Assembly: GCA_021773835.1 (NCBI GenBank)
Contig: JAJFJQ010000057.1
Location: 124,001 to 188,000 of the forward strand
Origin: Gammaproteobacteria bacterium
GTDB lineage: Bacteria > Pseudomonadota > Gammaproteobacteria > Ga0077536
Reading direction: 5' to 3'
DNA: 64,000 nt
Every line of letters begins with the position of its first letter. The first letter of the stretch is position 1. Of this stretch, positions 1 to 64,000 are shown piece after piece. The position numbers and the translations under genes are program-made. A model generated the notes under the pieces. The model had not been told where the DNA came from, did no database searches, and was given only the letters and a program-made list of their open reading frames with translations.

Positions 1-704
1 TCTGTCGAAAAACACGCGTTGCATTTTTCTCAACAGGCGACGAATTGCGCGGGATCGGTGAACCATTGGAACTTGGTCAGATTTACGACAGTAACCGTTA
101 CACATTGCACGGCATGCTCACTCGGCTTGGGGTTGAGGTTATTGACTTGGGCGCCGTCAAAGACGTTAGGGACACTGTCCGCACGGCACTTATTGATGCC
201 GCCGCAACGGCCGATATGGTTATCACCTCTGGCGGTGTTTCTGTCGGCGAAGCAGACTATATCAAGGAAGTATTGCAGGAAATTGGCGAGGTTCGGTTTT
301 GGAAAGTCGCCATGAAACCGGGACGACCGCTCGCATTCGGCTCGATCGACGGATCAGTTTTTTTCGGCCTCCCCGGCAATCCGGTATCGGTAATGGTGAC
401 GTTTTATCAATTCGTACAGCCATGTCTTTTGAAGATAATGGGTGGAGAGCCGCGGCCACAAATACTACTCAAAGCAAAAGCGCAAAACACGCTGAAAAAA
501 CGCCCCGGTCGAGTGGAATATCAACGTGGATTTCTTACACGCAACGACGCCGGTGAGTTTGTCGTTCGTACCGAAGCGGACCAAGGATCTGGGATCCTAA
601 GTTCAATGTCCAACGCGAACTGCTTCGTCGTACTAGCGATGGACAGTGGACGAATTGAGCAAGGCGCTTTTGTCGATGTGCAGCCTTTTTTCGGGATCAT
701 GTAG
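1..704 (+). CDS. moeA: Molybdopterin molybdenumtransferase MoeA (3' part, runs off left edge)
   Basis: MoeA inserts molybdate into adenylylated molybdopterin, the last step of molybdenum cofactor synthesis in the cytoplasm. The reading frame is open from the first codon at base 3, so about 233 C-terminal residues of a roughly 400-residue protein are present. Visible family motifs are FFSTGDEL, ITSGGVSVGEADYI, KPGRPLAFG and LPGNPVSVMVTF, followed by the small C-terminal beta domain. No internal TTG or ATG start should be used, because the coding frame continues upstream of all of them. It converges on moaE, 35 bases away, and belongs with the moaE/moaD/moaC genes just downstream. Identification is firm; only the N-terminus is missing. 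Confidence 0.95.
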   Translation, partial: CRKTRVAFFSTGDELRGIGEPLELGQIYDSNRYTLHGMLTRLGVEVIDLGAVKDVRDTVRTALIDAAATADMVITSGGVSVGEADYIKEVLQEIGEVRFWKVAMKPGRPLAFGSIDGSVFFGLPGNPVSVMVTFYQFVQPCLLKIMGGEPRPQILLKAKAQNTLKKRPGRVEYQRGFLTRNDAGEFVVRTEADQGSGILSSMSNANCFVVLAMDSGRIEQGAFVDVQPFFGIM

Positions 705-739
705 GTCGCAAACGCTAGCGCTTGTGCGCACCGGACCGC

Positions 740-1195
740 TTACGGGTCATTCGCCGTCGAGCCCGGTGTATTCTTAGCAACCCAGCGGTGACCTTCGGCG
801 AGCGTTTCCTTCTTCCAAAACGGCGCGCGTGATTTCAGATCTTCCATCACATGTCGGCTCGCTTCGAACGCCGCTGCACGATGTGCCGACCAAACCGCAA
901 CAAGCACAATTGGATCGCCAGGCGTCATGTCTCCGACACGGTGAATGACCAGTATCTCGATCAGGTCCCAGCGCTGATTTGCCTCGGCACAAATTTCCTC
1001 CAGGTGGCGCTCTGTCATCCCTGGGTAGTGCTCTAAGCTCATGGCTTGCACGTCATCACCTTCATTGAAGTCACGCATGGACCCAACGAACACCGCGGTC
1101 GCGCCGAACTTTCCTGACAATTCGGCACGCTCGTTTTGGTAACGTTGTAGCTCCTGCCACGGGTCGAACGGCCTATCGAAGATTTCTACGGTCAT
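740..1195 (-). CDS. moaE: Molybdopterin synthase catalytic subunit MoaE
   Basis: This is the large subunit of MPT synthase, which with thiocarboxylated MoaD converts cyclic pyranopterin monophosphate to molybdopterin. It has 151 residues, the normal length. Family signatures are HYPGMTE (56-62), IHRVG (85-89) and the lysine-rich active-site segment KSRAPFWKKE (121-130). It lies 3 bases downstream of moaD on the same strand, so the two are almost certainly cotranscribed and cotranslated as the two subunits of one enzyme. It is the only MoaE in the window, although two MoaD-like proteins are present. Confidence 0.96.
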   Translation of the reverse strand: MTVEIFDRPFDPWQELQRYQNERAELSGKFGATAVFVGSMRDFNEGDDVQAMSLEHYPGMTERHLEEICAEANQRWDLIEILVIHRVGDMTPGDPIVLVAVWSAHRAAAFEASRHVMEDLKSRAPFWKKETLAEGHRWVAKNTPGSTANDP

Positions 1196-1198
1196 CTC

Positions 1199-1429
1199 TC
1201 AACCACCCGTCACTGGTGGAAAGTAGGCAACTTCGTCGCCATCCTGGAGCCGAGTATCACGCTCGCTGTAAGCCATATTCACGGCCATCATGATATCTGG
1301 TGGGAACGCCTCGTCGCTTATTTCATCCCACACCGAACTAACCGTCATGCCATCAATGTATTCCAAGGTCGCCTCGCGCCTTTGTAGAGACTCCGCTAAA
1401 CTTCCGAACAATTTGATCTTGATAGTCAT
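1199..1429 (-). CDS. moaD: Molybdopterin synthase sulfur carrier subunit MoaD
   Basis: A 76-residue ubiquitin-fold sulfur carrier ending in the required Gly-Gly (PPVTGG), which is adenylylated and thiocarboxylated and then donates sulfur within MPT synthase. The open frame extends about 120 codons further upstream, but the family begins at the ATG ending at 1429 (MTIKIKLFG). The upstream extension crosses the divergent moaC start and has no MoaD similarity. It precedes moaE with a 3-base gap. The divergent moaC starts 79 bases away, so the promoters of both directions probably share that short space. No strong ribosome site is visible. Confidence 0.93.
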   Translation of the reverse strand: MTIKIKLFGSLAESLQRREATLEYIDGMTVSSVWDEISDEAFPPDIMMAVNMAYSERDTRLQDGDEVAYFPPVTGG

Positions 1430-1508
1430 TGATAGGTCAGCACATGATCCATAAGCATAAACGGTAAACTGCAATTCCAATCGCAGCGAGCGTCGAGATT
1501 GAGTAATT

Positions 1509-2003
1509 ATGTCTAAACTAACGCATTTTGACGAGCGCGGTCGCGCGCAGATGGTGGATGTCGGCGACAAGCCAACGAGCGCCAGACGCGCAATAGCCGA
1601 AGGTCGCATTGGGATGTCTCCAACGACCCTTGATTTGATAGTCGCGGGAGGCCATAAAAAAGGCGACGTCATAGGTGTCGCACGGATCGCAGGCATTATG
1701 GCGGCTAAGCGCACCGCTGAACTCATCCCACTATGCCACCCGCTCGCGTTGACTCGTATTGAAATCGAGTGTGAACCGAACATCAATGTAGGCGAAGTTC
1801 ACTGTCGAGCGATGGTCGAAACTAGAGGCCAAACAGGCGTTGAAATGGAAGCCTTAACCGCCGTTCAGGTAACCCTATTAACCATCTACGACATGTGTAA
1901 GGCAGTCGATCGCGGGATGACCATGACGCAAATTCGGCTGGTCGAGAAATCAGGCGGGAAATCTGGCACGTGGCAGCGCAATGCTGACGCGCCCTCACCG
2001 TAG
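1509..2003 (+). CDS. moaC: Cyclic pyranopterin monophosphate synthase MoaC
   Basis: MoaC acts with MoaA to turn GTP into cyclic pyranopterin monophosphate, the first committed intermediate of molybdenum cofactor synthesis. The protein has 164 residues, the usual size. Conserved segments are [25 protein letters not shown] and [10 protein letters not shown]; the histidine and lysine/aspartate residues of the active site lie in these. It is transcribed divergently from moaD-moaE. moaA and moaB are not in the window. Confidence 0.96.
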
Positions 2004-2192
2004 CCGTAGTACCTACTGCGACCCAACAGAAAATTTCAAACCGGCTTTGACCGGCCAGGAACGGACCGTGGCGTAACTGGCAATAAAATTCTTTTAACTA
2101 TTGACTGAGGAGTCCCTACACGCTTGGTTAGGTGGCAGTCGTATTGCATTTCGCTTGGAACAATAGGCAGCACGCGAGATTAAGCCCCGTCA

Positions 2193-2660
2193 TTAATTCC
2201 TCTCAATTATTCTGTCCACGGTTTGAGCATACTCTTCGGATATCAATGCGACGAGCTTACGAAAGCGCGGCCAATATTGGGCGAGCCCTGGATTTTCTCC
2301 AAATATGACCCGTATATATTCGATATCTACGCTTTGTTCTTGGAACGAGTTCCACTGCTCTGTACTTGTCGTTGACATTACCGAAGTTATGAAGAAATCA
2401 TCAACGAGAGTGCGGAGCAATATGTGTTCATCGTCATCGAGTGCCTCACCACGATTCGCTTTGGCGATGGCACGTGAAATTTCGACATTTTGAAGTATCC
2501 CGTTCCGAAATCTAGAGTATGCCTCCACCGTAGAATAACTAACCTCGGCTGCTGCCAGAATTCGGGACATCCGAACCTGAATCGCCAGGTAAATCAGCGT
2601 AACGACAACAGTGAGCGCGCCAACGATCTCGCTTATTGCACCAATCGCTTCCCAATTCAT
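2193..2660 (-). CDS. Membrane-anchored protein of unknown function
   Basis: A 155-residue protein with one hydrophobic segment near the N-terminus (about residues 10-27, EIVGALTVVVTLIYLAIQVR) followed by a soluble helical domain. Similar small proteins with an N-terminal anchor, a helical body and an acidic stretch are common unassigned genes in marine Gammaproteobacteria; I assign no function. It stands alone, between moaC and a non-coding stretch. Confidence refers to it being a real gene: composition and hydropathy are protein-like, and both opposite-strand frames look like shadows. Confidence 0.7.
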   Translation of the reverse strand: MNWEAIGAISEIVGALTVVVTLIYLAIQVRMSRILAAAEVSYSTVEAYSRFRNGILQNVEISRAIAKANRGEALDDDEHILLRTLVDDFFITSVMSTTSTEQWNSFQEQSVDIEYIRVIFGENPGLAQYWPRFRKLVALISEEYAQTVDRIIERN

Positions 2661-3207
2661 TTTTTCACCCGCCTAACTTCTAAGCATTTATCTCTTGTGC
2701 GTATTGTTGCATGAGACATGAAAGCCTTCTTTACAGAAATAAAGCAAATAACGGTGATCAATGGGCTGCCACCCAATGCAGCGCGGAGCCACGCGACGGT
2801 CCGGCGTACTTCCTCATAGCCGGCGTTCGGGACGAGGTAAGCGACAGCGTAGTTTCGGTCAGAACCGGACGTCCGAAGCGATTGTTGCCTGATAGTTTTC
2901 AGTGCGGAGCAATCAGCCCTGCTTAGTTTTTTCGTCGTTTTGTATCTTTGTTTGAGTCCGCTCGCATTCTAGCTATCGCGTGTCGTTGCACTGTAGCTAG
3001 ATGGTCCAATACATGTGGTGTTAATTCGTTTTCGGTGGCGCGAAGCGTTATTGTAATTCGTCGTTCGAATAGTGTCTGGCCCCTGAAAACCCTCGTTCAT
3101 ATTGTTACATACAAAATTTTACGTTAGCGAAACACTAGGTTACGAGCACACTTCTTACACTCCATCAAACTAGACCGAGCTGATTACTAGATATTAGGAG
3201 ATGTCCG
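2661..3207. other. Intergenic stretch with no supported gene
   Basis: This 547-base stretch separates the membrane protein gene from the EF-hand gene. A 71-codon plus-strand frame exists at 2711-2926, but it has no recognisable motif, no ribosome site and a random-looking composition. The second half is A+T-rich and ends in a good ribosome site (TTAGGAG, 3194-3200) for the EF-hand gene, so the promoter of that gene is probably in the last 150 bases. No repeat, tRNA or strong hairpin was seen. Confidence 0.5.
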
Positions 3208-3489
3208 ATGAAGGTTTATGTGCTGGTCGCACTTTTGGTCACATTTACGTCAAGTGAAATCGCGTTTGCCAGAGGCAATAGCCGGCCTTCGTTCTCAGAA
3301 ATAGATGTAAACGGGGATGGAAAGGTTGCTCTTGAAGAATTTTCGATTGCTGCCAAAGGCGGCAGAAGGTCTCCGGCAGAGCGTTTTAAGAGAATCGATG
3401 CGAATAGTGACGGCTTTCTTCAGCAGGAAGAAATGGACGCGATGCGAGCGAAAAGAGGTAATCGGAGTGGGGGTCGACGCGGTAACTAA
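3208..3489 (+). CDS. Small secreted protein with two EF-hand calcium-binding motifs
   Basis: A 93-residue protein with a signal peptide (first ~21 residues, cleavage likely after AFA) and two canonical 12-residue EF loops, DVNGDGKVALEE (33-44) and DANSDGFLQQEE (64-75). Each loop has Asp/Asn at positions 1, 3 and 5, Gly at 6 and Glu at 12. The tail is basic and glycine-rich. The start is fixed by TTAGGAG seven bases upstream. It probably binds calcium in the periplasm. Neither loop has the proline at position 2 that marks lanmodulin, so a lanthanide role is not supported by sequence alone. Confidence 0.85.
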   Translation: MKVYVLVALLVTFTSSEIAFARGNSRPSFSEIDVNGDGKVALEEFSIAAKGGRRSPAERFKRIDANSDGFLQQEEMDAMRAKRGNRSGGRRGN

Positions 3490-3552
3490 TATTCTTAGCG
3501 ATGCGGACCGGAAACGAAGTCCGCACGTTCCAAAGTGCGATTTGTATTTGTC

Positions 3553-3822
3553 ATGAATATAACGCGAATTATTTTTGAAGATACCGCGACAGAAGACTTT
3601 CGCTATTGGAGATCCCACGATCCCCGTATCGCACAATGCATACACGACACTATCCGAAATATCTGCAGCGAAACTCTTGCCGGAAATGACTCCCCCGAGG
3701 CCCTCAGTCACTGCGACGAAGGACTGTGGTCCACGTTTATTTCAGTAGAGCACGCGATTATTTACGCCATCCATGGTGACGAGTTGACGGTGGTTCGCTG
3801 TCGAAACTGCAATTCGGGCTGA
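3553..3822 (+). CDS. YoeB-family protein without catalytic residues, no adjacent antitoxin
   Basis: The 89-residue product aligns along its full length with the YoeB/Txe mRNA-interferase fold: DF-YW---D-RI in the first helix, then PEALSH, GLWS, VEHAIIYAI and a C-terminal CR. By comparison with E. coli YoeB as I recall it, Glu46 (PEA) and Glu63 (VEH) are kept. Arg65 is Ala, His83 is Cys, Tyr84 is Asn, and the Arg58-Arg59 pair is Thr-Phe. A ribonuclease activity of the usual kind is therefore unlikely. No YefM-like antitoxin frame lies on either side. A GTG at 3535 would add six residues; neither start has a good ribosome site. Confidence 0.72.
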   Translation: MNITRIIFEDTATEDFRYWRSHDPRIAQCIHDTIRNICSETLAGNDSPEALSHCDEGLWSTFISVEHAIIYAIHGDELTVVRCRNCNSG

Positions 3823-4012
3823 AAACCAAATGCGTCGTTCGGTCCGAATGGTAATCTTGATTGACGACTTTTTTACAACCGTTGTGGGCACATAAGAGAC
3901 GGTTTCCCTTTGGGCTCACGACTGTCCGCTACTACGAATACCTGGCACTGCCGTCAGTTCAGATTCCGATTATTACCTTTAATAAACCCGATCCAGCGCG
4001 AGAGATTCGTGT

Positions 4013-4399
4013 TTAGTCATACTTAATGTATTTGAAGCGCTGGTCGTCGGGGGTACCTTCAAGTGCGCTATCTGAATCTGCTCCGGGCTGCCACATCAGT
4101 ATCTCTTCGATCTTCGCCGCTAGTTCGAAATCTTTATCGGTGATGCCTTTAGCCGCGTGGTTCATTAATTTTACGTTCACGAAGGCATAGGAAACCGTCA
4201 TATCCGGATGATGCCAGGCAGCCTCTGCCAGGTGCCCGACAGTGTTGACTACCATCAGCGTTGATTTCCACCCGCTGGTTTTATACTTACGTCTTATCCA
4301 GCCGTCTTTGTAGCTCCAATATGGCAATTCCTCGCTAAGCCGCGCTTGGATTTCGTCTTCTGCATATACTTCATCGTTAGCTTTGCGTCTCCAACCCAT
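4013..4399 (-). CDS. phhB: Pterin-4a-carbinolamine dehydratase (PCD/PhhB family)
   Basis: A 128-residue protein with the full family signature: Glu59, His63-His64-Pro65, Tyr71, His81 and Asp90 in the canonical spacing (AWHHPDMTVSY...NH...DKD). The classical activity is dehydration of 4a-hydroxy-tetrahydropterin. It lies 10 bases downstream of mfnB and in the same direction, so it is read with the methanofuran genes. A phenylalanine hydroxylase partner is not in the window, and some family members have been proposed to act in molybdenum cofactor metabolism. The start at 4399 (MGWRRK) was chosen over longer forms because the extra N-terminus only overlaps mfnB. Confidence 0.88.
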   Translation of the reverse strand: MGWRRKANDEVYAEDEIQARLSEELPYWSYKDGWIRRKYKTSGWKSTLMVVNTVGHLAEAAWHHPDMTVSYAFVNVKLMNHAAKGITDKDFELAAKIEEILMWQPGADSDSALEGTPDDQRFKYIKYD

Positions 4400-4409
4400 C
4401 TCGTCACTC

Positions 4410-5165
4410 CTAGTTTCCGGCCATATCGTGCAATTCCGGTACTGGCGATTCGTCATTCGTATGGTCGCCATTTTCCGCTTCCCGGTTGACGGCACGCCGC
4501 ACCTGCGTGGCCGCAGATTCAGAAAACCCAGATTCGCGCATCCCATTACGGCACAAGGCACCGCGAAAGCCCAAATAGTCCGGTGTTAATTTGGACAAGC
4601 AGCCAATATCGTTAATGCTAAGACTACCCGCAAGGCCGCAGATCAGCTCGCGCTGGCGAACCGCCGTAACAAATTCGGCGAGGTCTGCGCTTGTCATGAT
4701 CTGAGTTAGCCTTTTTCCGGTCTTCTGCGCCGTGTCCAACATCGCACCGCTGATCCCGGTGGATGAGAATGCCGCTATATCGCGCTGGCTCGGGGGATCT
4801 TCAGCAAAACACACGACGATAATTTTCGGGCCGATCGAGCAGCAAAGTTTGATCACTCGCAAAAGATCTGGGGATGGAGAGTGTGCAAACACCCCAATTT
4901 TTACATATTCGATCCCAGCCCTATGCAGATTTTTCACTCGGGCTGGCATCAGTGACGGTGACTCCCAACAATCGCCAATCGTCGCGCTCAAATATGCTTC
5001 GCGCGGCTGTAGCCGCAGCCATTGCACAACATCAATAGCCGTTTGGAGATCAACCGCTCCGAGTGCGCCCGCCGACGGTTCTTTTAAGTCGATCCAATCC
5101 GCTCCGATGCGATAGGCGATCGTCGCTTCATCAAGGCTTCGCACACTGGCCAGAAATGCACTCAA
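4410..5165 (-). CDS. mfnB: (5-formylfuran-3-yl)methyl phosphate synthase MfnB
   Basis: MfnB makes the furan phosphate precursor of methanofuran from two glyceraldehyde-3-phosphate molecules. The 251-residue product opens with the family pattern ASVRSLDEA and ADWIDLKEPSAGALGAV. Lys28 in DLKEP matches the catalytic lysine of the archaeal enzyme, and a second lysine group lies in DTAQKTGK (144-151). The C-terminal 30 residues are polar and may be lineage-specific. It overlaps the DUF447 gene by 4 bases (ATGA), so the two are translationally coupled. In bacteria this family marks organisms that use methanofuran/H4MPT-linked formaldehyde oxidation. Confidence 0.9.
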   Translation of the reverse strand: MSAFLASVRSLDEATIAYRIGADWIDLKEPSAGALGAVDLQTAIDVVQWLRLQPREAYLSATIGDCWESPSLMPARVKNLHRAGIEYVKIGVFAHSPSPDLLRVIKLCCSIGPKIIVVCFAEDPPSQRDIAAFSSTGISGAMLDTAQKTGKRLTQIMTSADLAEFVTAVRQRELICGLAGSLSINDIGCLSKLTPDYLGFRGALCRNGMRESGFSESAATQVRRAVNREAENGDHTNDESPVPELHDMAGN

Positions 5166-5740
5166 TTGTCCAATACCGCCGATACATCATGCCGCGGGTG
5201 GCATTGAATGGCTTCCACGATCCAATCCCACGCAAGGCGCTCGGTGGGACCCGCTGTTTTTCCGATTGCAATGCTCAAATAAGCCAATTCCTGTGAGACT
5301 TTTTCCGCCGCCAGCCAATCCAGTCGGGTGAGTAGTATAGCCGCCTCCACTACTGCTGCCTGGGCACGATTGAATCCTCTAAACGGTGCATGTGATTGCT
5401 CAAATTCTGTCATGAGATAAAAGTTTGGTCGGCTTTCATCGTCACTACTATTAACGACGACCAGCTCACGATGTGCCAGAGTCATCGACAGTCGCCAACC
5501 GCGTATCGCTTCTGCGGCAACGACTGGCCAATCACGACGACCGGTCAAACAACCAGCAATGACGGATACATCGTCGGTAAAATTTAGCACGGCTTGGCGA
5601 TCACGGCGGAGATTTTCGAGCGTCGTCGAGGGAACGAACGGTGCAAGAACAACTTTATCGCCTTCGACGCGGTAACCCATCGGGGAAAAATGGGCGCTAC
5701 CGTCAACGTTACGAGTCGATATCACGGCCTCGTAAATCAT
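5162..5740 (-). CDS. DUF447 family protein, C1-cofactor gene set
   Basis: A 192-residue protein with the N-terminal pattern typical of DUF447: YEAVISTRN, HFSPMGYRVEGDKVVLAPF, then LNFTDDVSVIAGCLTGR. The fold is a split-barrel flavin-binding type, but its reaction is not established. DUF447 genes recur beside tetrahydromethanopterin and methanofuran genes in methylotrophic bacteria and in archaea, which fits the coupled downstream mfnB here. It is separated from the upstream folP by 101 bases. The start ATG at 5740 begins directly with the conserved block. Confidence 0.88.
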   Translation of the reverse strand: MIYEAVISTRNVDGSAHFSPMGYRVEGDKVVLAPFVPSTTLENLRRDRQAVLNFTDDVSVIAGCLTGRRDWPVVAAEAIRGWRLSMTLAHRELVVVNSSDDESRPNFYLMTEFEQSHAPFRGFNRAQAAVVEAAILLTRLDWLAAEKVSQELAYLSIAIGKTAGPTERLAWDWIVEAIQCHPRHDVSAVLDN

Positions 5741-5841
5741 CGGGAAATACCATCGATAGTCACCAGGGTAGCCAGAGTCATTCTACCGGGATCTGTCACT
5801 TAGTGAGATGCACGAGCTGCTTGCAACAACATCAGAACGAC

Positions 5842-6696
5842 CTAACTCTCTGACCTCAATTCCATGCCCATCATTGCGCGCGCGACCTCCATCGCTTGAC
5901 GGTTTTCGCGTACATCATGTACCCGAAATATGTTTACACCCGCACGCACCCCGATTACGGTCGTCGCACATGTTGCCCCAACGAGCTCGTTGAATATGGT
6001 CTCTTTACATATTGATCCCATAAATCGTTTGCGGCTAGTACCTAACAGCACAAGATGACCAAGGGCCACGAAATCCTCCAGATGGCGCAAGATTTCCAGG
6101 TTGTGAAATTTAGTTTTGCCAAATCCAACGCCTGGATCGATGATGATGTTCGCCGCCAAGACACCGGCGGCAAGCGCTTGCTCAGCGCGCGCGCATAAGA
6201 AATCGCGGATCTCGCTCACAACATCGGCATAGTGTGGCTCGGTTTGCATGGACTGCGGTGACCCCTGCATATGCATGAGTACTATCGGCATCTCGTGCAA
6301 TGCGGCAAGGCTCAACATCTCTGGATTAGCCCCCCCCGAGATGTCGTTGATCATGCTTGCTCCCGCGTCGATCGCTCGCGCTGCGACCTCGGGTTCACGC
6401 GCATCAATACTGATACGGACCTCACCGTTAAACATCCCGTGTAGACCCTCGATAACGGGGATGACACGCGCGATCTGCTCAACCGTAGGCACAGCATGTG
6501 CGCCGGGTCGTGTCGACTCCCCGCCTACATCAATGATTGATGCACCCTCGGCAACCATTTGTTGCGCTCGCGCGATGGCAGTGTCAGGTTTAAGGTACTG
6601 TCCGCCGTCCGAGAAACTATCTGGAGTGACGTTCAGGATCCCCATGATCAAGGGTTCGGAATTGGCGTCGCACAATTGAGAAATCTGTGGCGCCAC
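5842..6696 (-). CDS. folP: Dihydropteroate synthase
   Basis: DHPS condenses 6-hydroxymethyl-dihydropterin pyrophosphate with p-aminobenzoate. The 284-residue TIM-barrel protein has the two signatures GILNVTPDSFSDGG (19-32) and GGESTRPGA, followed by SIDAREPEVA, MINDISGG, IDPGVGFGKT and GTSRKRF. These are bacterial-type sequences and all binding positions appear intact. In many Gammaproteobacteria folP sits beside ftsH and glmM; here it heads a block with DUF447, mfnB and pterin dehydratase. It could serve ordinary folate, a C1 pterin, or both. It lies 3 bases downstream of the aminopeptidase gene. Confidence 0.95.
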   Translation of the reverse strand: MAPQISQLCDANSEPLIMGILNVTPDSFSDGGQYLKPDTAIARAQQMVAEGASIIDVGGESTRPGAHAVPTVEQIARVIPVIEGLHGMFNGEVRISIDAREPEVAARAIDAGASMINDISGGANPEMLSLAALHEMPIVLMHMQGSPQSMQTEPHYADVVSEIRDFLCARAEQALAAGVLAANIIIDPGVGFGKTKFHNLEILRHLEDFVALGHLVLLGTSRKRFMGSICKETIFNELVGATCATTVIGVRAGVNIFRVHDVRENRQAMEVARAMMGMELRSES

Positions 6697-6699
6697 CGA

Positions 6700-7656
6700 C
6701 TACAAGCCGCTCCGATCAACTAAATTGGCAATATTGTCAGCAGCATCTAGCAAGGCATCGGTCATTGGCGTCTCGCCCGATAGGTGGCCGGCGGTACGCA
6801 GGATACGTAGTTGAGATCCCGGTATCGCGCGATGCAATGCCCACGCTGCATCCGGCGTACAGGTCAAGTCGCGTTGGCCATGGACGATTGTAACCGGCAC
6901 ATTCGGCAAGCGATGGATATTGTCTAGCAATTGATTTTCGCGCATGAAATAACCATGCTTCGCGTAATGGAATTCGAGCCGGGTTTTGGCCATAACCGAT
7001 GTCATGGGCTCATCACCGGCGCCACCCACGTTATCGATAGCATAGGTTACTACCTCTCCAGACCAGCGCGACCACGCCCGCGCGACTGTCTCGGCGGCCT
7101 CACGGTCCTCTCCGAAAACCGTCTCATACAAATACTGAACCATATCCGGTGGGTCACCGACAACCTGCTGAAAGGCATCCCAGCCTTTCGGTAGCAAGCG
7201 ATTCGCACCTTCGGAAAAAAACCAGTCGACATCACGCTGCCGTGCAAGAAAGGTTCCGCGCAACACCATGCCAAGTACGCGCTGTGGATAGGTTTCAGCG
7301 TAATACAGTGCAAGTGCGGCGCCCCAAGATCCGCCAAACAGCACCCATTTATCGATCCCTAATCGCTCGCGGAGCGTTTCGAGATCTGACGCCAAGTGCT
7401 GCGTGGAATTTGCCTCAACCCCGCCATAGGGCGTGGATTTTCCAGAACCTCGCTGATCGAATAACACGCTGCGGTAGGTCTTAGGTGCAAAGAACTGCCG
7501 GTGGCTGGCTTTACACCCAGAACCCGGTCCTCCGTGAAGAAAGACGATTGGGATCCCTGACGGATTTCCGCCCTCTTCGAAATAGATTTGATGACCGTCA
7601 CCAACACTGAGGTGTTCGGCACGATGTGGCTGTGTTGCCGGATAGGGCGATCGCAT
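6700..7656 (-). CDS. pip: Prolyl aminopeptidase (proline iminopeptidase)
   Basis: An alpha/beta-hydrolase of 318 residues that releases N-terminal proline from peptides in the cytoplasm. It shows the oxyanion segment FLHGGPGSG (39-47), DQRGSGKS (67-74), the nucleophile elbow GGSWGAALAL with Ser110, and a C-terminal Asp in HGQRD and His in AGHLSG. The order and spacing match the S33 family. There is no signal peptide. It sits between the SHOCT gene and folP with a gap of 3 bases to folP, so it may be cotranscribed with it, although no functional link is obvious. Confidence 0.94.
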   Translation of the reverse strand: MRSPYPATQPHRAEHLSVGDGHQIYFEEGGNPSGIPIVFLHGGPGSGCKASHRQFFAPKTYRSVLFDQRGSGKSTPYGGVEANSTQHLASDLETLRERLGIDKWVLFGGSWGAALALYYAETYPQRVLGMVLRGTFLARQRDVDWFFSEGANRLLPKGWDAFQQVVGDPPDMVQYLYETVFGEDREAAETVARAWSRWSGEVVTYAIDNVGGAGDEPMTSVMAKTRLEFHYAKHGYFMRENQLLDNIHRLPNVPVTIVHGQRDLTCTPDAAWALHRAIPGSQLRILRTAGHLSGETPMTDALLDAADNIANLVDRSGL

Positions 7657-7675
7657 CTTGTCGCGTATCGCTTAT

Positions 7676-8662
7676 CTAAAGTTCTTCGAGAATAGCTTGG
7701 CGCCGATCTTGAAACTCATCGTCCGTGATAAGGTCTCTATCCTTGAGCTCCTGCAATGTCGCCAGCCGTCGTTCGAGCGCTGACGCGGTCAGGCCGCCCG
7801 ACTTCAGATTGTCGAGCTGTTTGCGGAGCCGAGCCATTTCCTCGCGCATTTGTCGTCTTTCTACCGTGAGTTTTGCTGCTTCTTGCTTTACCTTGATCTC
7901 ACGCCGTTTCTCTTCTTCCGGAAGTAGGGAATCTTGAAAGGCAAAAGCGGCGGCAGCAACATCAATCTGTACCCAGTCCGGGCGTTCGCGGCCACGCGAA
8001 GAACTTAGCGTAACGCCAATAGTCGTAGAGATTCGACCCGGCATGCTGGCGACTTTCCCCCGGTTACCGTGATCAAATCGAATATCGGCGTAGTTATTTA
8101 AGATCCCATAGGCGCCCTCGGCCTGTCGAGTCCCCCTATCTTTTTTCGCTTGATAGGTGCCGATAATGATGTTCAATTTTCCATTCGCGTAAAATATTCT
8201 TCCCGCCGTCCAGTATTTTTCACTAACAAGATCTGCTGCAACCCGACCGTAACCTCCAATGTTGAAAACAACATCTTCGTCTCGTTTCGCTTTCGACAAG
8301 GCGACGACGACATGTCGAACCATCGTAGCTACCTGACCCGGGCTAAAGAGATGCTCAGCCTCCTCGTTGCGAAAAAACCCGCCGTCGATCCACAACTCCA
8401 ACGAAAGTAAGGCATCCCGAACGTCGCCCACATCAAGTGCAGCAGGGTGTTGATTGGGCGTCCGACGGGCCATCTCCTGGTCAACGGGCGGCGCGAGCGC
8501 AACATACTGCTCTTGTAGTTGCCACACGTAGCGATTGATTTTCGTCTTTTTGAAGGCATCCGGGAACAAGTCAAATGCCGCCACCTGAAGTGGAAAGACG
8601 CCCACGACGAGGGCCAACACAATGGTGATATCTCTAATGCAATCAGGTAGATATAGACGCAT
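7676..8662 (-). CDS. Exported protein with C-terminal coiled coil and SHOCT domain
   Basis: A 328-residue protein of unknown function. Residues 1-29 form a signal peptide or membrane anchor (IVLALVVGVFPLQVAAF). The middle (about 60-240) is an unrecognised mixed domain with a glycine-rich GGYGRVA and a tyrosine-rich stretch. Residues 250-290 are a charged coiled coil. The last 30 residues (LATLQELKDRDLITDDEF) are a SHOCT-type helical hairpin, a short domain that usually ends proteins and helps oligomerisation. It is read toward pip with a 19-base gap. Confidence 0.75.
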   Translation of the reverse strand: MRLYLPDCIRDITIVLALVVGVFPLQVAAFDLFPDAFKKTKINRYVWQLQEQYVALAPPVDQEMARRTPNQHPAALDVGDVRDALLSLELWIDGGFFRNEEAEHLFSPGQVATMVRHVVVALSKAKRDEDVVFNIGGYGRVAADLVSEKYWTAGRIFYANGKLNIIIGTYQAKKDRGTRQAEGAYGILNNYADIRFDHGNRGKVASMPGRISTTIGVTLSSSRGRERPDWVQIDVAAAAFAFQDSLLPEEEKRREIKVKQEAAKLTVERRQMREEMARLRKQLDNLKSGGLTASALERRLATLQELKDRDLITDDEFQDRRQAILEEL

Positions 8663-8800
8663 AAGTCGGGCTTGATCAGTGCGTAGTCGAATTATATGAA
8701 AAATTGCGCGAACAAAGTACTGCTTGACGGCGATGAGCGCGATCGCAATGCGGCCGGCATGGTTTTCGACGTGAGGGTCGCTGCCCGTAATTAGTTCGCT

Positions 8801-10729
8801 TTAAATTCCATATCGATCCCGTTCCAGACGCAACTGGCTAGTGAAGTCCGTGAGCTGGGATTCATAGTTGCGCCATCGGTCAAGTGCAAAAGTATAAATT
8901 GGCTGGCGAACCTGCCAATTACTCGCGGTCTTTACGTCGCGATCGATTTGATGAAATTTCAGACAATTTGGATCCCAATCAAGACCCGCAAAGTTGAGAA
9001 TGCGACGCGTGGTGGATTCGTTACTTGTGACTAAATCGCTGTAGTCAATCGTGATAATGCCATCGCTTAGAATCGCTAGCCAATGTCGAACCAACCGTTC
9101 ATGTTGTACGTAACAATGCGCAATGTCGGATAATGACCATGCATAATCTAGTCGTTCGCTGAAGTATTGAAAATAGGTTGAGAGCGCAACATCACGCGGA
9201 TCTCGACGACACACTATTATCCTGGCATTTTTGAATAAGCATCGAAGCATTCCGATATGCCGGTAATTACTTGGCATTTTATCCGTTACCCTTGCGGCAG
9301 CTCCGTCATGCCGCTCGAGCAACGTTAGGTACTGGGTGATAATTTCAGATGCTACTGACTGGGTTAACTGTTCCCAGCACCGCGGATACTGCTCTGCACT
9401 TCCCACGATCCGAGGGAGTTGATGGGCCAGCGTCTGAAAAAATGCGAGTTCACCAGCGCCGACAGTATCTTTATGACTCGCTAGGATTTGTTCGACCAGC
9501 GTCGTTCCTGATCGTGGCATCCCGACAATCAGCAGCGGTTTTTCAGAACCGGAGGCAAGGGCCGCATACTGTGTAATGGTTGCTGGCGAAAATACCTCGA
9601 TGAGCTGACCAACTTCCGCTTCGGCTTTAACTTTGTCGTAGCTGACACGCTCAGAGAGGATCTCGTTTCCCGCTTTAAAATGCCGAAACGCCGTATCGAA
9701 TTCACCCAAATCATCAAACACCTTGCCTAACGCGAAATGAATTGGTGCGCTATCAGCTAGCGTGGAGGCGTCTTCAAGTGAATGACGGAGTATTTGAATG
9801 ACCGGATCATTGTGGTCACGATACCGACGCAACCGCGATAATCCGACCGCCGCCTGTGTCGCTTCGGGAAAACGCTCAAGCGCGGCAACGAAGGTTTGTT
9901 CGGCTTTTTCCAGCTGCCCCGCATTATAAAGGATTTCACCAAAACAAATGGCCATCCGTTCGTTCGGCGGTCCTGTCTGGATGTAGCGTTCGAGGATCTG
10001 TAGCGCCTCGTCCGTTTCACCGTTGCGGTGCAAGGTCTTGGCGAATTCGATTACGGCCTGTATATCTCCAGGTACCAGCGACACATAGCGTCGATAATTT
10101 GAGATCGATTCGGAAACAAAATTTAGCGCCGCGAACAATCGCGCAAGCTCGAAGTAGGCACGCTCATTGTCAGCTTGTAGCGCAACCGTTTTATTAAACG
10201 ACTCGACCGCACCACGCATGTTGCCGAGGTCTCGCAACGCAATGCCATGATTGAAATACGCGGGCGCGTAGTTCGGATCGAGCTTAATGACTTTCTCTAA
10301 TTCGGCCAGTGCCCCAGATAAATTGCCTTGGCGATACAAGGCATCGCTAAGATTATAGTGGCCATGTGCAAACGTCGGTTGCAATACCGTTACCGACCGC
10401 AAAACGTCCTCGGCCGAGGACAACTCGTTCGCGGCGAGTAGAAGGCCTCCCAGATCATTGAGATAGTCGACATTGTTAGGCTCGACTGCGACCGCTTGGC
10501 GCAGCGACCCGATGGCACTTCGATGATCGCCGGATTGATACTGAACGCCGGCCAGCGCATGCCAAATCGAAGCCTGATTTGGATCGCTTGTGACTACCTT
10601 AGTGTAGTAGGTAGCTGCTTCAGCAAACGCACCGCGCTGTTGTGCCGCCGCTGCTTTGTGCGCCCACCTTTCCAAACTCAGTGGCGTAGGTGGCCGTGAG
10701 CGGCTCGATTTGTTTTTCTTTCGTGACAT
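8801..10729 (-). CDS. TPR-repeat sulfotransferase
   Basis: A 642-residue fusion. Residues ~20-330 are tandem tetratricopeptide repeats, shown by recurring patterns such as A...LG....A, Y..LG..L and P..A.AYFNHGIALRDLGN. Residues ~395-640 are a PAPS-dependent sulfotransferase domain with the 5'-phosphosulfate loop IVGMPRSGTTLVEQILASH and the 3'-phosphate segment CRRDPRDVALSTYF. Proteins of this design are frequent in marine bacteria; the acceptor is unknown and could be a peptide tyrosine or a polysaccharide. No signal peptide is seen. It stands alone, 138 bases upstream of the SHOCT gene. Confidence 0.88.
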   Translation of the reverse strand: MSRKKNKSSRSRPPTPLSLERWAHKAAAAQQRGAFAEAATYYTKVVTSDPNQASIWHALAGVQYQSGDHRSAIGSLRQAVAVEPNNVDYLNDLGGLLLAANELSSAEDVLRSVTVLQPTFAHGHYNLSDALYRQGNLSGALAELEKVIKLDPNYAPAYFNHGIALRDLGNMRGAVESFNKTVALQADNERAYFELARLFAALNFVSESISNYRRYVSLVPGDIQAVIEFAKTLHRNGETDEALQILERYIQTGPPNERMAICFGEILYNAGQLEKAEQTFVAALERFPEATQAAVGLSRLRRYRDHNDPVIQILRHSLEDASTLADSAPIHFALGKVFDDLGEFDTAFRHFKAGNEILSERVSYDKVKAEAEVGQLIEVFSPATITQYAALASGSEKPLLIVGMPRSGTTLVEQILASHKDTVGAGELAFFQTLAHQLPRIVGSAEQYPRCWEQLTQSVASEIITQYLTLLERHDGAAARVTDKMPSNYRHIGMLRCLFKNARIIVCRRDPRDVALSTYFQYFSERLDYAWSLSDIAHCYVQHERLVRHWLAILSDGIITIDYSDLVTSNESTTRRILNFAGLDWDPNCLKFHQIDRDVKTASNWQVRQPIYTFALDRWRNYESQLTDFTSQLRLERDRYGI

Positions 10730-10857
10730 GGACAGACCCGGTGATGGCGTCGCTGCGGGCGTGTGTTGCGCCGTGAAGTTTCTAACAGGTCACCTTATCT
10801 TATCGCTAGGGATACGCCATTCCCATCACGGTGCGCTTGGGGCTATAAAATCTATGC

Positions 10858-10885
10858 AAAAAAAAGGCGCGTCCTGTGACGCGCC
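10858..10885 (-). terminator. Rho-independent terminator after the porin gene
   Basis: Read on the minus strand, an 8-base perfect stem (GGCGCGTC/GACGCGCC) with a four-base loop is followed by eight T residues. It lies 30 bases after the porin stop codon, the expected position. It is the clearest intrinsic terminator in the window. Confidence 0.93.
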
Positions 10886-10915
10886 TCTTCTTCGAACGGT
10901 ATTGCTATTGGTTGC

Positions 10916-12268
10916 TTACCAGAACAAGAACGTCCCTAAGCTAAAGACATCGGCTTCCGTTTCCGCGCCAAGGCTGCCGGCAACGTCACCATAGTCGTTC
11001 TCGGCATTACTGTATTCTGCAATTAGCTTCATCCAAGAGTTGATGTCGTGATAAACGCCCACTGTCCACATGCTTAGTTGGACATCGCGAGTCTGCGCCA
11101 ATCCAGCGGTTGGGTTGGCATCTAAACCGTCTTCATTCGACTCACCATAACTCCCGGCGAGCTTGGTCATGCCGTTCCACGTATAGCTACCTTGAACGAG
11201 AAAGCCATCCGCATCGGCCTCTTCGCAGGTGACACCGGTTACGTCGCAACGCGTGCCGCCGACAAATTGCAGGGAACGGCCAAGCCCTTCACCCGTGTAG
11301 TAATAGCCTAAGACATTCCAGGCGCCATACTTGATGTCGCCACCGGCGCCAAAACCGGACACTGTTACATCGCCTGTTGCACCGGTGGCCGATGATTCGA
11401 TGTCTTGCCACAAGCCGTCAACCCACAGTTGGAAGCTGCCGTTGTTGAAAGCCTGGGTGTAGCTTGCTTCTGCCTCGAAGCGTGGTGTGTCGGTCTGGTC
11501 GAGAATATTCGCCCCGAAACCTGCCCGAAGTTGCTCTCTACTCGGATCGTAGATGCCAATTTCAACCTGCAAGCCATTTAAATTTGGGGTCTTGTACGAA
11601 AACCGCGCATTAAAGTTCGGATAGGTATAGCCACGCCCGGCGCGGCCAGCGCCACCCGAACCACCTAATGCTCCACCCAAAGATCCAGTAGCACCACCTG
11701 GGGCCCCAATGCCATATAGCGTTTGATCTTTCAACATGGCCTGACGGCCAAATATCGATAAGGTTCGGCCAAAACTGAAAGTGCCAAAATCGCCGTCGAC
11801 ATCGACCACGACTTCGCGGGTGTCTAGATTTGATCCCTGAAAGCCCTGCGATCCCGCATTGAGACCGCCGTTGGCATGTAGTTGATTCTTAACGTTTCCA
11901 TTTTGAATCTGCGGCGCAAACGTGATGCGACCGGTCGCCGTCAATCCACCAATGGTCGGACTTTTGACGTTGAAGCTGAAATAGGCTGGGAGGAAACCAG
12001 ATTGAACCCGAGATTGATCGATATCCGGGACCGCCGCGAAGGTCCCAACGGCATTAGTAGTCCCTGGACTATTAAAACCAAGCGCCGTGTAACCTCGGTC
12101 ACTGTCGGTAACGGTATAGAACGCATTGATATTGCCATCAAAGCTCACTTCCCATCCATTGTCACCACCGACTACAACAACCGCTTCCGTGGTCGAACCA
12201 AGACCCAGTCCAGCGGCAGCGATACTTATCGCGGCTGCGAGCTTGGTCTTTTTGTATTGTTTCGGCAT
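10916..12268 (-). CDS. Outer-membrane porin
   Basis: A 450-residue precursor with a classical signal peptide (residues 1-29, KKTKLAAAISIAAAGLGLGS) and a mature part rich in alternating hydrophobic beta strands and glycine/aspartate turns, ending in an aromatic residue (SLGTFLFW) as required for outer-membrane assembly. GWEVSFDGNINAFYTVTD at the mature N-terminus is typical of trimeric general porins. The only two cysteines sit close together in a loop (RCDVTGVTC), suggesting a disulfide. TAGGAGG precedes the ATG, and a strong terminator follows. High expression is likely; substrate specificity cannot be read from the sequence. Confidence 0.88.
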   Translation of the reverse strand: MPKQYKKTKLAAAISIAAAGLGLGSTTEAVVVVGGDNGWEVSFDGNINAFYTVTDSDRGYTALGFNSPGTTNAVGTFAAVPDIDQSRVQSGFLPAYFSFNVKSPTIGGLTATGRITFAPQIQNGNVKNQLHANGGLNAGSQGFQGSNLDTREVVVDVDGDFGTFSFGRTLSIFGRQAMLKDQTLYGIGAPGGATGSLGGALGGSGGAGRAGRGYTYPNFNARFSYKTPNLNGLQVEIGIYDPSREQLRAGFGANILDQTDTPRFEAEASYTQAFNNGSFQLWVDGLWQDIESSATGATGDVTVSGFGAGGDIKYGAWNVLGYYYTGEGLGRSLQFVGGTRCDVTGVTCEEADADGFLVQGSYTWNGMTKLAGSYGESNEDGLDANPTAGLAQTRDVQLSMWTVGVYHDINSWMKLIAEYSNAENDYGDVAGSLGAETEADVFSLGTFLFW

Positions 12269-12550
12269 TAGTTCCTCCTAAAAAGGAATCTCAGTGTCGC
12301 GTTAGTGCCCCCGCACTCCCCCGCTTACCCAGTACTGCTTGCCCCGCTCATCCGAATTTGCGAAATTGCCATGCGTAGCACTGACGTGTGAAATTTAAAC
12401 CATTCGGGTGTGGTAAGCAAGCCGTTTATCAAAAAAACGTCGCGGACACAGATAGTTACATACGAGTGTTTGTTGCGTTTACATCACATTTATGGACGCA
12501 GGCGCATTTTCCGTCATCCCGATTGCACAAAAAAGCGTAGGTCGGACCGG

Positions 12551-12871
12551 CTAGCCGCCGCCTTTTTGAAATGAGCGATCGAATTTTTCAAAGAATTCAG
12601 CACGTTGTCTAGCATCCCATCCGGCGAACCGGAACCGGATCTCAATAAAAGAGATTTTTAGGCTAGCGAGCTGGCGGACGTGTTCCGGGGACAGCTCAAT
12701 GTCGAGACCGCGTCCATCCACGTGCAGGAGTCGAAAATTTCGCTCTGCGATTTGTTCGGCGTCCGGTTCGACCCGGGGGAAGATCCGGCGGAAATCCCCG
12801 TGCGAGAGGCCGTACTCGCGTTCGATTTCCACAATCGAATCGGATGTGCCATCGGCGATGGTCTCGGTCAC
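12551..12871 (-). CDS. Unknown 106-residue protein at the end of the AOR operon
   Basis: A soluble, charged protein that I do not recognise. The start was set at the GTG at 12871, which overlaps the MoaD-like stop region (the bases GTGATGTG contain the TGA and the new start); the longer open frame upstream runs antiparallel to nothing and through the moaD-like coding sequence. Visible features are an acidic N-terminus, RRIFPRVEP, LLHVDGRGLDIELSPEHV and a C-terminal basic/aromatic part ending in three glycines. Tight coupling to the MoaD-like gene and position after the three AOR subunits suggest a role in cofactor maturation or assembly of that enzyme. That is inference. Confidence 0.7.
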   Translation of the reverse strand: MTETIADGTSDSIVEIEREYGLSHGDFRRIFPRVEPDAEQIAERNFRLLHVDGRGLDIELSPEHVRQLASLKISFIEIRFRFAGWDARQRAEFFEKFDRSFQKGGG

Positions 12872-12872
12872 A

Positions 12873-13124
12873 TCACCCGCCAGCGACCGGCGGCCATATC
12901 GCCAGCGTGTCCCCGTCTTGGAGCAGCGGTTTGTGCCGCTCTTCCGGCGCAATGAATACGCCATTGAGCAATACTAAATGCGCACTTTCGCGTGGTACTT
13001 TGAATTGATCAATGACATCGAGTACGGATGTGCCCGGGTCGACTTCTACGCCGGTCGCGTGGTCTGTACCGGTACCCGGCAGAAGCGGGGTTAGCGAAGC
13101 ATATAGCTTAAAGGTGATTTTCAC
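12873..13124 (-). CDS. aorD: MoaD-like ubiquitin-fold sulfur carrier dedicated to AOR
   Basis: An 83-residue protein with the MoaD/ThiS pattern: hydrophobic N-terminal strand KITFKLYASL, DVIDQFKVP, LVLLNGVF, LLQDGDTLAIWPPVAGG with the terminal Gly-Gly. It starts at GTG 13124, preceded by AGGATGG about six bases upstream. A second MoaD-like gene inside an AOR operon is known from other bacterial AOR loci and probably serves pyranopterin sulfur transfer for the tungsten bis-pterin cofactor. It differs clearly from moaD at 1199-1429. A 188-base gap separates it from aorC. Confidence 0.85.
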   Translation of the reverse strand: MKITFKLYASLTPLLPGTGTDHATGVEVDPGTSVLDVIDQFKVPRESAHLVLLNGVFIAPEERHKPLLQDGDTLAIWPPVAGG

Positions 13125-13312
13125 GCTAGCGCCATCCTGCGCGTTGCTTGCGCCGCTGGTTTGCAGCTCGCGGACCACGGCTGCTCGGTGCAACGCTAAT
13201 GTGTACCGTCAGCCGAATATTCGTTTGGGTCAATGGCGACGCTTCGGAGCGCGCGAATTTACGCTGCACAAAACCTCGGCCATCTACTTCGGTAAGCCCG
13301 CATGCGGACCAG

Positions 13313-14578
13313 TTAAAGCACAGCCGCGTTAAAGCCAATCGCCTGCGTGCTGCCTAAGTAGGCTTCCATTATCCGCGTAGGATCTTCAATCAGTCGGTCC
13401 TTCCACGCGCCGAGTCGCGTTTTAGTCTGGATCAAGCCGCGCAAGACGCCAACGTGTTCGGTTAACCCCAAGCTCGTTGCCCCGACCAAAATGTCATCAT
13501 TAAATTGAAGATTCAGGTAGCGATACCGATCTCGATTTAATAATTCCCCGGAATCACCACCATCGGCTCCCATCCACAGTCCGAAAGAACTCGATATCAA
13601 GCCAATCGTATCGAGAACGTTCATATTCACGCTGCCACGGTGAACCGCACCCGCGAGGCCCGCCATATTTCGCGCAGCGAGTTGTCCGTGCTCTGTTGCA
13701 GTCGGCTGAATTGCTTGCACCGTGTATTCGCCGGTCGAGAAATCCCTGCCTTGAGCAACGTCGCCGGCCGCGAAAATATTGGGATCGTTGGTCTGCATAT
13801 TTCGATTCACGAGGATGCCGTGGTCGGTTTCGACCCCTGTTCCATCAAGCAAATCGATGTTGGGTCTCACGCCGGTAGCGGAGACGATTAGGTCGGCGGC
13901 GACGCTATCGCCGGTACTCAAGGTAACCGTGAATCCGTCACCCACCTGTTCAATTCCCGTTACCTTAGTTGAGGTGTGCACCGCGACGCCCTGCTTTTCG
14001 CACCAGGATTTGATCAAGCCGCCGGCAGTATCGTTCATCATGCGTGGCACCATGCGGTCCTCCATTTCGACCACAGTGAGATCGGCACCACTTTTTGCCA
14101 ATGCCTCAAGAATGATGCAACCGATGAAGCCGGCACCCATTAACAGTACCTTCGCGCCTGGTTTTGCACGCGCGGCGATATTGCGTCCATCTTCGAGCGT
14201 CCAGCAAGAGTAAATTCCAGGTAGGTCTATGCCTGGAATGGGCGGCGAGGTCGGTTGTGAACCGGTGGCAATTAAAAGCCGGTCGTAGGTCATGGAGCCA
14301 CCGTCGGCAAGCGTTAGTTGCTGTTGCTTACGGTCTAGGCCGACGACGCGATCCTGCCGTACATCGATAGCTAGGTCAGAGAAATGCGTCGCCCCCTTTC
14401 GCAAGTACGTCCCTGACTCACCAACTTGGTTGATCAGCATATACGGCAATGCCATGCGCGAATACGGTGGTTCAGGTTCGTCGCCTACAATTGTAACGCT
14501 CGCACCAGCTTGAAGCCGTCTCAGCGATTCAGCTGCTACCACTCCCGCAGGGCCTGCGCCCACAATGACGTGTTTCAT
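13313..14578 (-). CDS. aorC: FAD/NAD-binding oxidoreductase subunit of aldehyde oxidoreductase
   Basis: A 421-residue pyridine nucleotide-disulfide type flavoprotein. It has the N-terminal FAD Rossmann motif HVIVGAGPAGVVAAESL, a second dinucleotide motif LLMGAGFIGCIILEAL for NAD(H), and the FAD ribityl-binding segment NIFAAGDVAQGRDF. It lacks the redox CxxxxC pair of disulfide reductases. In three-subunit bacterial AORs this subunit passes electrons between the iron-sulfur chain and NAD. The start at 14578 has GGGAGGA upstream; the longer frame adds only intergenic sequence. It follows aorB by 87 bases. Confidence 0.9.
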   Translation of the reverse strand: MKHVIVGAGPAGVVAAESLRRLQAGASVTIVGDEPEPPYSRMALPYMLINQVGESGTYLRKGATHFSDLAIDVRQDRVVGLDRKQQQLTLADGGSMTYDRLLIATGSQPTSPPIPGIDLPGIYSCWTLEDGRNIAARAKPGAKVLLMGAGFIGCIILEALAKSGADLTVVEMEDRMVPRMMNDTAGGLIKSWCEKQGVAVHTSTKVTGIEQVGDGFTVTLSTGDSVAADLIVSATGVRPNIDLLDGTGVETDHGILVNRNMQTNDPNIFAAGDVAQGRDFSTGEYTVQAIQPTATEHGQLAARNMAGLAGAVHRGSVNMNVLDTIGLISSSFGLWMGADGGDSGELLNRDRYRYLNLQFNDDILVGATSLGLTEHVGVLRGLIQTKTRLGAWKDRLIEDPTRIMEAYLGSTQAIGFNAAVL

Positions 14579-14665
14579 TCGTTCATCCTCCCTTCCCGAT
14601 AGACCGAAGTCATAGCGGGGCCCGCACGCCGCTGTCAACCGCGTGCGAGAACACCAGACTCTTAA

Positions 14666-16516
14666 TTAGACCGACAATCTTTCCAAGGTCGCATCCGTCG
14701 GTACGCCCTCGGGCGTCCAACCGCGAACTTCGTAGTACTGCGGAAGCATCTTTCCAAGCTCATTCACCTTACCCTTCGCCGGCCCTGTTTTTGCCGCGTC
14801 TTTGAGCAAGCGTTCCGGCAGCGTATCGTCAGCCGCGGTTAGTCCCGCATCGAGGTTAAATTTACGTTCTAAGTTCCAGATCCGCTCGCCCGCCTCGACC
14901 ATAGACTCTGCCGTCCAGTTACCTTCGCAGGCGGCATCAACCTGAGGCGCAATGTCCTCTAGCGTCCAACCAAAGGTGGTGAACACGCATAGTCCCGATG
15001 AATCGACCGCGGCCGTTGCATCTTGAAAAGCTTTAACCAGGTCGGGTTTGCCCTCAGTCGACAAGGGATCGGTCTTTACCGGCACGCCCAAAAGCTCTGA
15101 CGAGACGGTATACCCACGTAGGTGACAAGCGCCGCGATTAGACGTTGCGTAGGCTAGTCCCATGCCTTGCACGCCACGCGGATCGTAGGCTGGAAACTCC
15201 TGCCCCTTAACGGTCATCGATAACTCTGGATGTCCGTATTTTTCACAGAGTCGTTTCGAGCCCAGGCCCAAGTCTTTTCCGAATCCTTCCCCGGTTGAGA
15301 CCAACTCAGCCGATTTGGTTAAGGCTTCAGCGGAACCGAATTTGAGTTCTAGTCCACCGGTGTCCTTCGTCGTAATCGCACCCAATTCGAACATTTCCAT
15401 CGCTGCAGCGACGGTAGCGCCGAACGAAATCGGATCGTAGCCATCTTCGTTGCATAGAAAGTTCGCATAGGTCAACGCGTCGAGATCGTCCACCCCGGTG
15501 TCCGAACCCAAGGCCCAAGCTGCCTCGTACTCCAGTCCGCCCGAATTACCCATGTACTCTGGCCGATTAACGATCGTGTAGTGTTGCGGATCGATAGTTG
15601 AGATACGGCCACAAGCGATTGTGCAACCAAAGCAGGCGGCATTGGTGGTTAAGTTCGCTTTGCCGTCGCTCTCGCGTGGTTCCAGCATCGCTTCACCCGA
15701 TATCTTACTCGCCCCTTCGAACTGGACCTCACGCATGTTCCGAGTTGGCATCGCGCCTACCTCGTTGATGACGTTCATCAACGCCTGCGTACCCAACGCA
15801 CCCAAACCTTCACCGGTCATCGCGTTTTCCGCCAATGCGCGCTTGCCCTCATTGGTGGCTTTAAAAAACGCCTTCGGGTCGCGAATATTGCCGACGCCCT
15901 TGGTGCCGCGTACCGCTACAGCCTTCAAATTCTTGGATGCCATAACGGTTCCAACACCCGACCGTCCAGCCGCCCGGTGGAGGTCGTTGACGACACTCGC
16001 ATACAGACAGCCTTGTTCCGCCGCGCGACCGACACCGGCAATGCGCAATAGCGGGTCTTGATATTTTGTGTGTAGGATTTCATCGGTCTCCCACACCGAT
16101 TTGCCCCATACCTCATCGGCCGGGCATAGGGTTGCGACCTCATTTTCCAGCAGCAGGTAGACGGGCTTTGGCGACTTACCTTCGAAGATAATCATGTCAA
16201 AGCCGGCATTTTTTATTTCATTACCGATGAATCCGCCGGAGTTCGAACACGCTATCGCGCCGGTAAGCGGACTTTTCGTTATCACTGAATATCGCCCACC
16301 GGTAGCGGCCATCGTGCCGGTTAACGGCCCGGTGGCCATAATGAGCTTGTTGTCCGGTGATAAGGCATCGCAAGCAGGGTCGATCTCTTCAGCCAAGTAT
16401 TTTGACGCCAACCCACGTTGGCCGAGATATTTTTCCGCCCACTCCATATTGAGCGGCTCCGTGGAACAACTACCTTGCGTGAGATTGACCCGCAGAACGT
16501 TTCTAGTCCAAGCCAT
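14666..16516 (-). CDS. aorB: Aldehyde:ferredoxin oxidoreductase catalytic subunit (tungsten type)
   Basis: A 616-residue AOR-family enzyme that oxidises aldehydes to acids or, with low-potential electrons, reduces acids. The 4Fe-4S ligand motif CFGCTIAC (Cys295, 298, 302) is intact, as are GPLTGT, the pterin-binding AGRSGVGTVMASKNLKA near 182-198, PEYMGNSGGLEYEAAWALGS and DPRGVQGMGLAYATSNRGAC in the C-terminal domain. These segments bind two tungstopterins. GGAGGTGAT lies just before the ATG. The order ferredoxin-AOR-flavoprotein matches NAD-linked bacterial AORs such as that of Aromatoleum. No tungstate importer is in the window. Confidence 0.95.
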   Translation of the reverse strand: MAWTRNVLRVNLTQGSCSTEPLNMEWAEKYLGQRGLASKYLAEEIDPACDALSPDNKLIMATGPLTGTMAATGGRYSVITKSPLTGAIACSNSGGFIGNEIKNAGFDMIIFEGKSPKPVYLLLENEVATLCPADEVWGKSVWETDEILHTKYQDPLLRIAGVGRAAEQGCLYASVVNDLHRAAGRSGVGTVMASKNLKAVAVRGTKGVGNIRDPKAFFKATNEGKRALAENAMTGEGLGALGTQALMNVINEVGAMPTRNMREVQFEGASKISGEAMLEPRESDGKANLTTNAACFGCTIACGRISTIDPQHYTIVNRPEYMGNSGGLEYEAAWALGSDTGVDDLDALTYANFLCNEDGYDPISFGATVAAAMEMFELGAITTKDTGGLELKFGSAEALTKSAELVSTGEGFGKDLGLGSKRLCEKYGHPELSMTVKGQEFPAYDPRGVQGMGLAYATSNRGACHLRGYTVSSELLGVPVKTDPLSTEGKPDLVKAFQDATAAVDSSGLCVFTTFGWTLEDIAPQVDAACEGNWTAESMVEAGERIWNLERKFNLDAGLTAADDTLPERLLKDAAKTGPAKGKVNELGKMLPQYYEVRGWTPEGVPTDATLERLSV

Positions 16517-16529
16517 ATATCACCTCCAG

Positions 16530-17000
16530 TTATTGATCACGCGGGATTGTTTGTGCGGCATGCGCGCGCATGCGCTCGAGGCCAGTATGGTCGGCATCGA
16601 CGTAGGTAATTGCGGCGGTCGGGCAGGCCTCGGCGCAGGCGGGTTCGCCCCCGCACAGGTCGCATTTAATCACCTTGCCGGAGTCTGCGTTGTAGTTGAC
16701 CGTACCGAATGGGCAGGCAATGGTACACACCTTGCATCCGACACAGACGTCCTCTAGAACATCCTTAGAGCCGGTATCGGCATTGATGACAATGGCCTCG
16801 ACCGGACAGGCATGCATACACCAGGCTTCGGCGCACTGCGAACAGGTGTACGGCGCAAAACGCCCCTCTTCGTGAAAAGTAAAAACCTTAATGCGTGATT
16901 TGCTCGGGTTGAACACGCCTTCGTTTTCGTACGAGCACGCCATCTCGCATTGCAAGCAACCGGTACATTTTTCCGGTTCTAATTGCAGGGCTTTTAACAT
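16530..17000 (-). CDS. aorA: Four-cluster ferredoxin-like subunit of aldehyde oxidoreductase
   Basis: A 156-residue polyferredoxin with four Cys groups: Cys12-15-18-22, 53-56-61-65, 86-89-92-96 and 113-116-122-126, enough for four 4Fe-4S clusters. It is the electron-transfer subunit between the tungsten enzyme and the flavoprotein. The start ATG at 17000 has GGGAG seven bases upstream; the longer frame to 17162 adds non-homologous sequence and was rejected. It is the first gene of the AOR operon, with 13 bases to aorB. The HycB/DmsB-like arrangement is typical of molybdenum/tungsten enzymes. Confidence 0.93.
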   Translation of the reverse strand: MLKALQLEPEKCTGCLQCEMACSYENEGVFNPSKSRIKVFTFHEEGRFAPYTCSQCAEAWCMHACPVEAIVINADTGSKDVLEDVCVGCKVCTIACPFGTVNYNADSGKVIKCDLCGGEPACAEACPTAAITYVDADHTGLERMRAHAAQTIPRDQ

Positions 17001-17031
17001 CAACGTTCTCCCAAATGACAATATTGAGTAG

Positions 17032-17220
17032 CTGGAAACGGTTCCGGGCTTCGAATTAGTGAAGCAATGCGACCTGGTGCGTCCTCGATGGCTCGAGGAG
17101 GCATTCGGTAGCGTGCCGATCAACCAGAATTGTGTCTTTACAGTGTTCGACGAGCGCGGCATTGAGCCGAGCGACCGAACTTATTTTTGGTCCGAAACGA
17201 GACTACCTAGAATCGATTAA
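17032..17220 (+). pseudogene. Protein-like C-terminal fragment opposite the AOR operon
   Basis: Between aorA and the beta-propeller gene (a 321-base gap) the plus strand carries a protein-like frame from an in-frame TAG at 17029 to TAA at 17218-17220. It reads like a real C-terminus, for example PRWLEEAFGSVPINQ, NCVFTVFDERGIE and RTYFWSETRLPRID. Only a GTG at 17059 could start it (53 residues), with no convincing ribosome site. I do not recognise the family. The best reading is a gene tail cut off when the AOR operon arrived, but a small gene or chance frame is possible. Confidence 0.35.
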
Positions 17221-17262
17221 AAACGCCAGCCCGCGCGCTTGCGATCCCGCACCGGCTAGAAC

Positions 17263-17277
17263 TGAGAGTAATTCTCA
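17263..17277. promoter_or_regulatory. Fur-box-like 15-base palindrome
   Basis: TGAGAGTAATTCTCA is a 7-1-7 inverted repeat with one mismatch, the layout of Fur sites (TGAGAAT/ATTCTCA halves occur in many proteobacterial Fur boxes). It lies 263 bases upstream of aorA and just after the end of the beta-propeller gene. If functional it would link the iron-rich AOR operon to iron supply. The distance to the gene is large, so confidence is low. Confidence 0.3.
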
Positions 17278-17321
17278 TTAACCGGCGATCAGTCGAAATT
17301 AAGAGAACTTTGGCGGGTCTG

Positions 17322-18290
17322 CTACTCGTAGAGCGCTACGCCCCATGGAAATTTTCCGACAGGCACCGTTGCGATTACTTTGCCCATCGCGGTATCGATA
17401 ACACTGACCTGATTGCTTACCCCGTCGGTCGTGTATAGGCGTGAGCCGTCGTGTGACAGAGCGAGTCCCCAAACGCGCTTTCCGACCGGAATAGCTTGGT
17501 GTATTTCCAGGGTGTTCGCGTCCAACACAAATATTCGGTTCGCCCGCCCGCCGGCTACGAATAGCTTCGACTCGTCAGCACTTAGTAATACATCTTTTGG
17601 TTTCGCTTTATCGTCGGCTAGCGGCATTTTGCCGATAACCGTCCCGCTCGCAATGTCGACCTTCTTCACCTCGCCACTGATCTCCGAGGTCGCATAAGCA
17701 ATGGTGCCGGCGCGATTAAATGTGGCCGCTCGGGGTCGCGCCCCAACGAGTATGTTGTTGATGATCTTATGCTCCGGGACCGCTATCACGTGCAGCATGT
17801 TGGTCGATTCGCTGGTCACGATCACCTTGCTCCCGTCCGCAGAGATCGCCACCCCCTCCGGTTCAATGCCAACTTTGATTTCCGCTATTTTCTCGCCCGT
17901 TTTAGGGTTAAAAACCGATGCCTTGGCGTCGTCCTCGTTCGAAATGTAGATATTGCCATTCGGATGGACGGCAAATGTTTCAGGGTCATCACCACCTTCG
18001 AACCTACGCAATACTGCGTAGGATTCGGGGTCGAATACCGCAATTGCATTTTCTTCACTTATCGCAACGTATACCTCACTGCCATCCGGTGCGATACCGA
18101 TTCCACGAGGTCTTTTTCCGATTTCTATCGTAGCGACCACCGTATTCGTCGCACCGTCGATCACGGACACGGTGTCGTCTTTCTCGTTAGTGACGAATAT
18201 CCGTTTCGGTGGAGCCGCCGAGGCAGTCATTACTATTGCCGCCAGGACACTGGCAAACGTTATTTTGTATAGCGTGTTGGTAATGTTCAT
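17322..18290 (-). CDS. Periplasmic YVTN beta-propeller protein, PQQ-dependent catabolism type
   Basis: A 322-residue exported protein: signal peptide residues 1-25 (cut after ASA), then seven repeats of the YVTN/PQQ-propeller kind, each about 42 residues with patterns such as RIFVTNEKDDTVSVIDGAT, VYVAISEENAIAVFDPES and LYTTDGVSNQVSVIDTA. Length and repeat form fit the propeller protein found with PQQ-dependent alcohol dehydrogenase gene sets. It probably binds a partner or small molecule in the periplasm; no active site is visible. It follows the binding-protein gene by 11 bases, so the two are one transcription unit. Confidence 0.85.
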   Translation of the reverse strand: MNITNTLYKITFASVLAAIVMTASAAPPKRIFVTNEKDDTVSVIDGATNTVVATIEIGKRPRGIGIAPDGSEVYVAISEENAIAVFDPESYAVLRRFEGGDDPETFAVHPNGNIYISNEDDAKASVFNPKTGEKIAEIKVGIEPEGVAISADGSKVIVTSESTNMLHVIAVPEHKIINNILVGARPRAATFNRAGTIAYATSEISGEVKKVDIASGTVIGKMPLADDKAKPKDVLLSADESKLFVAGGRANRIFVLDANTLEIHQAIPVGKRVWGLALSHDGSRLYTTDGVSNQVSVIDTAMGKVIATVPVGKFPWGVALYE

Positions 18291-18301
18291 ACGGTCTCAC
18301 T

Positions 18302-19111
18302 CTATTTCGGACAAAAAGCTAACCCGAGGCTATCTAAGTCGGAACTATCGACAATACCGCGAACGGGTGCTTCACCGACGATTTTATCCTGCTCAACTAG
18401 CAATACGGGTTGGCGTAATTGACCAGTCTCGCGAAAACTCATATCGACACCCTTCTGACCATCGAAAGCGAGATTAGTTTTCAATTCCTCGATTAAGGCT
18501 GCACCGGTTAAAGTCGGCTGTCTAACGATTGTGTCAGCCAATAGTTTCATCGCAGCCCATCCCGCCCAAGCTTCGTCGTCCATCGAGATTCCGAACTGGT
18601 CTTTAAATCGTATGTTCAGCTGTGACGCCGCGTACTTCCGGAATGTATGATGCCACGCGCGTGCTTGCGCAGTGGAGCCCGATGCGTTTTGCACCCATTG
18701 GCGTTCGGCATCGGTCAGCATCGCCGTGCTCGGAATAATGTGAAACAGATTACCCCTGCATTGTTCGCGCAGCGCGGTATCTTTTGCGGTCGTGTTCAGG
18801 AGTGCCAAATCGGGATAGTTCGCAACAAGTTGACTCAGGCGCGTGGGCTGCGTTGCCGCAATTATCGCAACCGGAGTGAGCTTCGTCTGATCCATCTCGG
18901 CGACGGTGACCATGCGATATTGGACTCCCATAAACTCACCTTGCGCATTGGCCTCCGATAATCCTTGGCGCGCGCCTAGATGCGCCGAGCTATCCGCGGC
19001 GCCGACATATAGAACAGTGATCTCGTCGGCGCGAAGCTCGGTACCGACAATCGACGACATCAAAAGGCACCCAAAGCATACGCCGAGCGCAATTCGCGTA
19101 AGAATTTTCAT
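18302..19111 (-). CDS. Periplasmic binding protein of the PQQ-alcohol dehydrogenase-linked type
   Basis: A 269-residue precursor with signal peptide (residues 1-28, ending ELRADE). The mature domain has a branched-chain amino-acid-receptor-like fold pattern: ITVLYVGAADSSAHLGARQGLSEANAQG, then VAIIAATQPTRLSQL, WHHTFRKYAASQLNIRFKDQ and DDEAWAGWAAMKLLADTIV. This matches the substrate-binding component that accompanies PQQ-dependent alcohol dehydrogenases. It is shorter than most type I receptors. The ATPase and permease genes that usually accompany it are absent from the window; instead a TonB receptor gene precedes it (77 bases). Confidence 0.82.
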   Translation of the reverse strand: MKILTRIALGVCFGCLLMSSIVGTELRADEITVLYVGAADSSAHLGARQGLSEANAQGEFMGVQYRMVTVAEMDQTKLTPVAIIAATQPTRLSQLVANYPDLALLNTTAKDTALREQCRGNLFHIIPSTAMLTDAERQWVQNASGSTAQARAWHHTFRKYAASQLNIRFKDQFGISMDDEAWAGWAAMKLLADTIVRQPTLTGAALIEELKTNLAFDGQKGVDMSFRETGQLRQPVLLVEQDKIVGEAPVRGIVDSSDLDSLGLAFCPK

Positions 19112-19188
19112 CGAAGATTGTTAACTGAAAACATGTTGTTGCTCGAAATCACTGCGTGTGCTTTAGGAACCACATGAACTTTGCGGCG

Positions 19189-21693
19189 CTACAAGGATAC
19201 CTGGATTCCGGCCCAGATACCGCGTGGCGCTCCAGCACCAAGAAACCGTGATCGATTATCGATCAATCCGTCGATCGCCTCACTTGGATCCTCGCCCAAG
19301 AGCCCGAAATTCTCGTAGTCCGTATCGAACAAATTGGTCAATCGCGTGAAGAGTTTAATGCGTCGATTGATCTGGAAGGCCCCACGCAGATTGACGACGG
19401 CATATCCGGCGATTGTGTCGAGCTGGTTGGATTCATCGCCACGTAATACCTGGTCGGAGTTGTAAATTAAGTCAAAACCGAATGTCAGATGTTGATTGAT
19501 GTCATAGTCGGCACCTAATTTTAACTGGTGCTCTGGGACCCCCGGTATGCGGTCACCTTTGTTCACCCGTATTTCGCCGTCGTCGTTGGCGAAATCATGG
19601 GTCGGACTCAAGGCGACAAAATCTTGTTCAAAGCTCGCTTCGATATAGCTGTACGACAAGGACCACTCGATATCACGCCATTGACCATCAAACGCAGTTT
19701 CCACGCCCTGGCGCCGCGTTGCATCGACATTGGCGAACAAGCCTGTCGAGCGACCGGTCGTTTGAAAAATGATGTCGTTCTCATTCCGCGTCCGGAAAAA
19801 ACCTAGATGGTGCCGGAATCGACCGTGCTTTCCGCGCAAACCAAACTCCCAACTCTTGGCAACGACTTCATCCAGCGGCGGGTCCGCGAGAAACGCGTTG
19901 GGCAACCGGCATTCAAAGTCCACTTCATCGGGGTCATCCCCGCGGGCACTAGCGGCGGCACGCGCAATTTCAAATACACCGGCGTTGCAAGCGAGTTCTA
20001 TTGGGGTCGGTGCCCGTGAGGATTCGCTGTAACCCCCATAAAGGTTCAACCAGCTCGCGTGGTTATAGGTCAATCCGAGTGACGGATTAAAGCGATCAAA
20101 ATCATGATCACCATTGAGCTCTGGCCGCACGCCGCTACGATCGCGTAAGGATACTTGAGTGGAATTAAAGCGACCGCCGAATGAAAGCGTTAAGCGCTCC
20201 GTAATATCAAATGCATCCATGAAATAGACGCTCCAAGTTTTCGTTCCGGTTCGTACTTGTGTCGCTTGTTCATCAACGAAACTGCCTAGGCCAAGCCCAG
20301 CCGTGCTTCGAGTAGTGGCATTGATAGCCGATAGCTCAAGGACGGAATCGAACTCGGCGGTACCATTGAAATACGCGAAACCAGCGACAAAGTAGTTCTC
20401 GCGCCCAAAAACATCGCCGATGAATGTGAGCTGCGAGTCAAAGCCGTGGGTTTGTTGTTTGCGGGTGCTCTGATTATTTATCGCCTCGTGGTCCAATATC
20501 CGTGTGCCGGAGACGCTATCGGTCAGATCGTCAATGTTAAACGTATCGGCTCCAGCCAGTGCATTTAAGGCGAGTTCAAGGGAGTCTGGATCGGTGACAA
20601 TAACGCCCGGCCCGGCCCCACCTCCAAAAACGTTTCTTTCGCAAAGATCATCGTCCGTGAGTCCAAGACCCGCCAGGTCGTCTTCGTCCAGTTCTTCGAG
20701 CAAAAACGAGCCGCCGTCGAGCTCACATGACAAGAATTCGGAGATGTCACCATTGACCGAGTCAGTAGTATTTTTCCGATAGAATCCGTTTCCAGCGAAC
20801 GCGACTAAATCCGAGAATGAGTGGCTGAAATCCACGCCAAGCATGTGCATATCGTTCTCGGTAATGTCCGGTGCCGTAAATATCGCCTCGCGATCGATTG
20901 CAAGCAGGCCGATCGGCGCGGCGCCATTGCCAGTCAATTCGCTGCCGCCATATTGACCCGTGAAATCGATACTCGAGTCATCGCCACGCCAACTGAGCGC
21001 ACCATATAGATTGGTCGACTCGGAGTCTGAGAGGTCGCGCCAGCCGTCTTCGTCAAAATAGCTCAGGTTAATGTAGTAGCCAAAGCTCCCGTTGTTTCCG
21101 CCGCTCTCGGCGCTTACGGTTTTGCGCGCCCACGACCCGCCGTTGACCTCGATGCTATGGCCTTCGGCGTTGAAACCGTGTTTCATCTCGATCGCCAAAG
21201 CCCCGCCGAGCGCGTTGAGACCGAACAGTGGATTGGCACCACCGATCAACGACATATTGTGGATCGCGGATTCGGGCAGTAAATCCCAGTTTACCGCGTC
21301 GCCCAATGGCTCGTTGATGCGTGCACCATTCTGGTAGACCGCGATCCCCATCGGTAAACCAAGCAACGGCGAGGCGGTGTACCCGCGGTATTGAACGTCC
21401 GGTTGCAGTGGATTGTTTTGCGCCGAATTGATATTGACACTGGCGAGTTTAGTACCTAGATAATCGGACAGGTCGATACTTTGAGCACGATCAAGCGCGT
21501 CACGACTTACAGATTGGACATTAAAGGCCAGCTTATTCGCCGCGATGCCAAGGTCTCCCGCGGGCGTTGTGGCGACGACGGTTACTTCTTCGTCGTAATC
21601 GGCACCGATTGCGGCTCCGACCAGAAACACTGAAGACCAACCTGCGAGGCCGAGTAAGCCCCGCAGCAACGTACGAACAGTAAACGGGGCCAT
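19189..21693 (-). CDS. TonB-dependent outer-membrane receptor
   Basis: An 834-residue precursor: signal peptide (about 1-30), a short TonB-box region (DEEVTVVATTP), plug domain (about 50-170, with VNINSAQNNPLQPDVQYRG and IGGANPLFGLNALGGALAIE), and a beta-barrel ending in WAGIQVSL near the C-terminus. It takes up an unknown large or scarce ligand. An acidic extracellular loop rich in aspartate (about 345-395, with LEELDEDDLAGLGLTDDD) may bind cations. Position between a two-component system and the PQQ-linked periplasmic genes suggests uptake linked to that pathway, for instance PQQ or a metal; this is inference. Confidence 0.92.
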   Translation of the reverse strand: MAPFTVRTLLRGLLGLAGWSSVFLVGAAIGADYDEEVTVVATTPAGDLGIAANKLAFNVQSVSRDALDRAQSIDLSDYLGTKLASVNINSAQNNPLQPDVQYRGYTASPLLGLPMGIAVYQNGARINEPLGDAVNWDLLPESAIHNMSLIGGANPLFGLNALGGALAIEMKHGFNAEGHSIEVNGGSWARKTVSAESGGNNGSFGYYINLSYFDEDGWRDLSDSESTNLYGALSWRGDDSSIDFTGQYGGSELTGNGAAPIGLLAIDREAIFTAPDITENDMHMLGVDFSHSFSDLVAFAGNGFYRKNTTDSVNGDISEFLSCELDGGSFLLEELDEDDLAGLGLTDDDLCERNVFGGGAGPGVIVTDPDSLELALNALAGADTFNIDDLTDSVSGTRILDHEAINNQSTRKQQTHGFDSQLTFIGDVFGRENYFVAGFAYFNGTAEFDSVLELSAINATTRSTAGLGLGSFVDEQATQVRTGTKTWSVYFMDAFDITERLTLSFGGRFNSTQVSLRDRSGVRPELNGDHDFDRFNPSLGLTYNHASWLNLYGGYSESSRAPTPIELACNAGVFEIARAAASARGDDPDEVDFECRLPNAFLADPPLDEVVAKSWEFGLRGKHGRFRHHLGFFRTRNENDIIFQTTGRSTGLFANVDATRRQGVETAFDGQWRDIEWSLSYSYIEASFEQDFVALSPTHDFANDDGEIRVNKGDRIPGVPEHQLKLGADYDINQHLTFGFDLIYNSDQVLRGDESNQLDTIAGYAVVNLRGAFQINRRIKLFTRLTNLFDTDYENFGLLGEDPSEAIDGLIDNRSRFLGAGAPRGIWAGIQVSL

Positions 21694-21771
21694 GGCGCTC
21701 TACGATATGAGGGAGCAGGCGATCCTACTTTGTCGCAGACCGCGAAGCATGGGAATTCCGCGTCACGCGAC

Positions 21772-21786
21772 CGGGAAATTTTCCCG
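21772..21786. promoter_or_regulatory. Palindrome upstream of the TonB receptor gene
   Basis: CGGGAAATTTTCCCG is a perfect inverted repeat with 7-base arms around one T, located 79 bases before the receptor start and 20 bases after the stop of the response regulator gene. It could be an operator for the adjacent LuxR-family regulator or the stem of a short transcript. No poly-T tract follows. Confidence 0.3.
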
Positions 21787-21805
21787 CTTGCGTGTTGCCC
21801 AGAGG

Positions 21806-22468
21806 CTAAGGCTCGACAATGCCATGGCGGATCGCCATGCGCGCGATGTCCGCAACTGAATTAACTTCAAGTTTGTTCTTGATTTGTGTCGAATAATTGG
21901 CGACCGTCTTGGCGCTTAACGAAAGTCGGCTCCCGATATCACTGGCGCTGAAACCTTCCGCCAGCAGACAAAATATCTCGAATTCACGGGTTGATAAATT
22001 CGCAAACGGCGACGTCGGCCCGCGTGTCTTTTGAAATGCCAGCCGCTGAGCAATTTCTGGCTCCAGGTAAATGTTTCCAGCCGCGATTTGCTGGACCGCC
22101 TCAACCAAGATGATAGGCGCACTACTTTTACCAACATAGCCACGCGCGCCCGCTTGCAGTGCTTGTTCAACAAATGCCGTGTCTTCGTGCATGCTGAACG
22201 CCAGGATTTTCGCGGCGCTATTACGCGCGACAATTCGGCGAATTGCTTCGAACCCGCTGATACCCGGTAGACTGATATCCATAATAACGATGTCGGGCTC
22301 ATGCTCAACGAAGGCACGAAAACCGGCTTCACCACTGTCCGCTTCGGCGACAACTTCGATCCCGTTCGCGTTACCGAGCAAGGTCCGATAACCCGCACGC
22401 ACCACCGCATGGTCGTCAACCATGACGACACGTATGCGACGAGACTCATCAAATGCCGTCTTAATCAT
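21806..22468 (-). CDS. NarL/LuxR-family response regulator
   Basis: A 220-residue regulator with receiver domain (RVVMVDDHAVVRAGYRTLL; phospho-acceptor Asp in DIVIMDISLPGISG; Lys in VGKSS) and a C-terminal LuxR helix-turn-helix (NLSTREFEIFCLLAEGFSAS, then SAKTVANYSTQIKNKLE). It lies 5 bases after its sensor kinase gene and just upstream of the TonB receptor and PQQ-linked genes. It resembles the regulators that control PQQ-dependent alcohol oxidation in pseudomonads, so control of the following genes is likely but not shown by the sequence. Confidence 0.92.
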   Translation of the reverse strand: MIKTAFDESRRIRVVMVDDHAVVRAGYRTLLGNANGIEVVAEADSGEAGFRAFVEHEPDIVIMDISLPGISGFEAIRRIVARNSAAKILAFSMHEDTAFVEQALQAGARGYVGKSSAPIILVEAVQQIAAGNIYLEPEIAQRLAFQKTRGPTSPFANLSTREFEIFCLLAEGFSASDIGSRLSLSAKTVANYSTQIKNKLEVNSVADIARMAIRHGIVEP

Positions 22469-22473
22469 AGAAG

Positions 22474-23802
22474 CTATACCGGGACCGTAATTTCAAAATG
22501 CGTGCCGTCGCGCGGACCAGTCCTTAACGCCAATTTTCCCTGCATAACCTCAACCCGTTCATTAATACCAACCAATCCAAGTCCGCGCGGTGTATTGCTA
22601 AGATTGAATCCGATACCGTCGTCGTCAATATTAATTTGTACCGTACCATTACCATGCTCCACACCATCGGTATACCTTACGACAACCGCGGCTCGCTCGG
22701 CAGACGCATGACGCGCTATATTGGTTAACGCCTCCTGCACTATTCGGTAGCAATTAATCGCGGTGTCGTCAGCGAGATCAGGAAATTGCCCTTCGACCTG
22801 AAATTCGCAGAAACACTCTTCATGATGGCTATTCCAATCGTCGATCATAGTCTGCAAGGCGGAAACTAATCCTAGTTCATCGAGAATAAATGGGCGTAAA
22901 TTTGCCATCATTCCACGCACTCTCGCGTAAATCTCTGTCGATACATCGACCACGGTATTTGCGCTGTCGACGATTGCGGGCTCGCAGCGTGGCGTATGAT
23001 CACGAATCGCAACTGCTAGCGCTTTAATTGCACTTATGGATTGCCCTAGTTCGTCGTGCAACTCTTGCGCCAAGCGACGGCGCTCGTCTTCTTGAATCGC
23101 CAGTGAACGCTGAGCAAGGGACTGCGTTTCATCCTTACTTTGCTTCAAGACGTCGCGCATGTGATTGAAACGATTCACGATCACGTCTACGTCGGATACG
23201 CCCACCAGCGGCACTGTCGTTTCATAATCTCCTTCTTCGATCGACTGAAACGCTTGCGAGACGCTTTGCAAAGACCTCAAAGATCGACCTAAGACTAAGA
23301 AAACTAGCGCGTTCGCAACCACACCGAACACCACCAGCATGAGCATTAATGGCCTGAATTCACGCCACGATTCGGAGATTTCATCACCAGCATCGGCGCG
23401 GATCACAATATGCTCGGGTCCTTCACCGATCTGCACAACACGCACCAGCGTAATTGGTTCCGGGTGGACCAACCGGACAAACCATTGCGGCACCTGGTCA
23501 GGTGCTGGAAGTTCTGTTTCGACACCAGAGAAGCCCGGATCCGTTGTCATGCCAATTCGCAGATGCCGGGTATTGCCAACGCGGGCGAGATCGGAAGCGA
23601 GCTGCTCAGTCATTGCTTCAAGCTTATCGGACGGAACGAAGCGTAGGCTAAGTGCAATCAACTTCGAGGAAAATTCTACAGACGAATTCAATTCATCGCT
23701 GATCGCCTGGCGAACGTTCAGCATCAAATACGTCATCGTAACGAAAACAGTTGCTAGTAAGACTGAAGTTAGTATGACGCTAAGTCGTAGCCGCAGGCTC
23801 AC
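22474..23802 (-). CDS. Sensor histidine kinase, NarX-type (HisKA_3)
   Basis: A 442-residue membrane kinase. Two transmembrane segments (about 8-28 and 150-172) bracket a periplasmic sensor region of about 120 residues. A HAMP linker (SLRSLQSVSQAFQSIEEGDY) leads to the dimerisation/phosphorylation helix ERRRLAQELHDELGQSIS with the phospho-histidine, and an ATPase domain with N-box YRIVQEALTNIARHASA and G-boxes DDDGIGF and GLGLVGINER. It forms a pair with the downstream regulator. The signal is unknown. Confidence 0.93.
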   Translation of the reverse strand: MSLRLRLSVILTSVLLATVFVTMTYLMLNVRQAISDELNSSVEFSSKLIALSLRFVPSDKLEAMTEQLASDLARVGNTRHLRIGMTTDPGFSGVETELPAPDQVPQWFVRLVHPEPITLVRVVQIGEGPEHIVIRADAGDEISESWREFRPLMLMLVVFGVVANALVFLVLGRSLRSLQSVSQAFQSIEEGDYETTVPLVGVSDVDVIVNRFNHMRDVLKQSKDETQSLAQRSLAIQEDERRRLAQELHDELGQSISAIKALAVAIRDHTPRCEPAIVDSANTVVDVSTEIYARVRGMMANLRPFILDELGLVSALQTMIDDWNSHHEECFCEFQVEGQFPDLADDTAINCYRIVQEALTNIARHASAERAAVVVRYTDGVEHGNGTVQINIDDDGIGFNLSNTPRGLGLVGINERVEVMQGKLALRTGPRDGTHFEITVPV

Positions 23803-24035
23803 CTCACTGGTCTCTTAGCTCTACCGAACCACCTGAAAATTGTCGCAGTATCAGGCAAACATGGGTCAAGCACGAGATGTGAGCAACTGTTTCCACTTCG
23901 TTAATACTTATTAAATTGTCAATTTATACCGGCGCCTAGCCGATAGCGTATACGACAATGCCACTATCACTCACCCGCCCGCATAGAGCTGGTCGGAAAC
24001 TGATTAAAATTTCGAGTCGTAGGACGCCATTAATT

Positions 24036-26435
24036 ATGTCCGAAAAGTCACTATCCGCGAACACTGACGAGAGCAGTTCGCTAAAAGTTGACCAGTATGT
24101 CGCGGATGCGTTTGAGCATCGCATGCAGGACCATACCTTAAAGCAAACCTTATCTGTTTATCCTGACCACGACCGAGCAGGGCTAACCGGTCAAATCGAG
24201 GCTCTGGCTCGACGTCTGGATTCGCTCATCGAAGCAACCAACAAGGCGCGAGAGCCGCTTTCGCTTGACGTCATGCTGATCCGTTTGGTTGCACTCATAA
24301 CGGAGGCATTCGACGCCGATCGAAGCTCATTGTTCCTTTATGACGCAGACAGTGATGAACTTTTCTCCCGCGTTGCCCAAGGCGAGCTCGTCAATGAAAT
24401 TCGGTTTGACGCATCGAGCGGCATCGCAGGAGCAGTCTTTCGCAGCAGCCAAACGCTGATCATCGACGATGCCTACACCGACCCACGCTTCAATCACGAA
24501 ATAGACCTTGCAACCGGATACAAGACTCAGACGATTCTATGTGTCCCCGTATCAACCCGGACAGGCGATGTCATTGGCGTCGCCGAAGTCTTGAACAAGC
24601 GCGATGATACTTTTTCCGACGCCGACAGCGCGCTGCTACGCGCGTTTACAACCCATATGGCCGCGGCGTTGGAAAATATCCAGCTCACCGAGCGGGCCCA
24701 AGTATCGATACGCGAAGAATCACGAATCATGGAAGTGACCCAAGCGATTTCTTCGGAGCTGGATATCGATCGGCTCCTACGCAAAATCATGGGTATCTCT
24801 ACGGAGCTGCTAGAGGCCGAGCGCAGTACACTGTTCTTACACGATCCAGTCACCGACGAACTTTGGTCTCGCGTTGCCGAGGGTATTAAGTCAAAGGAAA
24901 TCCGCATTCCATCAAATGCCGGCATCGCCGGGGAGGTATTCACCAACCGTGATGTCGTCAACATACCGGACGCGTACGCAGATGCACGGTTCAACCCAGC
25001 GGTTGATCGTGAAACCGGATTTAAAACCCGGTCAATACTATGTGTGCCTGTTATCAATAAGCACGGAATCCCGATTGGTGTGGTGCAGGTGCTAAACCAT
25101 AAGGGCGGGCCATTTAGCGCTCGCGACCAACGGCGACTGGAGATGCTATCTGCGCAAAGTGCCATTGCGTTAGATAACGCACGGCTGTTTCGTGAGGTTC
25201 TTGACGAACGAAATTACAGCGAGAATGTCTTGCGAAGCCTCACCAATGGTGTACTTACCTTCGACACGCGACAAAACGTCGTCAAGATTAATGACGCAGC
25301 GGCCCAGATCCTTAAGCGTGACCCTCAACGTATCTTGGGTGCCAATGCAGCGACGATATTCAATGGCAAAAACGGCTGGATCGTCGATTCGCTCAGCAAA
25401 GTATCTCGAACCAAACGTGCGGATATATCGCTAGATTCCGAGATCGTGACAATTACCGGCGAAGCGCTTTCCGTCAACCTTAACCTAAGTCCGCTGATTG
25501 ATAGCGTCGGTGACCTACTCGGCTCGACAATGGTGATTGAGGATATTACCAGCGAAAAACGCGTACGCAGCACGATGGCACGTTACATGACGCGCGAGAT
25601 CGCCGACCAGGTATTGGAGCACGGAGAGGCCGTGCTTGGCGGGCGGTCGCAACTTGCGACAATTGTATTCACCGACATCAAGGATTTCACATCACTATCG
25701 GAGCAAATTGGACCGCAGGAGACTGTGTCACTGCTCAATGAGTACTTCACCGAGATGGTCGAGATCGTTTTTGCGCATCATGGGATCCTCGATAAATATA
25801 TCGGTGACGCCATCATGGCCGTGTTCGGGGCGCCGTTCCCAAGCCCGGATGATGCTGATAACGCATTGCGAATGGCGATCGAGATGCAAAAAGCATTACA
25901 GCGGTTCAACAAAAAGCGCGTGACCGTTAGTAGACCGGCAGTGAAAATCCGGATCGGGATAAGTTCGGACCAAGTCGTTGCTGGAAATATCGGCTCCGAT
26001 AAGCGTATGGACTACACGGTGATCGGAGACGGCGTGAATCTTGCCGCGCGCTTAGAAACGGCAAACAAGCAAGTAGGTACCGAACTTTTGATCAGCGGCA
26101 TGACTGCAAACCTTTTGCACGACAGCTACCACATGCGGGAACTTGATCTAATTCGGGTCAAAGGGAAAGCGAATCCAGTACCCATATTCGAGGTCTTCGG
26201 TTACGGTAACGACCCAGTGCCGGAACTAAAGGCGCGCTTATTATCACGGTTCTCGAAGGGCCTACAAGCCTATCGCCAACGCGATTGGCTCGCGGCGAGC
26301 AGACACTTCGCTTCCGCCGTGGAAATCGATGCCACCGATGGTCCTAGCCGTTTATTTTTACAACGCGCGGAACACTACTCCGAGGTGCCGCCAGCGGATG
26401 ACTGGGACGGCGTGTGGACCCTTTACGCTAAATAA
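24036..26435 (+). CDS. Class III adenylate/guanylate cyclase with tandem GAF and PAS domains
   Basis: A 799-residue cytoplasmic signalling enzyme. Two GAF domains (about 75-220 and 245-400) are similar to each other; each has ARFN/PRFN and TILCVPV/SILCVPV blocks, and the first has an NKRDDTFSD stretch like the cyclic-nucleotide-binding NK-F-D motif of CyaB-type cyclases. A PAS segment follows (NDAAAQILKRDPQRILG). The cyclase domain (about 555-740) has FTDIKDFTSL with metal-binding Asp, LDKYIGDAIMAVFG and MDYTVIGDGVNLAARLE. A C-terminal helical tail ends it. The start at 24036 gives a family-like N-terminus; a 26-codon longer form is possible. It is divergent from the kinase gene. Confidence 0.9.
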   Translation: MSEKSLSANTDESSSLKVDQYVADAFEHRMQDHTLKQTLSVYPDHDRAGLTGQIEALARRLDSLIEATNKAREPLSLDVMLIRLVALITEAFDADRSSLFLYDADSDELFSRVAQGELVNEIRFDASSGIAGAVFRSSQTLIIDDAYTDPRFNHEIDLATGYKTQTILCVPVSTRTGDVIGVAEVLNKRDDTFSDADSALLRAFTTHMAAALENIQLTERAQVSIREESRIMEVTQAISSELDIDRLLRKIMGISTELLEAERSTLFLHDPVTDELWSRVAEGIKSKEIRIPSNAGIAGEVFTNRDVVNIPDAYADARFNPAVDRETGFKTRSILCVPVINKHGIPIGVVQVLNHKGGPFSARDQRRLEMLSAQSAIALDNARLFREVLDERNYSENVLRSLTNGVLTFDTRQNVVKINDAAAQILKRDPQRILGANAATIFNGKNGWIVDSLSKVSRTKRADISLDSEIVTITGEALSVNLNLSPLIDSVGDLLGSTMVIEDITSEKRVRSTMARYMTREIADQVLEHGEAVLGGRSQLATIVFTDIKDFTSLSEQIGPQETVSLLNEYFTEMVEIVFAHHGILDKYIGDAIMAVFGAPFPSPDDADNALRMAIEMQKALQRFNKKRVTVSRPAVKIRIGISSDQVVAGNIGSDKRMDYTVIGDGVNLAARLETANKQVGTELLISGMTANLLHDSYHMRELDLIRVKGKANPVPIFEVFGYGNDPVPELKARLLSRFSKGLQAYRQRDWLAASRHFASAVEIDATDGPSRLFLQRAEHYSEVPPADDWDGVWTLYAK

Positions 26436-26505
26436 TTGGTATTGCCACAGCTAGCTAGTTTGCGAGCACCAGCGCGATCGGCATCATTTTTGACCCAGCC
26501 TCTAG

Positions 26506-26814
26506 TTACTCGCCGCCGCGTTTCGCCGCCTCACGCGCGGCAAATTCGGCTTGCTGTTCGGCGGACGCCGGTGCTTGGTGCTTATCCTTCCATTCGGCAT
26601 ATGGCATACCGTATACCAGCTCTCGCGCAGCTTCGTACTCCATCTCGATGCCTTTCTCTTGCGCCTCCGCGACATACCATTTTGATAAGCAATTACGGCA
26701 AAAATCGGCAAGGTTCATTAGATCGATGTTTTGCACTTCGGTGTGCGCGCGCAGATGATCGCGCAGGCGTCTAAATGTCGCCGCTTCAAGTTCAATTTGA
26801 GTTTGGTGGTCCAT
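26506..26814 (-). CDS. DUF1244 family protein
   Basis: A 102-residue soluble helical protein with the diagnostic block LADFCRNCLSKWYVAEAQEKG, including the CRNC cysteine pair, and YGMPYAEWKDKHQ. These are the signature of DUF1244, a conserved proteobacterial family of unknown function. Length is normal, and a good ribosome site (GGAGGTGA) precedes the ATG. It is read alone between the cyclase and the NtrC-like regulator genes. Confidence 0.92.
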   Translation of the reverse strand: MDHQTQIELEAATFRRLRDHLRAHTEVQNIDLMNLADFCRNCLSKWYVAEAQEKGIEMEYEAARELVYGMPYAEWKDKHQAPASAEQQAEFAAREAAKRGGE

Positions 26815-26927
26815 CGGTCACCTCCATTATTCCTTCTCTACAGATAGGCGCTTGCCAACCGCGCCACAGATATTCCGCGAACGCTACGGTTTGTTGAGAA
26901 CAAGTATAGCGCTCACCAGGCCCCCCG

Positions 26928-28388
26928 TTAATTGTCGCCGCGGCGATTGTGTTGCGGCTGCACGACGATACCGTGCCGTTTCATTCGATAACGCATCGCC
27001 ATTCTTGTAATACCTAAACGTCGCGAAGCAGCGGAAACGTTGTGGCCGCACTTTTTGAGTGCTTCATTAATCAACGCGCGCTCCGCTTCGTCAAGTGTTA
27101 ACGTGAAAAAGTCATCTGAGGAAGCTGGGTGGTCCGCGATTGGCAACAATAATCCGTCTTCGGTGACTTTCCCATCCCCACTTAACAGGGTCGCACGCTC
27201 AATCACATGGCGCAGTTCCCGGACGTTTCCAGGCCAGTGGTAGCCGCGCAGTCGTTTTGCTGCCGCGTCGCTCAAGTCGAAGCTTGCCATCCCATGGCGG
27301 CGAGCGATGTTATGCCCGAAGAACTCACTCAGCAGAATGACATCATCGCCACGTTCATGTAATAACGGCAATTCAAGGCTCAATACGTTTAATCGGAAGT
27401 ACAGATCCGAGCGCAAGCTTCCGTCTTTAATCATCGCGTTGACGTTTCGATTCGTCGCAGCGATAAACCACGCCTTGATTGGAAGTTCCCGTGTGCTGCC
27501 AACTCGCCGCAACATCCGGCGTTCCAGTACAGCCAACAGCTTTCCTTGCATATCGGGTGGCAACTCTCCGATTTCGTCCAAGAACACGACGCCATCTTCT
27601 GCTATCTCGATCAAGCCCATCCGTTCAGCGTGTGCGTTTGTAAAGGCGCCTTTGACGTGACCAAATAACTCCGACTCAATCAAATCTTTTGGCAACGATG
27701 CACAATCGACATGTACGAAAGGCTTGCTCGATCGTTCAGATAGGCTGTGGAGCATGCGTGCCGAAACGTCTTTGCCGCTGCCGGTGGGCCCAGTTATCAG
27801 CACCGTCGGCGGCGGGCCAGTCGGCACAGAGCAGAGCCTCGCTATCTTTTGGATCTGATCTTTCAGTTGTCGAATTGGATAAGATTCCCCGATGATCGAG
27901 GCGAAGTCACTGCTACGCGCTTCACGGGCTCTGGAATAGGCCAGCTGTGTCGATACCTTGTTGGTCGTGATGACTTTATCCACCACCAACATTAGCTCAT
28001 CTAGATCGAAGGGTTTCTTGAGGTAATCCGATGCCGATAATTTCATCGCCGCAACAGCATCGTCGACTTCTCCATAGGCGCTCATTACCACAACCGGAAC
28101 GGTCGACGCCGACGAATTACGTAAACGCTGCAGAAAATCCAGACCCGAGCCGTCGGGTAGGCGCATGTCTAAAAGCAATAGATCCGGCGATTGAGATTTG
28201 AGCGCACAATCGGCATCACCTAATGAGCCAACAATTTGGCACGCATAGCCGTCGCGTTCGAGGCGTCGAGCGATTGCTTTCGCAAATATTGATTCATCTT
28301 CGACAATGAGCACCCGCTGTGATTCGAAGTGCCCGGCCTGTGGAGTTTCGGATTGATCCTGACTAGCGTTCAATAAAATTAGGCTCAC
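26928..28388 (-). CDS. NtrC-like sigma-54 response regulator with GAFTNA loop
   Basis: A 486-residue regulator: receiver (about 25-140, VLIVEDESIFAKAIARRLE; phospho-Asp in LLLLDMRLPDGSG), AAA+ domain with Walker A ITGPTGSGKD and Walker B GVVFLDEIGELP, and a C-terminal Fis-type helix-turn-helix (NVSAASRRLGITRMAMRYR). The sigma-54 contact loop is GAFTNA rather than the usual GAFTGA. It is 21 bases downstream of the partner kinase. Target genes are not visible; the adjacent genes show no clear -24/-12 promoter. Confidence 0.93.
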   Translation of the reverse strand: MSLILLNASQDQSETPQAGHFESQRVLIVEDESIFAKAIARRLERDGYACQIVGSLGDADCALKSQSPDLLLLDMRLPDGSGLDFLQRLRNSSASTVPVVVMSAYGEVDDAVAAMKLSASDYLKKPFDLDELMLVVDKVITTNKVSTQLAYSRAREARSSDFASIIGESYPIRQLKDQIQKIARLCSVPTGPPPTVLITGPTGSGKDVSARMLHSLSERSSKPFVHVDCASLPKDLIESELFGHVKGAFTNAHAERMGLIEIAEDGVVFLDEIGELPPDMQGKLLAVLERRMLRRVGSTRELPIKAWFIAATNRNVNAMIKDGSLRSDLYFRLNVLSLELPLLHERGDDVILLSEFFGHNIARRHGMASFDLSDAAAKRLRGYHWPGNVRELRHVIERATLLSGDGKVTEDGLLLPIADHPASSDDFFTLTLDEAERALINEALKKCGHNVSAASRRLGITRMAMRYRMKRHGIVVQPQHNRRGDN

Positions 28389-28409
28389 ACAAAATAATCA
28401 TTACGTTGG

Positions 28410-29870
28410 TCAAACAACTATCGGTGCCTTAACAATCACCTTCGTGCCGCTGTCCTCAACGATATCGTAGTCGATCTCCCACCCATGTGCCTTACACACT
28501 TTAAACGCAACAGGGATCCCAAGGCCTGTGCCCATGCGTTTTGTTGTCGGCCCCGGTTCGAGCCCCGTAGGTTCGGGCATAAACGGTATCCCGCCGCCCC
28601 AGTCCTCGACTCCGAAAACCACATGTGTTGGGCTCTCGAAGACCGACAACACGATCTTTCCCCCGTCAGAAGACGCGTCTATCGCGTTGCAAATGACGGC
28701 GTAAAATGCCTGCTCTACCAAATCCGGGTCGACTTCGACCTGCGCGTTTTCGTCCCATGGGTGGCGCGATATTCTTATCGATTTTTCTTGAATACGTGAT
28801 TCAAGCAGGCTTAAGGGCGCATCCACCAACGATGTTGCAATTGCCGTGTGAGTTCGAGGTTTGAGCGGATGTAAGTAAGACACTAACGAACTTACCCAGC
28901 GTTCTAAGCGGTCGACTGCCTGGATTATCGCAGTCTTGCTCTCTTCAATCTCGCTTGGCCCGCGTCCATAATCTAGTAGCTGTGCGCTTGCCCGGATTGC
29001 CGCCAGTGGATTTCTAATATTGTGTGCTACCACTGGGACAAGTCCACCAAGCGCTGCCTGGCGTTCGCTGTCTATCAAAGCGTCACGGCTACGTTCCAAC
29101 TCAGCCCCCATCTCTGCTATACCACGGACAATTTCACCGACCTCCGCCACCGCATGATTGTCGACCTCAATCGATGGTCCGCGCGATCCAACGTGCCTAA
29201 TTGCCGCCACCACGTTTTGCACCGGACGAACAAACCCGCGGATCAGGCTAGCGCGAGAAACAAGCAGCAAAATCGTCGCTATTACGATTGGAATTGGGAT
29301 GGCATAGGGCGCAAACCGCGTCCATCGCTTAATCTTTACCGCCTGCGCTTCTAATTGTTGATTTATCAAACCACGTAAACTTCGAAATGCCGATTCGAAA
29401 TCCGCTACAAGTTCTTCCTCAAAAATTGGGTTAAGAAGCTCGCTGAGGGCAATCCGATTGAGTGTACTGGGGTCGACAGACATTTCATTCATATCGACTT
29501 GGATCGTGCTGTAGGCTTGCTGCAATGCTTGAATGGCATAGGCCTCCGCGCGGGATACTGAGCGTTGCCGAAGATTATTAAATTGAGTATTGATTGATTT
29601 GGTGTACTGGGCGTAGACGTCCTTCGCGGCATCGGTGTCGCCAACGCGCGCGAGCGCAACTTCGTTTATCTGGCGGTAGAGGTCGGATCTGATCTCTTGC
29701 GCAACATGTGCGAGACCGTTTAAGCGGATAGACTCCGCCGAAGTCTGCTGCCAAAAATATGCCCAGACGCCGCCAAGTGCCCCCGCGACGATAACCAATA
29801 CAACAAATGCCAGCTCATGGGTTAGGAGTAAACGCCGAAGCGAATTTGGGAGCCCTGCCGTCGTGTTCAA
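28410..29870 (-). CDS. Membrane sensor histidine kinase partner of the NtrC-like regulator
   Basis: A 486-residue kinase. TM1 is near residues 17-37, TM2 near 190-210 (APYAIPIPIVIATILLLV), with a periplasmic helical region of about 150 residues between them. HAMP-like linker, then the phospho-acceptor helix LGGLVPVVAHNIRNPLAAIR and an ATPase domain with GGKIVLSV, VEDWGGGIP and GTGLGIPVAFKV. The N-box sequence CNAIDASSDGG resembles NtrB/DctB kinases. The gene pair (kinase first) is a complete two-component system with unknown stimulus. Confidence 0.92.
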   Translation of the reverse strand: MNTTAGLPNSLRRLLLTHELAFVVLVIVAGALGGVWAYFWQQTSAESIRLNGLAHVAQEIRSDLYRQINEVALARVGDTDAAKDVYAQYTKSINTQFNNLRQRSVSRAEAYAIQALQQAYSTIQVDMNEMSVDPSTLNRIALSELLNPIFEEELVADFESAFRSLRGLINQQLEAQAVKIKRWTRFAPYAIPIPIVIATILLLVSRASLIRGFVRPVQNVVAAIRHVGSRGPSIEVDNHAVAEVGEIVRGIAEMGAELERSRDALIDSERQAALGGLVPVVAHNIRNPLAAIRASAQLLDYGRGPSEIEESKTAIIQAVDRLERWVSSLVSYLHPLKPRTHTAIATSLVDAPLSLLESRIQEKSIRISRHPWDENAQVEVDPDLVEQAFYAVICNAIDASSDGGKIVLSVFESPTHVVFGVEDWGGGIPFMPEPTGLEPGPTTKRMGTGLGIPVAFKVCKAHGWEIDYDIVEDSGTKVIVKAPIVV

Positions 29871-29946
29871 TTAACTACAAGCCCACGAAACAGTCGCCGA
29901 CGCAGACGATAAATGGAAGCATCAGTCCACGCGGACAGAAGCCAAA

Positions 29947-30489
29947 CTACCACGGTCGGATCCGACGCAATACACCGTCGTCGCGGGCGAATGCGTGCGA
30001 AATGGCACCGAGTATGTGGATCCCAATCAACACGACAAATAAGACCGAACTCGCAACGTGGATCTCGGTGAAAAATTCATTAAGTGGTGGATCACGCCAT
30101 CCCCACTGGGGCAATGGCAAGCCGAAGATTCGCGTAGTGTAGCCACTGAAAGAGGACGAGAGGTAGCCGCTCACCGGTTGCAGGAATAATAAAACGTAGA
30201 ACACCAAATGTGCGCTACGTGCAATCGTTATTCGCCAACGGGACAGCGATTCGTGGTAGGACGGCGGCCGATGGTAAATTCGCCAAATAACACGGATTAG
30301 CGCGAGCCCGAGGACCGTCAGGCCGAGTGATTTGTGCAGTGCGAAATAGAAACTTCGGTCTGGTCCACGTGGTAAATCGACCATAAACCAACCGATCGCA
30401 AATAAGCCGAAAACAGCAAGTGCAATCAACCAATGCAACACTATCGCGACCAATGTGTATCGCTGTGTAGCGTCAGACATCGACTTCAT
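29947..30489 (-). CDS. Cytochrome b561 family membrane protein
   Basis: A 180-residue protein with four transmembrane helices (about 12-32, 46-65, 85-110, 145-165) and histidines in helices 1 (LHWLIALAVFGLF), 2 (HKSLGLTVL), 3 (HLVFYVLLFLQP) and 4 (HILGAISHAF), the ligands for two b haems. Members oxidise quinol and pass electrons to periplasmic acceptors or superoxide. It is divergent from the L,D-transpeptidase operon, sharing a 185-base intergenic region. No dedicated partner is seen. Confidence 0.93.
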   Translation of the reverse strand: MKSMSDATQRYTLVAIVLHWLIALAVFGLFAIGWFMVDLPRGPDRSFYFALHKSLGLTVLGLALIRVIWRIYHRPPSYHESLSRWRITIARSAHLVFYVLLFLQPVSGYLSSSFSGYTTRIFGLPLPQWGWRDPPLNEFFTEIHVASSVLFVVLIGIHILGAISHAFARDDGVLRRIRPW

Positions 30490-30674
30490 ACCACGGTAGA
30501 TGCGTCATGGTCGTCCCAATTCTGGCGTTATCATTGGGGCCGCAATTTGTGTCACCAAAGAAACCCCGCAACTGCCACAGTATAGTCACCCTGCGCCGGA
30601 CATCGACGGCTTATCTGATGTGATAGGATCTGCGGGGCAGAATCGCACCTATCGATAAGAACCGAAAACAAACT

Positions 30675-31268
30675 GTGCATTACAGCTATATCATCCTAGC
30701 AATCTCACTTGCATGGAATACTGTTGCCGCGTCGGATTCTAGTGCCGACGGCATCGAAAACCTGGCCACGCCGGATAGACCATATTATCTCGAGATTGAC
30801 AAGTCGGAGCGCCTACTCAAAGTTAAACACGCTGGGGAAACCTACCGACAATTTCATGTGGCCTACGGTCGCGGCGGCCCGGGGGATAAACAACGGTTAG
30901 GGGACAGGAAGACGCCGGAAGGCATCTATCGCGTCGCAGGATTCAACGAAAGCACAAATTTTCATTTTTTCATTCGCCTGAACTACCCGAATGTGGAAGA
31001 CGCGTTTTCCGGTTTGCGGAATAATATTATCTCTGAACGTGAATTCAATCAGATCATCGAATCACTGAAGTTTGGCAGATTACCGCCGCAGAATACCGCA
31101 CTCGGTGGCGCTATTGGCATCCACGGCGTTGGGCTGGAGACCGTCGAAAAGCTAAAGATACATTCTAATTTGAACTGGACAAAAGGATGCTTAGCATTGA
31201 CTAATGAAGAGGTACTAACGCTGCGCCAATATGTCTCTATCGGCACAGAGGTAATAATCAAGGAATGA
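30675..31268 (+). CDS. L,D-transpeptidase (YkuD family), first gene of a six-gene envelope operon
   Basis: A 197-residue exported protein that begins at GTG 30675, the only start giving a signal peptide (IILAISLAWNTVAA). The YkuD domain has YLEIDKSERLLKV, GRGGPGDKQRLGDRKTPEG, IGIHGVG and the catalytic segment WTKGCLALTNEE with the nucleophile cysteine. Such enzymes cross-link peptidoglycan or attach proteins to it. It overlaps the next gene by 4 bases (ATGA). As the leading gene of the ExbB/vWA cluster it suggests that the system works on or is anchored to the cell wall. Confidence 0.88.
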   Translation: MHYSYIILAISLAWNTVAASDSSADGIENLATPDRPYYLEIDKSERLLKVKHAGETYRQFHVAYGRGGPGDKQRLGDRKTPEGIYRVAGFNESTNFHFFIRLNYPNVEDAFSGLRNNIISEREFNQIIESLKFGRLPPQNTALGGAIGIHGVGLETVEKLKIHSNLNWTKGCLALTNEEVLTLRQYVSIGTEVIIKE

Positions 31269-31759
31269 TCCCGCCACGCTTGAAGCTTCAAGCGTACGCT
31301 GCGCTTAATTACGTGGCCTTATTGCTTATCGGGTGCACCCAGCCAGCACCACCAAATCCAAACACTATCGTTCGAATGGTTACCGACAAACCATTCGAAG
31401 ACGTCATGTTCGATCTTGAATTTGCGATAACCGAACGGAATTTCCGCATTACGGGTCGCAATTCAATCGGCAGTGGGCTGCGTGATCGCGGCTACAAAGA
31501 CTTTCCAGACGTTGAAGTGATCCACTTTTGCAATCTCGAGTATGCACGCGAGGTATTGTTGATCGACCCTGGCTACGTCGCGCAGATGCCGTGCCGTATT
31601 ACCGTCCATATTGAAGATAATAAAACGGTACTTAGCCTAATTTTATTGCCTGAAGACCATGCCGATGAACGGGTTAATGCTTTCGCCCAGCGCATGAATG
31701 GTATATTGCACGACATCACCGATTTCGTGCTGGAACGTAACAATACCGAAGAATCATGA
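31265..31759 (+). CDS. Lipoprotein with DUF302-like domain
   Basis: A 164-residue protein with a lipoprotein signal ending in LLIGC (cysteine about residue 24). The remainder resembles the DUF302 alpha/beta fold: KPFEDVMFDLEFAITERNF, HFCNLEYAREVLLIDPGY, QMPCRITVHIEDNKTVLSLILLPE. The reaction or ligand of DUF302 is unknown. It overlaps its neighbours by 4 bases on both sides, so translation is coupled to the L,D-transpeptidase and the channel gene. The DUF302 assignment is moderate; a divergent relative is possible. Confidence 0.7.
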   Translation: MIPPRLKLQAYAALNYVALLLIGCTQPAPPNPNTIVRMVTDKPFEDVMFDLEFAITERNFRITGRNSIGSGLRDRGYKDFPDVEVIHFCNLEYAREVLLIDPGYVAQMPCRITVHIEDNKTVLSLILLPEDHADERVNAFAQRMNGILHDITDFVLERNNTEES

Positions 31760-32514
31760 CGCTTCAAGAGAATCGACATTATCTGCTTCTACTGTGGCTG
31801 ATCGTCAATGGTCTCATCGTTTTTGGCCTTGTCGTTTCGTGGCAGGAAGGTTTAATCATGCAATTGGTATACGGCGACCGCAGCCGCATTTGCCTAATTA
31901 TTGCTCTGCTATACGTAATAGGGACCGTGCATTGCGCTTCTCGGGTACTTTATTTATCCAAGGAGCTGAATCAAGCCGCTGACGTCGCGCAGGGTATTGC
32001 AGCAACCGATCGCAATAACGCGATCTCCATTTGCGATGGCCGCTTAGCTATCGGCGACGCCGAGCCATTTCCAAGGTGCGTGATAGCGCAACATTTAATT
32101 GATCTCGCTGATTCTAGAGAGGGATTTGACGAAACAGATCCTGCAGCTGAAAAATCAAACCTGATTGAAGCGCTCGCTGAGCGGCTAAAAGGTGCGCACG
32201 AGCTTGGCTGGTTTGCCGTCGATATTCTATTAAAACTCGGTCTGGTCGGAACAATCGTCGGTTTTATATTGATGTTGGGGTCGATCGCGAATACGGCATC
32301 GCTGGATGTCAACACCATGCAAAAAGTGCTTCGACAAATGAGTAGTGGGATGGGTACGGCTTTATTTACAACGCTAGCCGGGCTGATCGGGAGCATCCTA
32401 CTTGGATTGCAATATTTGTTACTCGATAAGGGCGCAGACGAACTCTTGCATCGAATCATTAGAGTCTCGGAAATCGAAATAAAACCCAACTTAGCGACTA
32501 AAGGAGCGCAATAG
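31756..32514 (+). CDS. MotA/TolQ/ExbB-type proton channel protein
   Basis: A 252-residue inner-membrane protein. TM segments lie near residues 9-29 and 42-62, then a cytoplasmic loop of about 90 residues, then the two family-defining helices: LLKLGLVGTIVGFILMLGSI (about 155-178) and SGMGTALFTTLAGLIGSILLG (about 193-215). GLVGTIVGF and GMGTALFTTLAGL are the ExbB/TolQ/MotA core. Paired with the single-span protein downstream it should form an ion-driven stator. It is not next to TonB, Tol or flagellar genes, so its output is unknown. Confidence 0.85.
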   Translation: MTLQENRHYLLLLWLIVNGLIVFGLVVSWQEGLIMQLVYGDRSRICLIIALLYVIGTVHCASRVLYLSKELNQAADVAQGIAATDRNNAISICDGRLAIGDAEPFPRCVIAQHLIDLADSREGFDETDPAAEKSNLIEALAERLKGAHELGWFAVDILLKLGLVGTIVGFILMLGSIANTASLDVNTMQKVLRQMSSGMGTALFTTLAGLIGSILLGLQYLLLDKGADELLHRIIRVSEIEIKPNLATKGAQ

Positions 32515-32516
32515 CG

Positions 32517-33128
32517 GTGCCTGTATTTGGCTCACGTATGAATCGGCGCCGGAGTACGTCCGACCCATTCACGGACTTGTTATTCAACGCGCTACTTGGA
32601 TTTACGTTCTTGTTCCTCCTAGCGATTCTATTTATGAATCCAGTCGCGAAAAAAGGAATCATTAACCCTAAAGCCGAATACATCGTCACTATTGCTTGGC
32701 CAGATAAAAGTCCTGACGACGTCGATGCTTGGGTAGAAGACCCGAATGGCAACCTCATCTGGTTTAGAAATCGCGAAGCCGGCCTCGTCCATCTCGATCG
32801 CGACGATCGAGGTCAAATTAATGACACAATCACCATTAATGGTGAAGAAATTCAAAATCCACTAAATCAAGAAGTCGTTACAATCCGTGGGGTAGTGCCG
32901 GGCGAATTTGTCGTAAACGTCCATTATTACGCGTCGGAATCGCAACGACCGCTGCCAGTAACCGTGAAAGTATCAAAAATTAATCCGGCACTCGAGATCG
33001 TTTACTATGGCGACACCTTACTAGAGAAAAAAGGGGATGAGAAAACTGCCGTGCGCTTTGTAGTTGACAAGACCGGAGCCGTGACGCAGATAAGCCATAT
33101 CTTTAAAAGCTTGGTCGTCATCGGATAA
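32517..33128 (+). CDS. ExbD/MotB-position membrane protein with unusual periplasmic domain
   Basis: A 203-residue protein starting at GTG 32517 (AGGAG about ten bases upstream). After a basic N-terminus it has one transmembrane helix (about residues 18-40, LLFNALLGFTFLFLLAILFM) with Asp residues just before it (DPFTDLL), the place of the proton-binding aspartate in MotB/ExbD proteins. The periplasmic part is not the usual short ExbD domain: it is a beta-rich region with WPDKSPDDVDAWVEDPNGN and VVTIRGVVPGEFVVNVHYYA, like a small carbohydrate- or metal-binding beta sandwich. It follows the channel gene by 2 bases. Confidence 0.75.
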   Translation: MPVFGSRMNRRRSTSDPFTDLLFNALLGFTFLFLLAILFMNPVAKKGIINPKAEYIVTIAWPDKSPDDVDAWVEDPNGNLIWFRNREAGLVHLDRDDRGQINDTITINGEEIQNPLNQEVVTIRGVVPGEFVVNVHYYASESQRPLPVTVKVSKINPALEIVYYGDTLLEKKGDEKTAVRFVVDKTGAVTQISHIFKSLVVIG

Positions 33129-33141
33129 CGGAGAATTAGTC

Positions 33142-33663
33142 GTGTTAATGCTGAGCCAAGGAGGACTGGTCGCCGCATTTGTATTGACAGCCTTGTTACT
33201 GCTTGGCGTAAATTTGTATTCGAACTTTTCCTGGCAGATAAAAGCGCTGTTGGTCGTAGCGGTGTCTGCCTTCTACGTCGTGGTCTACTACTCATTGCCA
33301 CCATTGATGGGATGGCCTGCTGATGAGCGATTACCGAAACGATTTAATCTCGTCGCAACCTATGTCCAGGAACCCGATAAGAAAACAGGCGATTCTGGCC
33401 AAATATTCCTATGGGTTACCGACCTTGATAGCGGATCGGGGATCCGCAAACCTCGCGCCTATCGCCTACCATTTGCGAATGACCTGCACGCAAAAGTAGT
33501 TGAGGCCGGAACGAAAGTACGCAAAGGGATACCGCAATTGGGTGAAGTCGTTGATGAAAATCTGGGAACGATGGGGCGACCGTCTGATGAAACCAGCCGT
33601 GGCCAAGAATCAACAGACGTCGATTTTTTGGACCTGCCGGACCCGCTGTTCCCGGAAAAATAA
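33142..33663 (+). CDS. Small membrane protein of unknown function in the channel operon
   Basis: A 173-residue protein with two adjacent N-terminal membrane helices (about 8-24 and 33-52, IKALLVVAVSAFYVVVYYSLP), then a soluble region containing GQIFLWVTDL, RKPRAYRLPF and a polar C-terminus. I do not recognise the family. It lies 13 bases after the ExbD-like gene and ends 10 bases before the vWA-FHA gene, so it belongs to the same unit and is probably a structural partner of the membrane complex. Confidence 0.7.
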   Translation: MLMLSQGGLVAAFVLTALLLLGVNLYSNFSWQIKALLVVAVSAFYVVVYYSLPPLMGWPADERLPKRFNLVATYVQEPDKKTGDSGQIFLWVTDLDSGSGIRKPRAYRLPFANDLHAKVVEAGTKVRKGIPQLGEVVDENLGTMGRPSDETSRGQESTDVDFLDLPDPLFPEK

Positions 33664-33673
33664 CCGATCGATC

Positions 33674-35215
33674 ATGCTACGTATAACTCGACTGCCGGCC
33701 ACAATGGTGATGACAACTAAGATGTTATCACTGCTGATCGTCCTAGCAATTATGGCGCTGAGTGTTGTCCCTGCCGCATACTCGGCGACGCTAACCGAAC
33801 ATATGGACATCGAGTGTCGTCAACCGGAAGCGCTTTCGCTACATTGTGACTATCGGATCCTAAGCGGCGCCGATCTCATTTCTAGTTTGGCCGAACACTC
33901 ACAAATTAGTGTTGCCGGGGAAATAAGCACCATTCGGCCGGACTATGACGATACCGTTACGGCGACACTGTTCCTCGTTGACACCAGCGACCCGGCACGT
34001 GAGTCGGTGATTACAAAAAATCGGGACCACATTCAGCACATGGTGGCGTTGGGGTCTTCGCATCATGTCTATGGGCTCGCGGCCTTCGACTCGCTGTTAG
34101 AAATGCTGTGTGACTTAGGTTGTTCAAATACCGAAATCATTGAAGCCTCGAACCACCTGCAAGCTAAAGGCAAAACCACCGAACTGTATCGCAACCTGCT
34201 CGAAGCAATTAAGGAACTTCGCGCATTCGATGCCGCTCGTCGCCAGATAATACTAATGTCGGATGGCTTGGCCGAAGACTTGGCCTACTACCATGAGGAC
34301 GTCATCGCAGCCGCAAGGAGTGAGCGGATCGTTATCTCGGCGATTGGTTACCCGCGATCCGTGCCCCAATCCGTCGCCTTGCAAACTTTGCGTCGGTTAA
34401 GCGAAGAGACCGGCGGACTATTTATTCAAGCTAGCAATCTTGATTATCAAGTACCGGATACATTTTTTACTCGGGCGATGTCGGCAATAGACGACGGTGG
34501 GCGCGTCTCATTTAGCCTCGATGCGCTTCAACAGCAAGGGGTTGAAGGGAATGTAGAGCTTTCGTTGGCGTTCCAAACAACCGAGCAGAGCTTTGCGGTA
34601 CTTGTGCCGGTTTCGCTTCCGGTTTTCGAAGCAGCGGCAGAGTCTCCAGCAGCAGATCGAGTTATTGCGGATACGTCCCCTGTTGGGCAGTTACCGGCAA
34701 CGCCGGATTCCGCCATGGCACCAACTTCCGGTAGTTCGAGTTGGAACTGGTTCTGGTACGGCCTCCCGGCAATGGTGTTCTCGGCCTTCTTAGCGGTCGC
34801 GCTAGCCTACGCTTTGATGACGCGACGGCGCCGCGAAGAGCATTCGCAATTTCGCCCGTCGCAATCGACACCGCATGCATTTCTAGTTAGCGCAGACAAC
34901 GACCAGATCCGCTACAAGATAGACCAAACGCCGTGGCGGATCGGGCGTAGTCGAAGTAGCAACCTGACCCTCGACGACACATCTGTATCACGACTCCATG
35001 CGGAGATTCGACGCGATGCGCTCGGCCAATTTACGCTGCAAGATCTCGAATCGCTGAATGGCGTCTTCGTTAATGGCGAAGCGGTCGAGATGACTCATCT
35101 AGACGAAAACGATCGAGTCGAAATTGGCGATGTTGCGTTCGTATTTTCGTTCCACGATGAAGACTATTCGCAACAGGAACCGACCGTACTCGTCCGAACA
35201 ATTACGCCGAAATAG
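33674..35215 (+). CDS. von Willebrand A - transmembrane - FHA domain protein
   Basis: A 513-residue protein beginning at ATG 33674; a longer open frame overlaps the previous gene and was rejected. It has an N-terminal signal/anchor (MLSLLIVLAIMALSVVPAA), a periplasmic vWA-like domain (about 85-300) with TLFLVDTSD at the metal site and QIILMSDGL, a membrane helix near 355-380 (FWYGLPAMVFSAFLAVALAYAL) and a cytoplasmic C-terminal FHA domain (about 405-500; WRIGRSRSSNLTLDDTSVSR, LHAEI, LESLNGVFVNG). The vWA domain faces the periplasm and the FHA domain, which reads phospho-threonine, the cytoplasm. It ends the operon, converging on tilS. Confidence 0.85.
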   Translation: MLRITRLPATMVMTTKMLSLLIVLAIMALSVVPAAYSATLTEHMDIECRQPEALSLHCDYRILSGADLISSLAEHSQISVAGEISTIRPDYDDTVTATLFLVDTSDPARESVITKNRDHIQHMVALGSSHHVYGLAAFDSLLEMLCDLGCSNTEIIEASNHLQAKGKTTELYRNLLEAIKELRAFDAARRQIILMSDGLAEDLAYYHEDVIAAARSERIVISAIGYPRSVPQSVALQTLRRLSEETGGLFIQASNLDYQVPDTFFTRAMSAIDDGGRVSFSLDALQQQGVEGNVELSLAFQTTEQSFAVLVPVSLPVFEAAAESPAADRVIADTSPVGQLPATPDSAMAPTSGSSSWNWFWYGLPAMVFSAFLAVALAYALMTRRRREEHSQFRPSQSTPHAFLVSADNDQIRYKIDQTPWRIGRSRSSNLTLDDTSVSRLHAEIRRDALGQFTLQDLESLNGVFVNGEAVEMTHLDENDRVEIGDVAFVFSFHDEDYSQQEPTVLVRTITPK

Positions 35216-35239
35216 TCAGGTCGCCTCATCGACTTCTTA

Positions 35240-36610
35240 TTAGGTTTCGGTGGCTGCCCGCCCCAGCGCAGTCTCGGCACGTTCGGCGTGTTTAGTCCAG
35301 CGCAAAATCCAGCCGGCTTCCCCAGACTTCGCAGCGAAACCACGGCAAACGCAATTGTCCACTACAGCCGCTAGTTCATCGCCATAGAAGACCAATGGAA
35401 TTTCGCCCCGTACCCACGGGGGCGTTCCCCATTCCTGAAACAATCGTTTCAAAGACTGGCTATGCGCTCGCTCAACTGGATGGCAGCGTTCACCACCGGA
35501 GCGGAATCGGACAACGACATCGTTAGACGCGGCGAGCGATGCGCTGAGCCCGCGACCCACGGTTGCGTGCGCCGATAAGACACCACCGGGCAAATGCAAG
35601 GCACTACCGAAATTCCAGTGATAGACGTCGTGACTCGCAATCCGCTGAGTATGCCAAAATAGAAAAAGCTCGTCACGATAACGTTTTAATTCCGCGCGTT
35701 TCCAACGAACACAAGGTTGTGCGTCTGCACGGGCGCGCACCAGGCGCTGCATTTCGCGCAGGTGAACGGCATCGGGGATCGGGAATCCGGCCCGTACGAT
35801 CCAACGCCGTAATACGCACCGCTGCATGGCGCTGCTCAATCCAGTGACACTTGATATTGGCAGCTGCGAATTTTCTGTCCCGAGCACGGATTCCAAGACG
35901 GCGTCAGCTGCCTCATCCAAACAAGCCGCTGCGAATTGCTGAAGCTCAACCGCATGGGCAATACGCGCATTTACCGCCGGCCACCGCTGCTCGATCTGCG
36001 GCATAATACGGTTGCGAAGGTAATTTCTATCAAAGCGGTCCTCAAGGTTACTGGGGTCGTCGAGCCATTCAAGACGATGCGCCTCGGCATACGCCATGAT
36101 ATCCGCACGCGTGGAAGACAGCAGTGGTCGTAGCAGCAAACCTGGGCCGAAGCGTTGGCGTTCAGCAATGCTGGCGAGCCCGTGCGGTCCAGTGCCGCGA
36201 AACAACTGCAACAGAAAGGTCTCAATGAGATCGCTTCGGTGATGTGCGGTTAGAATTACGTCATCGGATTGCATTATCGATTGAAGTAAACGATAACGGT
36301 GTCCGCGAGCCCAAGCTTCGACACTGTGGCCCGGAGGTGGCGTCTCATTGACTTTTAAAACCGCTGCCTCGATGTCCAACGCCGCCGCACGTCCAACACA
36401 CCATTTCGCCCAAGCCCGGCTGTCCTTATGTAGTCCATGATCGACATGAACCATTAAAAGCCTATATTTTTCGCCTGCAACGACGGCCGCCATAAGGTGC
36501 AGCAACACTTGAGAGTCAATTCCGCCACTGTAAGCGATAATGAATCGACGATTGGCATCTGTTGGCAGAACAGATCGCAAGTTGTCGCGCAGCGAGCTAA
36601 ATGACGACAT
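35240..36610 (-). CDS. tilS: tRNA(Ile)-lysidine synthetase TilS
   Basis: TilS attaches lysine to C34 of the CAU-anticodon isoleucine tRNA, changing its identity and codon reading. The 456-residue protein has the PP-loop ATP motif YSGGIDSQVLLHL near residue 28, HVDHGLHKDSRAWAKWC, and LTAHHRSDLIETFLLQLFRGTG, then the substrate-binding C-terminal domains (GGERCHP, PPWVRGEIPLVFYGDEL). Length is close to the E. coli enzyme. It lies 99 bases downstream of accA, the classical neighbourhood in Gammaproteobacteria. Confidence 0.95.
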   Translation of the reverse strand: MSSFSSLRDNLRSVLPTDANRRFIIAYSGGIDSQVLLHLMAAVVAGEKYRLLMVHVDHGLHKDSRAWAKWCVGRAAALDIEAAVLKVNETPPPGHSVEAWARGHRYRLLQSIMQSDDVILTAHHRSDLIETFLLQLFRGTGPHGLASIAERQRFGPGLLLRPLLSSTRADIMAYAEAHRLEWLDDPSNLEDRFDRNYLRNRIMPQIEQRWPAVNARIAHAVELQQFAAACLDEAADAVLESVLGTENSQLPISSVTGLSSAMQRCVLRRWIVRAGFPIPDAVHLREMQRLVRARADAQPCVRWKRAELKRYRDELFLFWHTQRIASHDVYHWNFGSALHLPGGVLSAHATVGRGLSASLAASNDVVVRFRSGGERCHPVERAHSQSLKRLFQEWGTPPWVRGEIPLVFYGDELAAVVDNCVCRGFAAKSGEAGWILRWTKHAERAETALGRAATET

Positions 36611-36709
36611 GAGGGGCTAAGAGCCTCGCGGACTTAGAATTGGTTGGCGAAATCAGCGCTCCGCTCGCAATAGATTGCGCGCTCTCGCGAAACCCGATGT
36701 CGCACTGTA

Positions 36710-37699
36710 TTACTTTTCAGTGTACGTCCCAAATTCCTGGAACCGAGCGCGACGTCGCGCAAGCAGAGAATCCGGGTCGAGTTTGGACAATTCTGTGAGC
36801 GACTCGGCTAATTGTTCACCCACTGCCTGCACCGCAAAGTCAATATCACGATGCGCGCCACCCAATGGCTCGTCGATAATGCCATCGATCATCTTCAGCT
36901 CGAGCAGCCGCGCGCTGGTGATGCCCATCGCTTCGGCCGCATCAGCTGCTTTATCCGCACTCTTCCACAGGATCGAGGCACACCCCTCGGGCGAGATGAC
37001 GGCGTAGGTCGCATATTTGAGCATAAACACACGGTCACCAACCCCAATTGCAAGAGCGCCACCCGAACCACCTTCGCCAATAATCGTCGTCAAAATCGGG
37101 GTTCGCAGGCTCGACATGACAAGTAAATTACGGGCAATTGCTTCACTTTGCCCGCGCTCTTCGGCACCGATTCCGGGATACGCCCCGGGCGTATCGATAA
37201 AGGTAAAGATCGGGAGTCGGAAACGTTCGGCCAACTCCATTACCCGGAGCGCCTTTCTATAGCCCTCTGGTCGCGGCATACCAAAGTTCCGATACAGGTT
37301 CTCCTTCGTATTCCGGCCTTTTTGGTGACCGATAAAAGCCGCACCGTAGCCAGAGAATTTTCCGATGCCGGCAACGATCGCTGGGTCATCACTGAATAGA
37401 CGATCGCCATGGAGTTCATCAATGTCGTCGAACAAGCGCTCCACATAGTCCATCGTGTAGGGTCGCAGCGGATGACGTGCCAGGCGTGCAATTTGCCAAG
37501 AGCTTAAAGAAGAGAAGATATCCCGGGTCAATTCGCGAGAGCGGTCACCGAGTCGATCGATTTCTTCCGTTATATTGAATTCCGCGCCATCTCCAAGCTG
37601 CCGAAGGTCTTCGATTTTGGCCTCCAATTCCGCAATTGGCTGCTCGAAATCCAAAAATTTTAGGTTCACTTGAGGCGATTCAGATGTTTGTTCAGCCAT
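36710..37699 (-). CDS. accA: Acetyl-CoA carboxylase carboxyltransferase subunit alpha
   Basis: The alpha subunit of the carboxyltransferase that moves CO2 from carboxybiotin to acetyl-CoA in fatty acid synthesis. The 329-residue protein has the family layout: N-terminal coiled segment ([14 protein letters not shown]), [66 protein letters not shown] and [11 protein letters not shown]. All expected motifs are present. It follows dnaE by 115 bases and precedes tilS. Confidence 0.97.
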
Positions 37700-37814
37700 G
37701 CTACATCCCTCGATAGGGATCAGATCCTATCATTTTTCTAATTGCCGAAAGGCATCGTATCTCGGACAGCGACGTGCATCAGGCCGCCGATTGTAAAATG
37801 CGCGCGAATGGTTC

Positions 37815-40800
37815 CTAGACGTATTCGATCGTGACAGAATCTTCACCAAACTGCGTGTGGAAATGATCTAACATAGTGTCGGATATGGACACCTGCCATT
37901 CGTCAGACAATCGCAATCGCGCAAGCGCTGTCCCGTTAGTGTACTCCACCATTACCGGGCATTTTCCGGCGGCGTAACTTGCTAACGAATGTTTTAGCAA
38001 TTCCAACTTGCCGTTTTCGAATGTCGAGTCCATTCGCACGACGAGATTCCGAGCGAATTGATTTCGCGCCTCGTCTAAACTCAGAACCGCTTCTGCCTTA
38101 ATCGCGTGCTCGCCACTAAAGTCATCTAGAGTACATTCGCCAATCACAACGCAAATTCTATCGTTGACGATACGATCGAGATATTCGTCTAAAACATTAC
38201 TAAAGATTGTAACCTCAGTCCGTGCGGTTTTATCGTCTAGCGTGACAATCGCCATTTGGCCTCGTCGCGTTTTAGTCATCCGCACGCCCACTATCAAACC
38301 TACTACTCGACGCTGCTTACCTGGCTTTAGATTCGACAACCGGCAGTTCGATAGTTTGGAAATTTCGTCTGCATAACGGTCTATAGGGTGGCCGCTCAAA
38401 TACAGCCCAAGCGTTTCTTTCTCCCACGTGAGTAGTTCCTTGTCCGGCCATTCCGGTGTTGCAACCGCAAGATCCCAGGCTTCAAGGTCTAGACAGTGCG
38501 TCCGGCCGCCAGCTTCGTCATTAGTGTCGCCGAGGCCGAACATATCCCCCTGCCCAACGGCCGCGGCCCGCGCCTGCTGTTCGGCAACTTGCATTGCCCG
38601 TGTCGCGATCGATGCCATACCTCGGCGTGACGCGCCTAAACAATCTAAGGCGCCCGATCGTATCAATGCCTCTAGCGCACGTTTGTTGAGCTTTTTCGCA
38701 TCGTTTCTGCAGCACAGATCAAATATTTCCCGATACAAGCCATTTGCCTTACGCTCCGCGACGAGTGCTTGTATAACCGCCTCGCCGAGACCTTTCACTG
38801 CGCCCAGACCATAGTAAATAGTGGCGTGGTCGGCGACCGTAAAGCGATAATCGCAGGCGTTCATATCAGGTGGCGCAACAGAAATACCAATGACCCGGCA
38901 TTCCTCGATCAAACGGACAACTTTATCGGTCGAATCCATATCGGACGATAATACTGCGGCCATAAACGCTGCCGGATAGTGAGCCTTCAGCCAGGCCGTT
39001 TGATACGCAACTAACGCGTAGGCGGCAGAATGTGACTTGTTGAATCCATAGCCCGCGAATTTTTCCATTAGGTCGAAGATCTGGGTAGCAACGGCTTTAT
39101 CAATTCCATTCGTAATACAACCGTCCAAAAATGCCTGTCGTTGTTTGGCCATCTCATCGGCTTTTTTCTTACCCATTGCACGGCGTAGGAGATCGGCCGC
39201 ACCGAGGGTGTAACCAGCCAGGGACTGGGCGATGTGCATAACCTGTTCTTGATAAAGAATCACGCCGTAGGTGGGCTTTAATATAGGTTCAAGCTTCGGA
39301 TCGAGATATCTGACAACCGCGCGCCCATGCTTACGGTCGATGTAGTCGTCCACCATTCCCGATTGCAATGGACCTGGTCTGAATAATGCGACAAGTGCGA
39401 TGAGGTCTTCGAAGCGGTCTGGACGCAGGCGTTTAATTAATTCTTTCATCCCTCTTGATTCAAGCTGGAAAACTGCTGTCGTTTGCGCATCCTGGATCAA
39501 CTTAAAGGTTTTCGGATCATCTAGGCTGAGATCACGAATATCGAGCACATCGCTACCAATACCGCTAGCGTCGGCGTTTATGTTCTCGATTGCCCAGTGG
39601 ATGATGGTTAATGTGCGTAGCCCAAGGAAGTCGAACTTCACCAGGCCGACCGTCTCGACATCACCCATATCGAATTGGGTCACAGTCGTGGTACCGCCCT
39701 GCTCGCAGTACAGCGGCATGAAGTCGGTCAATGCGGATGGTGCGATCACAACGCCCCCGGCGTGTTTGCCCGCATTACGCGCCAACCCTTCTAAGACCTG
39801 GGCGAGATCGATAATCGCGCGAACATCGTCCTCTTCATCGTACCGCTGTTTTAACAGCGGTTCTTCGTTTAATGCGCGCTTGAGTGTCATATTCGGGTCG
39901 AATGGGATCAACTTCGCCAGCTGGTCGACGAAGCCATACGGGAAACTCAACACGCGTCCGACGTCGCGCACGACGGCTTTTGCTGCCATCGTTCCATAGG
40001 TGATTATCTGCGCTACTTTGTCCCGGCCGTAGCGTTCGGCCACGTAATCGATTACCTCATCGCGGCGATCCATACAAAAATCGACATCGAAATCAGGCAT
40101 GGAAACGCGTTCGGGGTTGAGAAAGCGTTCGAATAACAAGTCATATTCCAACGGGTCCAGTTCGGTTATGCCAAGCGCAAACGCCGCCAGTGAACCGGCT
40201 CCGGATCCGCGCCCTGGCCCGACTGGAATATCGTGTTCCTTTGCCCATTGAATAAAATCAGCGACGATGAGGAAGTACCCAGAGAACCCCATCGCAATGA
40301 TGACTTGCAACTCTTCCTCCAAGCGGCTTGCGTAGATGCCCCATTGCGCTTCGTCCTTATCAATTCCCTTAGCTGTCAAGTCGCTTCGCCAGGCGTTTAA
40401 ACCCGCTTCCGTTTTTCTTCGCAATTCATCGTTAACGGTTTCATGTTCTGGGACTGGAAATATCGGTAGATGATAAGTCCCAACATCGATTTCTAGATTG
40501 CACCGTTGGGCGATCGCGTAGGTATTCTCAATTGCCTGAGGTACGTCAGCGAACAGTGCTGTCATTTCCTCACTCGAACGCAAATACTGCTGATCGGTGT
40601 AGTTGCGGTGCCGCCTCGGATCCGAAAGCGTACGTCCATCGTGAATACAAACGCGTGCCTCGTGCGCCTCGAATTCGTCCGCGTGAAGAAAACGCACATC
40701 ATTCGTTGCTACGACCGGAATCCCGAATCGCTCTGCCAACCGCAGCACGCCGTCGTTATTTTGCGTCTCCCCGTCACGACCTGTGCGGGTAATCTCGAGA

Positions 40801-41318
40801 TAAAAGGCATCGCCAAATAAATCGCGCCAATAGCGGGTCAACTCGACGGCACGACTTTCGTTTCCGTCCACTAGCGCCGACCCGATGTCACCGTTGATTC
40901 CGCACGACAATACAATCAAACCGTTAGCGAGTTCTGGGGTCAGCCAGTCATATTGGACGCCTGGGATCCCCCGACTTTGTCCTTCAAGATAGCTTCGCGT
41001 AATCAAGGCGGAAAGTTGACGAAACCCAGCGTGGTTACGGCATAGAAGCAACACCCGATGACGGAGATCGGGTTGTTCTGAAGATCCGATCCACAATTCA
41101 GTGCCGATGAGCGGCTTTACACCACCACGTCGCGCTTGCTGATAGAACTTTACCAGTGAGAAAAGGTTGCACTGGTCTGTCATAGCAACCCCCGGCATGC
41201 CCAGCTCAGCGACGCGTTCTATGAGATTTGGGAGCCTGATCAACCCGTCGACCAGGGAGAACTCCGAATGGACGTGCAGGTGGATAAAGGGTTTCGAGGC
41301 GGTCTCAGTGATATCCAT
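37815..41318 (-). CDS. dnaE: DNA polymerase III subunit alpha
   Basis: The replicative polymerase, 1167 residues. It shows the N-terminal PHP domain (HLHVHSEFSLVDGLIRL), the palm domain with catalytic aspartates in MPDFDVDFC, GRGSGAGSLAAFAL upstream of these, GLRTLTIIHWA, and the beta-clamp and OB-fold C-terminal regions (KTRRGQMAIVTLDD). All main domains are intact and length is normal for DnaE1. It is read downstream of rnhB (254-base gap without a supported gene) and is followed by accA. Confidence 0.97.
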   Translation of the reverse strand: MDITETASKPFIHLHVHSEFSLVDGLIRLPNLIERVAELGMPGVAMTDQCNLFSLVKFYQQARRGGVKPLIGTELWIGSSEQPDLRHRVLLLCRNHAGFRQLSALITRSYLEGQSRGIPGVQYDWLTPELANGLIVLSCGINGDIGSALVDGNESRAVELTRYWRDLFGDAFYLEITRTGRDGETQNNDGVLRLAERFGIPVVATNDVRFLHADEFEAHEARVCIHDGRTLSDPRRHRNYTDQQYLRSSEEMTALFADVPQAIENTYAIAQRCNLEIDVGTYHLPIFPVPEHETVNDELRRKTEAGLNAWRSDLTAKGIDKDEAQWGIYASRLEEELQVIIAMGFSGYFLIVADFIQWAKEHDIPVGPGRGSGAGSLAAFALGITELDPLEYDLLFERFLNPERVSMPDFDVDFCMDRRDEVIDYVAERYGRDKVAQIITYGTMAAKAVVRDVGRVLSFPYGFVDQLAKLIPFDPNMTLKRALNEEPLLKQRYDEEDDVRAIIDLAQVLEGLARNAGKHAGGVVIAPSALTDFMPLYCEQGGTTTVTQFDMGDVETVGLVKFDFLGLRTLTIIHWAIENINADASGIGSDVLDIRDLSLDDPKTFKLIQDAQTTAVFQLESRGMKELIKRLRPDRFEDLIALVALFRPGPLQSGMVDDYIDRKHGRAVVRYLDPKLEPILKPTYGVILYQEQVMHIAQSLAGYTLGAADLLRRAMGKKKADEMAKQRQAFLDGCITNGIDKAVATQIFDLMEKFAGYGFNKSHSAAYALVAYQTAWLKAHYPAAFMAAVLSSDMDSTDKVVRLIEECRVIGISVAPPDMNACDYRFTVADHATIYYGLGAVKGLGEAVIQALVAERKANGLYREIFDLCCRNDAKKLNKRALEALIRSGALDCLGASRRGMASIATRAMQVAEQQARAAAVGQGDMFGLGDTNDEAGGRTHCLDLEAWDLAVATPEWPDKELLTWEKETLGLYLSGHPIDRYADEISKLSNCRLSNLKPGKQRRVVGLIVGVRMTKTRRGQMAIVTLDDKTARTEVTIFSNVLDEYLDRIVNDRICVVIGECTLDDFSGEHAIKAEAVLSLDEARNQFARNLVVRMDSTFENGKLELLKHSLASYAAGKCPVMVEYTNGTALARLRLSDEWQVSISDTMLDHFHTQFGEDSVTIEYV

Positions 41319-41572
41319 GGTCGCGTTCTGGCCTAAGCCGGTACGGTTTATTGTCTACGGCAAGGTGCCATTCGCTGGGAATATTGGTTATAGGTTCAAG
41401 CGCGGCATCGCAGCCAGTGACAATTTTAAACCACAATCCGAAGGGCAAGCGCCATTTTTGCGGCTGCCCGCATTGTTCGTCACGTGTTGTCGGCCGGTCA
41501 AGCACGCTCTTCGTTCCTCGAGCCGAGCAACTCTGACGTGCGACGCGATCGCAGAGATGTCTGGGGCCGCCT

Positions 41573-42145
41573 CTAGTCACCATCCCGACTCAAACAGTCG
41601 CGTACCGGAGCAAACGACAGCCTATGTTCGATCATGGGGCCATACTTCTCTAACGCAAGTCGATGGTTCACGGTTGGATAACCCTTGTGGCTGTCGAAAC
41701 CATATTCCGGATACAAAGAATGTAAATCAACCATGATGCGATCACGTGTAACCTTCGCGATAATTGACGCCGCGCTAATGCAGGCAACCTTACTATCCCC
41801 CTTTACAATGGCCGCAACGGGAACGTCGATTTCGGGGCAGCGATTACCGTCACATAATACCTGCTCAGGTTTAATCGGAAGGTTTTCTATCGCTCGTTTC
41901 ATCGCGAGCATTGTCGCCTGCAGAATATTTAATTCATCAATTTCGCGACGACTGGCCTGAGCAATGCCAATCGCAACCGCTTTGTGCTGTATTTCCTCGT
42001 ACACCTTTTCACGACGCAGCGCGCTCAGTTTCTTCGAGTCATCTAGATATCGAATTTGTTGCTCAGCGCTCAAAATTACGGCAGCCGCCACAACGGGTCC
42101 GGCCAGAGGCCCACGCCCTGCTTCATCGACTCCCGCGACCCACAT
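41573..42145 (-). CDS. rnhB: Ribonuclease HII
   Basis: RNase HII removes single ribonucleotides and RNA primers from DNA. The 190-residue protein has the catalytic DE pair in [16 protein letters not shown] near residue 7, [11 protein letters not shown], and the later Asp/Glu residues in CDGNRCPE and [18 protein letters not shown]. Length is typical. It lies 4 bases after lpxB and before dnaE; the close packing indicates cotranscription with the lipid A genes. Confidence 0.97.
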
Positions 42146-42149
42146 AATT

Positions 42150-43295
42150 CTACGCTCCCTTATGTCCGACCAAACTCAAGATCTCGGTGGCCGCACGCGT
42201 CGCCGCATCTTGGCGCAGCGATTGATGCGCTTCGACGCAGTATGATTCGTATTCGCGCACCTTGTCCTCGTTTTCGAGCCAACCGGCGACGGCGTCGGCG
42301 AGCGCCTCTTCAGTCATCGCATTTTGAAGGAATTCTGGCACAATTTCGTTTGCAGCCAGTACGTTAGGCATGGCGATGTACCGCACCTTGACTAGCCGTT
42401 TCATGACTAAATAGCTAAGTGGCGCGATTTTGTAGGCGACAACCAGCGGAGTCTTCGCAAAAAGGCCCTCCATTGTCACAGTCCCGGAAGCAACCAACGC
42501 TACATTGCTAGCTCCCAGTATGTCGTGAGAGTGCCCCCGTTTAACCGTGAGTTCAATACGCGGACTAACGGCCGCCGCGCGCCCTAAAATAAAAGCTTCG
42601 GCGTCCGCATTAATCGCCCCTGCGATGAATGCGACCTTATCGTACCTCTCGGAAACGAGCTTTGCCGCGCCCAGAAACACATCAGCGTGTCGTCTCCACT
42701 CTTGAGCGCGACTTCCCGGCATTAACGCAACATACAGTCCTGCTGACTTAAGCCCAAGCCTATTGCGCGCAGCGGCCGCGTCTCGTCGCAGGGGGAGCTG
42801 ATCGGCCACCGGATGACCAACGAACTTTGCATCTACGCCGTAATGACGAAAAAAGGACTCTTCGAATGGAAACAGTACCAACAGACGATCGAGCTGATCG
42901 GTCATTTTCTTTGCCCGGGATCTACGCCACGCCCATATTTGTGGCGCGACATAATGAACTGTTCTGATATCGTCCGAATGCAGCCGCGATTCGATTCCCA
43001 TCACAAAGTCGGGCACGTCAATGCCAACGAATACGTCGGGACGATTGTTAAGATAGAACCGAATGATACGTTCGCGAAGGCGACGCAGCTGCGGGTATTT
43101 CCGCAGTACCTCAACGATCCCCATCACAGATAGATCGTCAGTGCTCGCAATTGCTTCGCAGCCGCTGGCGACCATTTTCGGGCCGGCCATTCCCGTGATT
43201 CGGATGTCGGAGCACTGCCGGCGTAGCGCCTCGATTAATCCAGCTCCAAGCTGGTCGCCGGACGACTCTCCAGCAACGATTCCAACGTGCACCAT
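42150..43295 (-). CDS. lpxB: Lipid-A-disaccharide synthase
   Basis: LpxB joins UDP-diacylglucosamine and lipid X to form the lipid A disaccharide at the inner face of the membrane. The 381-residue protein starts with [22 protein letters not shown] and has [31 protein letters not shown] and [21 protein letters not shown], all typical of the glycosyltransferase 19 family. It follows lpxA by 55 bases and overlaps none. Part of the conserved envelope run. Confidence 0.97.
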
Positions 43296-43350
43296 CGCTT
43301 ATGTTGCGCCTATGTCAGCCAGCATGTCGCAACTCCGACAATCAAAATAG

Positions 43351-44124
43351 TTACCGAACGATCCCGCGCTCCGACTGCTCGATAAACTCGACCATTGCAC
43401 GAATTTCTGGGACTTCGGCGGCCTGAAGTTTCAACTCGGCCACCGCTTCTTGCAAGCTTAGTCCTCGCCGATATAGCGTTTTATACGCGCGCTTTAGAGT
43501 TACGATGGTATCGCTGTTGACACCGCCACGCTTCAAACCTTCCCGATTTATCGCCCGTGCACGGGCGGTATTACCTTCAACCATAACGAACGGCGGCACG
43601 TCTTTTACGATAATAGCGGCGATCGCCGAAAACGCCCGTTTGCCCACTCGACAAAACTGATGTACGCCGGTGAAACCACCTAAGATTGCGTAGTCGTGGA
43701 TCTCGACATGGCCGGCCAATGTCGAGTTATTCGCAAGTACCGTGTGGCTACCGATGTGGCAATCATGTGCAACGTGGCAATAAGCCATGATCCAATTATC
43801 ATCGCCCAAGGAGGTGACTCCGCCCCCGTGGTCGGTTCCTCGGTTGATACTGCAGTACTCACGGATAATATTCCCGTCACCAATAACCAAGGAAGAGTTT
43901 GATACCGGTTCGAACTTTTTATCCTGTGGATCCTCGCCGATCGAGCAGTAATGAAAGATCTTGTTGTTCGACCCGATCCGGGTTGGCCCTTTTAGCACTA
44001 CATGAGATCCAATCCACGACCCAGCACCAATCTCGACATTTGCGCCGACCATCGTCCAGGGGCCGATAGTGACATCTGGCGCAATGACAGCATCAGGGTG
44101 AATTATCGCCGTCGGGTCGATCAA
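43351..44124 (-). CDS. lpxA: UDP-N-acetylglucosamine acyltransferase
   Basis: The first enzyme of lipid A synthesis, transferring a hydroxyacyl chain from acyl carrier protein to UDP-GlcNAc. The 257-residue product is a left-handed beta-helix built from hexapeptide repeats ([42 protein letters not shown]) with the catalytic His in the [15 protein letters not shown] region, and a helical C-terminus. The ATG overlaps the fabZ stop by 4 bases, so the two are translationally coupled. Confidence 0.97.
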
Positions 44125-44570
44125 GGATCGTCCTCCATCTCGGTTGTCATGAATTGGGCACTCGATACTAATTCACCGTCGACGTGTGCTGTCGCCTCAA
44201 AGCGATAGATGCCACGCAGCTGCCGTGTCAGGGTCGCCTCTATTATCAGCTGATCCCCAGGGCCAACCGGGCGTTTGAAGCGCGCCTTATCAACCGCTAC
44301 TAAGTAGTATTCAGCGTCATTTTTGCTACGAGTTTTGAACGAATAGAATGCCAGCACCCCAGTTGCTTGCGCCATCGCCTCCAAGATTAGAACGCCCGGC
44401 ATGATTGGTCGTTTCGGGAAATGTCCCTGAAAGAACGGTTCGTTTATGGTGACGTTCTTGATCGCTTTAATGGATGTGAATGCCTCGCATTCTAAAACTC
44501 GATCGAGCAAAAGGAATGGGTACCGATGAGGCAACATATCGAGAATTTCTTTTATCGTTATTTCGCTCAC
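44121..44570 (-). CDS. fabZ: 3-hydroxyacyl-ACP dehydratase FabZ
   Basis: A 149-residue hot-dog-fold dehydratase for hydroxyacyl-ACP of all chain lengths. Motifs: [13 protein letters not shown] with the active-site His, [23 protein letters not shown] with the catalytic Glu. A GTG start at 44570 has GGAGG seven bases upstream; the ATG at 44597 would add nine unconserved residues and was rejected. It sits between lpxD (228 bases upstream) and lpxA. Confidence 0.95.
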
Positions 44571-44798
44571 TGAGCGTCCTCCAGATAAATGTCCCACCTG
44601 GGAGCCGTCCGATTTGGTCGTCCTATTTCGGTAAAGTCGGATTTGCCAATTTTCAGCGTACTTTCTCGTAGAATAAAATGGCTAACCGCCGCAAAAGTAC
44701 AATAAAATGATTCAAACCGGACTTTCCCTCATGACGAACGACTAATCCGACGGGCTCCTAAGACCCGGCAATTCAATACGAATGATAGAGCCGCAAAT

Positions 44799-45776
44799 CT
44801 AAGCGCGGCGCCGCGTCTTCGTCGAAACTTGCCGCCACCAATCACGACTGAGCCGAACTGGCCATCCCGACGAATACGATGCGTCGGACTTTTGTAATGA
44901 CTTCGTCACCAAGCTCATCGCAGTAATCCGCACTCGTGGTGGTATTTCGACACCTTCGCCAATTCCAACCGCACCACCGATAGTACAACCGTTACCGATT
45001 TTCGCCTCGCCCGCAATCGCACATTTTGCCGCAATCGCTGTGTCGCGACCTACTTCAACCCCATGTCCAATTTGTACATGGCTATCAAGCTTTACACCAG
45101 TCATGATCCATGTATCGTTAATCGCCCCACGATCAATCACCGTATTGCATCCGACGCTTACGTCGTCGGCAATTTCTACGCTGCCAAAGCTCGGCAGTTT
45201 TAACCACGTTCCGGAATCGCGAACGTATAGAAATGGCTCGCCCCCAATTGATGTATTAGCGCCGACTAAAACCCGATTTCCGAGGCTAGCAGCCGCTTCG
45301 ATTGTAACGTTTGGGCCAAGCTTGCAATAGCTGCCGATCCGCACCCCATCTCCAATGATGCAACCTGGACCGATGGTAGTGTACGCTCCAATTGTCGTGG
45401 CCCGTCCTAGCGTAGCCGAAGATGCCACCTGTACGCTTGGGTCAACTGTCTCGTAATTCTGTATCGAGCGCTGAGAAACATCGGTGAGCCGAGACGCGTG
45501 CGGTAACCAACTACCAGCGCGGGCACAGCCAATTCGTAGATCGTCGACGACTAGTGGTTCTGCTGGACACAATGGGACCGAATTCGCATCAATGATTACC
45601 GCACTTGCGCGGCACAGAGACAGTCGTCCCCGGTACCTTGGGTCGGGAAGAAAACTAAGGTCTCCCGGGATTGCGACATCTAGCGGCGCGATCCGATTCA
45701 CGACGGTTTGGGTATCTGCTACCAACAAGCTACCGTGGATACGCCGCGCGAGCACAGATAGCGGCAGTGACTTCAT
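44799..45776 (-). CDS. lpxD: UDP-3-O-acylglucosamine N-acyltransferase
   Basis: LpxD adds the second hydroxyacyl chain in lipid A synthesis. The 325-residue protein has the N-terminal uridine-binding domain, then a hexapeptide left-handed beta-helix (VDPSVQVASSATLGRATTIG, RGAINDTWIMTGVKLDSHVQ containing the HVQIGH catalytic region). Compared with the family it lacks only a short C-terminal helical tail. It follows skp by 91 bases in the usual order bamA-skp-lpxD-fabZ. Confidence 0.93.
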   Translation of the reverse strand: MKSLPLSVLARRIHGSLLVADTQTVVNRIAPLDVAIPGDLSFLPDPRYRGRLSLCRASAVIIDANSVPLCPAEPLVVDDLRIGCARAGSWLPHASRLTDVSQRSIQNYETVDPSVQVASSATLGRATTIGAYTTIGPGCIIGDGVRIGSYCKLGPNVTIEAAASLGNRVLVGANTSIGGEPFLYVRDSGTWLKLPSFGSVEIADDVSVGCNTVIDRGAINDTWIMTGVKLDSHVQIGHGVEVGRDTAIAAKCAIAGEAKIGNGCTIGGAVGIGEGVEIPPRVRITAMSLVTKSLQKSDASYSSGWPVRLSRDWWRQVSTKTRRRA

Positions 45777-45867
45777 CTTTATTTCATGCGCGTTGGGGCG
45801 GACGTACGCTACGCACGCTCACACACCAGCGTGGGCCATGTCGAGCCCGAAAACCCCCCGGGTTCGC

Positions 45868-46377
45868 TTATTTTTTGAGATGCTTAATTATCGAATCAGT
45901 AATGTCTACCGGGGGACTAGCGTAGATCACCCCTTCTCCCAGCACTAAGTCGTATTTTTGCGCCTTCGCAACTTCACGGATGGCCTCAACAATATCTCTT
46001 TGGATTTTGCCGAACTCCTCATTGCGACGAAAGTTGACGTCTTCACGAAACTCGTCGGAGTCACGTTTTAGCTCGCGCCGCTTGTTCACAATATCTCGTT
46101 CTAGTCTCGAGCGCTCTGTCTCGCTCATAATGGCGCCGTCTTTCACCATCCTATCTTCTAAGCCCTTCAGGCCTTTTTGCGCCGCGACGAGTTCGCGATC
46201 GCGGGTCGCGAATTCTTTTTCCAATTTTTTCCGCGCCACATCAGCCATCGGTGCCGCCTCAAGCACCTTGACGGCGTTGACAACACCAATTTTGTAATCT
46301 GCTGCTATTGCGTCCCCACAGAAAATAACTGAGGCGGCGGCGATTACGCCAAAACAACTAATGTTAAATCTATTCAA
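45868..46377 (-). CDS. skp: Periplasmic chaperone Skp (OmpH family)
   Basis: A 169-residue precursor with signal peptide (residues 1-25, ending DAIA|ADYKIG). The mature part is the Skp pattern: KIGVVNAVKVLEAAPM at the N-terminus, then long charged helices (KKLEKEFATRDRELVAAQ, EEFGKIQRDIVEAIRE) that form the trimer's tentacles, and a C-terminal strand LVLGEGVIYASP. It escorts outer-membrane proteins to BamA, whose gene lies 86 bases upstream. Confidence 0.95.
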   Translation of the reverse strand: MNRFNISCFGVIAAASVIFCGDAIAADYKIGVVNAVKVLEAAPMADVARKKLEKEFATRDRELVAAQKGLKGLEDRMVKDGAIMSETERSRLERDIVNKRRELKRDSDEFREDVNFRRNEEFGKIQRDIVEAIREVAKAQKYDLVLGEGVIYASPPVDITDSIIKHLKK

Positions 46378-46463
46378 TGCTAAATACTCCGTACGATGTC
46401 TGGTTTTTCACGAGGTACCGAACGCTAAGATCCACTGTACCCGCCACGGCCCCAACACCCTGA

Positions 46464-48761
46464 TCAGAACGATGTGCCAAATGTAAATTGAAATTTTTGA
46501 ACTTCGTCGCCGACTTTACTGTTAAACGGCTCCGCAATACTAACCGATAATAATCCGAACGGGGATAACCATACCCCCGAAAACCCGGCTGATGTTCGTA
46601 GCTCACTGAACGAAAATTTCTGATTCGTTGCGAATACATTTCCGGCGTCGAAAAAACCAGTCAGACGAACGGATTTAAACTGGTCAAGGAATGGGACAGG
46701 AATGATGAGTTCGGCATTCCCGACCACCATGGTATCGCCGCCGAGCGCTCGCCCAAATATATCTTCCGGCCCTAATGAGTTTTCTTCGAATCCCCGCACG
46801 GTACGCGGTCCGCCTGCGAAGAAATTCTCGAAGAACGGTAGTTGAGATGTATCGCCGTAGGCGTCGCCGTAACCGACCCGGCCTTTGAGAAGTAGTACGT
46901 ATTGTTTAACCAATGGGACAAATAGGCGAGAGTCATAATCCACCTTCCAGAACTTTAGATCGCCACCGGGGAGCGCGCCTTCAACACGGAGCCTTTGAAG
47001 CGTTCCGCGTGTCGGAAACGTCCCTGAATTTCTCGTGTCAAAGGAATACGACGTACTCAGGCGGAGCACGTTAAAGTCGTTACCTTCCCGAAGGATAAAT
47101 AAGGCGACCTGGGGGTCTAAGAGAAACAGACTCGTTTCGATTGTCGTGGATTCATAATCCAGATTTAGGCCAACCGTATTATATTCAGATATAGGAATGG
47201 CCAACGATCCGCCAACGGAGAGGATTTCCGATTTAAAGTCGGTTGTGTTGCTATTGTTACTCGAGTCAGTCTTTTGGTAGGAAAGATTAAATCCCCGGGC
47301 GACACCATCGATAGTCCAGTAGGGGTTGACGTAGCCAAGCCGAAAAACTTGATTAATCTCGCTGTTATTGAATCCGAAACTGACGCTCTTACCGCTACCT
47401 AGGAAATTATTCTGAGTAATGTTCGTATTGAAGATTAGCCCCTGCGCCTGAGAAAAACCCAATCCCAATAATAAGTTCCCGGACGGACGCTCTTTGACCG
47501 CAAACTTCACATCGACCTGATCGGTCGATCCGGGGACGGCAGGTGTTTCGACGTTGACGTCTTCGAAATATCCTAGTCTTTTCAACCTGATCTTCGAGCG
47601 TTCAACCTGTTGAGTCGAAATCCAGCCTCCTTCCAGCTGGCGCATTTCGCGTCTAAGCACCTCATCGCGCGTTTTACTATTACCAACAAAACTTACTCGA
47701 CGCACATAGACGCGTTGTCCGGGGTCAACGTAGTACGTTACAGCGACCGTTTTCTCGTCGTCGTCAGTTTTTGGGATCGGATTAACGTTTGCGAAAGCAT
47801 AGCCCTCGTTGCCTAGACGCTCCGTCAGAAATTTCGAAGTTTGGTTCATTCCCTTACTAGAAAAGACCATGCCTTTTCGGGTAGTCACGTAGTCAAACAG
47901 TTCCTCCGGCTCTACGATCAACTTACCCGAAAGCTTGACCTCAGATATCGTGAATTGGTCGCCTTCTGTAATGTTGACGGTTAAGTAGACATCCGATTTA
48001 TCTGGGGTGATCGACACTTGCGTCGAATCAACATTGAAATAGATATAACCGTTATCGACGTACATGGACCGTAGGCGTTCTAAGTCACCCTGTAGTTTCT
48101 GCTTGGAATATTGGTCGTCCTTCGTTATCCAACTCAACCATGTCGGCGTCGTGAGGTCGAACTTGCTAACAATCTCGTCATCGCTATATACCGTGTTGCC
48201 CACGATATTTATCTCTTTTATTCGTGCGGCCGTTCCTTCAGAAATGTTGAAATGAACGTTGACACTACTTTTATCAACCTGCTCCACCTCGGCATCGATA
48301 CGGACCCCGTACTTACCATGTGAATAATATTGGCGCCGCAGCTCTTGCTTGACCTTATCCAGTTTCGCCTCGTTGAACACTTCACCCTTGGCAAAACCGA
48401 CACCACCTAGACCTTCGACCAGACTTTCAGTCTTGATTGCTTTATTGCCATCAAAGGTTATATCGGCAATGGATTCGCGCTCTTCGACAATGACAACGAG
48501 GATGTCGCCATTACGTTCAAGGCGTACGTCGCGAAAAAAACCTGTCTTGAATAATGCCCGAACGGCGTCGCGAGATTTTTGGTCGTCCACCGTATCGCCA
48601 ACGGTGACCGTGAGGTAGTTGAAGACAGTACCGGGCGAGATACGGTTGAGGCCTTGTACCTGAATGTCATCGACAATAAATGACTCGATCGCGGTCGCGG
48701 TCACCGCGACGGCAAACAACAAACAGCCCCAGGCCCAGCGCTTAACGAGGGTAATGTGCAT
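46464..48761 (-). CDS. bamA: Outer-membrane protein assembly factor BamA
   Basis: BamA is the essential beta-barrel insertase. The 765-residue precursor has a signal peptide ([13 protein letters not shown]), five POTRA repeats (about 28-420, beginning [20 protein letters not shown]) and a C-terminal barrel with the conserved [16 protein letters not shown] loop motif and a terminal aromatic residue (FQFTFGTSF). Length is slightly shorter than the E. coli protein. It lies between rseP and skp as in most Gammaproteobacteria. Confidence 0.97.
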
Positions 48762-48942
48762 AAATTTTATTGATTATATTTAGACGTAATCTCAAAATTC
48801 GCGGCCCCATTACCACCGCGCTGAAAATGTCTTAAAAATGCTCATTCACCTCGCCGCAAATTGCACTTTCTCAGCCATCTTGGCCTTGTCGCGCCTACCC
48901 AACGATTTCCGAGACCACTTCTAAAGGTCTGCCACCAGCCAG

Positions 48943-50301
48943 CTACATCATCCGCATAATGTCGTTGTATACCGCCAACCCCATGAGCCCGAGCAGTAGG
49001 ACGAGACCTATTTGCTGTCCGAACAACTGCACTGCTTCCGGGACCGGTCGGCGCGTGACGAATTCTAACAGGTAATACAATAAGTGTCCGCCATCCAGCA
49101 AGGGTATCGGTAACAAATTTAGCACCCCTAAAGAGATGCTCACGAGCCCCAGGAAATCCAAAAACCTCGAGATGCCCATCTTGGCTGATTGTCGGGCGTA
49201 ATTTGCAATGCTGATGGGACCACTCAAATTTTCCACCGACGCCTCACCGACGACCATTTTGTGCAAAAACTTAAGGGTCGTGGTGACAACCTCTCCAGTA
49301 CGCTCAAGCGCCCGCGGCATGGCTTGCCAGATTCCATATCGCTCGACTCCGACCGGCAGCGGCTCAACCTTAGAGACGTCCACCTCGGCGCCGATACGTC
49401 CTATCACCTTACCGTCTATCTCTAGCGCATTCGGTGTCAAGCGGACCGTGGTCATCGCATCGTCACGCTTCAGCATGACGTTGATAGCTTTGCCCGGTCG
49501 TGCACGAACATATTCGACCCACTCAAGCCAAGTTCCAATCGCTTCTCCGTCGGCGGAAATCACCTGGTCCCCGCGACGAATGCCAGCGCGCGCGGCCGGC
49601 TGGTCGGCAATTACCCGGCCAATGATCGGATCTATCGGCGTGCGATACGGCTCAAAGCCAACTTTTTCGAAGAATTCGCCACGGCTGAGATCGTCGACCG
49701 AGATGCTACCCAAGTTAATTAAGACGTCACGCTCGCGCCCTTCGTCATTGACGACTTGTAAAACGATCGAACTCGAATCCAATATTGCCGTTACGGCGGA
49801 CCTAAAAACATTGTCCCAAGTCGGCGCCGGATCTCCGTTAACCCCCGCTATTTCTTCGCCGGTCCTGAGCCCCGCGGCGGCGGCCAGGGAATGCGGGGTA
49901 ATCTCGCCGACGATCGGAGACGGCCCGCTCACACCGACCATGTACATCGCCCAGTAGGCGAGAATCGCGAACAGGAAATTCGCCATTGGTCCGGCTAAAA
50001 CTATCGCCGTTCTCGCCCCTAAGGTTTGATTGTTGAACGCACGGTGTCGTAATTCGGCGGCGACTTCACCTTCGCGCTCATCGAGCATTTTCACATAGCC
50101 GCCGAGCGGTATCGCAGCCACTACGAACTCAGTACCGTCCTCACCTCTCGTGGTCGACCACAAACGTCTACCGAAGCCGACGGAGAAGCGTATGATTTTC
50201 ACGCCCACTTTTCTAGCGACCCAATAGTGACCGTACTCGTGGATCGTGACCAAGATCCCTAGTGCGACGATGAACGCGATTATTGTCTGGAGCATTTCCA
50301 T
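48943..50301 (-). CDS. rseP: RseP site-2 intramembrane metalloprotease
   Basis: RseP cleaves anti-sigma factor remnants in the membrane to release sigma-E and removes signal peptides. The 452-residue protein has the zinc motif HEYGH (21-25) in TM1, two PDZ domains (about 115-190 and 210-290; VGEITPHSLAAAAGLRTGE, ADQPAARAGIRRGDQVISA) and the second metal motif PIPLLDGGHLL in TM3. Its ATG overlaps the dxr stop by one base (TAATG), so the two are coupled. Confidence 0.96.
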   Translation of the reverse strand: MEMLQTIIAFIVALGILVTIHEYGHYWVARKVGVKIIRFSVGFGRRLWSTTRGEDGTEFVVAAIPLGGYVKMLDEREGEVAAELRHRAFNNQTLGARTAIVLAGPMANFLFAILAYWAMYMVGVSGPSPIVGEITPHSLAAAAGLRTGEEIAGVNGDPAPTWDNVFRSAVTAILDSSSIVLQVVNDEGRERDVLINLGSISVDDLSRGEFFEKVGFEPYRTPIDPIIGRVIADQPAARAGIRRGDQVISADGEAIGTWLEWVEYVRARPGKAINVMLKRDDAMTTVRLTPNALEIDGKVIGRIGAEVDVSKVEPLPVGVERYGIWQAMPRALERTGEVVTTTLKFLHKMVVGEASVENLSGPISIANYARQSAKMGISRFLDFLGLVSISLGVLNLLPIPLLDGGHLLYYLLEFVTRRPVPEAVQLFGQQIGLVLLLGLMGLAVYNDIMRMM

Positions 50302-51482
50302 TAGGTCACTCGTTGTGCCACTAGTTCATCGACATACGCTCGCGCTTTTGCGTCGTCCTCGAGGACGATTTCAAGGTTGTCCGCACTGCGTGTAGAAATG
50401 TCCTCTAAGGCATTCTCAATCAATGTCGGAATGTCTGTAAACGGGATACGCTCATCGAGAAATGCTGCGACTGCCGCCTCGTTCGCTGCATTCAAGATCG
50501 CGCTCGCCGTCCCCCCAATCGCCATCGCCTCACGGGCGAGGCGCAAGCACGGGAAACGGTCGATATCCGGGGGTTCGAAATCCAATCTTGCGACGGTAAA
50601 GATATCCAGCGACTCAACGCCTGATTCGCAGCGGTCGGGCCACCCTAAAGCATATGCAATTGGTGTTCGCATGTCGGGGTTGCCCAGTTGCGCGAGTACC
50701 GATCCATCGACGTACTCGACCATCGAGTGGATGATACTTTGTGGGTGGATGACAACGGTGATTGATTCTTGACTGGTATGAAACAACCAGCAAGCCTCGA
50801 TGATCTCCAACCCTTTATTCATCATGGTCGCAGAATCGACGGAAATCTTACGGCCCATCACCCAGTTTGGATGAGCACAGGCTTCACTCGGCGTTACGTT
50901 ACTCAGTTGGTCGAGCGGGCGTTGCCGAAATGGACCTCCGGAAGCGGTCAACAGAATTTTCCGCACACCCACTCGTTCGAAACCGTCTTCAAATCGAGGC
51001 GGCATACATTGAAATATCGCATTGTGCTCACTGTCGATCGGTAGTAACACCGCGCCACTGTCGGTTACAGCGTCCATAAACAGCTGTCCAGACATCACTA
51101 GCGCTTCTTTATTTGCAAGCATCACCCTTTTGCCCGCACGCGCAGCGGCAATGCTGGGCAACAGACCTGCTGCACCGACGATGCCGGCCATTACGCTATC
51201 GGTCTCGGGCAACGCTGCGACACGTTCAATGCCGGCGACTCCGCTCAAAACTTCGGTTGATAGTCCGCGCGCGCGGATCCGCTTCGATAGCACTTCGGCG
51301 CAATCGTGATCTGCCATGACCGCGTATTTCGGCTCCCATGTTTCGCACTGGACGAACATATCTTCCACGTTGCGATTCGCTGTAAGCGCAACAATGTCGT
51401 ACGCCTCCCGATCTCGCGATACAACGTCTAAGGTATTGACGCCAATCGTACCTGTAGAGCCGAGTATGGAAATTCCTGTCAT
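50301..51482 (-). CDS. dxr: 1-deoxy-D-xylulose 5-phosphate reductoisomerase
   Basis: Dxr makes 2-C-methylerythritol 4-phosphate in the MEP route to isoprenoids. The 393-residue protein starts with the NADPH motif [18 protein letters not shown] and has [24 protein letters not shown] (metal and substrate residues), TASGGPFRQ and [23 protein letters not shown]. It overlaps cdsA by 4 bases (ATGA) and rseP by one base. All functional motifs appear intact. Confidence 0.97.
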
Positions 51483-52294
51483 AACCGATTGACCCCGTAA
51501 TATAGGCCGGCGACGAAGATCGGCGCGGCCGCGACAAACCCATCTATCCGGTCCATCACCCCGCCGTGCCCCGGTAATATTTGACCGCTGTCCTTCACGC
51601 CAATGTGCCTTTTCAACACGCTTTCAAATAGGTCACCGATGATGGACGCGATAATGGCTCCAACGGCGACGGCGATAAAAGCAATTCTTGCAGTTTCCGA
51701 CAGCACAACCGTATTGCTAATAGCGACAGCACAAATGGTCCCGCAACCAAGCCCCCCCGCCGCGCCTTCCCAAGTTTTTCCTGGGCTCACGTGCGCCGCA
51801 AGACGCCTTCGGCCCCAACGCTTACCGACCAAGAAGGCGGCCCCGTCTGCGACCCAAATCAAGGCAAAAAGCGTTAGCAGCATTGCATTATCGTTTTTGA
51901 GCAACCAAACGGTGCCTGACCAGGCCGGTAACAATACCACTAGGCCGCAGAAGCCGTTAGTTGCGATACCGAGCGACCGACCAAGCCGCTGGCGTTGCGC
52001 CGCCACGACGAGGACCGCGGCGATGGTCCACCAGACAATTGCAAGCACATTGAGGGATGAAAATAATAACGGGGATTCGCCCCACTGCCAGATGCCGTAT
52101 GCGAGTACAGCCGCCATTATGCAGTAGGCAATTTTCCAACTCCTGCGAGTCCATCCAATCAGGCCCGACCACTCCCAAGCTGCGACGATGACGAATCCAC
52201 CAAGCAACGCAGCGGTGCCTATCGGAGGTAGGCGCAGTACAGCACCGACAACAAGGATCCCCAATACGACAGCGGTAATTATTCTTGTCGCCAT
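51479..52294 (-). CDS. cdsA: Phosphatidate cytidylyltransferase CdsA
   Basis: CdsA makes CDP-diacylglycerol from phosphatidate and CTP in the inner membrane. The signature is present near the C-terminus: [20 protein letters not shown] followed by GVMDRID, and the protein has about eight hydrophobic helices. The start was set at ATG 52294 (271 residues, [12 protein letters not shown]), where the conserved sequence begins. The open frame continues to a TTG directly after the uppS stop, which would add 35 polar residues without a ribosome site. Another start a few codons upstream of 52294 is possible. Confidence 0.93.
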
Positions 52295-52399
52295 TTCCGG
52301 CACAATCCGTCGAGCGTTTGCGCCATTGCGCCAAGATGTGGTTTGCCTCTGTTTGGTTGAATCATCGAAGCAAACTAGCGTCGCGATGCTGACAAGCAA

Positions 52400-53161
52400 T
52401 TAGGCGGTTGACGTCGTTGGCATATCGGCGTGATCGATTTGGTCGCCCGTCATACCGAATCGCCGCTGCCGCGTAGAGTAACTAGTCAGCGCTCGGTCAA
52501 ACTCAACTTTATCAAAATCCGGCCACAGGCAATCTGTGAAATAGAGTTCGGTATACGCGAGCTGCCATAGTAGGTAGTTGCTGATGCGTTGCTCGCCGCC
52601 GGAACGAATGAAAAGATCCGGCTCTGGCAGCTTAGTTAGACAGAGATGATTTGCGATGGTCTCCTCGGTGATGTCATCAGGCGAAAGCTCCCCGGCAGCA
52701 ACGGCCATTGCGACTTTGCGTGTTGCCTGGGTGACGTCCCACCGTCCGCCGTAGTTCGCCGCGATAATTAAAGTCAACGAATCGTTATTGCCGGTTAATT
52801 TCTCCGCCTGCTGGATGCGACGCTGTAGCTTACCGGGGAACCCTGAGCGGTCACCGATTACCTGAAGGCACACACCATTGTCGTCGAGCCGTTCTACCTC
52901 TTGTTCCAGCGCGACCGAAAATAGTTCCAACAACAGGCGCACCTCAGTAGGCGGACGACGCCAATTCTCACTACTGAAGGCAAATAGGGTGAGGTATTTA
53001 ATACCCAACTGGGCGCAACGCTCGACGATCAACCGAACGTTTTCAACCCCAGCACGGTGACCCGCGATCCGAGGTAACTGCCGTTCGTTTGCCCACCGTC
53101 CATTGCCATCCATAATGATTGCAATGTGCTGCGGAATAGTCGTGTCGTGCGCTTCAGTCAT
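52400..53161 (-). CDS. uppS: Undecaprenyl diphosphate synthase
   Basis: This cis-prenyltransferase makes the C55 lipid carrier for peptidoglycan. The 253-residue product has HIAIIMDGNGRWA (catalytic Asp and Arg), HRAGVENVR, LTLFAFSSENWRRP, ANYGGRWD and SGGEQRISNYLLWQLAYTEL, in normal order. It lies 44 bases after frr, in the order frr-uppS-cdsA-dxr that is typical for Gammaproteobacteria. Confidence 0.97.
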   Translation of the reverse strand: MTEAHDTTIPQHIAIIMDGNGRWANERQLPRIAGHRAGVENVRLIVERCAQLGIKYLTLFAFSSENWRRPPTEVRLLLELFSVALEQEVERLDDNGVCLQVIGDRSGFPGKLQRRIQQAEKLTGNNDSLTLIIAANYGGRWDVTQATRKVAMAVAAGELSPDDITEETIANHLCLTKLPEPDLFIRSGGEQRISNYLLWQLAYTELYFTDCLWPDFDKVEFDRALTSYSTRQRRFGMTGDQIDHADMPTTSTA

Positions 53162-53205
53162 TGTCCTGATGTCGGCATCTACGGAATTACCTTGTTTGAT
53201 TTCCT

Positions 53206-53763
53206 TTAGATTTCCAACATTTCACGTTCTTTTTCCGCCAGAAGCTCATCAATTTCCTTGATTCTGGAATCGGTCAATTTTTGTACTTGGTCCTCCCCTT
53301 TGTGCGCGTCATCTTCGGGAATTTCTTTGTTTTTCGCTAAGTCTTTCATCCGGTGAATCGCATCGCGTCGGATATTGCGGACGGCGATCCGGGCATTTTC
53401 GGCTTCAGACTTTGTCACTTTAATTAAGTCGCGACGACGTTCTTCAGAAAGTGGCGGCAAGGGGATCCGCATGACAGTCCCGGATGTAGCGGGATTGAGG
53501 CCAAGGTCAGATTCTAAAATGGCCTTTTCGATCACGGGAACCATCGATTTATCCCATGCTGTTACAGTCAGGGTACGAGCGTCTTCCACCGTAACGTTGG
53601 CGGCTTGGGTCAACGGTGTTTGGGCACCGTAGTAGTCGACCATTACGTGATCGAGCAAGCTGGGATGGGCTCGACCAGTTCGAATTTTAGTCAAGTCCAG
53701 ACGGAATGCACCAATGGTTTTATCCATTCGCTTTCCCGCGTCGGTCATAATGTCCTTTATCAT
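53206..53763 (-). CDS. frr: Ribosome recycling factor
   Basis: RRF works with EF-G to split the post-termination ribosome. The 185-residue protein matches the family in length and sequence: [66 protein letters not shown] and a long helical C-terminus. It follows pyrH by 11 bases, so the two are cotranscribed. Confidence 0.97.
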
Positions 53764-53774
53764 TCGAACTCCTC

Positions 53775-55393
<1,619 letters not shown>

Positions 55394-55440
55394 CGTTTTG
55401 TTCCTTATCTAACGCAACGCTAAAGCTGACTATCGACCAA

Positions 55441-56370
55441 TTATTCAGATGCCGCTTTAACGTCGGTATCCACTTCGTCCGAAGCGACGTCGCTTTTACC
55501 GGTCGCCTCTGGTGCATCGGCATTCACGGGTTCTTCCGCCGCGCCGATTGCAGGTTCAGTAGCTTCGGTAGTTTCGGTAGTTTCCTCACCGCTCGTCTCC
55601 GCAACGACGCTTTCCGCATCTACCGGTGCTTCTTGCGATTCATCCAGTTCGATGAAGTCGTCTTGGGCACCGGTGGCGGCCTCAGACACGGTGAGACGTG
55701 CGTCGAGTACTGCATCCGCAATCGCTGCGGTATATAGGTTGATCGAGCGAATCGCATCATCGTTGCCGGGAATGATGTAATCGCATCCATCCGGAGAATT
55801 GTTCGTATCAACGACCGCAATCACCGGAATTTTCAACTTCACGGCCTCTGCAACAGCAATCTTTTCGTGTCCGACGTCGACGACAAACATGGCGTCTGGC
55901 AAGCCATCCATGTTCTTAATTCCGGATAGACCGCGATTTAATTTCTCCAATTCGCGGCGCAGGTTGAGACCTTCCTTTTTTGTAATGCGTTCTAGCCCGC
56001 CTTCCTCGATTAACGCTTCAATGTCCTTGAGGCGTCGAATCGACTGCTTTACCGTCTTAAAGTTGGTTAACATGCCACCTAGCCAGCGACGATTAACGTA
56101 GGGCATTCCACATCTAGTTGCCTCTCGTTCTATCGCGTCTTGGGCTGCACGTTTCGTTCCAACGAACAAAATGCGACCGCGCTTGGCTGCCAAGCGTCCC
56201 ACAAAATTCGTCGATTCGATAAAGAGCGGAAGGGTCTTTTCCAGATTAATGATATGAATTTTATTGCGCTCACCGAAAATATAAGGGGACATTTTCGGAT
56301 GCCAGAAGCGGGTTTGGTGTCCAAAATGGACCCCAGCCTCAAGCATCTGGCGCATACTGACGTCAGACAT
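55441..56370 (-). CDS. rpsB: Small-subunit ribosomal protein S2 with long acidic C-terminal tail
   Basis: S2 of the 30S subunit. The start at ATG 56370 (GGGAGA upstream) gives [19 protein letters not shown], matching the family; the longer frame was rejected. The conserved core runs to about residue 230 ([27 protein letters not shown]). Beyond it there are about 75 residues rich in Glu, Ala and Thr (for example [17 protein letters not shown]), which are absent from E. coli S2 (241 residues). Part of the tail is encoded by imperfect nine-base repeats near 55563-55585. Confidence 0.96.
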
Positions 56371-56551
56371 TGGTTTCTCCCGTGGGGTTTTGCCTCCACC
56401 TACCCCATGCGCCGATCCGCCGATCAATTCGGCGAACACCCCGGCGCACGTGTCGGAAGGTGTGCGGATTAAATAATAATGATTGCTCGACGAGCGCGCG
56501 CTTTATAACATAGAACTGTTGTTGTAACAATGACTTGAGAACTCGCTAATC

Positions 56552-57325
56552 ATGTCCGTGACCATAAAAAATCAGGCCGAAATTGAAAAAATGCGGGTCG
56601 CAGGGCGCCTCGCCGCGGACGTGTTGGATTTAATCGAGCCGCACATCCAACCTGGCACCACCACCGATGAGCTGAATGTGATTTGTCACGACTACATCGT
56701 GGGGCACCAATCAGCGATTCCGGCCCCGCTCGATTACCACGGATTTCCGAAATCCATCTGCACTTCGGTTAACCACGTTGTGTGCCACGGCATCCCGAGC
56801 GATAAAGTGCTAAAAAGCGGTGACGTGGTAAACGTCGATATTACGGTTATCAAGGACGAATACCACGGCGATACAAGCAAAATGTTTTTCGTCGGCACCC
56901 CGTCGGTCAAAGCCAAACGCCTGGTCGAAACCGCCTACGAATGCCTGAAACTAGGCATCTCGATGGTCGCACCAGGTACCCATCTTGGAGATATAGGCGC
57001 GGCCATCCAAGCGCACGCCGAGCGGCATAACTATTCGATCGTCAGAGAGTATTGCGGCCACGGTATTGGACGCGGCTTCCATGAAGAACCGCAGGTACTC
57101 CACTACGGCACGCCGGGTACCGGAATCGTTCTGGAACCGGGCATGATCTTCACCATAGAGCCCATGATAAATGCGGGCAAACGGCATGTGAAATTGTTAC
57201 CCGACGAATGGACTGTGGTCACCAAAGATCGCAGCCTATCGGCGCAATGGGAGCACACAATCCTGGTTTCTGAAACCGGCTTCGAGGTACTCACGGCACG
57301 CGCCGACGAGAACTTCGCCGCGTAA
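56552..57325 (+). CDS. map: Methionine aminopeptidase type I
   Basis: Map removes the initiator methionine from nascent proteins. The 257-residue enzyme has the metal ligands in VVNVDITVIKDEYHGDTSKMF, HGIGRGFHEEPQV, FTIEPMINAGK and QWEHTILV. It is divergent from rpsB, separated by 181 bases that must hold both promoters. Length is typical (264 in E. coli). Confidence 0.97.
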   Translation: MSVTIKNQAEIEKMRVAGRLAADVLDLIEPHIQPGTTTDELNVICHDYIVGHQSAIPAPLDYHGFPKSICTSVNHVVCHGIPSDKVLKSGDVVNVDITVIKDEYHGDTSKMFFVGTPSVKAKRLVETAYECLKLGISMVAPGTHLGDIGAAIQAHAERHNYSIVREYCGHGIGRGFHEEPQVLHYGTPGTGIVLEPGMIFTIEPMINAGKRHVKLLPDEWTVVTKDRSLSAQWEHTILVSETGFEVLTARADENFAA

Positions 57326-57332
57326 TCGCTGG

Positions 57333-57986
57333 ATGGATCCGCCACGTAGCGAAAACGAATTATTGGATTGTGCCGCTGCGCTTGCCGGCCGGACGCTCGG
57401 GGAAGTCGCTCGCTGCCATGCAATCGCAGTCCCAAGAAACCTAAAGCGCGCAAAAGGATGGGTCGGAGAATTGCTTGAAACGGCATTGGGTGCAACTGCC
57501 GGATCACGCCCGGTGCCGGATTTCGAATCGATCGGAGTCGAACTTAAGTCCGTACCGTTAAATTCCCAACATCTCCCGCAGGAGTCGACATTTGTCTCCA
57601 GCGCGCCACTCATCAATACAGTTGGGCTGCAATGGAGCACGTCAACAGTTAAGGCGAAACTAAACCGCGTGCTTTGGGTTCCGATTGAAGCAGCGCATGA
57701 AATACCGGTAGCTATACGACGGATCGGACGTCCGATCTTGTGGAGCCCATCATCTGAAGACAGCGCGATTTTACAAGCGGACTGGGAAGAACACATTGAG
57801 AGGATAGCGCTCGGTAACTTGGATGAACATGGGGCCCAACTCGGCACCTATCTTCAAATCCGGCCGAAAGCAATCAACAAACGAGATCGAACACTCGCCG
57901 TTAGTCACACTGGGGAGCAAATAGCCCTACTACCAAGGGGATTCTACTTACGCACCAGTTTTACGCGTAAAATAATATCTGCTTAG
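57333..57986 (+). CDS. mutH: DNA mismatch repair endonuclease MutH
   Basis: MutH nicks the unmethylated strand at hemimethylated GATC sites after recruitment by MutS and MutL. The 217-residue protein has the restriction-fold active site DFESIGVELKS (Asp, Glu, Lys as in the D-E-K triad), KGWVGELLETALG and IGRPILWSPSSEDSAILQADWEE. It starts 7 bases after map. Its presence implies a Dam methylase and places the organism among Gammaproteobacteria with methyl-directed repair. Confidence 0.95.
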   Translation: MDPPRSENELLDCAAALAGRTLGEVARCHAIAVPRNLKRAKGWVGELLETALGATAGSRPVPDFESIGVELKSVPLNSQHLPQESTFVSSAPLINTVGLQWSTSTVKAKLNRVLWVPIEAAHEIPVAIRRIGRPILWSPSSEDSAILQADWEEHIERIALGNLDEHGAQLGTYLQIRPKAINKRDRTLAVSHTGEQIALLPRGFYLRTSFTRKIISA

Positions 57987-58062
57987 CGACACATGAACTG
58001 CTGTCCGTCGTGGCCAAGAACTTGGCGCGAGGTCCAATCGAGCTAAAGGCAACCACACAACT

Positions 58063-59085
58063 ATGAAATTCTCACCGTGGCGCTTCTGTATTGCACCAAT
58101 GATGCAATACACGGACCGTCATTTTAGGTACCTCGCGCGCATCATGTCGCGGCACGCAAGACTGTATACGGAAATGGTCGTGTGCGATGCGCTTTTGCAC
58201 GGGGATCCGGGACGGTTCCTCGCCCATTCCGAGTTCGAACGACCGGTCGCGTTGCAGCTTGGGGGATGTGACCCCAATAAATTGGCAAGCGCCGCGACGC
58301 TCGGGGAGGAAGCCGGATTCTCGGAAATTAATCTTAATGTTGGATGTCCGAGCGCACGGGTCAAATCCGGTCGCTTTGGAGCAAGCCTCATGGCCGAACC
58401 ACAATTGGTAGCCGAGTGCCTTGCCGCAATGGGCTCGGCAGTCGACATCCCGGTTACGATAAAAACTCGAATCGGTATTGACCAGACGGACTCATACGAC
58501 GAATTGACCACATTTGTTGACGCCATCGACCGCTCGGGCTCCGGCGTCGTGATTGTCCACGCGCGCAAGGCTTGGCTTGACGGGTTAAGTCCACGCGAAA
58601 ATCGTGAAATTCCACCATTGCGCCACGATGTAGTTCACCAGCTGAAACGAGACTTCCCACACCTGACGATAGTCGTCAATGGCGGCTTAACATCAATGGC
58701 GGACGGCAATAAGCATCTGCAGCACGTCGACGGTGTCATGCTAGGACGCGCGGCGTATCAAACGCCGTACGTGCTCGCGGCGGTCGACAATGCGTTATTT
58801 GCACCGGTTGCGAGTGAGCAACCTGATCGATTCGAAATCTTCCGCCGTTATATCGAATACGCCAAAGATGAAATTCGCGCTGGTACCTTTACACGACACT
58901 TGGCCAAGCCATTACATTATTTGTTTCAAGGCCAACCCGGGGCGCGTCAGTGGCGCCGCCATCTTAGCGAACGCTGCGCCGGCACTGATGGCGGAATCGA
59001 ATCACTAGAATCCGCCATCAAATGGGTCGAACGTGCAGTTGTTACGCCACCGGTGAATCCTCTGAGACGGGCAGCAAGACAGTAA
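58063..59085 (+). CDS. dusA: tRNA-dihydrouridine(20/20a) synthase DusA
   Basis: DusA reduces uridine 20 and 20a of tRNA with FMN and NADPH. The 340-residue protein has IAPMMQYTDRHFRYLARI, YTEMVVCDALLHG, QLGGCDPNKLASAA, the active-site loop INLNVGCPSARVKSGRFGA (catalytic Cys), VIVHARKAWLDGLSP and HVDGVMLGRAAYQTPY. The sequence is of the DusA type rather than DusB/C. Its last 44 bases overlap the convergent kinase gene. Confidence 0.96.
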   Translation: MKFSPWRFCIAPMMQYTDRHFRYLARIMSRHARLYTEMVVCDALLHGDPGRFLAHSEFERPVALQLGGCDPNKLASAATLGEEAGFSEINLNVGCPSARVKSGRFGASLMAEPQLVAECLAAMGSAVDIPVTIKTRIGIDQTDSYDELTTFVDAIDRSGSGVVIVHARKAWLDGLSPRENREIPPLRHDVVHQLKRDFPHLTIVVNGGLTSMADGNKHLQHVDGVMLGRAAYQTPYVLAAVDNALFAPVASEQPDRFEIFRRYIEYAKDEIRAGTFTRHLAKPLHYLFQGQPGARQWRRHLSERCAGTDGGIESLESAIKWVERAVVTPPVNPLRRAARQ

Positions 59086-61135
59086 CTTCAACGCCACTGT
59101 CATCGGTAAGATTTCTTGCTGATATCGTTCCGCCGTGAAGCTCAACGATTAACCGGGATATGAACAGGCCCAAGCCTAGATGCGGTTCCTTGTCACTGCG
59201 TGCCCCGCGTAACGACACCATGGAATTAAATATCTGTGATTGCATCGCCTCCGGCAACAAACTACCGCGATTGACCACACGCAACTCGATCCCATTCGGT
59301 TGCCGCTCCATGCTTATATCGATTGGTTCGTTGTCGGAGCCGAAGGCGATGGCGTTATCAATCAACTTGTCCATTAACTGTGCGATTAAATCGCCGGAAC
59401 CAAGGAATCGGCACGGGCTTTGTGCATGAATTAGCTGAATTTGGGAGTGAGGGTAAATATTGCGATATCCATCCACGCAGCCCTCCAATAACACAGTTAA
59501 ATCAAACTCCTCAAACTCAACATTCGCTACCGACTGCTCTAAACGTGCGGCTTCGCTCAGCCGCGAGACAAGATTGTGCAATCGTTCCGTGCCCTCACGG
59601 GCGCGTGCCAGATAAGGCTCTTGTTCAGACCCTGAACTTAGTGAGTCAAGGTTTTGCAAAGAGGACGAAACCACGGTCAGTGGTGTTCGTAGTTCGTGAG
59701 ACAACTTACTCGCCATGCTTTCGAGATATGCATTGTAGTCCGCAAGCCGTCCAACCATCGCCGCGTAACTCCGCGACAGATCCCCGATCTCGTCGGATGC
59801 GGAACTCTCGGAAATCGTTCCGACAACTCGGCCGTGCTGATCGATCGCGCGCTCGGACTGGTCCCTAAGTTTCGCGATCCGATATGACAAACGGCTGGCG
59901 AAAACTAACAATATGAAAGTAACACCAAAAAATATCGCTATCGATTTATTAAATAACGCCGCCATCGCATCACGCTGGAGGGTTTGAATACTATTGGTTG
60001 TCTCTTCAACGACGACCGCGCCGATTAACTCATTTCCTGCGCGAACCGGGTGAGCGGCGGATACGATAACGGCACGTTCATCCGGTGACGAACGCCAGCG
60101 TGTCGATTTACGGCCACCTAACGCGGTCAATACTTCCTTGCCACGCAGCCGAGAGGCAGAGCGAAGATCATCTTCGAACGAATCGGTCGCCGCAGGCAGG
60201 ATCCATGTATAGAGGAAGTTAATGGCTCCGCGTTTATATTCACTGGCTAAACTACCACCACTTGCTAGGACCTGGCCGTTCCGATTTATCATCCAAACCC
60301 GTCGTCCTTTCTTGAGCCCAACACGCTCGATCGTTTGTTGCAGCTGTGCCGAAGTTCGCAATAGCGCATTTGGAGCAATTGGCTCCAATGACCCAGCCGT
60401 ACTCGCCTTCAGCGATTCGGGGGAATTTGCATCTCTATCGTGAACTACGATGCCCACCGCATCGTTGACACGAAACTGAGGGATACGGATCTCGACGACG
60501 TAGCCCTGCTCCGTTTCGCGCCACTCACCGACAATGTTGTTCTCAGGGCGACGTGACACGGAGAAATCCCAATTCTCGACGATGGAATAGGCGGCCACCG
60601 GACCCGGCCCCGAGGTCCCGAAGTAGACACTTTGCAGCTCCGAATTATCGCCGTTTAAGACAAGCTCTACCGTGTCCGCTTCGTTGGGATCAAATAGACC
60701 GCCACGCTGATATACAAAACTGTCATCGGTAATCCGGATGAGCAAATTCACGTTTTGCTCATGGGCGCCGACCACAAGATCAAAGCTCGGACCGCTACGG
60801 CCGAGTTCAAGCGTTTGCTCAGAATGCGCGAATCGATCAGACCAGTCGAGATAGTCCACCCAATCTTCCGTGTATCCGTCAATGTGGATCGGGTAGCTCA
60901 GAGAATGGACAAACAATGGGTAGCCTGACTGGTCCGTTTTTGATGAATTTCGAAAAATTCTCGATTGATTTTGTAACGACACTGCCAACGCACCGGCTAC
61001 GGCCAGCAGTGAATCTTCTAGACTACTTTGCAGATAGCGCTCAGTTTCCCTCAGATACTGAAACCCAACGTAGGGAATACTGAGCATTACAATCGATAAA
61101 AGCAGGAGCTTTGCGCGTATTGTTACCCTCGGCAT
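59042..61135 (-). CDS. pdsS: Sensor histidine kinase of the proteobacterial dedicated sortase system (PdsS)
   Basis: A 697-residue membrane kinase. TM1 (about 8-26), a long periplasmic part (27-400) with a CBM9-like segment (IHIDGYTEDWVDYLDWSDRF, then NVNLLIRITDDSFVYQRGG and DTVELVLNG), TM2 (about 395-420), HAMP, then LSHELRTPLTVVSSSLQNLD and an ATPase domain (NAIAFGSDNEPID, LGLGLFISRLIVELHGG). Size and domain order match the kinases described as dedicated to a marine proteobacterial sortase system. Its regulator gene is 10 bases upstream. No sortase gene is seen nearby. Confidence 0.85.
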   Translation of the reverse strand: MPRVTIRAKLLLLSIVMLSIPYVGFQYLRETERYLQSSLEDSLLAVAGALAVSLQNQSRIFRNSSKTDQSGYPLFVHSLSYPIHIDGYTEDWVDYLDWSDRFAHSEQTLELGRSGPSFDLVVGAHEQNVNLLIRITDDSFVYQRGGLFDPNEADTVELVLNGDNSELQSVYFGTSGPGPVAAYSIVENWDFSVSRRPENNIVGEWRETEQGYVVEIRIPQFRVNDAVGIVVHDRDANSPESLKASTAGSLEPIAPNALLRTSAQLQQTIERVGLKKGRRVWMINRNGQVLASGGSLASEYKRGAINFLYTWILPAATDSFEDDLRSASRLRGKEVLTALGGRKSTRWRSSPDERAVIVSAAHPVRAGNELIGAVVVEETTNSIQTLQRDAMAALFNKSIAIFFGVTFILLVFASRLSYRIAKLRDQSERAIDQHGRVVGTISESSASDEIGDLSRSYAAMVGRLADYNAYLESMASKLSHELRTPLTVVSSSLQNLDSLSSGSEQEPYLARAREGTERLHNLVSRLSEAARLEQSVANVEFEEFDLTVLLEGCVDGYRNIYPHSQIQLIHAQSPCRFLGSGDLIAQLMDKLIDNAIAFGSDNEPIDISMERQPNGIELRVVNRGSLLPEAMQSQIFNSMVSLRGARSDKEPHLGLGLFISRLIVELHGGTISARNLTDDSGVEVTVLLPVSEDSPVA

Positions 61136-61145
61136 TGACTATATT

Positions 61146-61832
61146 CTAGATCCAGCGATATCCCATGCCGTAAACGGTCTCAATGTGACTAAAGTCGCTG
61201 TCGATAGTCTTGAATTTTTTCCGAATACGTTTGATATGCGATGTTACCGTGGTGTCGTCGACCACCACATTGGCGTCGTGCATGAGCTGTTCCCGCGTCT
61301 TTACGTGTCCGGGGTTTTTTGTCAATGCATTGACGATCCAAAATTCCGTCAAGGTGAGATCAACAACTTCAGTCCGCCACCGCGCAACGACTCGATCTGG
61401 ATCGATTGCAAGCTCACCACAAGTACGTTCTTGGCGTTGGTCCGTTGGATCACCCAGCGCTTCTACTCGTCGAAAAAGTGCACTAATTCGGGCGGATATG
61501 TGCGGTAAGGAAACGTCCTTCGTCAAATAATCATCGGCGCCAAGACGCAAGCCGGCAATCGCGTCATAGTCGCAATCACGCGCGGTCAAAAAAATGATTG
61601 GTAATTTGTTCGATAAAGTGCGTAACTCTCTGCACATTTCGAAGCCCGCATCGATTTCGTCTTGCAGCGCGATATCCAATAGAACGAGGTCTGGAAGACG
61701 ACTCCTAAACGCATTCATCGCGGCCTCGCGGGTTGCGAACGTCTGCACGCGGTATCCCTGCCGCCGCAACGCATCCGCGTAGTTGTTGCGGATCGGGGCG
61801 TCGTCTTCAACGATCGCTACAGTGCGCGTCAT
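61146..61832 (-). CDS. pdsR: OmpR-family response regulator of the dedicated sortase system (PdsR)
   Basis: A 228-residue regulator: receiver domain with VAIVEDDAPIRNNYADALR, phospho-Asp in LPDLVLLDIALQ, and Lys in YLTKDVSLPH; C-terminal winged helix (LTEFWIVNALTKNPGHVKTR, TVTSHIKRIRKKF). It is the first gene of a two-gene unit with the kinase, separated by 10 bases. Identification as the sortase-system regulator rests on pairing with the large kinase. The divergent small gene at 62075 may share its promoter region. Confidence 0.85.
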   Translation of the reverse strand: MTRTVAIVEDDAPIRNNYADALRRQGYRVQTFATREAAMNAFRSRLPDLVLLDIALQDEIDAGFEMCRELRTLSNKLPIIFLTARDCDYDAIAGLRLGADDYLTKDVSLPHISARISALFRRVEALGDPTDQRQERTCGELAIDPDRVVARWRTEVVDLTLTEFWIVNALTKNPGHVKTREQLMHDANVVVDDTTVTSHIKRIRKKFKTIDSDFSHIETVYGMGYRWI

Positions 61833-62074
61833 AAATGTTGGCTCCAGTTCAATGTACCGATGGGCTGCTACTTTAACGGAATGTCGGCAGACCCGAAGCT
61901 GGCGGCTGACATTTCCATATTTCTGCCCGATTTCACCCTATTGCCCCCCTGAACACGCCGTTCCTCGGTCATAACGTGACCGTTTAATAGCCCGGAATCA
62001 ACCGTAGCCCCGCAACACGCTTGAGGCGTGTGGCTCGGAAACTCAACGCGCTGCATTATTCGGAGGAAGTAATT

Positions 62075-62206
62075 TTGAGCGGTCCTTCCAAACACTCGGT
62101 GGTTTCGGGAACCATAAGCTGCATAACACTTGGAATCTTAGCCGGCAATTTCATCGGCCTATCTTTATTTTCCTTAGTTTTTTTGGGCACTGTGGTCACG
62201 AACTAA
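62075..62206 (+). CDS. Putative 43-residue single-span membrane protein with TTG start
   Basis: A short frame beginning at TTG 62075 with a strong ribosome site (GGAGGAAG) about five bases upstream. The product starts MSGPSKHSVVSGTISC and has one long hydrophobic helix (ITLGILAGNFIGLSLFSLVF) before a short polar tail VTN. The longer frame from TTG 62021 lacks a ribosome site. Such small membrane proteins often modulate a kinase or transporter; the divergent PdsS/PdsR genes are the obvious candidates. Function unknown. Confidence 0.55.
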   Translation: MSGPSKHSVVSGTISCITLGILAGNFIGLSLFSLVFLGTVVTN

Positions 62207-62273
62207 CACCGCCGGGATCTGCGAGCCACGATTATGTTAATTCGACTCCCCACGGCGGGCCTCCCCCGTCGCT

Positions 62274-62320
62274 TGATCCGGATCGGGGGCCAATCCCTCC
62301 TCGCCCCCGATCCGCGATCA
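62274..62320. promoter_or_regulatory. Long GC-rich hairpin between the small gene and the 363-residue gene
   Basis: A perfect 12-base inverted repeat (CGGATCGGGGGC at 62279-62290, GCCCCCGATCCG at 62303-62314) with a 12-base loop is extended by TGATC/GATCA arms around a single bulged C, giving about 17 paired bases. Only four T residues follow, so it could be a weak terminator of the small gene or a leader structure of the gene at 62343, whose start is 22 bases downstream. Confidence 0.75.
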
Positions 62321-62342
62321 TTTTGGGACACAAGGTAACGAA

Positions 62343-63434
62343 ATGTATCTACGCCTGAAGCCCTGCGCTATGACACAACCGCCGATCCGGCATTTCGAGA
62401 GCCCGATGCGCCATCACAACTTGTCGCGTGAACTCTACGAGCACTTAATAGCACGCAATCTCGAAGGTTTCGATTGGATAAACGGCGGTCAGGGCGGCCC
62501 GATAAAATTCATCGATCTGCACCAATTCGAATTCGCGATTCGACGCGCTCGGGAAGGCAGTTTCGTAGCGACGTTGATGGTGAACCTAGTCCTCAAGGGC
62601 ATCACCGGCCTATGCGTGCCGAAACACGGTGGTGCCTGCCAGTACTCGACCGGTTTACAGTGGAATGCGCGTAACCGGCAATTTACGCTTAGCGGTCAGG
62701 CAATCGCACTGCAAGCCCTGGCATTGGGTGCGACACTGCGCCGCCGTAGCGCTGAGTTCAAGCTCGGATTGCAGATAAATTCATTTGTCGATAATAACGC
62801 CCACGAAATCGGGTTGATGTCTCGAACTATCGGCCGAGCCCAGTCCGATATTGCGGTTGGGCAGCAAATACGTGGCAACGCCTGGTATTCGATCGCACTC
62901 CATCAATTCGGCGTTTCCTACGATAAGGTTGAAATGATCGTACGGGCTCGACGGTTGTTCGAATCTATTATTTCGTTCGATCCCATTGTTATTGGATCCT
63001 CCGCCGATCAAATGTACTCGGATCCGTGTGATGACCTTGACGCTACCGTAGCCATAACAGCAGCACTCACCTATTTCGGTATAGCCGAAGCGCAGCCGAA
63101 ACTACTCCGCTTAGCAGTATCCTTTATCTCCAGATCTGCCCCACAATATACCCACCAAGAAGGTGGCGTTGCGCAGTTGAATGCATCACAAACGACTGCT
63201 GATGCTGAGATCGACATCGACTGCACAATCGACTTGGTGAGGGCGTGTCTAGCACTGCTGCGCCACATTCCCGATTCCAGCATTTCGTTACTCGCACGGC
63301 ACTGCGTGTCGGCACTGTTTAATCCAACCGTCGCCTTGGCCCGGCGGCCAGAGACCGGTATCCTTCTCGTTGCTAGCGAACTGGCCGAAGTGCGGACGCT
63401 CGGCGTCGCACCAGTGGCAGAGGTATTAATTTAA
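62343..63434 (+). CDS. Unrecognised 363-residue protein upstream of pcm
   Basis: A soluble protein without signal peptide or membrane helix that I cannot assign. The ATG at 62343 has AAGG about eight bases upstream; ATG 62370 is an alternative. The middle is rich in alanine/leucine helices (SGQAIALQALALGATLRRR, LDATVAITAALTYFGIAEA, RACLALLRHIPDSSISLLA) that look like an alpha-helical toroid. A conserved-looking block is HGGACQYSTGLQWNARNRQF. A distant relation to the six-hairpin enzymes is possible but not supported by a catalytic residue I can see. Codon use resembles its neighbours. Confidence 0.7.
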   Translation: MYLRLKPCAMTQPPIRHFESPMRHHNLSRELYEHLIARNLEGFDWINGGQGGPIKFIDLHQFEFAIRRAREGSFVATLMVNLVLKGITGLCVPKHGGACQYSTGLQWNARNRQFTLSGQAIALQALALGATLRRRSAEFKLGLQINSFVDNNAHEIGLMSRTIGRAQSDIAVGQQIRGNAWYSIALHQFGVSYDKVEMIVRARRLFESIISFDPIVIGSSADQMYSDPCDDLDATVAITAALTYFGIAEAQPKLLRLAVSFISRSAPQYTHQEGGVAQLNASQTTADAEIDIDCTIDLVRACLALLRHIPDSSISLLARHCVSALFNPTVALARRPETGILLVASELAEVRTLGVAPVAEVLI

Positions 63435-63548
63435 ACCCCTGGCCGTGAGGCGTCGGTGCAGCGCGAACAAATAGACAGCACTTTCGATCGGCGACGCCAT
63501 GCGCGTCATCGAAATAACTACGGAAACGAGAAAGGCGGGAGCCCACTG

Positions 63549-64000
63549 ATGAACTTTGAACAGGCCAGAGCCAATATGGTCGAGCAACAGATCCGCACCT
63601 GGGACGTCTTAGACCAAGCTGTTCTCGATAGCGTTAGTGCCATCCCGCGGGATGAATTTGTACCCGATGCCTACCGTACGCTGGCCTATTCCGACTTCGA
63701 AATCCCGCTCGGGTATGGCGAAAAAATGATGATGCCTAAGGTCGAGGCGCGACTTCTCCAATCACTCAATCTGGTATCCAGCGACCGCGTGCTCGAAGTC
63801 GGTACCGGGAGTGGCTACCTGACTGCGCTGTTGGCGCACCAATGTGCGCATGTACTTACTGTGGAATTCCGGCCGGGTCTACTCGAACTAGCTCAACAAA
63901 AACTCGATCGTCGTGGCTACGGCAATATCCTGTTTGAGCATGGCGATGGTATTGACGGATGGCAGCCCAACGAGCCCTATGAAGCAATTGTATTGACCGG
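63549..64000 (+). CDS. pcm: Protein-L-isoaspartate O-methyltransferase (5' part, runs off right edge)
   Basis: This methyltransferase starts repair of damaged isoaspartyl residues. About 150 N-terminal residues are present, from ATG 63549 (GGGAG seven bases upstream): NFEQARANMVEQQIRTWDVL, a substrate segment SDFEIPLGYGEKMMMPKV, the SAM-binding motif VLEVGTGSGYLTALLA and a second motif ending IVLTG. The gene continues past base 64000, so the length cannot be judged. The MMMPKV form is typical of the group found next to tolC in Gammaproteobacteria. Confidence 0.94.
   Translation, partial: MNFEQARANMVEQQIRTWDVLDQAVLDSVSAIPRDEFVPDAYRTLAYSDFEIPLGYGEKMMMPKVEARLLQSLNLVSSDRVLEVGTGSGYLTALLAHQCAHVLTVEFRPGLLELAQQKLDRRGYGNILFEHGDGIDGWQPNEPYEAIVLT

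Follow-up and report, generated by a model that had tools for sequence, protein, structure and literature searches.

A widespread, unnamed gene trio of probably motor-like character, with lineage-specific companions in bacteria and phages

Only a few kinds of motor convey the energy of ion gradients into the periplasm, namely the flagellar, Ton, Tol, gliding and Zorya systems, and these have been studied well. TolQ and ExbB have three transmembrane (TM) helices, and the periplasmic domains of the gliding motors AglR-AglQ/S and GldL-GldM differ from that of the partner protein described below. TerD, whose fold also enters the comparison, is a calcium-binding protein of tellurite resistance. Here we describe a gene trio from a gammaproteobacterial operon which is widespread but unnamed and which, considered in its entirety, matched no named system among those tested. 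The trio is probably motor-like. That the operon is one version of an ion-driven motor still without a name, with a three-protein core and a client that varies by lineage, has in our judgement about an even chance of being right.

The operon lies in a stretch of 64 kb (64,000 nucleotides; hereafter the window), in which no tRNA gene was found. An earlier reading of the sequence alone had described six tightly packed plus-strand genes, and all six ORFs were recovered just where and as closely spaced as it had placed them (Table 1), with 4-bp overlaps at the L,D-transpeptidase-like (LDT)/DUF302 and DUF302/channel junctions followed by gaps of 2, 13 and 10 bp. Four of the products exceed Pfam cut-offs, while the partner and the two-helix protein have no significant match in Pfam, NCBIfam, PADLOC or PHROGs, the best sub-threshold E being about 0.002.

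Table 1. Genes, domains and key residues of the operon (positions in the window)
Feature	Position	Strand	Evidence or remark
YkuD-fold L,D-transpeptidase-like protein, 197 aa	30675..31268	+	PF03734 (YkuD), E 1e-18, 68.6 bits
DUF302 lipoprotein-like protein, 164 aa	31265..31759	+	PF03625 (DUF302), E 1.5e-10, 41.3 bits
Channel, MotA/TolQ/ExbB family	31756..32514	+	PF01618 (MotA_ExbB), 36.7 bits, cut-off 22.9
Channel Thr166, position of ExbB Thr148	32251..32253	+	invariant, 23/23
Channel Thr206, position of ExbB Thr181	32371..32373	+	invariant, 23/23
Partner, one TM helix (17-40) and periplasmic beta-sandwich	32517..33128	+	AlphaFold2 model, pLDDT 81
Partner Asp20, likely ion-carrying residue	32574..32576	+	sequence counts, column comparison
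Partner residue 24, Asn in the window	32586..32588	+	Lys in every sequence without Asp20
Two-helix protein, core gene 3	33142..33663	+	beside partner in 79/80 loci (best 80 of at least 395 relatives)
vWA-FHA protein (signal sequence/TM at its start)	33674..35215	+	PF00092 (VWA, 32.3 bits) and PF00498 (FHA, 64.9 bits), over cut-off
Periplasmic vWA domain	33971-34444	+	
TM helix of vWA-FHA protein	near 34763-34819	+	
Cytoplasmic FHA domain	34934-35128	+	

The channel can be placed in the MotA/TolQ/ExbB superfamily by its score above the PF01618 cut-off together with two conserved pore threonines. The corresponding ExbB residues, Thr148 and Thr181, are essential (PMC12905483), and Zorya has a serine/threonine ring opposite the critical Asp of ZorB (PMC11890865). 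Four TM helices are predicted in the channel by hydropathy, with a cytoplasmic part of about 90 aa. Directly beside it lies a single-helix partner with an Asp, and the proposed ion-channel pair is supported. The Asp had been placed before the helix, which is true of a second Asp, Asp16; the relevant one, Asp20, falls within the helix as predicted, in its first turn. The partner was not matched by ExbD, TolR or MotB models, and its motor role therefore rests on gene order, the helix and the Asp.

Model cut-offs and the lack of the respective partner genes at the locus speak against Tol, Ton, Mot or Zorya, in agreement with the sequence-only reading. The TolQ equivalog model did not match the channel and no TolA, TolB or Pal gene occurs in the locus; the genome's own TolQ is encoded on another contig (288.7 bits, cut-off 221). 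Like TolQ-TolR and ExbB-ExbD, the trio combines a channel domain with two conserved threonines and a small partner with a TM Asp in adjacent genes, but it differs in its four predicted channel helices, the beta-sandwich of its partner and a third, two-helix gene, and lacks TolA, TonB, TolB and Pal. With MotA-MotB it shares the four-helix channel layout and the TM Asp of the partner. However, the MotA equivalog cut-off was far from reached (a weak MotP match only, 12.6 bits vs 394), the cytoplasmic part is short, no OmpA-like peptidoglycan-binding domain was found in the partner, and the trio does not sit in flagellar loci, the two flagellar stators of this genome being located elsewhere. The channel also shows weak similarity to ZorA, its best PDB profile match being a ZorA-like chain (8vvn, E 0.24), whereas every ZorA cut-off was missed (best score 19.4 bits, cut-off 500) and the trio has no long cytoplasmic tail, OmpA-like domain or nuclease/helicase partners; the neighbours are other genes, with no ZorC/D/E nuclease seen nearby. 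Finally, the idea of an ion-driven inner-membrane motor is shared with AglR-AglQ/S and GldL-GldM, but no gliding genes were noticed near the trio. No paper naming the trio was found in the open-access literature, in which papers on 5:2 motors were searched by terms.

About 85,000 species genomes were scanned for the partner, which yielded no fewer than 395 relatives. Among the best 80 of these, whose loci were read, the channel and the two-helix gene each lie beside the partner in 79/80, whereas LDT is found in 46/80, DUF302 in 36/80 and vWA-FHA in 31/80; such loci are not independent of one another, all of the 137 that had been read at that stage collapsing into 52 clusters at 80% partner identity. 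Therefore, the core consists of channel, partner and two-helix protein, and the remaining genes are lineage-specific; the six-gene unit originally proposed shrinks to an invariant unit of three, LDT, DUF302 and vWA-FHA being exchanged in other lineages. The trio ranges over Gamma-, Alpha- and Betaproteobacteria and Nitrospirota. Within the family of the window's organism, and likewise in two further families of that class, the genes run cytochrome b561 (reverse), LDT, DUF302, channel, partner and two-helix gene, followed by vWA-FHA or a second two-helix gene and then by tilS-accA-dnaE (reverse). Indeed, the six-gene order adjoins tilS-accA-dnaE in many gammaproteobacteria. The conserved neighbourhood that the sequence-only reading called for is present, and since both sister species and unrelated gammaproteobacteria show this gene order, the operon is not a product of chance. 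The DUF302 gene was not found in two sister genera (g3 and g5). Channel and partner are both present in the L185 copy and in an Azospirillum plasmid locus.

The periplasmic head of the partner is TerD-like by its model and related to DUF2135 by its sequence. Among the VIA structural matches of the model the top six reach Z 8.1-9.9, the next being at 6.0, and three of the six are titled TerD or TerD homologue; TerD-type entries are thus the best matches of the head, which, unlike TerD, is periplasmic and sits behind a TM helix. Foldseek alone gave no match at E <0.001 for either the partner or the two-helix model. We also sought sequence-profile proof of the link to TerD, which failed, as 13/100 shuffles equalled or beat the partner-TerD comparison and it did not rise above these controls. 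DUF2135 appears below threshold in 12/25 partner members, and the window's partner matches the C-terminal DUF2135-type stretch of a VIT-vWA protein in another genome, G226 (phmmer, 2e-8). OmpA was not among the families found by any of the 25 members, and the model is a beta-sandwich. Invariant acidic residues (D68, D70, D94, D96, D97 and D103) prompt the guess that the partner binds calcium.

The third core protein has two TM helices, a small beta domain, presumably periplasmic, and a conserved C-terminal tail (DLPDP..PEK). Its model resembles no known fold convincingly, the best VIA match being eIF5A at Z 6.4, and its gene is duplicated in many loci of the gammaproteobacterial group.

A single-helix partner with an Asp in the helix, as in 5:2 motors, is found in the window and in 101/129 partner sequences, phages included, where Asp20 stands at the start of the TM helix and from sequence is the likely ion carrier. 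None of these 101 has Lys24. In the other 28/129, position 20 is Ala or Val and Lys24 is present in all 28, which also have changes in common at positions 27 and 29. The 28 sequences form two groups that lie apart on the tree, one of which breaks up again when the tree is built from the periplasmic domain only; a test forcing both into one clade gave p 0.057, so that the change from Asp to Lys may still have had a single origin. A compensating charge was sought in the channels of Lys24-type members, and no shared acidic change was seen. As two groups have no Asp, not all members can use the standard ion path. A bolder reading, to which we give somewhat less than even chances, is a separate motor family whose third membrane subunit is obligate and whose axle head is TerD-like. 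It would be a plug-in energiser for bacteria and phages, and in some of its lineages a Lys at a distance of one helical turn would have taken the place of the ion-carrying Asp, the channel threonines being kept.

How might such a motor work? A channel pentamer around a partner dimer would form a stator of the MotAB/ExbBD/TolQR/ZorAB kind, and Asp20 of the partner, with Thr166 and Thr206 of the channel, would mark the site where ions pass through the inner membrane. Their passage would turn or shift the periplasmic beta-sandwich of the partner. The two-helix protein would be the obligate third subunit, its periplasmic domain and conserved tail probably relaying the motion. The trio would act as a general energiser, with a client that changes with lineage.

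LDT, DUF302 and vWA-FHA are accessories of one lineage. The YkuD protein has, besides its score, the catalytic His/Cys motif of the family (HG...TKGC), with weak similarity to DpaA/LdtF (NF040599) and to a solved YkuD protein (8ikr), and could be either an L,D-transpeptidase or a DpaA-type amidase. In the vWA-FHA protein, the phospho-threonine residues expected of an FHA reader (G-R, S-R-x-H and N-G signature) are conserved in 23/23 relatives, and the MIDAS metal site of the vWA domain reads DTSDP in most of the relatives. In the window, the likely client of the proposed motor would be the cell wall or outer membrane, reached through the LDT-like enzyme and the DUF302 lipoprotein, and the vWA-FHA protein may connect the periplasm with cytoplasmic phospho-threonine signals. 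We hold it possible but rather doubtful that this version works on the wall or the outer membrane and is controlled through FHA, and LDT and vWA-FHA could be neighbours instead of clients. Because the accessories are swapped across lineages, the peptidoglycan and phospho-threonine input first ascribed to the whole envelope machine can belong only to the window's version.

The fully conserved FHA residues would also suit a regulated ion channel or gradient sensor that produces no force. In such a device, ion flow, calcium or the state of the wall would be read by the partner's beta-sandwich and by the vWA-FHA protein, which would signal inward. Two putative bradyrhizobial loci, where genes for a phosphoesterase and for a Ser/Thr kinase carrying a universal-stress domain come after the trio, point the same way, as do the loss of the Asp in two groups and the lack of any encoded long arm of the TolA/TonB kind. 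We nevertheless regard a sensor as unlikely, since all ion-path residues are kept in most members and most loci have neither a kinase nor an FHA gene.

Outside the window's lineage, the trio keeps other company. In 26 loci it is directly followed by a lipoprotein gene whose product is DUF3108-like below threshold, and many lipoprotein-type loci outside the small marine alphaproteobacteria sit in PQQ/quinoprotein clusters (Thiothrix, Thiodiazotropha and betaproteobacteria). At one locus (L137) pqqB-pqqC lie directly upstream of the trio, and in Thiothrix eikelboomii (L145) it directly follows a quinoprotein relay operon encoding a cytochrome c, a substrate-binding protein, a SoxYZ-like carrier, a quinoprotein-relay metallohydrolase and a CXXCW protein; at both loci NCBIfam cut-offs are exceeded. 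These settings suggest a rival reading in which the trio works for PQQ (quinoprotein) metabolism in the periplasm. It might, for instance, load metals, supply a cofactor or export proteins for alcohol dehydrogenases that depend on calcium or lanthanides, the window copy doing likewise from a different locus. PQQ genes are within reach in 9/30 lipoprotein-type loci, comprising all the non-alphaproteobacterial ones, and at two further loci (L049 and L181), but in 0/21 alphaproteobacterial lipoprotein-type and only 2/68 LDT-type loci, and phage trios were seen with no PQQ genes nearby. A PQQ alcohol dehydrogenase occurs in 14/14 genomes with a strong partner match, which represent only three families, against 95/398 overall; the model for this enzyme is matched 17 times in the window's genome, and the resemblance of the partner to calcium-binding TerD would also fit. 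On balance we judge a quinoprotein role of this kind fairly unlikely, and prefer an energiser whose client changes. One relative of the window's organism (G017) carries both an LDT-type and a PQQ-type copy.

The trio is not restricted to bacterial genomes. A relative of the partner was found on three IMG/VR contigs, the trio standing beside clear phage genes on the two that were read (L190 and L192), and 27 records of Rhizobium or Sinorhizobium phages contained the partner by tblastn. In each of the eight phage regions read, all three genes were recognised from profiles or from resemblance in sequence, although in some regions homing endonucleases or small genes of other kinds stand between them. 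Such minimal trios are what superinfection exclusion would predict, and with ZorA among the best, albeit weak, matches of the channel they raise the question of a Zorya-like device for phage defence or superinfection exclusion, one that would sense damage to the envelope and dissipate the gradient across the membrane. This we consider very unlikely: to the missing ZorA-level score, OmpA-like domain and nuclease is added the stable housekeeping synteny (tilS-accA-dnaE) of bacterial LDT-type copies, which do not lie in defence islands.

If the preferred reading of a motor with exchangeable clients is true, a new outer-envelope energiser equipped with a third subunit of its own would be shared among gammaproteobacteria, marine alphaproteobacteria, bradyrhizobia and Rhizobium phages, many hypothetical genes would gain names, and the loss of Asp with gain of Lys would make the strict requirements of the motor directly testable. 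The compact phage versions, with about 500 residues in three chains, would suit structure work. Their channels are short (113-158 aa), and in several phages a trypsin-like protease is encoded upstream of the trio. Rhizobium phages 16-3 and P10VF carry the trio too, annotated as hypothetical proteins only.

Among relatives of the window's partner protein, loss of the transmembrane aspartate (Asp20) is always accompanied by gain of a lysine at position 24 (28 of 28 sequences). The sequences that lack Asp20 and bear Lys24 form two groups, and the channel threonines (Thr166 and Thr206) are retained where this exchange has occurred. A domain of the DUF2135 type, related to the partner's periplasmic domain, lies at the C-terminus of an 1118-aa VIT-vWA protein.

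The surroundings of the three core genes (channel, partner and two-helix protein) differ from locus to locus. A cytochrome b561 gene lies upstream of the window's operon together with genes for a histidine kinase and for a regulator of the NtrC type, and the position of all three is kept in many loci of the L,D-transpeptidase type. In Thiotrichaceae-like genomes, the stretch from the vWA-FHA gene to tilS repeatedly contains two further genes, one of about 290 aa and one of about 240 aa; the shorter is without a Pfam match.

Coordinates of features in the window and in related loci
Feature	Locus	Position	Strand
Cytochrome b561, histidine kinase, NtrC-type regulator	window	26928-30489	reverse
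Partner Asp20 region	window	32574-32588	
Recurrent gene between vWA-FHA and tilS	L087	10464-11327	reverse
Recurrent gene between vWA-FHA and tilS	L076	12631-13356	reverse
VIT-vWA protein	L187	6083-9439	

The trio is also carried, as hypothetical proteins, by phage loci, namely two IMG/VR contigs (L190, L192) and Rhizobium/Sinorhizobium phage regions (L193-L200); phages with the trio are 16-3, P10VF, RHph_N3_19, RHph_I1_18, RHph_X2_25, RHph_I1_9, NV1.1.1 and RHph_TM3_3_14B. In Pootjesviridae it adjoins replication genes, and in several other phages it follows a trypsin-like protease. In a prophage-like region (L186, G266:C38), all three genes lie close to one for a lysozyme-like endolysin and another for a trypsin-like protease.

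Downstream of the trio at two loci in bradyrhizobia-like genomes (L183, L184) come genes for a calcineurin-like phosphoesterase and for a Ser/Thr kinase that bears a universal stress domain. Genes for PQQ biosynthesis and a quinoprotein relay enclose or flank it elsewhere (L049, L056, L137, L143, L145, L178-L181). The PQQ alcohol dehydrogenase model has 17 matches in the window's genome and up to 20 in sister genomes. Separately, the MAG contig L142, publicly titled Klebsiella pneumoniae, is equal in length to G006:C27 of the window's own family and appears to be that contig, and its title therefore looks wrong.
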